A stretch of 42,017 bases of DNA from the NCBI GenBank assembly GCA_937876245.1, contig CALEGP010000026.1, positions 1 to 42,017 of the forward strand, given 5' to 3'. Position numbers and translations under genes: made by a program. The stretch comes from an uncultured Actinomycetes bacterium (GTDB taxonomy: Bacteria > Actinomycetota > Actinomycetes > Nanopelagicales > Nanopelagicaceae). This document shows, one piece after another, positions 1 through 42,017 of this stretch; within the stretch, counting starts at the first letter, position 1, and every line of letters starts with the position of its first letter. The notes under the pieces are model-generated. The model saw only the letters and a program-made list of their open reading frames with translations, did not search any database and was not told where the DNA came from.

Positions 1-52
1 TGTTAAGCACGCCGCCAGCGTTCGTCCTGAGCCAGGATCAAACTCTCCATAG
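1..52 (-). rRNA. rrs: 16S rRNA gene, 5' end only (partial)
   Basis: Read on the minus strand, the first 50 bases are the conserved 5' end of bacterial 16S rRNA: GAGTTTGATCCTGGCTCAG followed by the helix-3 region GACGAACGCTGGCGG and GTGCTTAACA. The gene runs off the left edge, so only its beginning is present. The mature 5' end is placed near base 50-55 by analogy with other actinobacteria and cannot be fixed from sequence alone. The GGCGTGCTTAACA wording is usual for Actinobacteria. The gene is transcribed away from tyrS, and its promoter and leader lie at about 53-481. Confidence 0.97.
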
Positions 53-240
53 AAAAGTTTTGATCTGGCAAAAAACAAAACTAGCGTTTATAGCTATTTC
101 AGTTTTACCAATTGTTTTTGTTTTGTACCCAATATCCGACGCCTTTTGACGAGCGGCGAAGTCCTGGAAATACAAAGGAATTTGGCATATTTTTTCTGCA
201 CCTGAAAACAGGGGCAGGCCAATATATGCCGATTGGCATT

Positions 241-270
241 GATTTTTTGCACGTTGTTGAGTTCTCAAGG
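241..270 (-). promoter_or_regulatory. Conserved actinobacterial rRNA leader (boxA/processing) motif
   Basis: The minus strand at 249-268 reads TTGAGAACTCAACAACGTGC and continues into AAAAAATC. This closely matches the motif found upstream of 16S genes in Streptomyces, Mycobacterium and relatives. There it is linked to rRNA antitermination and leader processing. It contains the imperfect palindrome TTGAG-AA-CTCAA. The match is seen directly; the function is inferred from those relatives. Confidence 0.8.
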
Positions 271-452
271 TACGAGTGCGCACCGGTCACAGCGATTTCT
301 CGCCGATTGCAGGGCAGACCGCCAAACCTAGCGGAAGGCACACGGAAGAGCAAATCCGGTAAAACCTTCATAGCATTTGGAAAAGTTGTCGTTGCTTGGC
401 CTTATTTACCCATTTTAAAGGGCTTTTACGTCCATTTCGCAAGCGAGGCGTA

Positions 453-481
453 AAGATAGCCCATGCCTAACCCATGGTCAA
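453..481 (-). promoter_or_regulatory. Candidate rRNA operon promoter
   Basis: On the minus strand TTGACC (476-481) is followed by a 17-base spacer and TATCTT (453-458), a good match to the primary-sigma consensus at ideal spacing. The predicted transcript start is near 446, giving a leader of about 400 bases before 16S. A small inverted repeat (TAGGC/GCCTA, 490-505) lies just upstream. Other promoters may exist, but this is the only good pair I see. Confidence 0.65.
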
Positions 482-626
482 ATTGGCTGTAGGCAAAAAG
501 GCCTAAAATTCCTTACTTTTGATGCGAGGTTTATCACCCCAAAATTGGTCAAAATTCACGCTCGAAATGGGCTCTTTTCTTTTTTAGCCATTCATAAATA
601 TCAAATTTGAGCGCAGAGAAAATGAG

Positions 627-1901
627 TTAAAGCACCTCTACCGAAGCCAAATCTCGCTTCCCTTTACGCAAAATTAAGAACCTTCCATGTATCAGGTTCT
701 GCTCAGTCGGTGTGAAATTTTCGCCAGCGATTTTTTCGTTATTTAGATAGGCACCATTTTCCTTAACGATTCGACGAGCTGCAGATTTAGAATCAACAAT
801 TCCACTAGCCGCAATTAAATCAACCCACGTGGGAAATTCCTCGCCCCTATTAATTGTAACTTTTGGTAATTGCGAAAGTGCTGCAGATAATGTTTCTATA
901 TCTAAATCTTTTAATTCTCCTTGACCGAATAGCGCTTTGGATGCTGCCTCAACTTTTTCGCATTGATCTGTACCATGAACTAATGATGTAACTTCGCGCG
1001 CAAGTTCTCGTTGTGCTTCTCTTGCACCAGGGTTTACTTTCACCGTATCTAATAATCTTTCTAATTCACTATGATCTTTAAAAGAAAACACTTTCAAATA
1101 TCTTTCCACATCCGCATCATCCGTGTTGATCCAATATTGGTAGAACGCGTAAGGCGATGTCATCTCGGCATCCAACCAAATTGAACCACCGGCAGTCTTT
1201 CCAAACTTAGTGCCATCAGACTTTGCCATAAGCGGAATAGTCAATGCATGGCCCGAGCCACCTTCGACTTTGCGAATCAAATCAAGGCCCGCAACAATAT
1301 TTCCCCATTGATCCGAGCCGCCAAGTTGGAGGCGACAATTCTGGCGACGGAAAAGTTCTAGGTAATCAAAAGCTTGCAATACTTGATAAGAAAATTCTGT
1401 ATATGAAATTCCCCCACTCTCAAGGCGCGAGGAAACTGAATCCTTAGCCAACATTTGATTTACACTGAAATGCTTTCCAATATCACGAAGAAATTCAAGC
1501 GCCGACATTGATTTAGTCCAGTCAAGATTATTGGCCATAACAGCTGGGTTAACTGCAGAATCAAAATCGAGAAATCTAGAGAGTTGTTCACGTATGTTCT
1601 CGACCCATTTTGAAACGGTACTTTCAGTATTCAGAGTACGTTCTTCATTTCGGCCACTCGGATCACCTACAAGACCTGTCGCTCCCCCCACTAGGGCGAT
1701 CGGTAAATGACCTGCCAACTGAAAACGTCTCATAACAAGTATGACTACAAGATTGCCGACATGCAGACTTGGCGCCGTTGGATCAAACCCGATGTAAAAC
1801 TTAACTGGCCCAGTACCTAAGTCTTTTAGAAGTGAATCCCTATCTGTCGTTTGCGCTAGCAATCCACGCCATTCCAGGTCAGCAATAAGTTCATTTGTCA
1901 T
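627..1901 (-). CDS. tyrS: Tyrosyl-tRNA synthetase
   Basis: Charges tRNA-Tyr with tyrosine in the cytoplasm. The 424-residue length fits bacterial TyrRS. It is a class I enzyme: the HIGH-type motif is HVGN (47-50) after FDPTAPSL, the KMSKS-type loop is KFGKT (232-236), and LGGSDQWGN (193-201) is the typical TyrRS active-site segment. The last roughly 70 residues look like the S4-type RNA-binding domain (ARRIVKENGAYLNN). The ATG overlaps the argH stop in an ATGA arrangement (1898-1901), so translation is probably coupled to argH. It is the last gene of the argC-led unit and lies upstream of the rRNA promoter. No T-box leader is possible here because no leader exists. Confidence 0.97.
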   Translation of the reverse strand: MTNELIADLEWRGLLAQTTDRDSLLKDLGTGPVKFYIGFDPTAPSLHVGNLVVILVMRRFQLAGHLPIALVGGATGLVGDPSGRNEERTLNTESTVSKWVENIREQLSRFLDFDSAVNPAVMANNLDWTKSMSALEFLRDIGKHFSVNQMLAKDSVSSRLESGGISYTEFSYQVLQAFDYLELFRRQNCRLQLGGSDQWGNIVAGLDLIRKVEGGSGHALTIPLMAKSDGTKFGKTAGGSIWLDAEMTSPYAFYQYWINTDDADVERYLKVFSFKDHSELERLLDTVKVNPGAREAQRELAREVTSLVHGTDQCEKVEAASKALFGQGELKDLDIETLSAALSQLPKVTINRGEEFPTWVDLIAASGIVDSKSAARRIVKENGAYLNNEKIAGENFTPTEQNLIHGRFLILRKGKRDLASVEVL

Positions 1902-3325
1902 GGCTTCATCATGCCTGAAAAACGTTGCAGCTCGTTGGATATCCAGCTTTTTGCTTCCTTCGTGGCAGTTTCTAAATCGGAAATTTGCGACGTAACACTA
2001 GCGATCGAAGTCCCCAGAGATGAAGTCCTGGAAGCAACGGCGCCGGAGACGGTAAGAAATTCTCTGAGATCAGATTCCAATTCCGGATGGATGCTGGAAA
2101 GTTCGATATCAGATAATTCGTGCAATTCCCTTCCGCTCTTTTCGCATAATCTTACGCATTCACCAGCAGCTTCATGTGCTAACGAAAATGGCACAGCCTT
2201 CTTGGCGAGATAATCTGCAATCTCTGTTGCAAGTGCGTAACCCGCATGTGCACCGCGAGAGATGTTTGCATCATTGAATTTTGCGGTGGTTACCATTCCC
2301 GCTAACGCAGGAAGTAGCAGAAGTAAGGTTTCGACTGAATCAAATACTGGCTCTTTATCCTCTTGGAGGTCACGGTTGTATGCAAAAGGAAGACCTTTAA
2401 GGGTCGTTAACAGAGCTGTTAGATTTCCAACAAGTCGCCCACTCTTGCCTCTGGCCAGTTCTGCAATATCAGGATTTTTCTTCTGTGGCATGATCGATGA
2501 TCCGGTTGAATAAGCATCATCGATTACTACCCACGAAAACTCTGTAGTACTCCACAAAGTGAACTCCTCGCCAATTCGGGAGAGATGGACTCCTAGCATC
2601 GCCATCACAAAGAGAGCTTCTGCTGCGAAATCTCGATCACTTACCGCATCGATGCTATTCGCGGCCAGCCCATCAAAGCCCAACGATTGTGCACTTGATT
2701 CAGGATTTGGCTGTAAACCACTTCCTGAAAGTGCGCCAGCCCCTAAAGGTGAGATGCTGTTGCGTACTAACCAATCTCCGACCCGATCTATATCCCGCAA
2801 TAGGGCTTGGGAATGTTTTGCAAGTTCATGACCAAAAACTATCGGTTGAGCATGCTGTAAGTGCGTGAAACCTGGCGCGATAATTTCCACCGTCTCTGCA
2901 CTTTTTTTGTTAAATGCTTCAATTAAGTTCGTCGTCAGCGACGCTATTTCCAGCAGGTGGTCAATAAGATAAAGCTTGAAGTCAGTAACTACGAGATCAT
3001 TTCTTGAGCGACCGGCCCTCAGAGCGCCACCAACCGCCCCGATTTTTGCTACCAAACCCCGCTCAATTGCACTATGGACATCTTCGTCCTTGTCGTCATA
3101 GGAAAATTTTCCGCTGAGAATCTCAGTACCTAGCGCTTTGAGTCCCGCACGTATAACTTCGCCGTTGCCCGCAGTAATTATCCCTGCAGATATTAGCCCC
3201 TCTAAATGCGCCAAATTAACTCTGATGTCATACGGCGCTAGGCGCCAGTCAAAATCAACGCTTCTTGATAGCGCCGCTACCGAATCAGCAGGTCCGCTTG
3301 AAAATCTTCCGCCCCATAGCGTCAT
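1898..3325 (-). CDS. argH: Argininosuccinate lyase
   Basis: Splits argininosuccinate into arginine and fumarate, the last step of arginine synthesis. The 475 residues carry the fumarase/aspartase-superfamily signature GSSIMPQKKNPD (275-286), which holds the catalytic serine loop. The other conserved segments are the substrate-binding SRND (107-110) and THLQHAQP (154-161). It starts with ATG 3 bases after the argR stop and shares ATGA with tyrS. The gene that normally lies just upstream in related clusters, argG (argininosuccinate synthase), is absent: argR abuts argH directly. Confidence 0.97.
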   Translation of the reverse strand: MTLWGGRFSSGPADSVAALSRSVDFDWRLAPYDIRVNLAHLEGLISAGIITAGNGEVIRAGLKALGTEILSGKFSYDDKDEDVHSAIERGLVAKIGAVGGALRAGRSRNDLVVTDFKLYLIDHLLEIASLTTNLIEAFNKKSAETVEIIAPGFTHLQHAQPIVFGHELAKHSQALLRDIDRVGDWLVRNSISPLGAGALSGSGLQPNPESSAQSLGFDGLAANSIDAVSDRDFAAEALFVMAMLGVHLSRIGEEFTLWSTTEFSWVVIDDAYSTGSSIMPQKKNPDIAELARGKSGRLVGNLTALLTTLKGLPFAYNRDLQEDKEPVFDSVETLLLLLPALAGMVTTAKFNDANISRGAHAGYALATEIADYLAKKAVPFSLAHEAAGECVRLCEKSGRELHELSDIELSSIHPELESDLREFLTVSGAVASRTSSLGTSIASVTSQISDLETATKEAKSWISNELQRFSGMMKP

Positions 3326-3328
3326 TAT

Positions 3329-3826
3329 CTATTTCCTCTTTCCCTTAGTTCCTGTAGTCCCAGTAGCAAAAACTGAAATCGATTTAGCAAGCTCGGCTCC
3401 ACCATTGGCCGTTTTCGATACAACTAGAACTGTGTCATCTCCTGCGATTGTTCCGATCGCACTCGTTAGTGATCCGTTAAGTGAATTTCTATCTATAGCA
3501 CTGGCTAGTAATTGCGCGCCACCTGGAGGAGTGCGGACCACCGCTAAGTTGCCACTTGCAGTAACGCTCATTATCAAATTCGCTGCATTTGTTGCTTTAC
3601 TATTCGTTTCCTCGGCGATTACATATTGAAATTCTCCATTTGCATCGCGAACTCGAACTGCTCTCAAATCTTCCAAATCTCGACTTGCCGTTGCCTGCGT
3701 TACTTTCACTCCCTCGCGAGAGAGCAATTTCACCAGGTGGGACTGTGACTCAACTCCCCCTCGTCTAATCAACTTGGCAACCTGCGCTCTTCGTTGAGCA
3801 GAGCTGATATGCGTTTTAACGTTCAT
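3329..3826 (-). CDS. argR: Arginine repressor ArgR
   Basis: Arginine-responsive hexameric regulator of arginine genes. The N-terminal winged-helix half contains RRGGVESQSHLVKLL and VTQATASRDLEDL (DNA recognition). The C-terminal half contains the arginine-binding, oligomerising segment GTIAGDDTVLVV. I chose the ATG at 3826 (165 residues). An in-frame TTG at 3838 would add four residues but has no spaced ribosome-binding site, whereas AGAAAGG sits 12 bases before the ATG. The gene overlaps the end of argD by 11 bases. Its likely target is the tandem operator at 6801-6836, which would make the argC-tyrS unit autoregulated. The tail GTTGTKGKRK is basic and probably disordered. Confidence 0.95.
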   Translation of the reverse strand: MNVKTHISSAQRRAQVAKLIRRGGVESQSHLVKLLSREGVKVTQATASRDLEDLRAVRVRDANGEFQYVIAEETNSKATNAANLIMSVTASGNLAVVRTPPGGAQLLASAIDRNSLNGSLTSAIGTIAGDDTVLVVSKTANGGAELAKSISVFATGTTGTKGKRK

Positions 3827-4991
3827 AAGTTGAAGCAACCTTTCTAAATATTTCCAGGAAACGAATTATTTGTGCGTCGGTCACAATTAAAGGTGGCGCG
3901 ATACGTATAACAGTCTCCGAAGTAGCATTGGCTAAAATACCTTCGCCTTGAAGTCCTAGTACAAATTTTTTGGCAACACCAGTTTTCAGAACTATTCCTA
4001 GCAATAACCCAGAACCTCTGACAGATTCCACCAACGCGCTCTTGGAAAGTTCAAGTTTTAGAGTTAACTCAAGTGCAGAATTTCTGGCGATAAGACCCTC
4101 ATTTTCTATAGTTGTAATCGCAGCGAGAGCAGATGCACATGCAATTGGGCTGCCACCAAAAGTACTTCCATGCGAACCAGGTCCAAATAAGGAAGCGCAA
4201 TCTCCAATAGCTATCATCGCGCCAAGTGGCAATCCGCCACCAAGTCCTTTAGCAAGGGTGATTATGTCTGGAGTGATTCCCTCTTTCTCAAAACCAAACC
4301 ATTCGCCAGTTCTTCCCATCCCTGTTTGCACGCAATCAAAGGCCAGCAATACCCCGCGCCTCGTGGTGAGTTCGCGCAATTTCTTTAGGTAGCCAAAATC
4401 GGGAACGACCACGCCATTTTCACCTTGAATAGGTTCTACAATCACCATTGCAACTTTTTTATTGATCACTTTCTTCGCAGCGGCGATGTCGTTATAGGGA
4501 ATAAAAGCGATTTTTTTCAGAAGAGGAATGAAGGGCTCCTGCTTCGGACTTTGACCAGTAATCGAAAGCGCTCCCATTGTGCGTCCGTGAAATGAACCAA
4601 TCATTGACACGATCCTTTTTCGCCCAGTCAAACGAGACAACTTCAAGGCCGCTTCATTCGCCTCGGCCCCAGAGTTACAAAAGAAAACTCTCGCACTTGC
4701 CTCACCAGTTAGAGATTTCAATTTTTCCGCTAGCTCGAGCGCACGTGGATGTGAATATAGATTACTGACGTGACCGAGTTGGTTCGCCTGATCTGAAATA
4801 GCAGAAACTATTGCTGGATGTGCATGGCCCAAAATATTAGTTGCGATACCCCCCAAAAAATCTAAATATTCGTTTCCTTCAATATCCCAAACCAAACTCC
4901 CCCGACCTCTCACCAACGTGATTTTCGGAGTGCCATAATTATTTTGAAATGCATTTTCCCATCGGCTCTGTGATTCCAAATTATCGCTCAT
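3816..4991 (-). CDS. argD: Acetylornithine aminotransferase
   Basis: PLP-dependent class III aminotransferase converting N-acetylglutamate semialdehyde to N-acetylornithine. Its 391 residues fit the family. Visible features are the PLP-phosphate segment NSGAEANEAALKLSR (106-120), SFHGRTMGALS (133-143) and the Schiff-base lysine in LAKGLGG (K248). One oddity: the usual DEVQTG motif reads DCVQTG (219-224), so the conserved Glu after the pyridine-binding Asp is Cys. The ATG lies one base after the argB stop, and the 3' end overlaps argR. Other class III aminotransferases look similar, but the arg-cluster context makes ArgD the best call. Confidence 0.95.
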   Translation of the reverse strand: MSDNLESQSRWENAFQNNYGTPKITLVRGRGSLVWDIEGNEYLDFLGGIATNILGHAHPAIVSAISDQANQLGHVSNLYSHPRALELAEKLKSLTGEASARVFFCNSGAEANEAALKLSRLTGRKRIVSMIGSFHGRTMGALSITGQSPKQEPFIPLLKKIAFIPYNDIAAAKKVINKKVAMVIVEPIQGENGVVVPDFGYLKKLRELTTRRGVLLAFDCVQTGMGRTGEWFGFEKEGITPDIITLAKGLGGGLPLGAMIAIGDCASLFGPGSHGSTFGGSPIACASALAAITTIENEGLIARNSALELTLKLELSKSALVESVRGSGLLLGIVLKTGVAKKFVLGLQGEGILANATSETVIRIAPPLIVTDAQIIRFLEIFRKVASTYER

Positions 4992-4992
4992 C

Positions 4993-5760
4993 TTAGGAGA
5001 CCACCAAAGTTCCAGATTTACCAGAATGGGCCGCCCTCAAATTTTCAACGCTTGTCCCATCAAATATCCGCACCGATTTTGCCCCAGAGGTTATGGCAGT
5101 AATCGCCGCATTAACCTTAGGAGACATTCCACCTTCAAAACCTTCGGCGATAGATTGCAACTCACTTAAGGAAATTTCTCCAATCAACGAACTCTCCTCC
5201 GGCCAATTGCGATAAATACCAGAAACGTCAGTTGAAAACATCACCAATTCCGCACCAAGGGCGCCTCCGATTGCCCCGGCGACCAAATCAGCATTCATAT
5301 TTAGTCCTACGCCCTCTCTCGTTACAGATATAGGTGAGATGACTGGAGTGAGACCCTGATCAATAAAATTCTGTATAACCGATACGTCAATGCTTTCTAC
5401 ATCTCCAACGAGCCCTAAAGATGAGTCAGTAACTTTGGCCCGAATCAAATTTCCATCACCTGCCGATATCCCAACTGCGTTAATTCCTAAACCCACCAAT
5501 TGATTTGTTAAATTCCGGAGAACTTCACCGCTCAAAGTTCGCGCAACTACTTCATAAACTTGCGTACTTGTTTTACGTAGACCTTTGACCATCTCGCTTT
5601 TCACGCCATGAATTTCAAGTTCGCGGTTAATCTGTGGACCGCCGCCATGAACAATCACGATATTTTCGCCAGATTTAATTAAGTCCGCCAGATAGGCCAG
5701 TATCGGATCCACTTTCAGCTCTTCGCTAATTGCATGGCCACCATATTTGAATACAATCAT
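4993..5760 (-). CDS. argB: Acetylglutamate kinase
   Basis: Phosphorylates N-acetylglutamate, normally the feedback-controlled step of arginine synthesis. From the ATG at 5760 the protein is 255 residues and opens directly with the amino-acid-kinase strand MIVFKYGGHA, followed by HGGGPQIN (38-45). A longer frame to 5808 is possible but lies inside argC. The ATG shares one base with the argC stop (TAATG), which indicates coupled translation and decides the start. In most actinobacterial clusters argJ lies between argC and argB; here it is missing. The protein is shorter at the N-terminus than the roughly 290-residue arginine-inhibited kinases, so it may lack the N-terminal helix tied to arginine feedback (inference). 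Confidence 0.95.
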   Translation of the reverse strand: MIVFKYGGHAISEELKVDPILAYLADLIKSGENIVIVHGGGPQINRELEIHGVKSEMVKGLRKTSTQVYEVVARTLSGEVLRNLTNQLVGLGINAVGISAGDGNLIRAKVTDSSLGLVGDVESIDVSVIQNFIDQGLTPVISPISVTREGVGLNMNADLVAGAIGGALGAELVMFSTDVSGIYRNWPEESSLIGEISLSELQSIAEGFEGGMSPKVNAAITAITSGAKSVRIFDGTSVENLRAAHSGKSGTLVVS

Positions 5761-6782
5761 TATTTCACGCTCATCGAATCTAGCCCGAGGTCTTGTGCAA
5801 ATCCGCACATGAGATTCGCATTTTGGATCGCTTGACCGGCTGCGCCCTTGCCTAGGTTGTCTATAGCGATCGAAATAATAAGACGATTAGTATGTGGGTC
5901 AATAGCAGTTTGAATCAAGGCGCTATTGGTGCCAAGTGTTGAGGAAGTCTGTGGCATTGCGCCTATTGGCAACACAGACACAAATGGTGATTCCGCAAAG
6001 TATTCCAAATACGATTTATGAACTTGCTCCGCTGCTACCTCTCGAGATAACTTTGAAGTCACTGTTGCGAGAATTCCTCGTGGCATAGGAGCCAAAATTG
6101 GTGTGAATGACAACCTAACCTCGCCGCCATTTACTTTCGCCAAATTTTCTTCTATTTCAGGAATATGTTGATGAACTCCCCCAAACTTATACGAAACCAA
6201 GTTGTTCATCACTTCACTGGCTGAGAGGCCAACTTTCCCATTGCGCCCAGCACCCGTGGTTCCGCTGGCAGCAACTGCAACCAAATCAGTCGCATCAATA
6301 AAATTATTAGCAATGGCTGGCGCAGTTGCAAGAATAATTGCAGTTGCATAACACCCTGGGTTGGCTACTCGATCACTACCCCGAATACTCTCAAAGTTGT
6401 CGCCTAACTCTGGCAATCCATAAGTAAACTTTCCGGCATAACTTCCACCGTAGTAGCTATGCCATGCCTGCGAATCAGACAATCTAAAATCCGCTCCTAA
6501 ATCCACTATTTTGACCGCCGGCAAAATATCTTTGACAAGCCCAGCAGATTCGCCATGTGGTAGCGCAAGAAATACCAAATCACATCTATTGATTAAGTTA
6601 ATATCTGTAATCTCAAACTTACGATTGCGAAAATTCAATAGATGTGGGTGTACCGAAACTATCTCCTCCCCCGCATTTGTTCCGGCGCTGACGTAGAAGA
6701 TTTCAAATTTTTCGTGGCTGGAAAGCAGCCGCAGCAACTCGCCACCTGCATATCCGCTAGCACCTACGATGCCTATTTTCAT
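5760..6782 (-). CDS. argC: N-acetyl-gamma-glutamyl-phosphate reductase
   Basis: NADPH-dependent reduction of acetylglutamyl phosphate to the semialdehyde. The 340 residues begin with the nucleotide-binding loop GASGYAGGELL (7-17) and contain the catalytic-cysteine motif NPGCYAT (C144); GVHQHIPEIEE is also typical. It is the first gene of the arginine unit. No Shine-Dalgarno sequence precedes the ATG. Instead a -10-like TAGCAT ends 6 bases before it, which suggests a leaderless transcript. Tandem ARG boxes lie immediately upstream. Confidence 0.96.
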   Translation of the reverse strand: MKIGIVGASGYAGGELLRLLSSHEKFEIFYVSAGTNAGEEIVSVHPHLLNFRNRKFEITDINLINRCDLVFLALPHGESAGLVKDILPAVKIVDLGADFRLSDSQAWHSYYGGSYAGKFTYGLPELGDNFESIRGSDRVANPGCYATAIILATAPAIANNFIDATDLVAVAASGTTGAGRNGKVGLSASEVMNNLVSYKFGGVHQHIPEIEENLAKVNGGEVRLSFTPILAPMPRGILATVTSKLSREVAAEQVHKSYLEYFAESPFVSVLPIGAMPQTSSTLGTNSALIQTAIDPHTNRLIISIAIDNLGKGAAGQAIQNANLMCGFAQDLGLDSMSVK

Positions 6783-6788
6783 ATGCCG

Positions 6789-6817
6789 ATGCTATCAGCC
6801 AATGTATATTTATGCAA
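6789..6817 (-). promoter_or_regulatory. Candidate leaderless argC promoter
   Basis: On the minus strand TTGCAT (6812-6817), a 17-base spacer and TAGCAT (6789-6794) form a promoter whose predicted start point is the A of the argC ATG (6782). The -35 lies within the tandem ARG boxes, so bound ArgR would block polymerase. Motif spacing is seen directly; leaderless initiation is inferred. Confidence 0.6.
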
Positions 6818-6836
6818 TTCTATGTATATTTATACA
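6801..6836 (-). promoter_or_regulatory. Tandem ARG-box operator for ArgR
   Basis: Two near-identical AT-rich copies of ATAAATATACAT (minus strand; 6802-6813 and 6822-6833) lie 20 bases apart, about two helical turns, as expected for paired ARG boxes. They resemble the known ARG-box wording (TGNATNNNNATNCA). The distal copy covers the last codons and the stop of pheT (6830-6832); the proximal copy covers the argC -35. The argR gene lies in the downstream unit. Confidence 0.75.
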
Positions 6837-9292
6837 CGAACAGTGGCGCCACATTCTTTTAGAGCTGCAGCGGCAGCAGACTCGCGATATTGCGAAACCT
6901 CTTCAGCCGTTAGTGTCCGATCAGCTGCCCTAAAGACCAGAGTAAATGCCAGAGAAACTTTACCTTCTCCCAGTTTGTCGTAGCGATCGAAGAGAGTGAT
7001 GCTCTCCAACAAATCTCCAGCACCCGCTTTTAGGGCTGTTTCTACCGTCGCAGCAGCGATCGATTCATCAACTACTAGTGAGATGTCTTGTATAGCGGCA
7101 GGCATGGTGACCAAGGAAGGCGATTTTACCGATGCTGGAAAGTCAAGGGCGCCTAGAACAACAACAAATGCGCATGAACGTTCAGGCAATCCGAGAGCAC
7201 TGATTACCCTGGGATGGAGTTCGCCTGCGTGCGCAACCGCTCTGCCATTAACCTGAAATTCAGCACAACGACCTGGGTGCCATGGAGCAAAATCCGAGCT
7301 TATTACGGTGGCCAAATTTCCGGTTGATTCAATAATCATCCTCGCAAACCCAATTGATTCCACCCAAGTAAATTCTTCGGCCTTTCCGTTCCAGCTATCA
7401 GAGCCGAGTTTTCCAGCAACCACAGCACCTACGTGCAGTGGTTGATTAGGCACGCTGGCATAAATTCCTCTTCTTGTTTCGACATCCGGAACGCGATCGG
7501 TGCCTACTACCTTCTGAATCTCTAGTTTCTCGGTGTTTCTAAATACTGTACCTATTTCAAAAATAGCTATGTCTTTTGCGCCTCGCCCTTGATTTCTTAC
7601 CGCCGTCAACAGCAAGCCCGGCAGAAGGTGCGTCCGTAAATCCGGGAATTCTTCAGACATCGGATTCGCGATCCTAAAACTCTTAGCACGGTCCCCGACA
7701 AAACCTAATTCCGCCACAAAATTCGGATTAACAAATGGATAGTTGTACACCTCGGAGAAGCCATTATCAGCTAAGAAGTTAGCGACACCACGTTTGCGGT
7801 ACTGCATCGCCGAGAGAGCTGCGCCCTTCTTGCCAGTGGGCAGCGTAGAGGGAATTCGCTCATAACCGATCATTCTTGCAACTTCTTCGACTAAATCCGG
7901 AGCCAACAATAAATCCGCGCGCCAAGTTGGTGGACTTATCTCCCAATTAGTATCCGTTTCCCTAACAACTTCGCAGCCAACTACCCTTAATTTCTCCTCA
8001 ACTTCTGAAAGTGAAACCTGAATGCCTAAATACCTAGCGACGAAATTTGGATCAAAAGAAAGGATCGGAGCAAATTCAGGTTCGCCGAAAGTGCTAGTTC
8101 CAACATATGTGGCGCCGCCTAACTCAATCATCAGCGCAATCGCTCGCCCTGAGGAAATTTCCGCAAGCGATGGGTCAACTCCTCGCTCCAAACGTCTGGA
8201 GGCTTCCGAAGAGAGCTTATGCCGCCTCGAACCTTTCGCAATTGTAATTGGATCAAAACGGGCTGCTTCCAACGCAATAGTTGAAGTAGATTGCGTAACT
8301 TCCGAACTCGACCCACCCATCACCCCAGCTAAAGCCAGGGCCGTGCTCTTATCTGCTACAAGTAAATCTTCCGGGTCGAGATTACGCTCTTGATTATCCA
8401 AAGTCTTTATTTTCTTCGTTTGACCAGCGCGCCTAATAGTCAACAAGGTATCTATCTTTGAGCCATCAAATGCATGGAGCGGCTGTCCCAGTTCTAACAT
8501 TACATAATTTGTAATGTCGACCGCCAAAGAGATGGAGCGCATGCCAGATTTTTCAATACGGCGACTCATCCAGAGTGGCGTTGGCGCACCGGGATTGAAT
8601 TCGGAAATCGTTCTTATATACACAACCGATAGAGCCGAAGGGTCTTCAACTTCTATTTGGATGCCCGCTTTATTCTTATCAAATTTCGATAAATCCACTT
8701 TTAGCGCTGGGTCATCAAATTTGACTCCAAGCGAAGCTGCCAATTCGCGAGCCAAGCCACGAATAGAGAGGGCGTAACCTCGGTCCGGATTCACTGCCGC
8801 ATCAATAATCACATCATTGATCTCCAATAAAGCGATTGCATCTGCTCCAACTTTTGCGCAATCTGCTGGAAGCACGATAATGCCGGAATGCTCATCACTG
8901 ATACCCAGTTCACGTGCTGAACAAATCATGCCGTTACTAGTTCTTCCATAAGTTTCACGCGCAGATATTGCGAAATTCCCAGGTAGAACCGCACCGGGTA
9001 GAGCTGCTACAACAAGATCTCCAACAGCAAAATTAGTTGCGCCGCAAATTACAAAGCGCGCCGAGTCTTCCCCGCAATCCAACCCAACGAATCTAATGGG
9101 TTTCTTATTTCCTGTTAGTTCCTCGATTGATTCGACCCTGGCTACGGTAAGTGGTCCCTCTAAATCAGCGCCCTGAACTTCAATGCTTTCAATTTCGAAA
9201 CCAACGTTAACAAAGGCTAACTCAATTTCCGCAAGGGAGATCTCCTCCGGCACATCGGCAAATTCGCGAATCCACGAAAGCGGAATTTTCAT
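6830..9292 (-). CDS. pheT: Phenylalanyl-tRNA synthetase beta chain
   Basis: Beta subunit of the heterotetrameric PheRS. The 820 residues show the N-terminal and OB-fold tRNA-binding part (GLDCGEDSARFVICGATNF), the B5/B3-B4 region (RRHKLSSEASRRLERGVDP, editing), and the C-terminal anticodon-binding ferredoxin-like domain (DISLVVDES to the end, with FDRYDKLGEGKVSLAF). Its ATG overlaps the pheS stop in ATGA (9289-9292). The last codons double as part of the arginine operator at 6801-6836, which is unusual economy. Confidence 0.97.
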   Translation of the reverse strand: MKIPLSWIREFADVPEEISLAEIELAFVNVGFEIESIEVQGADLEGPLTVARVESIEELTGNKKPIRFVGLDCGEDSARFVICGATNFAVGDLVVAALPGAVLPGNFAISARETYGRTSNGMICSARELGISDEHSGIIVLPADCAKVGADAIALLEINDVIIDAAVNPDRGYALSIRGLARELAASLGVKFDDPALKVDLSKFDKNKAGIQIEVEDPSALSVVYIRTISEFNPGAPTPLWMSRRIEKSGMRSISLAVDITNYVMLELGQPLHAFDGSKIDTLLTIRRAGQTKKIKTLDNQERNLDPEDLLVADKSTALALAGVMGGSSSEVTQSTSTIALEAARFDPITIAKGSRRHKLSSEASRRLERGVDPSLAEISSGRAIALMIELGGATYVGTSTFGEPEFAPILSFDPNFVARYLGIQVSLSEVEEKLRVVGCEVVRETDTNWEISPPTWRADLLLAPDLVEEVARMIGYERIPSTLPTGKKGAALSAMQYRKRGVANFLADNGFSEVYNYPFVNPNFVAELGFVGDRAKSFRIANPMSEEFPDLRTHLLPGLLLTAVRNQGRGAKDIAIFEIGTVFRNTEKLEIQKVVGTDRVPDVETRRGIYASVPNQPLHVGAVVAGKLGSDSWNGKAEEFTWVESIGFARMIIESTGNLATVISSDFAPWHPGRCAEFQVNGRAVAHAGELHPRVISALGLPERSCAFVVVLGALDFPASVKSPSLVTMPAAIQDISLVVDESIAAATVETALKAGAGDLLESITLFDRYDKLGEGKVSLAFTLVFRAADRTLTAEEVSQYRESAAAAALKECGATVRV

Positions 9293-10305
9293 CTGCCACC
9301 AACGCCAAAACTGCGAGTAAACCGGATGTCGCCCTCAACAATGTCATGCATGTCTGTAATCCCATGGCGAACCATCAAAGTTCGTTCCAGTCCCATCCCA
9401 AATGCAAATCCGGAGAATTCACTTGTATCGATCCCACAAACCTCTAGAACTTTTGGATTTACCATGCCGCAACCGCCCCATTCAATCCAACGTCCATTAA
9501 AAAAGAAGTCGACTTCGGCGCTTGGTTCGGTAAATGGAAAAAACGAAGGTCGCAATCTAGTTTTCACATCCGGCCCAAATATGCTCTGCGCAAAATAATC
9601 CAGAGTTCCTTTTAGATCAGCCATTGTTATTCCTCGATCGATGACTAAGCCTTCAACCTGGCTGAACACTGGCGTGTGTGTTGCATCCAACTCGTCAGCT
9701 CTGTACGTACGCCCCGGACAGATAACATAAATAGGTGGCTGGTCTTCCAACATAGTACGTATTTGTACTGGTGAAGTGTGGGTGCGTAGAACCAACCTTG
9801 ATTCCAGAGGCTCGATAAAAAAAGTATCCTGCATAGTTCTTGCTGGATGGTCTGCCGGAATATTCAAGGCGTCAAAATTTAGCCACTCTGCTTCTAATTC
9901 TGGCCCCTCAGCAACTCGATAACCTAGGCCGATAAATAAATCAGAAATTTCATTTGTTAAAATCGTTAACGGATGGAGTCCACCCTTTGGCATTTTTGTA
10001 GCTGGAAGAGTTACATCAACACGTTCTTCAGCTAAAACCTTTGCATCCCGCTCAGATTCAAGAACAACTAACCGCGCATCAAAAGCTGCAGTGACTTCTG
10101 CTTTGGCAGCACCAACAACTTTGCCAAACTGCGCCTTCTGCTCTGGAGCAATTTTTCCCAGCGCCTGGCTTGCTTTTGAAAGATTCGACTTATCGCCTAG
10201 GTGCTCGATTTTTACAAGTTTTAACTGCGCAAGATCTTTTGCCATAACAATGGCATCGAGAGCGCTCCTAGTTGCGCTGGAAACATCTGCGACAGTTAGC
10301 GACAT
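9289..10305 (-). CDS. pheS: Phenylalanyl-tRNA synthetase alpha chain
   Basis: Catalytic alpha subunit of PheRS, 338 residues. An N-terminal coiled-coil helical arm (1-90) precedes the class II catalytic core. Core motifs include HPLTIL, LLRTHTSPVQIRTM-type motif 2 (here LVLRTHTSPVQIRTM), the phenylalanine pocket around EVDFFFNGRWIEWGG, and motif 3 GMGLERTLMVRHGI near the C-terminus. The start ATG lies 12 bases after the upstream methyltransferase stop, and the stop overlaps pheT. It belongs to the long infC-pheT run. No attenuator or T-box is present directly upstream. Confidence 0.97.
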   Translation of the reverse strand: MSLTVADVSSATRSALDAIVMAKDLAQLKLVKIEHLGDKSNLSKASQALGKIAPEQKAQFGKVVGAAKAEVTAAFDARLVVLESERDAKVLAEERVDVTLPATKMPKGGLHPLTILTNEISDLFIGLGYRVAEGPELEAEWLNFDALNIPADHPARTMQDTFFIEPLESRLVLRTHTSPVQIRTMLEDQPPIYVICPGRTYRADELDATHTPVFSQVEGLVIDRGITMADLKGTLDYFAQSIFGPDVKTRLRPSFFPFTEPSAEVDFFFNGRWIEWGGCGMVNPKVLEVCGIDTSEFSGFAFGMGLERTLMVRHGITDMHDIVEGDIRFTRSFGVGGR

Positions 10306-10317
10306 AATCCATTAATA

Positions 10318-11124
10318 CTACCGAATCCCTACCTCAAACATCGCGATTGCAGCCGCGCTAGCCACATTTAAACTTTCGGATCTACCCTTCATTGGAATTG
10401 CTGCGCGCAAATCAACGCCGTCAATCTCTGGAAGTCCCCGTGCCTCATTCCCAAATATCAGGATGATTTTTTCACTCGGCGAGATATCTAGAATTGAAAG
10501 ATCACTCTCGCCGGAGAGGGCGATAGTTTGAAATTTCTCTTGCCTAGCAAAATCCATAAGTTTGTCGAAATTTACGCCCTCGACTACCGGAATGTGCCAA
10601 AGAGCCCCGACTGTTGCACGGACCGTTTTGGGGGAATAAGCGTCAACGCTATTAGCCGAAAAAATCACTGCATCAAATCCACATGCTTCAGCTGTGCGAA
10701 TCACTGTGCCGCTGTTGCCCGGATCCTGAATCTCCCAGAAATAGGCAATCTTTTTCGCACTCCTCTGTTTTATTTTATAGAGCGTATTTTCGGTAAATTT
10801 ACAGAGAGCCAAAATCCCCTGAGGAGACTCGGTATCAGCCATCTCGTTCATTACCGCCTCTGAAACATGAACTATCGGGGCATTGGATAAATTTTCTATG
10901 GCAATCTCAGATTCCAATTTGTTGAAACCTTTTTCAGTTACATAAAGGCTAATCAACTTCGGCGCTTCATCGTAGCTCGGACGAAAGGATTCTCTAACGC
11001 TCTGTATTCCGTCAGCAACGAACTCTTTCTCACTCTGTCGTTTCTTCTTACCGCGAGAACCCAAAAGAGCCTTCACCCTCTCGATATGCGGAGAATGAAG
11101 GCTCGTAATTTGGTTATTAGGCAT
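10318..11124 (-). CDS. TrmH/SpoU-family RNA 2'-O-methyltransferase
   Basis: A SPOUT-fold RNA methyltransferase of 268 residues that probably methylates a ribose in rRNA. The N-terminal third ([22 protein letters not shown]) is the RNA-binding substrate domain. The C-terminal trefoil-knot domain shows the three SpoU motifs: [28 protein letters not shown] and [18 protein letters not shown]. The ATG overlaps the rplT stop by 8 bases, so it is translationally linked to ribosomal protein L20. An enzyme of this family between rplT and pheS is the usual actinobacterial arrangement. The exact target nucleotide cannot be told from sequence. Confidence 0.93.
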
Positions 11125-11479
11125 TTACGACGTGCTTGCGAGCTACCTCAACTAGCGCAGCAAAAACCGCTGGCTCGTTGGTGGCGAGCTCTGAAAGCAT
11201 CCGGCGATCTACTTCAACGCCAGCGCTCTTAAGACCCTGGATGAATCGGTTATAAGTCATCCCATTAGCCCGAGTACCTGCGTTTATACGCTGAATCCAA
11301 AGTCGACGGAAATCACCTTTGCGATCTTTACGATCGTTGAATGCGTAAACAAGGGAGTGGGTAACTTGTTCTTTTGCTTTAGAGAACAGTCTGGAACGTT
11401 GACCACGATATCCGGCTGCTCTTGCAAGCGTTGTTCTGCGCTTCTTTGCGGCATGTACGCCACGTTTAACTCTTGCCAT
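11117..11479 (-). CDS. rplT: 50S ribosomal protein L20
   Basis: Early-assembly 23S rRNA-binding protein, 120 residues, with the classic opening [15 protein letters not shown], the central [12 protein letters not shown] and the C-terminal [22 protein letters not shown] Shine-Dalgarno GGAAGGAA lies before the ATG. It is third in infC-rpmI-rplT. In many bacteria L20 represses this operon through its leader; whether the short leader here serves that role is not clear. Confidence 0.98.
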
Positions 11480-11495
11480 GGTTTATTCCTTCCTG

Positions 11496-11693
11496 TTACT
11501 TCAAGCCGAGCAAGCGCTTGGCAGTGAATGCGTTTGGAGCCTTAGCTACTGAATCTCCGCTTAGGCGACGTGTTATTCGAGAAGACTTGCGTTCTAGAAG
11601 GTGGCGCTTTCCTGCACGCTCATGCATGACTTTGCCGGTTCCGGTTAAACGGAACCTCTTTTTAGCTCCACTATGGGTCTTCATCTTTGGCAT
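11496..11693 (-). CDS. rpmI: 50S ribosomal protein L35
   Basis: Small basic ribosomal protein, 65 residues, with the family wording [21 protein letters not shown] and [15 protein letters not shown] strong ribosome-binding site AGGAGG precedes the ATG. It sits between infC and rplT in the conserved order. Confidence 0.98.
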
Positions 11694-11741
11694 TTGCTAA
11701 CCTCCTAGTTAGTAATAACTTTAGTAACTTTAAAAACTTCT

Positions 11742-12392
11742 TTAAACTTCAGGTACTACATCAACCGCTTCCGCAGTTTCCATTTCATCGACTTCATCCA
11801 CTACGACCGCTTTTTCGGCCTTAGCTTCTCTGCTACGGCTAGCCACCTTCGCAGCTTTCTGCTGTGAAATCGACTGACCTTTCTTAACATTCGTCCCTAA
11901 AACCATCGTCATGTTTCGTCCTTCTTGCTTTGGCGCAAATTCAACGAAAGCAACTTCTGAGAGCTCTTCAGCTAACTTCATAAGTAAACGGTAACCAATT
12001 TCAGGTCTTGCTTGTTCTCGGCCTCGAAATTGAATCGTTACCTTTACTTTGTCTCCGCCCCTAAGAAAGCGCTCAATATGAGTTTTCTTAGTTTCGTAGT
12101 CATGTGGCTCGATTTTTGGCCTAAGTCGCATTTCCTTAACAATGATGTGTGTCTGATTCTGTCTTGCCTCTCGCGCTTTTTGTGCGATTTCGTATTTGTA
12201 TTTTCCGAAATCCATCACTTTACAGACGGGCGGTTGGGCTTCTGGTGCAATTTCAACGAGATCTAGTCCGACCTCATCAGCCATTTTCAGGGCAGTATCG
12301 ATATCTACGACACCAATTTGCTCACCGGAAAAACCAATCAGACGAACTTGCGCTACGCGAATTCGATCATTGATTCTTGGTTCAGCGCTGAT
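11742..12392 (-). CDS. infC: Translation initiation factor IF-3 (probable AUC start)
   Basis: IF-3 keeps 30S subunits free and proofreads start codons. The N-terminal domain ([19 protein letters not shown]), linker with [17 protein letters not shown], and C-terminal domain ([31 protein letters not shown]) are all present, with an acidic tail after about residue 190. The only ordinary in-frame start is GTG at 12416, with no ribosome-binding site. A strong GGGAGGAG lies inside that extension, 7 bases before an ATC at 12392. Starting at ATC gives (M)[12 protein letters not shown], matching where actinobacterial IF-3 proteins begin. Non-AUG starts (AUU, AUC) are a known self-control device of infC. 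I therefore place the start at ATC (216 residues). Confidence 0.93.
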
Positions 12393-12556
12393 AATTTCTC
12401 CTCCCTGATTATTCACTTCTATTTAGAAGCAGGCGGAGAGAGTCGCAAATGCAGGCTAAAAAACCTGTAAAGACCAAATCACCGAAGCGATAAAGGTGGG
12501 AGCGACTAGCTCCACTTGATTGCGCAAGGCTACCTTATTCCCTCGATAAGTAGAAA
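12393..12556 (-). promoter_or_regulatory. infC leader region with hairpins
   Basis: These 164 bases between fabI and infC hold a stem GTGGAGC-TAGTC-GCTCCCAC with one bulged C (12496-12515), a smaller CAGG/CCTG stem (about 12450-12470) and a short CTTCT/AGAAG hairpin just before the GTG at 12416. The strong Shine-Dalgarno GGGAGGAG of infC lies at 12398-12405. Leader-based control of the IF3-L35-L20 operon is known in other bacteria. I cannot match this to a defined leader family, and no clear promoter pair stands out. Confidence 0.4.
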
Positions 12557-13327
12557 TTACCCACCAATCGCATGAACTCCAGCATCTACATGCACAATTT
12601 CGCCGGTGGTTTTTGGGAAAAAGCTGGAAAGTAAGGCAACCGCACCTTGGGCGGCCGGAATCGGATCGGTGACATCCCAGACCAAGGGAGCCCGCTTGTT
12701 CCATACATCTTCGAACTCTTCAAAACCAGGGATCGATTTAGCAGCCATCGTCTTTATTGGCCCAGCGGCGATTAGATTGCAACGAATATTCTCCGCACCT
12801 AAATCCCGAGCCAGGTATCGATTCGCCGACTCGAGCCCAGCTTTTGCCACGCCCATCCAGTCATATTTTGGCCAGGCCACAGTCGCGTCAAAAGTTAGGC
12901 CAACGATTGCAGCTCCCTCTTTCTTGAAAAGTGGCTTGCACGCCATCGTCAGCGACTTATAGGAAAATGTGGACACGTGAACTGCTGTAGCAACATCCTC
13001 CCAGGCTGTATTGAGGAAATTTCCGCCCAGCGCTGTCTCCGGCGCAAAACCAATTGAATGAACGACGCCGTCCAAATGTGGAAGATATTCCTTGACTAGA
13101 GATGCCAGGCGATCCAAATGTTCAACATTTGTAACATCTAGCTCGATAACTGGCGCTTGCTTAGGTAATCTGGCGGCAATACGTTTCGTAATACTAAGGG
13201 CTCGACCGAAGGAAGTTAGAACAACGTTCGCTCCTTCGTCCTGTGCAATTTTTGCCACATGGAAGGCAATCGAAGACTCAGTCAGTACGCCAGTTACCAA
13301 TATATTTTGATTTTGCAGTATTCCCAC
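12557..13327 (-). CDS. fabI: Enoyl-ACP reductase (NADH), InhA/FabI type
   Basis: Final reductive step of each round of type II fatty-acid elongation. The 256 residues have the short-chain dehydrogenase fold in its FabI form: nucleotide loop VTGVLTESSIAFHVAK (11-26), and catalytic YDWMGVAK with Y155 and K162, the FabI Y-x6-K spacing and close in wording to mycobacterial InhA. The start is GTG, placed right after the fabG stop with no gap. The pair fabG-fabI mirrors mabA-inhA of mycobacteria. No mycolate genes are seen, so ordinary fatty-acid synthesis is the likely role. Confidence 0.95.
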   Translation of the reverse strand: MGILQNQNILVTGVLTESSIAFHVAKIAQDEGANVVLTSFGRALSITKRIAARLPKQAPVIELDVTNVEHLDRLASLVKEYLPHLDGVVHSIGFAPETALGGNFLNTAWEDVATAVHVSTFSYKSLTMACKPLFKKEGAAIVGLTFDATVAWPKYDWMGVAKAGLESANRYLARDLGAENIRCNLIAAGPIKTMAAKSIPGFEEFEDVWNKRAPLVWDVTDPIPAAQGAVALLSSFFPKTTGEIVHVDAGVHAIGG

Positions 13328-14041
13328 TTAGTGCCCCATTCCTAATCCGCCATCAACTGGTATTACTGCGCCCGTAATGTATGCCGCCTCTGGTGAAGCC
13401 AAAAAAGCGACTACCCCTGCGACTTCTGCCGGCGTACAAAATCTTGCCAATGGTATGGCTTCAATTATTTGCGCTTTACGAGATTCTTCGAGTACAGCCG
13501 TCATATCCGTTTCAACAAATCCAGGTGCAACTACATTTGCTGTTATTCCGCGACTACCCAATTCTCTCGCGAAGCTTCGCGCCATTCCCACCAAACCACT
13601 CTTAGTCGCTGCATAATTTACTTGACCTGCCGAGCCGAGTAATCCCACAACAGAGCCAACAAAAATCATACGTCCAGATTTTCTCTTTAACATTCCTCTA
13701 GTACATGCTCTTGCGACTCGAAATGCGCCGACTAGATTAGTTTCGACAACAGATTCAAAATCTTCATCACTCATCCGCATAGCTAAACCATCTTTAGTGA
13801 TTCCAGCATTAGCAACCAGGACATCAATCCCGCCAAATTTCCCCTCAATTTGCTGAATAGCAGAATTGACACTGTCGCTATCCGTTACATCCATGACGAC
13901 ACTTTCAAAGCCAGCTGGTCCGCTCCCTGACCGATGGGTTACTACGACTTCGAACCCCTGGGCCTTAAATTTTTCCGCTATTGCTAAACCAATTCCGCGA
14001 TTTCCACCTGTGATTAGCGCGACTTGAGGGGTAATACTCAT
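13328..14041 (-). CDS. fabG: 3-oxoacyl-ACP reductase
   Basis: NADPH-dependent reduction of beta-ketoacyl-ACP. The 237 residues show the SDR nucleotide motif TGGNRGIG (11-18), NAG (78-80), and catalytic Ser130, Tyr143 and Lys147 in the YAATK motif. The C-terminal GAVIPVDGGLGMGH is typical of FabG. It is the first gene of the fabG-fabI unit. No Shine-Dalgarno precedes the ATG; TAAGTT (14048-14053) ends 6 bases before it, fitting a leaderless start. An alternative promoter lies further upstream. Confidence 0.95.
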   Translation of the reverse strand: MSITPQVALITGGNRGIGLAIAEKFKAQGFEVVVTHRSGSGPAGFESVVMDVTDSDSVNSAIQQIEGKFGGIDVLVANAGITKDGLAMRMSDEDFESVVETNLVGAFRVARACTRGMLKRKSGRMIFVGSVVGLLGSAGQVNYAATKSGLVGMARSFARELGSRGITANVVAPGFVETDMTAVLEESRKAQIIEAIPLARFCTPAEVAGVVAFLASPEAAYITGAVIPVDGGLGMGH

Positions 14042-14047
14042 GGGAGA

Positions 14048-14103
14048 AACTTACTAGTTCTTTCGCGATACTACTAAGTATCCATGAGCGTTACATGACT
14101 CAA
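14048..14103 (-). promoter_or_regulatory. Candidate fabG promoter region
   Basis: Two options are visible on the minus strand. The first is TTGAGT (14098-14103) with a 17-base spacer to TACTTA (14075-14080), giving a leader of about 27 bases. The second is a -10-like TAAGTT (14048-14053) exactly 6 bases before the ATG, which would give a leaderless mRNA. The region is shared back to back with the DUF3099 gene. Confidence 0.45.
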
Positions 14104-14127
14104 GAGCCAGTTTTTACTTATCTCGCA

Positions 14128-14133
14128 TAGGAT
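14128..14133 (+). promoter_or_regulatory. Candidate -10 box of the DUF3099-SURF1 unit
   Basis: TAGGAT lies 6 bases before the ATG at 14140, so the predicted transcript start is the A of the start codon. No good -35 and no ribosome-binding site are visible. Confidence 0.45.
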
Positions 14134-14139
14134 TAACAC

Positions 14140-14418
14140 ATGGCCAAAGCGAGGAAGGTAGTTGACGCTTCTGTTACTGATGCCGCTCACGCACTTTCAA
14201 AAGACCAAACAGCCCGAGCCCGCCGCTATTTCTTTTCTATGATGATGAGAACTGCGTGCTTCATTCTCGCGGTCCTTCTTCCTAGCCCATATCGATGGAT
14301 CGCCCTACTCGGTGCGGTAGTTCTGCCTTACGTCGCAGTCATAGCTGCCAATGCAGGCAGAGAGCGTGTACGCCCAGGCGAAGCAGAATTTACAAGCAGC
14401 CAAAAAGAGATTGGTTGA
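14140..14418 (+). CDS. DUF3099 family small membrane protein
   Basis: A 92-residue protein that fits the actinobacterial DUF3099 family: VTDAAHALSKDQTARARRYFFSM resembles the family's opening, and two close hydrophobic segments (about 33-48 and 52-70, ending VVLPYVAVIAANAG) would span the membrane. The family's function is not known. It diverges from fabG and is followed by SURF1, whose likely start overlaps its end by 8 bases. No link to fatty-acid synthesis or oxidase assembly can be shown beyond position. Confidence 0.8.
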   Translation: MAKARKVVDASVTDAAHALSKDQTARARRYFFSMMMRTACFILAVLLPSPYRWIALLGAVVLPYVAVIAANAGRERVRPGEAEFTSSQKEIG

Positions 14419-15148
14419 CATAAAGAAATTGAAAGAATTCTTAAGGCCCATCGCACTTCTTCAATCACTTATTGCACTTTTCTTGATCGGGGGGTGCCTC
14501 TTTGCGGCTCAATGGCAGTACAACCGCGGTACTTCTCAGTATGCAGTTAACGCGATTATCAAAACAAATTTAGGCCTGCTGCCCGTCAAAGAGCCAGATA
14601 TTTCCACTCTCGACCCAATTACCAATCAGTGGCGAACACTAAATCTAATTGGCTCATTCGATAACTCTCATCAAGAGCTAATCCGCAACCGTTACTTTGA
14701 AGGAAAATTTGGTTTTGAAGTTCTAACACTTTTTAGTTCCGTGGCAGGAGATAATTTTTGGGTTGATCGTGGTTGGGTTGCAGCCGGTCCCAATGCGGCG
14801 ACACCTCCACAAGTTACGCCTGCGCCAACAGGAGAAATCAAGATCAGAGCTCGCATCAGGTCCGAAAATTTGAGTCGCCAGTTGCAGGGTTCATTTTTTG
14901 TTACGAAGATTATTAGTGAAAAGCCTAAGTCAATAGCTAAAATTCAAGGCGTCGACGCAAAATCTTATTACCTTGATTTGCTTCCTAACCATGACAAATC
15001 GGTTCTACCTCTTACGCCAATTGCACTTCCAGAAATTTCTGGGGGTCCCCATTTCGCTTACGCGTTGCAGTGGCTAGCCTTTGCTCTATTGACTTTAATC
15101 GGTAGAGCTCTGCTGTTCCGAGAGACCAAGAGACTGGCGCTGAAATAA
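14411..15148 (+). CDS. SURF1 family cytochrome oxidase biogenesis protein
   Basis: SURF1 proteins help heme A insertion into cytochrome c oxidase. The fold is an N-terminal membrane helix (LLQSLIALFLIGGCLFAAQWQY), an extracytoplasmic beta domain with FLVDRGW-type wording (here NFWVDRGWVAAG) and a C-terminal helix (FAYALQWLAFALLTLIGRALLF). The start is uncertain. ATG at 14351 would overlap DUF3099 by 68 bases; TTG at 14411 overlaps by 8 bases, follows AAAGAGA and gives 245 residues, so I prefer it. The 3' end overlaps the opposite-strand ABC transporter by 54 bases. The heme A synthase gene ctaA lies about 8 kb away. Confidence 0.85.
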   Translation: MVDIKKLKEFLRPIALLQSLIALFLIGGCLFAAQWQYNRGTSQYAVNAIIKTNLGLLPVKEPDISTLDPITNQWRTLNLIGSFDNSHQELIRNRYFEGKFGFEVLTLFSSVAGDNFWVDRGWVAAGPNAATPPQVTPAPTGEIKIRARIRSENLSRQLQGSFFVTKIISEKPKSIAKIQGVDAKSYYLDLLPNHDKSVLPLTPIALPEISGGPHFAYALQWLAFALLTLIGRALLFRETKRLALK

Positions 15149-16981
15149 ATCAAAGTAGAGACCACCTTTGGCAACCAACTCTTCATGCCGCCCAGTCTCG
15201 ACGATCTTGCCGCCATCTAAGACCAGAATCTGATCGGCGTGTACAACAGTAGAGAGACGATGCGCAATAACAATGCTGGTTCGTCCAATCAAAGCAACCT
15301 TGAGCGCCTCTTGAACCAGCGCCTCATTTTCTGAATCCAGATGAGCTGTTGCTTCATCCAAGATGACGATACTGGGTGCTTTCAAAAGTAGTCTCGCTAT
15401 GGCCAATCGTTGTTTTTCGCCACCCGACAAGCGATGTCCTCGCTCTCCGACAACTGTTTCCAACTTATTGGGAAGTGAACGTACAAATCCGCCAATCTGC
15501 GCCAAGTCGCAAGCTGCCCAGATTTCATTCTCAGTGGCATCCACCTTGGCATACCGAAGGTTTGATTCAATGCTCTCATGAAACATATGCGAATCCTGTG
15601 TTACGACTCCGATCAATCTTCGCAAGTCATCTATTTTGCTATCGCGAATGTCTATGCCATTGATCAGAATGGCGCCATTGGTTACATCGTAAAGTCTAGG
15701 AATCAAACTTGATATCGTACTTTTACCAGCTCCTGAGGGTCCAACAATCGCCGTAAAGGAACCTGGCTTACATGTAAAGGAAATTCCATCAATAACAATT
15801 CCACTATCAGGGACTTCTTCTTTCGCCGCTCCTTCGAGTGAAGCGAGCGAAATTTCCTTTGCCGATGGATAGGCAAATACCACATTATTGAATTCGACCT
15901 TTGGCATGCCCGGAGGAATAACTTTTGTTACAACACTATCTCTAACCATTGGTACCAGGTCGAAAACTTCGAAAACCCGTTCGAAGGAGACTAGCGCCGA
16001 CATTACATCAACTCGAACATTTGATAGCGCGGTTAGTGGGCCATAAAGTCGAGCGAGAAGCGCCGTAATTGCCAGCAACGTACCTATAGTTATTTGGTCA
16101 TTGATAGCCAAGTGGCCACCAACTCCGTAAGCGACAGCTGTAGCAACTGCCGCTACTGAAGTCATGGCGATGAAGAAAATACGATTCAGCATGGCAATTT
16201 TTATGCCCATGTCTGCGACGCTTCTGGCTTTGCCTCGAAAATTCTGCGATTCGCCAGCCCCATCACCGTAGAGGGATACTAATAGCGCGCCCGAAACATT
16301 AAAGCGCTCGGTCATTGTCGAAGACATTTGCGCATTCAACTCGAATGAACGCCGGGTATATCCAGCTAATTTCTTTCCTATCCACTTTGTCGGAACCATA
16401 AAAATCGGCAATAGGAGCAAGGAAATAACAGTTATCTGCCACGACAGCGTCAGCATCGCAATGGCGACTAGAACCAGGGTCAGTGAGTTGCTGACCACAC
16501 CGGAGAGAGTAGATGTGAAGGCCTGCTGGGCACCGATGACATCCGAATTTATTCGCGAAATAAGTGATCCAGTTTGAGTTCGAGTGAAAAAAGCAATCGA
16601 CTGCTTCTGAACGTGTTCAAATACTTGACTTCTCAAGTCATAAATCAACCCTTCGCCAATTCTGCTCGAGAACCAGCGTCCTAACGCACTAAAACCAGCA
16701 TCTGCAATCGCAAGAAGAGCGACAGCAAGCGCCAACTTCGTAACAATATCCCCGCGTCCCGGAATTACTCCATCATCAACCAATGAGCGAAGCAAGAGCG
16801 GTGTAGCGACTACAAGAGTTGCATCGATCACGACGGTGGCCATAAACACTAAGAGATATCGCCTATAGGGTTTTGCGAACTGCAAAATTCTGTTAAATGT
16901 TCCTGGCTTTAGCTTCTGGTGTTTAACCGACTGATCAGAGCTAAGTGAACGCAATGCCATCCAAGGCCCATGCATTGACAC
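15095..16981 (-). CDS. ABC exporter, fused membrane and ATPase domains
   Basis: A 628-residue half-transporter expected to work as a homodimer. Residues 40-340 form the six-helix exporter domain. The ATPase domain follows with Walker A GPSGAGKST (414-422), signature LSGGE (518-522), Walker B IVILDE (538-543) and H-loop His574. A stretch of about 20 residues (375-395) between the first two ATPase strands is an insertion known in one actinobacterial exporter subgroup. The start is GTG, 3 bases after the sufT-like stop, so it is probably read with the SUF operon. Alternative ATGs lie at 16975 and 16960. Its cargo is unknown. The last 18 codons overlap the SURF1 gene on the other strand. Confidence 0.9.
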   Translation of the reverse strand: MSMHGPWMALRSLSSDQSVKHQKLKPGTFNRILQFAKPYRRYLLVFMATVVIDATLVVATPLLLRSLVDDGVIPGRGDIVTKLALAVALLAIADAGFSALGRWFSSRIGEGLIYDLRSQVFEHVQKQSIAFFTRTQTGSLISRINSDVIGAQQAFTSTLSGVVSNSLTLVLVAIAMLTLSWQITVISLLLLPIFMVPTKWIGKKLAGYTRRSFELNAQMSSTMTERFNVSGALLVSLYGDGAGESQNFRGKARSVADMGIKIAMLNRIFFIAMTSVAAVATAVAYGVGGHLAINDQITIGTLLAITALLARLYGPLTALSNVRVDVMSALVSFERVFEVFDLVPMVRDSVVTKVIPPGMPKVEFNNVVFAYPSAKEISLASLEGAAKEEVPDSGIVIDGISFTCKPGSFTAIVGPSGAGKSTISSLIPRLYDVTNGAILINGIDIRDSKIDDLRRLIGVVTQDSHMFHESIESNLRYAKVDATENEIWAACDLAQIGGFVRSLPNKLETVVGERGHRLSGGEKQRLAIARLLLKAPSIVILDEATAHLDSENEALVQEALKVALIGRTSIVIAHRLSTVVHADQILVLDGGKIVETGRHEELVAKGGLYFDLFQRQSLGLSEQQSSTD

Positions 16982-16984
16982 TAA

Positions 16985-17305
16985 TTAAACCGTAAAGCCA
17001 ATCGCCCGAAGCTGCTCTCTGCCCTCGTCGGAAATTTTTCCCGGCCCCCAAGGCGGCATCCAAACCCAATTGATCTTTACATCAGAAGTTATATCTGCAA
17101 GTACTTGGTGTGTCTGGTCCTCAATAACATCTTGTAGAGGACAAGCCGCAGATGTCAACGTCATATCCAGGATTGCAACTCCGTTTTCATCAAGACGCAT
17201 GTCATATACCAGTCCGAGATCGATCACGTTAATCCCCAACTCAGGATCTATGACGTCTTTCATTGCCTCTGTGATGTCATCTAGCGTTGTGTTTACTGCG
17301 CTCAT
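16985..17305 (-). CDS. sufT: SufT-like Fe-S assembly factor (DUF59/MIP18 family)
   Basis: A 106-residue single-domain protein of the DUF59/PaaD family, with the motifs DPELGINVIDLGLVYD and the cysteine-containing TSAACPLQ, ending WMPPWGPGKISDEGREQLR. In actinobacterial SUF operons this protein follows SufU and is thought to help Fe-S cluster maturation. It overlaps sufU in ATGA (17302-17305). The exact biochemical step is not established. Confidence 0.92.
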   Translation of the reverse strand: MSAVNTTLDDITEAMKDVIDPELGINVIDLGLVYDMRLDENGVAILDMTLTSAACPLQDVIEDQTHQVLADITSDVKINWVWMPPWGPGKISDEGREQLRAIGFTV

Positions 17306-17751
17306 ATCTCTCCTTGTTTGTCGCTACTTTGCAATGCTGCATCCTTAAATGCTAACCACCCTAAGAGTGCACACTTTACTCGAGCCGGAAATTTAGATAC
17401 CCCAGCCAGCGCCACTCCGTCCTCCAGAATATCCTCATCCCCCACCGATGTCCCCTTGCTCGCCATCAACTCCGAGAATGCTTCAACGGTCTGGAAAGCC
17501 TGATCAACTTCCTTGCCGATCATTAGATCAGCAACTATAGAAGTGCTCGCCTGTGAGATTGAGCAACCAACACCATCCCATGAAACATCTTTAACTAGAC
17601 CGCTTTCGATAGTAACGTTTAATGTAATTTCATCTCCACAACTCGGATTGACATGATGGACTTGTGCTGAATACGTAGGACTCAACTTCTTGTGTGTCGG
17701 ATTTTTGTAATGGTCCAAGATAACTTCTTGATACAGGGAGTCTAAATCCAC
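17302..17751 (-). CDS. sufU: SufU, sulfur-transfer partner of SufS
   Basis: Zinc-containing protein that accepts persulfide sulfur from SufS. The 149 residues carry the ligands C38, D40, C63 and C127 in the contexts PSCGDE, GVGCSIS and RVKCALLGW. The start is GTG, with AAGG 7 bases upstream inside the sufS stop region. It sits 2 bases after sufS and overlaps the sufT-like gene. The spacing of the third and fourth cysteines marks SufU rather than scaffold-type IscU. Confidence 0.95.
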   Translation of the reverse strand: MDLDSLYQEVILDHYKNPTHKKLSPTYSAQVHHVNPSCGDEITLNVTIESGLVKDVSWDGVGCSISQASTSIVADLMIGKEVDQAFQTVEAFSELMASKGTSVGDEDILEDGVALAGVSKFPARVKCALLGWLAFKDAALQSSDKQGEI

Positions 17752-17753
17752 CT

Positions 17754-19007
17754 CTAAACCTTAAAGTATTTCTGAGCGCCGGCTATTGCATCTACTAATG
17801 CATCAACATCCGATTCATCGTTATAAATATAGAATGAAGCTCTAGTTGTTCCAACCAATCCCAATTTCTTCATAAGTGGCCAGGCGCAGTGATGGCCCGT
17901 TCGAACTGCGATTCCATATTGATCCAATACTTGCCCAACATCATGAGGATGGATCTTGTCCACAGTGAAGGAAATTACAGCCCCTCTATCAACAACATCC
18001 TTGGGTCCGATCACAGTTACTGCGCGAAGCTCAGAAAACTTTGTCAATGCGTACTTTGTTAATTCTCTCTCGTGGTTAGCTATATTTTCCATGCCAAGTT
18101 TAGTTAAGTAATTCAGGGCGGCTGCCAAACCAATAGCTTGTGCCATATTTGGAACACCAGCCTCGAATTTCTTGGGGGCCTGCGCCCATGTCGAATCAGT
18201 CATGGTGACAGATTCAATCATCGAACCACCGGTTAAGAATGGCTCCATCTCATTAAGATATTGCGTACGTCCCCAAAGAATGCCAACCCCAGTTGGGCCT
18301 AAAGCCTTATGTCCAGAAAAAGCCAGAAAATCGATATCTAGAGCTTTAACATCGATTGCAAAATGTGGGGCAGATTGACAGGCATCCAGCACGAAAACCG
18401 CACCGACCTCATGAGTTCTTGCAACAATATTTTCAAGAGGAACTATCGTGCCCAGTACATTTGATTGATGAGTGATTGCCACAATTTTAGTTTTTTCATT
18501 TATTAACTCTTCCAATTTTGACTGATCCAAACGCCCTTCAGGCGTTACTTCAAACCAGACTAGCTCTGCCCCGGTTCGCTTCGCCAACTGTTGCCACGGA
18601 ATCAGATTTGCATGGTGCTCAAGTTCTGAAACAACGATGCGATCGCCTGGCTCCAGAAAAAATCTAGAACCTGGTTTTGAGTTTCCAAACGAATAGGAGA
18701 GAGCATTTAGACTTTCTGTAGCACTCTTAGTGAAAACCAATTCAGACAAATCTGCATTTATGAAATCTGCAACAACTTGTCTTGCCCCCTCGTAAGCCTC
18801 GTTTGCCTCTTCGGCCAGAAGGTGTGCTCCCCTATGAACTGCAGCATTATGCAGCTCATAAAAATCGCGCTCTGCATCTAGAACTTGGCGTGGTTTTTGA
18901 CTGGTAGCACCACTGTCCAAATAAACTAAACGATTACCCCCGCGCATAATTTTAGAAAAGATAGGAAAATCTTTCTTAATTTCAAAGGGCAAGATTAGAT
19001 TTGGCAT
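17754..19007 (-). CDS. sufS: Cysteine desulfurase SufS
   Basis: PLP enzyme that removes sulfur from cysteine for Fe-S clusters. The 417 residues show the PLP lysine K234 in SGHKALGPTG, His131 of the ELEHHAN loop and the active-site C374 in RTGHHCAWP. The RTGHHC wording is that of group II (SufS-type) desulfurases. It is placed between sufC and sufU with 2-base gaps on each side, as in other actinobacterial SUF operons. Confidence 0.96.
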   Translation of the reverse strand: MPNLILPFEIKKDFPIFSKIMRGGNRLVYLDSGATSQKPRQVLDAERDFYELHNAAVHRGAHLLAEEANEAYEGARQVVADFINADLSELVFTKSATESLNALSYSFGNSKPGSRFFLEPGDRIVVSELEHHANLIPWQQLAKRTGAELVWFEVTPEGRLDQSKLEELINEKTKIVAITHQSNVLGTIVPLENIVARTHEVGAVFVLDACQSAPHFAIDVKALDIDFLAFSGHKALGPTGVGILWGRTQYLNEMEPFLTGGSMIESVTMTDSTWAQAPKKFEAGVPNMAQAIGLAAALNYLTKLGMENIANHERELTKYALTKFSELRAVTVIGPKDVVDRGAVISFTVDKIHPHDVGQVLDQYGIAVRTGHHCAWPLMKKLGLVGTTRASFYIYNDESDVDALVDAIAGAQKYFKV

Positions 19008-19009
19008 AT

Positions 19010-19762
19010 TTAAGCAGTTACGTAATCTGCGTAACCCTTCTCCTCTAATTTATCGGCTAATTCTGGACCACCCTGTTCGACGATTTTACCGCCGGCGAAA
19101 ACATGAACAAAGTCTGGCTTGATATAGCGAAGAATTCGAGTGTAATGAGTTATCAACATTATCCCCAGATCGCTGCTCTCTTTAACCTTGTTGACTCCCT
19201 CGGAAACAATTCGAAGTGCATCAACATCAAGCCCTGAATCAGTTTCATCTAAAATAGCAAATTTCGGTTTAAGCAATTCCAACTGAAGTATTTCGTGGCG
19301 CTTCTTTTCTCCTCCAGAAAAACCCTCATTCACATTACGCTCTGCAAAATTAGTATCCATATTCAATCCAGCCATAGCTGCTTTTACTTCTCCAACCCAT
19401 GTTCTAACTTTCGGCGCTTCCCCGCGAATCGCTGTTACTGCGGTTCGCAAAAAGTTGGTAACTGAAACTCCAGGAACTTCAACTGGATATTGCATCGCGA
19501 GGAATAGTCCCGCTTTTGCCCGCTCGTCCACGCTCATCGTTAGTACATCTTTGCCGTCCAAGAGAATTGAACCTCCTGTAACTGTATATTTTGGATGGCC
19601 AGCAATCGAGTATGCGAGGGTCGATTTTCCAGAACCGTTGGGCCCCATTATCGCGTGGGTCTCTCCCGATTTAATGGTCAAATCAACGCCCCGTAATATC
19701 TCCGTGAAACCGAGATCAGTTGCCACACTCACCATCAGTCCTTTAATTTCTAATGTACTCAT
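19010..19762 (-). CDS. sufC: Fe-S assembly ATPase SufC
   Basis: ABC-type ATPase of the SufBCD scaffold. From the chosen start it has 250 residues with Walker A GPNGSGKST (40-48), signature FSGGEKKRHEI and Walker B FAILDETDSGLD, the SufC-specific wording. Two ATGs are adjacent (19765 and 19762). AAAGGAGA lies only 3 bases before the first but 6 before the second, so I chose the second. The gene is preceded by the Rieske gene and followed by sufS. Confidence 0.96.
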   Translation of the reverse strand: MSTLEIKGLMVSVATDLGFTEILRGVDLTIKSGETHAIMGPNGSGKSTLAYSIAGHPKYTVTGGSILLDGKDVLTMSVDERAKAGLFLAMQYPVEVPGVSVTNFLRTAVTAIRGEAPKVRTWVGEVKAAMAGLNMDTNFAERNVNEGFSGGEKKRHEILQLELLKPKFAILDETDSGLDVDALRIVSEGVNKVKESSDLGIMLITHYTRILRYIKPDFVHVFAGGKIVEQGGPELADKLEEKGYADYVTA

Positions 19763-19782
19763 CATATTCTCCTTTGGTTTGA

Positions 19783-20097
19783 CTAAACTTTGCTATTTTT
19801 CTTGCCGGAAATAATTAAGGTGTCGCCAATCTTTTCTACCTCATAAGTTTCGACAGGGATTGAGGCAGGGGGCGTTAGAACTTCGCCTGTTCGCAAATCA
19901 AACTCTGCTCCGTGCAACCAGCATTCTATTTTGAACCCGGTCACCTCCCCCTCAGAAAGGGAAGCGTCAGAGTGCGAACAAGTATCAGCAATCGCGAAAA
20001 CTTCATCCCCTACCCGAGTAACACAAACAGGAGTTCCTTCAACATCTATCTTCACGGGCATGCCATCGGTTAAAGTGGACAATAACAATTCAGACAT
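19783..20097 (-). CDS. Rieske [2Fe-2S] ferredoxin of the SUF operon
   Basis: A 104-residue soluble protein with the two Rieske cluster motifs: C40-S-H42 in DTCSHSDASL and C59-W-L-H62 in ECWLHGAEFD. There is no membrane helix, so it is ferredoxin- or NirD-like and not the bc1 subunit. It starts on the base after the sufD stop and lies before sufC, a regular place for it in actinobacterial SUF operons. It may supply electrons for cluster assembly; that role is inferred from context only. Confidence 0.93.
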   Translation of the reverse strand: MSELLLSTLTDGMPVKIDVEGTPVCVTRVGDEVFAIADTCSHSDASLSEGEVTGFKIECWLHGAEFDLRTGEVLTPPASIPVETYEVEKIGDTLIISGKKNSKV

Positions 20098-21183
20098 TTA
20101 TTCGCCAACTCTCGAAAGCTCAAAATCAATGCGATCCATCAATCTGTTTTCAATTTCCTCGTTATTGATCTTCCCTACGATCTCAGAAAAGAAACCTCTG
20201 ACGACTAAACGTCTTGCCAAATCAGCTGGGATACCTCTTGAACATAGATAAAAAAGCTGTTCATCGTCGAAACGACCGGTTGTACTTGCGTGACCTGCGC
20301 CGAGAATCTCCCCTGTCTCAATTTCCAAGTTTGGGACAGAATCTGCACGGGCGCCATCAGAAAGAAGTAGGTTGCGATTCAATTCGTAAGTGTCTGTTCC
20401 TTCGGCATTGGCTCGAATATAAACATCACCAATCCAGACAGTATGCGCCTTATTCCCGGCGAGTGCCCCCTTGTAATTGACGCGACTCTTAGCATGTGCA
20501 ACATTGTGATCCACATGAAGGCGATGTTCCAGGTGCTGGCCATCGGTTGCAAAATATAAACCTAGAAGTTCAGCGCTTGATCCAGGACCTCGGTATTCAA
20601 CAGTCGGAGATAGACGGACCAATGAGCCACCTACGGTTACGACTATCGAACGAAATGAGGCATCCTTTGAGACGACGGCATGTTGCCGTCCTAGGTATAC
20701 CGATTTTGCTCCCCACTCTTGCAGAGAAACAAATGTTAAATTAGAGCCGGGCGCGACATCAAATTCGATGTCTTCAGCCAAAATTGCATCTCCACTGTTC
20801 TGCAGAATAATTGTTGCATGGGAATTAATACCGCAGGAAATTAGAGTGCGAGAAGCTTGTGCTTTACCGCTCAAATCCCTGCGATTGAGAAATATGGGTT
20901 CTGAAATATTCGCATCTTTTGCAATCTTAATATGAGTAACCTGCGCCACCGTTTCGCGAACCCGCACCATTGCCGCATCGTCTGTTTCTGAAATCGGATT
21001 TAGGTCCATCGTATCAACAACTTCGAGGCTTACCTCTCTTGATGCACTGCCTATTGCAATTGAACTCGAGCTAGTAATCTCAACGTTGTTGTCCAATAGA
21101 CCGCCCAAGCGAGAAAGTGGCGTAAAACGCCAAGCCTCTTCCCTCCCCGTTGGAGTCAGATAATTTGAAGTGAGAGTGCTCAT
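20098..21183 (-). CDS. sufD: Fe-S assembly protein SufD
   Basis: Partner of SufB in the SufBCD scaffold, 361 residues, made mainly of a right-handed beta-helix with the family's C-terminal part ADSVPNLEIETGEILGAGHA followed by the DDEQLFYLCSRGIP segment shared with SufB. The N-terminus is short (YLTPTGREEAWRFTPL, as in SufD). Its ATG shares one base with the sufB stop (TAATG). Confidence 0.95.
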   Translation of the reverse strand: MSTLTSNYLTPTGREEAWRFTPLSRLGGLLDNNVEITSSSSIAIGSASREVSLEVVDTMDLNPISETDDAAMVRVRETVAQVTHIKIAKDANISEPIFLNRRDLSGKAQASRTLISCGINSHATIILQNSGDAILAEDIEFDVAPGSNLTFVSLQEWGAKSVYLGRQHAVVSKDASFRSIVVTVGGSLVRLSPTVEYRGPGSSAELLGLYFATDGQHLEHRLHVDHNVAHAKSRVNYKGALAGNKAHTVWIGDVYIRANAEGTDTYELNRNLLLSDGARADSVPNLEIETGEILGAGHASTTGRFDDEQLFYLCSRGIPADLARRLVVRGFFSEIVGKINNEEIENRLMDRIDFELSRVGE

Positions 21184-22601
21184 TAACCGACTGCACCTTC
21201 CATCTGCATTTCAATCAAACGGTTTAATTCTAAGGCATACTCCATCGGTAATTCTCGTGCAATTGGCTCAATGAATCCTCTAACAATCATTGCCATGGCT
21301 TCATCCTCGCCCAGACCCCGAGACATAAGGTAGAAGAGTTGATCATCACTGATTTTAGAAACCGTAGCTTCATGCCCCATTGATACGTCATCCTCGCGAA
21401 CATCAACATATGGATAAGTGTCGGATCGAGAAATCGTATCTACTAGTAGTGCGTCACATTTAACTGTTGATTTAGAATGGTGCGCACCTTCGTTGACCTG
21501 AACTAGGCCTCTATAAGATGTACGTCCACCACCCCGAGCAACAGATTTGGAAATAATTGTTGAAGATGTGTATGGCGCGGCATGAATCATTTTTGCCCCA
21601 GCATCCTGATGTTGGCCTTCACCAGCAAATGCAATTGAGAGAGTCTCACCCTTTGAGTGTGGTCCCATCAGCATCACGGCCGGATATTTCATTGTGACTT
21701 TGGAACCAATGTTTCCATCAATCCACTCCATAGTCGCGCCTTCGGCACATGTCGCTCGCTTGGTCACCAAGTTGTAAACGTTGTTAGACCAATTTTGAAT
21801 AGTCGTATAACGCACTCGCGCATTCTTCTTGATGATAATTTCCACAACGGCAGAGTGAAGAGAATCTGATGAATAAATCGGGGCAGTGCAACCTTCAACA
21901 TAGTGCACATATGAATCTTCATCCGCAATAATCAAAGTGCGTTCAAACTGACCCATGTTCTCGGTATTAATACGGAAATATGCTTGTAATGGGATATCTA
22001 CTTTGACGCCCTTTGGGATATAGATAAAGGATCCGCCAGACCAGACTGAGGTATTAAGAGCAGCAAACTTATTATCACCAACTGGAATAACCGTACCAAA
22101 ATACTCTTTAAATAACTCTTCGTGTTCGCGAAGACCAGTATCCGTATCAACAAAAATTACGCCCTGCGCTTCCAAATCCTCACGAATAGAGTGATAAACA
22201 ACTTCAGATTCGTATTGCGCAGCAACTCCAGAAACTAAACGCTGTTTCTCAGCTTCAGGAATTCCCAATCGATCATAGGTATTCTTAATGTCATCTGGAA
22301 GATCTTCCCAGGAGGTAGCCTGCTTTTCGGTTGATCGAACGAAGTATTTAATGGTGTCAAAAAATATCCCAGACAGATCTGAGCCCCATGTTGGCATTGG
22401 CTTTTTTTCGAAAAGATTTAGACCTTTGAGTCGTAGGTCAAGCATCCACTTTGGCTCACTCTTTTTCCCAGAGATATCGCGAACAACTTCCTCATTAATT
22501 CCTCGACGAGAATTTGCGCTGACATCATTTTTATCAGACCAACCAAATTCGTAATTTCCAATTCCCTCTAGGCCAGGATTCTTCGCTAGTACGTCGCTCA
22601 T
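21183..22601 (-). CDS. sufB: Fe-S assembly scaffold SufB
   Basis: Core scaffold on which Fe-S clusters are built. From the ATG at 22601 it has 472 residues with the family segments [11 protein letters not shown] near the N-terminus, [32 protein letters not shown] (conserved cysteine) and [28 protein letters not shown] at the C-terminus. An in-frame ATG at 22619 lies inside sufR and has no ribosome-binding site; the ATG at 22601 lies 1 base after the sufR stop. It shares one base with sufD. Confidence 0.96.
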
Positions 22602-22602
22602 T

Positions 22603-23277
22603 TCAGGCTCGCTCTCCATTTTTGGTTAGTTTTTCGGAATTTGGTATAAATGTTGTGCAAACACCATCGCCATGGGCGATAGTCGCCAAACGTTGAACAT
22701 GAGTTCCTAGTAGTACAGAGAATGCTTGCGTTTCAGCTTCACAAAGTTCTGGAAACTGCGATGCGACATGGGCTATCGGACAGTGGTTCTGGCAAAGTTG
22801 CTCACCCATCCCCTGTGATTGATTATTCGCCGCGTAACCTTCATCTGATAGAAATTTGGCTAGGGCCTCACTTTTTTCGCTCAGATTTTTTTTATTAGCT
22901 AAAATTTGAGCTGCTCGCCTAGTTATTTCGCGAGCACGATCCATCGCAAATTCTTTGACAAGCGATTCATCTCCCGTTGACGCCATGAAGCGCAACGCCG
23001 ACACAGCCAAATCATCATATGTGTGCTCAAACTTTTCTCGGCCCGCATCTGTCATTATAAAAACCTTGGATGGACGGCCACGTCCTCGTGGATTTGAAGT
23101 TCTTTGAAATGGTTCACGAGCGGCCAATACACCTTCTGCTATTAGTGAATCTAAATGGCGCCTAATTCCAGCGGGAGTAATCTTCAATCTATCTGCCAAG
23201 GTTCCAGCCGTAGCAGGACCTTTCTCTAGAATTGCCCGAGCCACTACATCACGAGTTCGCTCTTCATTTCTTTTCAC
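22603..23277 (-). CDS. sufR: SufR, Fe-S-binding repressor of the SUF operon
   Basis: Transcriptional regulator that senses Fe-S status through its own cluster. The N-terminal winged helix ([23 protein letters not shown]) is followed by the basic wing [12 protein letters not shown]. The C-terminal half carries three cysteines in CQNHC and PELCEAE (C162, C166, C179 from the chosen start), the known SufR ligand pattern. I chose GTG at 23277 (224 residues), where family members begin ([11 protein letters not shown]). The open frame continues to GTG 23337 without a ribosome-binding site. A CAAC-N6-GTTG operator lies directly on this start, arguing for autorepression of sufRBD-Rieske-CSUT. Confidence 0.94.
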
Positions 23278-23290
23278 AACAGTATTGTTG
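23277..23290 (-). promoter_or_regulatory. SufR operator, CAAC-N6-GTTG
   Basis: Bases 23277-23290 are a 14-base inverted repeat, CAAC-AGTATT-GTTG on the plus strand, with the inner arms extending to CAACA/TGTTG. CAAC-N6-GTTG is, as I recall it, the operator reported for SufR of Streptomyces. The site covers the presumed start point of sufR and a -10-like AACAAT (23284-23289). Confidence 0.75.
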
Positions 23291-23355
23291 CGTAATTCAT
23301 GAAAACTCGCCACTCGGACCCATGCCTCTTGGCCCACGCGTGCCGCGTGAGCGCT

Positions 23356-23361
23356 TAGGCT
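23356..23361 (+). promoter_or_regulatory. Candidate -10 box of ctaA
   Basis: TAGGCT ends 6 bases before the ctaA ATG (23368), which predicts a transcript starting at the ATG. No Shine-Dalgarno is visible. The SufR operator lies 66 bases further upstream in the same divergent space. Confidence 0.45.
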
Positions 23362-23367
23362 ACGAGC

Positions 23368-24267
23368 ATGAATTTAGCCTCTTTTATCTTTACAACCCTT
23401 TTAGTATTCCAGGCTGGACTAGTAGTGACGGGTGGGGCGGTGCGACTGACAGGTTCTGGCCTTGGCTGCCCCACCTGGCCTGAGTGCACCAGCGGTTCGA
23501 TAAAGCCAATTATTCATCAAGCCCAGGGCCAACTCCACTCTTGGATCGAATTTGGCAACCGTCTTATTGCTTGGCTAATTTTGATTCTGGCAATCGCAAG
23601 TTTGGTCTATATTGTAAAAAGATTGCAATCTCGTCCCGACTTTAAACGTTTACGTCTTCTTGCTATATTCCAAATCTTAGGTTTTTTTGGCCAAGTTGTT
23701 CTCGGTGGAATCACCGTTCTCACAGAGCTAAATCCGATCGCAGTCTCGGCCCATTTTGTTCTAACTATTCCCTTAATTGCTGGAGCTCTTGCCCTGCGTC
23801 ATAGGATTTTGGACCGCAAGATTGTTTACCTTGCGCCAATAACTCGCACCCTAACGGTATTCGTTGTCTCTTTAACTTTTATCGTTTTGCTACTTGGGAC
23901 ATTAGTTACTGGCACTGGCCCACATGCTGGTGATATAAAGGCTAAGCGCTATCCATTTGAGGCACGAGCTATCTCATGGTTGCATGCAGATGTTGTTATC
24001 GCGCTTATCTGTTTGATCGTTGCACTTTATCTCTTGGTTCGAGTGTCGGAATCTGAAGAAGTCAGAAGAGTCTTTGGTCGCCTTGTTTTTATATTTCTCC
24101 TGGTTTCGTTGCTGCAGGGAGCAATTGGCTATGTCCAATACTTCACCGGCTTACCTGAACTTATCGTCGGGGCTCATTTGCTCGGTGCAACTTTAGTTTG
24201 GATAAGTGCTTGGCAAATAAATCTAACTGGCCGTGAAAATATACAAGAAGAGAGAGTTGGGAAATAG
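23368..24267 (+). CDS. ctaA: Heme A synthase (COX15/CtaA family)
   Basis: Membrane enzyme that oxidises heme O to heme A for cytochrome c oxidase. The 299 residues contain about eight membrane helices. The family's paired histidines are in HSWIEFGNRLIAW, AHFVLTIPLIAGALALRH, WLHADVVIALI and VGAHLLGATLVW. The N-terminal GGAVRLTGSGLGCPTWPEC carries the conserved cysteine pair seen in many CtaA proteins. It diverges from sufR and is directly followed by tkt. ctaB, often nearby in relatives, is not in the window. Confidence 0.95.
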   Translation: MNLASFIFTTLLVFQAGLVVTGGAVRLTGSGLGCPTWPECTSGSIKPIIHQAQGQLHSWIEFGNRLIAWLILILAIASLVYIVKRLQSRPDFKRLRLLAIFQILGFFGQVVLGGITVLTELNPIAVSAHFVLTIPLIAGALALRHRILDRKIVYLAPITRTLTVFVVSLTFIVLLLGTLVTGTGPHAGDIKAKRYPFEARAISWLHADVVIALICLIVALYLLVRVSESEEVRRVFGRLVFIFLLVSLLQGAIGYVQYFTGLPELIVGAHLLGATLVWISAWQINLTGRENIQEERVGK

Positions 24268-26316
24268 ATGAACAGTACTTGGAGCAAACTTGACGATAGA
24301 GCAGTTCAAATCAGCCGCGCACTGGCAATGGATGCTGTGCAAAAAATCGGAGCTGGTCATCCCGGAACAGCGATGGCGCTAGCCCCAGTTGCTTACACTC
24401 TTTTCCAAAAAATACTTCGCCATGATCCATCTGACCCAAATTGGCTAGGTCGTGATCGTTTCGTATTATCTGCCGGCCATTCATCACTAACGCTCTACAT
24501 TCAACTTTATCTTTCAGGTTATGGACTGGAATTATCGGACCTAAAAAGTTTCCGAACGGCAGGTTCAAAGACTCCCGCCCACCCTGAATTTGGTCATACA
24601 AAGGGAGTGGAAATCACGACTGGTCCACTGGGATCAGGAATTTCCAGCGCTATCGGAATGGCCATGGCAGCACGCTACGAAAAAGGCCTTCTAGACTCTG
24701 CAAATGAGACAGAGTTATTTAACCACGACATATGGGTTATTGTCTCTGACGGCGATTTGCAAGAGGGGATAAGTTCTGAAGCTTCCTCGCTGGCCGGCAC
24801 CCAACAACTCGGCAATTTGAACGTTATCTATGACGATAACCGAATTTCAATTGAAGGAGATACTCACTTAACTTTTACTGAAGATGTCGCAGCCAGATAT
24901 ACATCTTACGGCTGGAGAGTTATTGATGTAGCCATGAAGAGCGATGGTGACGTCGACCGCTTCTCCCTGGAAACTGCCATGCGACAAGCACAATCTGAAA
25001 CCAATAAGCCAACGTTAATTCGACTGAAATCTGTTATTGCGTGGCCCGCGCCCAATGCCAGAGGTACTGCAAAGTCCCATGGTTCCGCACTGGGTACTGA
25101 AGAAGTAGCCGCTACTAAATTAATCCTTGACCTCGACCCGGAGGAATCATTCGCAGTTCCTGCCGATGTGCTTGCCCATACTCGTGAACTTTTAAGTAGA
25201 ACTGCAATCCTTAGGGCTAAATGGAATTTAGAATTTAATGAATGGTCTGAATTGAACCCGCAGAAGAGTGCACTTCTAAAACGACTGCAAAGCAGAACGC
25301 TACCCAAGGAGTGGGAAAAGGCTATTCCGGTTTTTGAAAGTGGAAAAGATATCGCTACACGCGCTGCATCGGGAAAAGTAATAAACGCCATTGCCGAAGT
25401 TCTTCCTGAATTCTGGGGAGGGTCTGCAGATTTAGCGGATAGCAACAACACCTCTATTGAAGGCGGGAAATCTTTTCTGCCCTTGTCTAGCACAATGAAA
25501 GATGCGAACCCATATGGCCGAATCATCCACTTTGGAATTCGCGAACATGCAATGGGCGCAATCCTCAATGGCATAAGCCTTCATGGACTAACCCGCAGTT
25601 TTGGCGGAACATTTCTAGTGTTTAGTGACTATATGCGTGGGGCCATTCGCCTCGCAGCGTTGATGGATATTGCTTCGATTTTTGTTTGGACCCATGATTC
25701 GATTGGTTTAGGTGAGGATGGACCCACTCACCAACCTGTCGAGCAGATCGCCTCGCTTCGCTTAATCCCAAACTTCGCTCTCATCCGCCCTGCTGATGCC
25801 AATGAGACCGCGGTTGCATGGCGTGAAGTTTTAACGCGCAACAAGCCAGCGGGATTTGCGCTATCACGCCAGAGTTTGCCAGTCATAGACCGTTCGGTTT
25901 ATGGAAGCGTTGAAGGCGTTGCCAAGGGAGCCTACATAATTTGCGATACTAAGAGCGCTCCTGACGTAATTTTGATTGCTACTGGCTCTGAAGTGCATAT
26001 TGCAATCTCAGCTGCAGAACTTCTTCAATCTCACTCCATCTCAGCAAGAGTTGTAAGTGCCCCTTCGCTAGAGTGGTTCGAGGAGCAGGAAGATTCTTAC
26101 AAACAATCTGTCCTTCCTGCAACAATCAGGGCCCGCGTTAGCATCGAAGCTGGCGTAGGTTCTGGCTGGCACAAATATGTTGGCGATGCTGGTGAAATCA
26201 TAAGCCTTGAGCACTTCGGGGCCTCGGCTTCGGCATCTGAACTTTTTACAGAGTACGGTTTCACCGCGGAAAACATCGTCGCTGCTGCTCTGAGAACAAT
26301 CTCGAATTGTAAATGA
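24268..26316 (+). CDS. tkt: Transketolase
   Basis: TPP enzyme moving two-carbon units between pentose and hexose phosphates. The 682 residues show IGAGHPGTAMALAP (27-40), the TPP/Mg motif SDGDLQEGISSEASS through DDNRIS (160-193), the HFGIREHAMGAILNG segment with the catalytic Glu, and the pyrimidine-domain THDSIGLGEDGPTHQP. The ATG starts right after the ctaA stop, and the stop overlaps pgi in ATGA. In relatives tal usually follows tkt; here pgi does. Confidence 0.97.
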   Translation: MNSTWSKLDDRAVQISRALAMDAVQKIGAGHPGTAMALAPVAYTLFQKILRHDPSDPNWLGRDRFVLSAGHSSLTLYIQLYLSGYGLELSDLKSFRTAGSKTPAHPEFGHTKGVEITTGPLGSGISSAIGMAMAARYEKGLLDSANETELFNHDIWVIVSDGDLQEGISSEASSLAGTQQLGNLNVIYDDNRISIEGDTHLTFTEDVAARYTSYGWRVIDVAMKSDGDVDRFSLETAMRQAQSETNKPTLIRLKSVIAWPAPNARGTAKSHGSALGTEEVAATKLILDLDPEESFAVPADVLAHTRELLSRTAILRAKWNLEFNEWSELNPQKSALLKRLQSRTLPKEWEKAIPVFESGKDIATRAASGKVINAIAEVLPEFWGGSADLADSNNTSIEGGKSFLPLSSTMKDANPYGRIIHFGIREHAMGAILNGISLHGLTRSFGGTFLVFSDYMRGAIRLAALMDIASIFVWTHDSIGLGEDGPTHQPVEQIASLRLIPNFALIRPADANETAVAWREVLTRNKPAGFALSRQSLPVIDRSVYGSVEGVAKGAYIICDTKSAPDVILIATGSEVHIAISAAELLQSHSISARVVSAPSLEWFEEQEDSYKQSVLPATIRARVSIEAGVGSGWHKYVGDAGEIISLEHFGASASASELFTEYGFTAENIVAAALRTISNCK

Positions 26317-27860
26317 TTTCTCTTACTGGTCCAGCGATAGAAAAGTACGATGCTCAAAGCGCCGTGGCCATAGATCTTTCTCGTGTAGCCAAGGATCTGG
26401 GTGCGAAAGATTCTTCTCTTTGGGGCAAGCAAGCAGAGGCGGAAGCCGAGAGAAGATTAAATTGGATTGATCTTCCGATCACTTCGAGAGAGCTACTGCC
26501 AGAACTGGACGCACTAAGTGCGTGGGCTAGGGAACATGGCCTAAGCAACATTATTCTCTGCGGAATGGGTGGTTCTTCCCTCGCGCCGGAAGTTATTGCT
26601 AAGACCTATGAAAAACCATTGACGGTCTTAGATTCAACCGACCCAGATCAAATTTCACTTGCTCTGCCTAAAGATTTGACCACGACCTTAGTTATAGTCG
26701 GCTCAAAATCGGGAGCTACAATTGAAACTGCATCACAAAAATCCCTCTTCGAGAAACTATTTATTGATGCAGGACTAGACCCGCGAGAGCATTTCGTAGT
26801 AATTACCGATCCGCACTCCCCCTTGGATATTGCGGCAAGAGCGCAAGGCCTTCGAGTCGTTAATGCTGATCCACAAGTTGGGGGCCGCTTTAGCGCTCTT
26901 AGCGCTTTTGGTTTAGTTCCAGCGGCGCTTATGGGGGTTGATGTCTCGGTCATGCTTGATGATGCCGAGCTTGCTATCCAGGCTTTTAGCTCACCAAATT
27001 CTGTTCCAGTACGGCTTGCGACGTTACTTTTCGAACAGTGCGATGAGAACTTTGCCCTCATTGATGCTGGATCAAAACTCCCAGGTATTGGCGATTGGAT
27101 TGAACAGCTTATTGCCGAGTCAACCGGCAAAGATGGAACGGGTCGATTACCAATTGTTTTGGAAAATCAAAGTTCGGAGATATTTGGCGATGGGCTGAGA
27201 ATAGGATTTTCCAAAGGAGTCGGAGAATTGAATGTCCTAGGTTCCCTTGGCGAGCAATTTATTCTCTGGGAATGGGCAACTGCACTGCTCTGCCGAGCAT
27301 TACAAGTTGACCCTTTCAATCAGCCCAATGTCACCGAAGCAAAAAAGAGCACCGCTAATATTTTAAGCAAATTGGTAGGTTCTAAAATTCCCGAGACCAT
27401 CCCAGCTTTTACAGTAGGCAACCTTTTAATATTTGCCGATGAGCAAAGTTCAGATCTAGTAAGCGCACTAGGTAATTTCACTTCTAGCCCAGCAAGCTAC
27501 ATTGCGATAATGGCCTATCTCAATCGGCAGAGCGATGGAGAAGTAAGATTGATACGTGAATCCCTTGCGCGGAAGACCAAACTTCCGGTGACTTTTGGCT
27601 GGGGGCCAAGATTTTTGCATTCGACCGGACAATTTCATAAGGGTGGGAAAGAGAAGGGCATATTTTTACAGATTACTGCGAACAGCAAGAGCGAGCTGCA
27701 GATTCCTGGAGAGCAATTCTCCTTCCAGACTCTACTTATGGCTCAGGCTCTTGGTGATGCACAAGCTTTAGAGGCAAGAGGTTTCAAGGTGCTGCGCCTT
27801 CACTTGGTAAAACGAAGTGAAGGCATTAGCGAATTATTCGAAGCAGTATCTGCTCTTTAG
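26313..27860 (+). CDS. pgi: Glucose-6-phosphate isomerase
   Basis: Interconverts glucose-6-phosphate and fructose-6-phosphate. The 515 residues carry two SIS-fold sugar-isomerase halves: CGMGGSSLAPEV with VLDSTDP (about 87-110), the phosphate loop GSKSGATIET, GGRFSALSAFG, and the late FGWGPRFLHSTGQFHKGG region. The wording resembles the isomerase half of the fused transaldolase-isomerase proteins and the actinobacterial stand-alone form more than E. coli Pgi. It has no transaldolase domain. It overlaps tkt by 4 bases and ends 14 bases before the convergent rbpA; no clear terminator lies between them. Confidence 0.94.
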   Translation: MISLTGPAIEKYDAQSAVAIDLSRVAKDLGAKDSSLWGKQAEAEAERRLNWIDLPITSRELLPELDALSAWAREHGLSNIILCGMGGSSLAPEVIAKTYEKPLTVLDSTDPDQISLALPKDLTTTLVIVGSKSGATIETASQKSLFEKLFIDAGLDPREHFVVITDPHSPLDIAARAQGLRVVNADPQVGGRFSALSAFGLVPAALMGVDVSVMLDDAELAIQAFSSPNSVPVRLATLLFEQCDENFALIDAGSKLPGIGDWIEQLIAESTGKDGTGRLPIVLENQSSEIFGDGLRIGFSKGVGELNVLGSLGEQFILWEWATALLCRALQVDPFNQPNVTEAKKSTANILSKLVGSKIPETIPAFTVGNLLIFADEQSSDLVSALGNFTSSPASYIAIMAYLNRQSDGEVRLIRESLARKTKLPVTFGWGPRFLHSTGQFHKGGKEKGIFLQITANSKSELQIPGEQFSFQTLLMAQALGDAQALEARGFKVLRLHLVKRSEGISELFEAVSAL

Positions 27861-27874
27861 ATTAAAACTAATTC

Positions 27875-28210
27875 TTAGTCTTCGCCACGCAAGCGCGCCA
27901 GGGCATCTTCTAGAATCTTTTTTGATTCAGCTTCAGTGCGGCGTTCCTTGACATATGCCAAGTGAGTTTTGTAGGGAGCATTCACGATAGGCATCGGTGG
28001 CTTATCTTTATTCAAACCAGCGGGATAGCCACATCTTGGGCAGTCCCAAATTTCAGGAATTTGTACAGTCTCATCTTCAGCAAAGGAAGGGCGCGTTTCA
28101 TGGCCTTGTGCACACCAGTAAGAAACTCTGAAACGAGCGATAGCATCGCCACGCTCTGCTTCTCCCATTGGTCCGGCACCGACACGGCTTCCACGAATTG
28201 CACTACCCAT
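27875..28210 (-). CDS. rbpA: RNA polymerase-binding protein RbpA
   Basis: Actinobacteria-specific RNA polymerase and primary sigma partner that stabilises open promoter complexes. The 111 residues contain the core YWCAQGHETRPSF with WDCPRCGYPAG (zinc-type cysteines) and the C-terminal sigma-interaction helix (THLAYVKERRTEAESKKILEDAL). The ATG is preceded by GAGGAG at a good distance. Its presence is one of the strongest lineage markers in the window. It is followed by the convergent pgi. Confidence 0.96.
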   Translation of the reverse strand: MGSAIRGSRVGAGPMGEAERGDAIARFRVSYWCAQGHETRPSFAEDETVQIPEIWDCPRCGYPAGLNKDKPPMPIVNAPYKTHLAYVKERRTEAESKKILEDALARLRGED

Positions 28211-28277
28211 AATTAACTCCTCTTACTAATTCTTACCTGTGCTTAACCGATTTTCATATGTAAAACTGAAGAAGTTT

Positions 28278-28508
28278 CTATTTCTTTAATACCAAGCTAA
28301 GGGCAATAACTCCCACAAACCAAAGTCCGCCAGCAATGATTGTAATTCTGTCGAGATTGCGCTCGACAACTGAAGAACCACCATAGCTCGATGAAATACC
28401 ACCACCAAATAGATCGGAAAGTCCGCTTCCCTTCCCCTTGTGAAGAAGTACAAGCAGGACCATGAGCACACTGGTTACAACCAAGAGGATCGAAAGAGCT
28501 AAAACCAC
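28278..28508 (-). CDS. secG: Protein translocase subunit SecG
   Basis: Small Sec translocon subunit, 76 residues with two membrane helices (about 2-20 and 54-74) flanking the conserved loop LLHKGKGSGLSDLFGGG. The start is GTG after a strong AAAAGGAG site. It lies between tpiA and rbpA, the usual actinobacterial position. Confidence 0.95.
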   Translation of the reverse strand: MVLALSILLVVTSVLMVLLVLLHKGKGSGLSDLFGGGISSSYGGSSVVERNLDRITIIAGGLWFVGVIALSLVLKK

Positions 28509-28578
28509 GAATTTCTCCTTTTACGACAATTTGATAAGTAAAAGCACTGCACGAAGGATACCCATACCCCGGGACAAT

Positions 28579-29358
28579 TTATGCAGTAGTTGTGCGGTGA
28601 AACTTGGCAATTCGGGCTAATTCCTCAGGATCAAGGCTTGCTCCCCCGACTAAAACGCCATCCACATCTATTTGCTTCATGATCTCGCCGATATTTGCAG
28701 ATTTTACTGAACCACCATAAAGAATTCTTGCCGCTTCAGCAATTTCCTCTGAACCTATTTTCTCGAGCTCAGAGCGAATAGCTTGGCAAACCTCTTGGGC
28801 ATCTTCGGCGCTCGCAGTTTTACCAGTTCCAATAGCCCATATTGGTTCATAGGCAAAAACAATCTTCTTTAGATCGGGCTTGTGAAAACCTTTTAAACTA
28901 CTGCGGAGCTGACCTAGTACATGCTCGACGTGGGCACCGCTTTCTCGAATAGCAAGTTCCTCCCCGATGCACAAAATTGGAGTCAATTCATTTACTAGCG
29001 CTGCCTTAATCTTGCGATTCACCGTTGCGTCATTTTCGCCGTGAATAGCCCTGCGTTCAGAATGTCCAACTAGGACATAAGAACAACCTAATTTGTGAAG
29101 CATCGAGCCACTGATATCTCCAGTGAATGCACCACTGACTTCAGGCGACAAATCTTGGGCACCATAGCCCAAGCGAAGTCGGTCCCCATCAATCAAAGTT
29201 TGAACCGAGCGGATATCAGTAAAAGGCGGCAAGATAATGACATCAACAGCGTCGTAATCCTTGTCATCTAGCGAGTAGGAAAGTTTTTGAGTAACGGCAA
29301 TCGCCTCTAGATGGCTAAGATTCATTTTCCAGTTACCCGCTATTAATGGCTTGCGCAT
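28579..29358 (-). CDS. tpiA: Triosephosphate isomerase
   Basis: Interconverts dihydroxyacetone phosphate and glyceraldehyde-3-phosphate. The 259 residues show GNWKMN (8-13), the catalytic-Glu segment [15 protein letters not shown] and the phosphate-gripping YGGSVKSAN. The ATG is preceded by GGAGGAAG. It is the third gene of gap-pgk-tpiA, separated from pgk by 31 bases. Confidence 0.97.
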
Positions 29359-29389
29359 TCTTCCTCCGACTTTAGATTTGACCAGGAAA

Positions 29390-30558
29390 CTACTGTAAAA
29401 CTTCTAATCCAGGCAATTGCTTACCCTCGAGATACTCAAGTGAAGCTCCGCCACCCGTTGATATATAACCAAAATCAGAATCCTTAAATCCTAGCTTCCT
29501 GACAGCAGCGGCCGAATCACCTCCACCAACAACGCTAATTCCAGAGACTCTAGTTAACGAGTCAGCCACAACCTTGGTGCCATTTGAAAAATTGCGGAAT
29601 TCAAATACGCCCATCGGCCCATTCCAAAATACTGTCTTACATTTACTAAGTGAGTCAGCAAAATCTTTAGCGCTCTCTGGTCCAATATCTAATCCCATCT
29701 GATCACTAGGAATTGCATCGGCTGAAACAATCGTTGGTTTTGAATCCGCGGCAAATTCGAGTGCCACCACAATATCGGTGGGCAGAAGCAGCTTAACTCC
29801 CAGTTTTTCAGCTCGTGCCATTATCTCCTTAACCGTAGGAATCAAATCACTTTCTACAAGAGATTTTCCGATTTCATGGCCCTGCGCCGCTAGGAAGGTA
29901 AAAAGCATTCCGCCGCCGATGGCTAGTACATCAACTTTTTCTAATAAATTTGCGATGACACCAATTTTATCTGAAACTTTTGAACCACCCAGCGCAACAC
30001 CATATGGTCGCTCTGGTGATTGAGTCAGCTTCTGCAAAACCTCAACTTCCGCTGAAACTAAATATCCCGCAGCATGTGGCAAGATTTTTGCAATATCGTA
30101 TACAGAGGCATGCTTGCGATGTACTGCGCCGAAGCCGTCGCTTATGAAAATATCTGCGTAGGTTGCTAGCTCTTTGGCCAGAGCTTCGCGTTCCTTTTCA
30201 TCTTTAGAAGTTTCGCCTGCTTCATATCGAATGTTCTCCAACAAGGTAATTCCGCTGGGCTTAATTTTGGCGCCGATGATAGTCTCGGAGAAATCAACTT
30301 CTACACCAAGCAATTCAGAAAGTCTCTTTGCAACTGGTGCTAGCGACAATTCAGCTTTGCGTTCACCTTTGGGCCGACCAAGATGGGCAACAATTACTAT
30401 CGCTGCGCCTTTCTCCAGTAAATATCGAATCGTAGGCAAAGAGGCTCTGATTCGACCATCATCTGTAATTACGCCCTCATTTAAGGGAACATTTAAATCA
30501 CAACGAAGGAGGACTCGCTTCCCACGAACATCAATCGACTCGAGAGTCGCAATTTTCA

Positions 30559-30559
<1 letters not shown>
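29390..30559 (-). CDS. pgk: Phosphoglycerate kinase
   Basis: ATP-forming step of lower glycolysis. The 389 residues include the N-terminal substrate segment [11 protein letters not shown], the central hinge, the nucleotide-binding [13 protein letters not shown] and the C-terminal [15 protein letters not shown] and [14 protein letters not shown]. The ATG shares one base with the gap stop (TAATG), so the two proteins are probably made in a coupled way. Confidence 0.97.
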
Positions 30560-31566
<1,007 letters not shown>

Positions 31567-31582
31567 CTACCTAAGAAAATAA

Positions 31583-31606
31583 ATTATAAAAGACCCACAA
31601 CGTTGT
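31583..31606 (-). promoter_or_regulatory. gap promoter -10 with adjacent palindrome
   Basis: A perfect TATAAT (minus strand, 31583-31588) lies about 22 bases before the gap ATG. A 10-base perfect palindrome ACAACGTTGT (31597-31606) sits where the spacer and -35 region should be, and no good -35 is visible. The combination suggests a regulated promoter, but no regulator can be named. Confidence 0.5.
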
Positions 31607-31657
31607 AGAGGGCTCAATCCTATCAGCCAAGGAGAAACTCCTGACGCGTGAATTTGA

Positions 31658-32638
31658 CTACTCCGCAAGCAGCTCTGGGCTTAAACCCGCCTCAGTATCT
31701 GGAATACCCAAATCATGCGCGCGCTTATCGGCCATCGCTAGTAAGCGACGGATTCGACCAGCTATTGCATCTTTTGTCATCGGCGGAGTAGCCAACGACC
31801 CAAGCTCTTCAAGGCTTGCCTGGCCGTGATCGATCCTAAGTTTTCCTGCCTCTTTCAAATGCTCGGGTATTTCTGGTCCAAGAATTTCCATCGCACGAGC
31901 GACTCTGGCAGATGCAGCTACAGCCGCTCTTGCAGATCTGCGCAAATTAGCATCATCAAAATTTGCCAATCTGTTGGCTGTGGCTCGAACCTCACGCCGC
32001 ATGCGCCGTTCTTCCCAAGCTAGAACACTTTCATGAGCACCTAACCTTGTGAGTAACGCGCTAATGGCATCGCCATCGCGCAGAACTACGCGGTCAACAT
32101 TTCTAACTTCTCGCGCCTTAGCAACGATACCCAATCGCCTCGCCGCACCTACGAGAGCCAGCGCTGCCTCTGGGCCAGGACAAGTAATTTCAAGGGCTGA
32201 GGAACGACCAGGTTCAGTCAGAGATCCATGCGCCAAGAAAGCTCCTCGCCAAGCAGCTTCAGCGTCACAAACTCCAGCCGAAACAACCTGTGGCGGAAGC
32301 CCTCGAATTGGCCGATTACTGGCATCAATTAGCCCTGTCTGTCTGGCAAGGGCATCTCCATCGGAGATCACTCTGACAACATAGCGGCTTCCTTTTCTAA
32401 GACCACCAGGTGAGAGAACCGCAAGCTCACTATCGTGACCAAAAATTTCGGAAATATCTTTTCGTAACCTTCTTGCCCCTTGCGCCGTATCTAATTCAAC
32501 TTCAATCGCAATTTTGCCACCAGCGATATGTAAGCCACCAGCAAATCTAAGAACTGCAGAAACTTCGGCTTTCCGGCAGCAAGGTTTTGAGATTGAGAGC
32601 CTGCTCAATTCATCTTTTACCGCCGAAGTCATTGCCAT
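31658..32638 (-). CDS. whiA: WhiA-type DNA-binding regulator
   Basis: A 326-residue WhiA protein. The N-terminal two-thirds is a degenerate LAGLIDADG-like domain ([22 protein letters not shown]), and the C-terminal third is a helix-turn-helix region ([29 protein letters not shown]). WhiA controls sporulation septation in Streptomyces and cell-division genes in other Gram-positives; its role in a small planktonic cell would be cell-cycle control by inference. [14 protein letters not shown] is the usual N-terminus. The ATG lies 4 bases after the yvcK stop. Confidence 0.95.
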
Positions 32639-32642
32639 GGGG

Positions 32643-33596
32643 CTATTTAAGCAGGGTTGGCTGAAAAATGTGCGAGAAAAGCGAACTCATTTTTTTCCAA
32701 TCGTGATGGCTCGTGTCATTCTCCATGGCTACATCAGCGATAAGCAGTTCACCCCCGCACCTTGCAACTAGCTTTGCTAATCCATTTCCTGAATTAACTA
32801 TCGATGGATCCACAATCGCTAGATCTATTTTAAGTTCTGGCAAGTGAGACAGGACCAATTCAAGATGCTGCTCTGGTGAATTGCCCGCGAATTCATCAGC
32901 ACCTTCAGGTTCAGGCAAATTGAAAATCATTATCTTCTTAGCTGGACTTGCCCCAATCGCCATTGAGAGCTCATTGAGCAAAAAATGGGGCATAACACTA
33001 GAGAACCAAGATCCCGGTCCGAAAGTCAACCAGTCGGCCACAGCCACAGATTCAAGTACTTCAGGAGTAACGCGTGGATTTTCGGGATGGAGCTTAAGAG
33101 AGCGCAATCTACCTTTAGCGCTAGCGACTTCAACTTGTCCACGAATGCGTTTCTCTCCCGCGGTAGTTTCAAAGATGCCTTCAATTTGAAGCGGGTCGAG
33201 TGACATCGGAAGAACTCGTCCAACAATCTTAAGGAGTTCGCCAACTCTATCTATCCCGGCAACTTTATCTTCTGAACTATCCCAGAGCGCTGCTAGTAAT
33301 AAGTTTCCAAGGGTATGTCCATTCAAATCGCCCCGACTTGAAAATCTATGTTGGATTAACTGTGCCCAATTTTGCCCCCAGGAATCGGCGCCACAAAGTG
33401 CTGCTAGGGCCATACGCAAATCTCCTGGAGGTAAAAAATCAAACTCAGCGCGAATTTTTCCGCTGGATCCTCCGTTATCGGCAACAGTGACAACAGCAGT
33501 AATCTCTGGAGTTATATCGCGCAGTGCGGATAAAGTCGACGCTAGACCATGTCCCCCGCCAAATGCGACCACTTTAACTTTTTCGGCCGCCCTCAA
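32643..33596 (-). CDS. yvcK: YvcK/GckA-type gluconeogenesis factor
   Basis: A 317-residue UDP-sugar-binding protein of the CofD-like fold, with the N-terminal nucleotide loop [15 protein letters not shown] and the [14 protein letters not shown] motif. In Bacillus and mycobacteria it influences carbon metabolism and cell-wall synthesis. The start is TTG, sharing TTGA with the rapZ stop (33593-33596), with AGG 8 bases upstream. A GTG at 33572 is a shorter alternative but would cut into the first strand. Confidence 0.93.
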
Positions 33597-34468
33597 ATTT
33601 CGCGACCTAAATCGCGATGGATAACCTTCGCTGAAATTGAATTATCGCCGCCTTTAAATGAACTAGTAAATCTCCTTGCTAGCTCCTCAGAGATTGCCAC
33701 GCTGCGGTGCTTTCCACCGGTACAGCCAATTGCTAAAGTCAGGTATTTGCGTCCTTCGTGGATAAATCCACTCGCCATCGTTTCAAAAAGAGAGTGATAC
33801 TTACTCAAGAATTCCTTCACATTTTCACTCGCCAAGACATTATCCGAAACCTGCTTATCTAATCCTGTCATGGGTCGCAATTCTGGAATCCAATGTGGGT
33901 TAGCTATGAATCTGCAATCCATCACCAGATCAGCATCTACCGGAATTCCATACTTGTATCCGAAAGAAAGAATGTTGACTCTCAGATCGGAATCACTGTG
34001 ATTTTCAAAAATTTCTCCTATCTTGGCTTCTAGCTGATGGACATTGAGAGAGGATGAATCGATTACGAAATCCGCTGAGGAGCGCAACTCTCGCAACCTA
34101 GAACGCTCTTTACCTATTCCATCTAGAATTCTCTCGGAGCCTTGGAGTGGATGAGGTCGTCTGGTCGCTTCAAAACGTCGGACCAGCATTTCATCGGAGG
34201 CATCTATAAAAAGTATTCTCCGTGTGATTTTAACATCAGCTAAATCCGTAAGCGCTTTAGTCAGGTCATCGAAAAACTGACCACCCCTGACATCTATGAC
34301 TACCGCGATTGAAGATGGCGTGTTGACGGCGACTTCACAGAGATTAACGATCATAGAAGGTGGCAAATTATCAACCACATACCAACCCAGGTCCTCTAGT
34401 GCGTGAGAGACCGTTGACTTTCCGGCACCGCTCATTCCAGTAATTATCAAAACCTCATTAGAGCTCAT
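33593..34468 (-). CDS. rapZ: RapZ-family nucleotide-binding protein
   Basis: A 291-residue P-loop protein with Walker A GMSGAGKST (11-19), the VVDNLPP motif, and the C-terminal GCTGGKHRSVAISEELARRF that defines the family. In E. coli RapZ governs a small-RNA circuit for glucosamine-6-phosphate synthase. In Gram-positives the role is less clear, though it always travels with yvcK and whiA. The ATG lies 12 bases after the uvrC stop. Confidence 0.95.
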   Translation of the reverse strand: MSSNEVLIITGMSGAGKSTVSHALEDLGWYVVDNLPPSMIVNLCEVAVNTPSSIAVVIDVRGGQFFDDLTKALTDLADVKITRRILFIDASDEMLVRRFEATRRPHPLQGSERILDGIGKERSRLRELRSSADFVIDSSSLNVHQLEAKIGEIFENHSDSDLRVNILSFGYKYGIPVDADLVMDCRFIANPHWIPELRPMTGLDKQVSDNVLASENVKEFLSKYHSLFETMASGFIHEGRKYLTLAIGCTGGKHRSVAISEELARRFTSSFKGGDNSISAKVIHRDLGREI

Positions 34469-34480
34469 GCTGCAATCCTC

Positions 34481-36391
34481 TCAAGTAATCTCGCCAGTTT
34501 CCATATTGATGCTGGTATTAGCGCTCTTTTCTTGGTTCAAGTTTGCAAATATCATCGCGGCAATTCGAGGTCCGATTCCAGGAATTTCAGATAACTCATC
34601 AACGCTGGCCTTTCCAATGGCAGCAACAGAGCCAAATTTCTCTAATAGCGCCAACCGTCTCGACTCGCCCAATTTTGGAATGTCATCCAATAGCGATTCC
34701 AGCATAACCTTCGATCTTTTGCTCTTGTGAAAAGCGATGGCAAAACGGTGAGCCTCATCTCTAATACGCTGAAGCAGATAGAGCCCCTCGCTGTGTCTTG
34801 GGAAAATTACCGGTTCCTTACTCTCAGGCAACCAAACTTCTTCAAGTCTTTTGGCCAGGCCACAGATTGAAATATCAGAAATACCTAAGTCAGCCAGAGC
34901 TTTTGCGGCTGCTGCGACTTGCGGGGCGCCACCATCGACAACTATGAGTTGGGGTGGGTAGGCAAATTTAGCTCTAGCGCCACCACTATCAGCCAACTCC
35001 AAATTATCAATTTCTCGATCTGCTAAATATCGCTTTAGTCTTCGAGTCAGAACGTGGTGCATAGCTCGCGTATCATCAAATCCCAGTTCGTCATCAATTG
35101 CGAAACGACGATAATCATTTTTCTTAATTTGACCATCCTCGAATACAACCATTGATGCAACCATATGTTTGCCCTGAATATTTGAAATATCAAAACACTC
35201 GATACGTAGAGGTAGTTCAGGCAATTCAAGAAGATTCGCAATCTCATCGAGAGCCCTACCAGAAACTGCAGCATCGCCTGCCCGCTTGCTCAAATGCTGG
35301 ATCAGAGCTTGATTTGCATTACGTTTCACAGTGGCAATGAGATCAAATTTCTCTCCCCGCATGGGCTTAGAAATTCTTACACGATGGTCGGATTTCTCAG
35401 AGAGCCACTCCTCTACTACAGAAGTATTGGCTGGAAGATCATCAACCAAAATTTCAGAAGCAGGTTCTTGATCGGAATAGATCTTCGAAATCATTGCCTC
35501 AACTACGTTCTCATCTTCTAATACATCTGAACGATCCAAGATCCAAGATCTAGATCCGACGACTTTTCCATGACGAACAATGAACATCGTCATCGCAGCG
35601 TGAGTCACATCAGAATGCGAGGCGATAACATCCGCAGAGAAGTTCTCGCTGAGAAAGGTCCCCGAACTCTCGGCCGACTTTTCTATGACGGCAATCTGAT
35701 CACGAATTCGTGCCGCTTGTTCAAACTCCTCGCGCAGGGCGGCACTAGCCATGTCCTTAGCAAGAGAGTCGGCAATATCACTGGAACTTGTATCGACAAA
35801 CTTTGCCAATTTGTCTGCTAAATCTTTATGTTCTACTTGGCTGATTCGTTGGACACAAGGCGCTGAACATTTACCTATGTCACCAAGCAAGCATTGTCGT
35901 TTGCTTCTCACCGCCCGTGAAAAATTTGAGTCACTGCAACTGCGGATTGGGTAGAGTTTTTGAATGACATCAAAAGTGCTACGAAGCGCCCAAGCATGTG
36001 CATAAGGTCCAAAATATTTCACCCCAGGGCGTTTTTTCGCTCTTGAAATGAATAGCCTTGGGAACTCGTCGCTCAAACTTATCGCTAAATATGGATAAGA
36101 CTTGTCATCCTTAAATTGCGCGTTGTACTTCGGCTTTTCAGTCTTGATCCAAGTGAATTCCAGTCGTAGCGCCTCAACCTCGCTATTTACAACGGTCCAA
36201 TCAACTCGAACAGCAGAGTTCACCATTCGAAAAGTTTTCTCCTGAAGATTACTTCGAAAATAGGAATTTACTCTATTTCGCAAATTTTTAGCTTTGCCTA
36301 CATAAATTACGACACCCTTCTCGTCAAAAAAACGGTAGACACCTGGTTCAGTTGGGATCAATTTTGGGCGGTAACTTTTTGGATCAGCCAT
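34481..36391 (-). CDS. uvrC: Excinuclease ABC subunit C
   Basis: Dual-incision nuclease of nucleotide excision repair, 636 residues. Domains in order are the GIY-YIG nuclease (about 14-90; [24 protein letters not shown]), a cysteine-bearing region ([13 protein letters not shown], about 165-180), the UvrB-binding UVR motif ([14 protein letters not shown]), the RNase H-like nuclease ([10 protein letters not shown]; acidic core) and a helix-hairpin-helix tail ([20 protein letters not shown]). The start ATG overlaps the end of uvrA by 8 bases. Confidence 0.97.
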
Positions 36392-39242
36392 CTTCAGAGT
36401 GTGCCTTCAATGACTCTGCCAAGAAAGCTCCGGTATAACTAGATTTATTAACGGCAACTTCCTCTGGTCTTCCCTGAGCAACTACAAGTCCGCCACCTGA
36501 TCCACCTTCTGGCCCCAAATCGATCACCCAGTCAGCAGACTTAATGACATCAAGATTATGTTCGATGACAATCACCGTATTGCCGCTATCAACTAGTCGG
36601 TTTAATACAATAAGTAATTTGCGAACATCCTCAAAATGCAGGCCCGTTGTAGGTTCATCTAGGACATATATTGTACGTCCCGTTGATCTTCGCTGCAGTT
36701 CTGTCGCCAACTTTACTCGTTGCGCTTCTCCCCCAGATAGCGTGGGTGCAGATTGACCTAGTCGGACATAGCCTAATCCCACATCATTCAGAGTCTTTAG
36801 ATATCGGGCGATAGCCGGAACGGATTCAAAAAATCCATACGCTTCCTCGATAGACATATTGAGGACTTCGGCAATTGTACGACCTTTGTAATGAACTTCT
36901 AGAGTTTCTCGGTTATATCTTGCCCCATGGCAAACTTCGCAAGGAACATATACATCTGGCAGAAAATTCATCTCTATCGTAATCGTGCCATCTCCCGCAC
37001 AATTTTCACATCGGCCCCCTTTTACATTGAATGAAAATCGACCCTGGAGATAACCGCGAATTTTCGCTTCCGTAGTTTCAGCGAAAAGTGCACGGACTTT
37101 GTCAAAGACTCCGGTGTATGTCGCTGGATTGGACCTTGGAGTTCGCCCGATAGGTGACTGATCAACATGCACCACTTTATCCAGGTGCTCAAGGCCGGAG
37201 ACCGACTTGTGTCTGCCCGGCACTATACGTGCGCCATTAAGTTTGTTCGCTAAAACTGAATAGAGAATGTCATTTACTAAAGTTGATTTGCCCGAACCAC
37301 TTACGCCAGATACTGCTACGAAGGCCCCAAGCGGAAATGTCACATCGATATTCTGTAAATTATTTTCCTTCGCACCTTTGACGACCAATACTCTTTTCTT
37401 ATCCAGCTCTCTTCGAACTTCTGGAACTTCAATTTTGGTACGACCTGAGAGATATGCTCCTGTGATCGAATCTTTTGCACTCATCAACGCCGCATAATCG
37501 CCAGAAGAGACAACATGGCCCCCATGCTCGCCGGCGCCCGGTCCGATATCTACAATCCAATCCGCGGCTCGAATCGTGTCCTCGTCGTGTTCAACGACAA
37601 TGAGCGTATTTCCCAGATCGCGAAGGCGAGTAAGAGTTTCGATGAGCCTGCGATTATCGCGTTGGTGTAGGCCGATACTTGGCTCATCGAGCACATAGAG
37701 CACTCCCACCAATCCAGAACCAATCTGGGTTGCAAGGCGAATTCTTTGCGCTTCACCTCCAGAAAGAGTTGCAGCTGGTCGATCCAAGGATAAATAATCT
37801 AGTCCCACATCCAGCAGGAAACCGAGCCTGGCGTTGACTTCTTTCAATACTCGTTCGGCAATCTGTTTCTCGCGAGTATTTAAGGAAATATTATTTAGGA
37901 AGAGAGCGCACTCTTTAATCGAGAGTTCGCAAATAGCTGCAATATTTTTATTGCCTATCGTAACTGCCAATACTTCTGGCTTTAACCGAGATCCATTACA
38001 GGCTGGGCACGGAGTCTGGCGCATATAGGCTTCGAATTTATCTCGAGAAAAATCGCTATCTGTCTCTGAATGTCGTCTCTCTATGAATGAGACGACGCCT
38101 TCAAATCCCGTCGAATAGTTTCTAACACGTCCATATCTATTCTTATATTTGACATGAACTTCAAAATCCCAACCATGCAAAATCGCCTCCCTTGCTCGGG
38201 CGGGCAGCTTGCGCCAGGAACTATCTAAAGAAAAATTCAACTCGCCTGCTAGTCCCTCAAGCAGCCTCTCAAAATATTCAGAGGAGTGGCCGCCAGACCA
38301 GGGGGCCACTGCTCCCTCCCTCAATGAGAGTTCATCGTTAGGTATGACCAATTCTTGATCAACTTCCAATTTAGTGCCGATACCCGAGCATTGCGCACAT
38401 GCACCAAATGGCGAATTAAATGAGAAAGAACGAGGTTCTAGCTCCTCAAAAGATAGAGCGCAGTCATGACAGGCCATGTGCTCGCTATATGTTCGCTCCT
38501 TATCTGGGTCACCAATCTTAGTATCCACGAAATCTAAAATAACAAGACCATTAGCAAGTCGAAGCGCAGTTTCAATGGAGTCAGTTAACCTCGTTTTTGA
38601 ATCGGCTTTTACTGTCAAGCGATCAACAACAACTTCAATAGTGTGCTTCTCCTGTTTCTTTAACTTTGGGACTTCAGCTATTGCATAGACCGAACCATCA
38701 ACTCTGACACGTGAAAAACCTTGTGTCGCGAAATCCTTAAATAGATCTACAAACTCACCCTTGCGCGCACGAACTACCGGAGCCAAAACCAGAAATTTTG
38801 TGTCAACGGGGGCTGCAAGAATCTGATCCACAATATTTTGTGGTGTTTGCTTTGCAATGGGCTTGCCGCATTTCGGGCAGTGAGCCCGTCCAGCTCGCGC
38901 AAAGAGAAGACGCAAATAGTCATAAACTTCAGTAATCGTCCCCACAGTGGATCGAGGATTTCTATTTGTAGATTTCTGATCTATAGAAACTGCAGGAGAT
39001 AAGCCCTCAATGAAATCAACATCCGGCTTATCCATCTGACCAAGAAATTGTCGAGCATAGGCAGAAAGTGACTCTACATATCGCCGCTGTCCCTCGGCAA
39101 AAATCGTATCGAAAGCAAGGGAAGATTTGCCCGAACCAGATAAGCCAGTAAAGACAATTAAGGAATCCCGAGGTAGGTCAATCGATACATTCTTCAGATT
39201 GTGTTCACGTGCGCCACGGATTACTAAACGTTCAACGCTCAA
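36384..39242 (-). CDS. uvrA: Excinuclease ABC subunit A
   Basis: DNA-damage sensing ATPase, 952 residues with two ABC ATPase modules: Walker [10 protein letters not shown] (33-41) and GVSGSGKST, and two LSGGEAQR signatures. Zinc-finger cysteines are visible in [18 protein letters not shown] and [14 protein letters not shown]. The start is TTG, and TTGA (39239-39242) is shared with the uvrB stop, so translation is probably coupled. It lies between uvrB and uvrC, so the whole excinuclease is in one run. Confidence 0.97.
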
Positions 39243-41293
39243 GTTCCAGCCTCTTCCATTCCGCGGAGCTCCTTCTTGAGCTCTCTTATCTCGTCTCGAA
39301 ATCTAGCTGCCAACTCAAACTGCAAATCAGCTGCCGACAACTTCATCTGCTCGGTAAGAGATTCTATGAGTCCAATCAATTCCTGTCGCGGCAGTGAATG
39401 TTTTACTCCACTCAAGCCAGTCGAGGGAATTTTTAGCCCTAGCTCTTCCGTATCTTGCGCCTCTTTAGTAATCAAATCAGTGATATCCGAGATTTTCTTA
39501 CGAAGCGGTGTCGGATCAATTCCGTGCTCGGTGTTATAGGTAACCTGTTTTGCTCTCCGACGATTCGTCTCTTCAATCGCTTGTGCCATCGCTGGCGTAA
39601 TGCTGTCACCATACATATGCACTTCGCCCGAAACATTACGCGCCGCACGGCCAATAGTTTGAATTAATGAAGTAGCCGAACGCAAGAAGCCCTGCTTATC
39701 AGCATCCAAAATTGCCACGAGAGAAACCTCTGGCAAGTCCAAACCCTCTCGCAACAAATTGATCCCAATCAGAACATCGTATACTCCCGATCGAAGCTCT
39801 CGCAATAACTCTACCCGACGCAGAGTATCGACCTCCGAGTGCAAATATCTGACGCGAATTCCTAGACCCATTAAGTAATCAGTTAAATCCTCGGACATCT
39901 TTTTGGTGAGAGTAGTTACCAAGACTCTTTCATTTTTCTCAGCCCGCAAGTTGATCTCGTAAACCAAATCATCAATCTGCCCCTTGATTGGTTTGAGAAC
40001 AATTTTCGGATCGATCAAACCCGTGGGTCTGATAACTTGTTCTACAAACTCTCCACCAGTTTTTTCGAGTTCATATTTTCCTGGGGTTGCAGAGAGGTAG
40101 ATCGTCTGTCCCTTTCTCTCTACGAATTCGGCAAATCTAAGTGGCCTGTTATCCATTGCCGAGGGAAGTCGAAAACCATGTTCTACCAAGGTTCGCTTCC
40201 TTGATGCATCTCCCTCATACATGGCACCGATCTGAGGAACTGTTACATGAGATTCATCGATCACTACTAGGAAATCCTCTGGAAAGTAATCGAGAAGACA
40301 GTTAGGTGGTGAACCAGCGCCACGCCCATCGATATGACGCGAATAATTTTCGATACCGGAGCAAAAACCTAGTTGTCGCATCATTTCGATATCAAATGTG
40401 GTGCGCATACCGATTCTCTGTGCCTCCAGGAGTTTGCCTTGGCGCTCAAATTCATCGACCTTGACTTCCATTTCAGTTTCTATTGCCGAGATTGCTCGGT
40501 TCATTGTTTCTGGCCCGGCTGAGTAATGGCTTGCCGGAAAGATATACATCTCCGGCTCTTCGCGGACAATTTCTCCGGTAAGTGGATGCAGGGAGGTAAT
40601 TCGTTCAATCTCGTCGCCAAACATTTCGATTCGAAGCGCTAACTCCTCATACATCGGGATAATTTCGATGGTATCGCCACGTACGCGAAAAGTACCACGC
40701 TCAAAATTCATATCATTGCGCTTATATTGAATATTCACGAATTTGCGCAGAAGAGAGTTGCGTTCAATCGAGTCTCCAACTCGCAAAGTTATCATTCGAT
40801 CAACATATTCCTGTGGTGTACCCAGCCCGTATATACATGAAACTGTAGCCACCACAATTACATCTCTTCTTGTCAAAAGTGAATTAGTCGCTGAGTGGCG
40901 TAATCGTTCGACCTCGCTATTGACCGAACTGTCTTTCTCAATAAAAGTATCAGTTTGGGGGACATAGGCCTCTGGTTGGTAATAATCGTAGTAAGAAACA
41001 AAATATTCAACTGCATTATTGGGCATCAGTTCCCGAAACTCATTTGCAAGTTGCGCCGCAAGTGTTTTATTGGGTGCAAGAACCAGAGTAGGCCGCTGTA
41101 ATTTCTCAATTAACCACGCTGTAGTCGCAGATTTTCCAGTACCGGTCGCTCCCAAGAGAACTACATCTTTCTCTCCCGCTATAACCCGTCTTGCCAGTTC
41201 GGCAATAGCTGATGGTTGATCACCCGAAGGTATGTAGTCGCTGATTACTTCAAATGGATTTACCTTACGTTGAAGTTCAGTTATTGGACGCAT
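39239..41293 (-). CDS. uvrB: Excinuclease ABC subunit B
   Basis: DNA-loading helicase-like subunit of excision repair, 684 residues. Walker A is [10 protein letters not shown] (48-57), followed by the [13 protein letters not shown] beta-hairpin segment, DESHVTV (Walker B) and the helicase C-terminal motifs ([22 protein letters not shown]). A UVR motif ([18 protein letters not shown]) at the C-terminus contacts UvrA/UvrC. The ATG is 3 bases after the coaE stop. Confidence 0.97.
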
Positions 41294-41296
41294 AAG

Positions 41297-41905
41297 CTAT
41301 TTGGTGCTTGCCTGTGCCGCGCGTGGCAACAAGATCTCACTGTAGATATCTTCTATCTGACGAAGTAGGGACTCCGGATCGCCGTTATTATCCAGAATTT
41401 GATCGGCAACCTTTGCCCGCTCCAAATCATCAGCCTGAACCTTTAGCCGTGCGTCAATCTCATGAGCTTCAAGTCCACGCGCCTTCAAACGCAAAATACG
41501 AGTGGCGAGCTCGGTCTCAACTGTAATTACATAGTCAAATCTGTGACGAACCTGGGTCTCTACAAGAATGGGAATCTGGTAAATAATTACCGAACTCTTA
41601 GGCGAAGCCTCAGCAATTTTGTTAAAAGCCACCTGTACTCTGGGATGAATTATTTGTTCCAGTTTTTTGCGCGCGATTGCATCATTGAAAACAATTTCGG
41701 CCAGCCTTTTTCGATCCAGTGATCCCTCGAGCAAGATTTCATCGCCAAAAGTGGCTACTAATTCATTAAAGCCATCGGTGCCGCGTGCAATTACTTCTCG
41801 GGCTAGCTCATCGGCATCAACCACGATAGCTCCAAGCTGGCGGAAGAATTCACCTGCCTGCGATTTTCCAGACCCAATTCCACCGGTTAGCGCAACTTTT
41901 ATCAC
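41297..41905 (-). CDS. coaE: Dephospho-CoA kinase
   Basis: Last step of coenzyme A synthesis. The 202 residues have the P-loop GGIGSGKS (8-15), DADELAREV (35-43) and the typical VIYQIPILVET segment. The start is GTG, with no ribosome-binding site; TAAGAT (41912-41917) ends 6 bases before it, so a leaderless mRNA is likely. It follows rpsA and its terminator, and precedes uvrB, the usual actinobacterial order. Confidence 0.96.
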   Translation of the reverse strand: MIKVALTGGIGSGKSQAGEFFRQLGAIVVDADELAREVIARGTDGFNELVATFGDEILLEGSLDRKRLAEIVFNDAIARKKLEQIIHPRVQVAFNKIAEASPKSSVIIYQIPILVETQVRHRFDYVITVETELATRILRLKARGLEAHEIDARLKVQADDLERAKVADQILDNNGDPESLLRQIEDIYSEILLPRAAQASTK

Positions 41906-41911
41906 TATTGA

Positions 41912-41917
41912 ATCTTA
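41912..41917 (-). promoter_or_regulatory. Candidate -10 box of coaE
   Basis: TAAGAT on the minus strand ends 6 bases before the coaE GTG (41905) and lies just beyond the T-rich end of the rpsA terminator. No convincing -35 exists, since that space is the terminator stem. Confidence 0.4.
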
Positions 41918-41923
41918 TCTTTT

Positions 41924-41958
41924 AAAATGAAAAGGGCCCCGACCGAAGTCAAGGCCCT
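41924..41958 (-). terminator. Intrinsic terminator after rpsA
   Basis: On the minus strand AGGGCC-TTGAC-TTCG-GTCGG-GGCCCT folds into an 11-pair stem capped by a TTCG loop (41933-41958; two T-G pairs) and runs into TTTTCATTT. It is the cleanest intrinsic terminator in the window and lies 14 bases after the rpsA stop. Confidence 0.9.
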
Positions 41959-41971
41959 CAACGCTACTTTA

Positions 41972-42017
41972 TTAGGCGATTGGCTCTTCTGCTTCAACTT
42001 CAGCAACTTCAGCAACT
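41972..42017 (-). CDS. rpsA: 30S ribosomal protein S1, C-terminal end (partial)
   Basis: Only the last 14 or so codons are present: an acidic repetitive tail reading VAEVAEVEAEEPIA and a TAA stop at 41972-41974. Acid-rich tails of this type end RpsA in actinobacteria, and rpsA normally lies directly before coaE, so the call rests on tail style and position. The rest lies beyond the right edge. Confidence 0.75.
   Translation of the reverse strand, partial: VAEVAEVEAEEPIA

Follow-up and report, generated by a model that had tools for sequence, protein, structure and literature searches.

A candidate SufR regulon joining Fe-S cluster assembly to iron import in the order Nanopelagicales

RESULTS

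The suf locus and the repeat at the sufR start

The window (the whole 42,017-nt stretch analyzed here, contig CALEGP010000026.1 of an uncultured member of the Nanopelagicaceae) carries a suf operon on its minus strand, in the order sufR-sufB-sufD-(Rieske-like small ORF)-sufC-sufS, with ctaA running divergently on the plus strand. Its features are as follows.

17754..19007, minus: sufS (TIGR01979, over cut-off)
19010..19765, minus: sufC (TIGR01978, over cut-off)
19783..20097, minus: small operon ORF, 104 aa, Rieske-type ferredoxin-like (ORF and CxH motif by eye)
20098..21183, minus: sufD (TIGR01981, over cut-off)
21183..22619, minus: sufB (TIGR01980, 727.9 bits)
22603..23277, minus: sufR, 224 aa, HTH and cluster ligands C-x3-C-x12-C-x27-C (TIGR02702 SufR_cyano, E 4e-20, below cut-off)
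23275..23277, minus: sufR GTG start, its G being the operator's last base and the predicted +1 (conservation; analogy with Streptomyces avermitilis and Mycobacterium tuberculosis in the available text of PMC11995493 and PMC6034842)
23272..23295, minus: extended operator TTACGCAACAATACTGTTGTGAAA, an imperfect dyad (9/12 pairs), with no other match in the genome when as many as 3 mismatches are allowed
23277..23290, minus: core candidate SufR operator CAACAATACTGTTG, CAAC-N6-GTTG, invariant in 24/24 genus members
23284..23289, minus: sufR -10 box AACAAT, within the core operator; the -10 of S. avermitilis is identical (available text of PMC11995493)
23308..23313, minus: probable sufR -35 box GTGGCG, 18-nt spacer; TGGC at fixed spacing in genus and family
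23356..23361, plus: ctaA -10 TAGGCT, 6 nt before the ATG, an independent leaderless promoter kept in genus relatives whatever the operator distance
23368..24267, plus: ctaA (COX15-CtaA), divergent (PF02628, E 1e-21)

The sufR gene lies directly 5' of, and co-oriented with, sufB-D-C-S, and its frame shares 17 bases with that of sufB (window 22603-22619), which suggests translational coupling. The SufR match to TIGR02702 extends over 28-229 at 72 bits, against a cyanobacterial cut-off of 178.8, and the cysteine spacing C-x3-C-x12-C-x27-C is present in the SufR of 47/47 relatives. Each genome of the order has one full-length SufR match; two MAG records titled Bifidobacterium breve (L066 and L073) contain a SufR 81 to 82% identical to that of this lineage, and their titles are probably wrong.

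A first-pass annotation had read the inverted repeat CAACAGTATTGTTG (23277-23290 on the plus strand; CAACAATACTGTTG on the sufR strand) as a SufR operator that overlaps the sufR -10 box and presumed +1, decides the sufR start and is shared with ctaA. Sixty relatives were searched for SufR, of which 56 matched, and their upstream DNA was aligned on the site. The operator reading is borne out by this alignment: CAAC-N6-GTTG is kept in 24/24 genus members examined, the window included, within the frame [G/T]A[A/T]TTACG-site-TGAAA. Family-wide, the right half GTTGTGAAA is invariant, and the left half is ACAC rather than CAAC in five genomes (G028, G029, G030, G031, and G035); conservation of the left half is weaker again across the class.

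The overlap with the promoter also holds, as AACAAT falls within the repeat and the repeat ends on the G that opens GTG 23277. An [AC]ACANT-like -10 box is found at sufR in most class relatives, and TGGC in the upstream hexamer GTGGCG is conserved in the genus (T100 G100 G100 C92) and stands at fixed spacing throughout the family; we infer a -35 role for this hexamer. Because the operator is conserved in 24/24 members and the start codon holds a constant position next to it in the genus alignment, GTG 23277 is taken as the sufR start, in preference to the in-frame alternative at 23337 (60 nt upstream), which is not conserved among relatives; in several of these the frame upstream of GTG 23277 closes after 18 to 36 nt. 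An in-frame GTG 36 nt upstream recurs in many relatives, but it is the -35 hexamer GTGGCG itself and so provides no evidence for a longer protein. The sufR mRNA is probably leaderless. Autorepression of sufR-suf, as predicted in the first-pass annotation, is backed by this conservation and by analogy with the arrangements published for S. avermitilis and M. tuberculosis, as given in the available text of PMC11995493 and PMC6034842. To judge from its letters and placement, the site as first noted is a standard SufR autoregulatory operator in the textbook actinobacterial arrangement.

As a predictor of regulon members, the bare CAAC-N6-GTTG pattern fails: the 1.52-Mb genome contains 31 sites versus 49 for the reversed control, and 27/29 sites outside the window fall within open frames. 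Both a second copy of the core in the window (at 8270) and an intergenic match at C2:12974 are without the extended arms. The significance of the sufR site lies in its position and conservation, the eight-letter pattern by itself not being special; the 24-mer TTACGCAACANTANTGTTGTGAAA, searched with a tolerance of 3 mismatches, gave a single site in the 1.52-Mb genome.

A palindrome with the same arm precedes iron importer genes

Searching the genome with a symmetrized form of the extended motif yielded a single other site with perfect arms, the intergenic palindrome TTACGCAAC-N6-GTTGCGTAA (full form, TTACGCAACTTAAGCGTTGCGTAA) at G000:C38:130174-130197, both arms of which are the left arm TTACGCAAC of the extended sufR operator. 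This palindrome lies 28 bp upstream of an iron permease gene, ftr (PF03239 FTR1, E 2e-58; NCBIfam EfeU over cut-off). A further match, at G000:C25:4223, lies within a sugar-permease gene and was rejected.

When as many as 2 mismatches are allowed, the palindrome is present in 37/37 family-panel genomes and in a single relative besides; in the 60-genome panel, controls with the reversed pattern gave almost no matches. Across the order, the palindrome occurs in 278/296 genomes (107/108 of those of high quality). We identified the downstream gene in all fetched contexts, counting each distinct context once, and the 79 distinct importer contexts comprise 66 for FTR1, 12 for FbpA-type ferric ABC importers, and 1 for NRAMP; a further 30 contexts are at SufR, and 3 are unassigned. 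In G009, G020, and G034, in which FTR1 was not detected, the palindrome precedes genes for FbpA-type solute-binding proteins. The NCBIfam names of these ABC importers are ambiguous (phosphonate, thiamine, ferric), and the assignment was decided by solved ferric-iron-binding proteins, which the products from G009 and G034 match with E values of 1e-70 to 1e-78. Genome G024 is likewise without FTR1 and has the same palindrome as G020; where both importers are present (G228 and G229), or where there are two FTR1 genes (G010), each has one site. That the palindrome precedes a ferric-binding ABC importer where FTR1 is missing indicates that the site tracks the function of iron import and not one particular gene.

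The palindrome is restricted to suf and metal (iron) importers, bar three weaker two-mismatch matches (in L214, L215, and L224), single cases to which no target was assigned. One of these, L214:2006-2029 in G282, lies 56 nt 5' of a gene resembling O-acetylhomoserine sulfhydrylase, which may be a target in sulfur metabolism in this one genome.

In 78/78 FTR1 and FbpA contexts, a spacer of 17 or 18 nt separates TTGCGT, in the right arm of the palindrome, from a downstream TAnnnT, from which we conclude that this arm also serves as the -35 element. At ftr, the sufR half-site is thus placed on promoter elements and conserved clade-wide, the grounds on which we count the gene as a candidate regulon member. 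The operator contains the -35 at importers and covers the -10/+1 at sufR, and both placements fit repression by a bound dimer. In two contexts (L166:3131-3171 and L165:3646-3690), the fbpA leader, downstream of the SufR-type promoter, includes an almost perfect inverted repeat, CTAGAGTTTTGG...CCAAAACTCTAG, which may be an additional operator or a hairpin masking the RBS.

In the five family genomes with ACAC at sufR, the ftr palindrome is perfect or nearly so, suggesting that autorepression there is weaker than repression of the importer.

Candidate regulators of the importers

Fur-family proteins, two of which are encoded in this genome and which are found across the order, are the only serious rival to SufR at the importers. 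Were SufR to control suf only, the importer palindrome could belong to another metal sensor, most likely of this family, its likeness to the sufR site arising by chance or shared ancestry; such a sensor could account for an importer site that stays CAAC/GTTG where the sufR left half is ACAC. We regard this as unlikely, given that the two operators share an identical arm, TTACGCAAC, and that the core is the exact published SufR site. Fur boxes are AT-rich 7-1-7 repeats, which the palindrome does not resemble, and it occurs at no other gene group, whereas one would expect a Fur regulon to exceed one importer.

Other iron regulators are rare or missing in the order. No Rrf2/IscR-type regulator was found in this genome, and such proteins exceed the cut-off in 12/296 genomes of the order. 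Neither does this genome encode a regulator of the DtxR family: DtxR/IdeR (PF02742) was detected in 4/296 genomes of the order, all from genus g6, and is absent from the other 292, as opposed to its presence in 20/23 relatives outside the order. The regions upstream of ftr mirror this distribution. Scanned with a general IdeR consensus, 12/15 of those outside the order have an IdeR-like box, equaled in no more than 1 of 100 shuffles, and such regions generally miss the SufR-type palindrome; inside the order, the pattern is reversed. In G038 (L236), a relative from outside the order, ftr is preceded at -94 and -43 by a weak palindrome of SufR-like form, TTACGGCACAATTCTTTTGCCTAA (4 mismatches), and by an IdeR-like box.

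Genus g6 combines the two systems: in the three genomes whose ftr upstream region was read, the palindrome and GTAGGTTAGGCATACCTAA-like IdeR boxes both precede ftr. In the SufR tree, in which G031 alone represents g6, this genus branches as the sister of all remaining members of the order (support, 99/96), as expected if the recruitment of SufR came before the loss of IdeR. SufR has probably taken over the control of iron import from DtxR/IdeR, to judge from these gene and site distributions.

ctaA as a possible cotarget

The first-pass annotation had further raised the chance that the operator also controls ctaA, such that heme A synthesis follows Fe-S status. Its count of 78 bases between the operator and the ctaA ATG (23368) is correct, and divergent adjacency at 80 to about 300 bp is seen in most members of the order examined. 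The operator, however, is over 70 bp from the ctaA start on its upstream side and does not reach the gene's own promoter: TAGGCT-N6-ATG is retained throughout the genus with little change, wherever the operator is located. No second operator copy was seen near ctaA, nor, among the relatives compared, did the operator keep a constant distance from the ctaA promoter. Outside the order, ctaA lies about 1.8 kb off in several class relatives that retain the sufR operator, and in some others it was not found in the stretch around sufR, with the operator again staying with sufR. Because of the separate promoter, the variable distance, and this separation outside the order, cocontrol is not supported; ctaA is probably not a SufR target, and we hold the shared-operator proposal to be very improbable.

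Least credible is that the sufR repeat is no operator, merely a conserved promoter and start codon with fortuitous symmetry: although class-wide conservation is strongest at the -10 and GTTGTGAAAA, the genus shows no variation in the entire left arm and TTACG, upstream of the -10, and the same arm makes a perfect palindrome at importers, there at the -35.

DISCUSSION

A dual-target model for SufR

The known role of SufR is local, as a repressor of suf. We consider it highly likely that in this lineage SufR binds both the sufR operator and the ftr palindrome, repressing suf and iron import according to cluster status, with ctaA not among its targets. The explanation is favored by the shared half-site TTACGCAAC, the published SufR core, the cysteines of 47/47 relatives, the order-wide palindrome, and the loss of DtxR/IdeR. 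Counted against it are the ACAC at sufR in five family genomes whose importer palindrome is intact, the genome's two Fur-family proteins, and a TIGR02702 match below the curated cut-off. We infer from sequence comparison that SufR is the binder of both sites, that its effect is repression, and that the signal is the cluster state.

Under the dual-target model, SufR would carry [4Fe-4S] when clusters are plentiful and bind two genomic sites. Holo-SufR on the sufR -10/+1 (window 23272-23295) would block its own suf operon, and on G000:C38:130174-130197, which contains the ftr -35 box, it would block iron import through the EfeU/FTR1-family permease. When iron or clusters run short, apo-SufR would leave both sites, and cluster assembly and iron uptake would rise together.

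For the order as a whole, it is probable, with somewhat less assurance, that the Nanopelagicales exchanged the Fe2+ sensor IdeR for the Fe-S sensor SufR at iron import, with g6 as an intermediate possessing both regulators and both boxes, and that the SufR operator was kept or reacquired through importer swaps (FTR1, FbpABC, and NRAMP). If so, a dominant freshwater lineage reads iron through cluster status, using one protein and about two operators for both assembly and import, a minimal iron circuit in keeping with a 1.5-Mb genome. It would constitute an independent parallel to RirA of the Alphaproteobacteria, with a living intermediate that makes a regulator handover testable, and SufR operators would be predicted to mark iron importers in unannotated genomes. 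Taken together, the sites outline a compact, order-wide candidate regulon of SufR type joining Fe-S assembly to iron import, along with an apparent regulator replacement. Our literature search, which covered titles and abstracts and few subscription journals, turned up no paper in which SufR controls iron import and nothing relevant on iron regulation in Nanopelagicales.

Comparison with known systems

The closest counterparts are actinobacterial. In S. avermitilis, sufR is likewise first in its operon, sufRBDCSU (Cheng et al. 2020, per PMC11995493), and the SufR site has the same form, CAAC-N6-GTTG, with its first part over the -10 AACAAT and its last G as the TSS; the available text of PMC11995493 reports no iron-importer target there, and the importer palindrome found here is of higher symmetry. 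The SufR cysteine spacing is that of Corynebacterium glutamicum (171/175/188/216), as given in the same text. Rv1460 (SufR) of M. tuberculosis resembles the SufR described here in being an autorepressor with a leaderless mRNA and a start reannotated downstream, and the available text of PMC6034842 describes no link to an importer.

Farther afield, Synechocystis SufR recognizes the same DNA core and is a [4Fe-4S] repressor of suf and of itself, with targets given in a 2026 review as sufBCDS and ftrC and no iron permease listed (PMC8593673, PMC13421787); note that ftrC encodes ferredoxin-thioredoxin reductase and is unrelated to the FTR1 discussed here. Rhizobium RirA is likewise a [4Fe-4S] repressor gating iron uptake, but it belongs to the Rrf2 family, rare in this order, and has the IRO box as its DNA site (PMC6748827, PMC10510648). 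Actinobacterial DtxR/IdeR follows the same logic, repressing iron import at iron sufficiency; it differs from the proposed SufR control in sensing Fe2+ directly, and its gene, kept in most of the actinobacterial relatives searched outside the order, is missing from 292/296 genomes within it.
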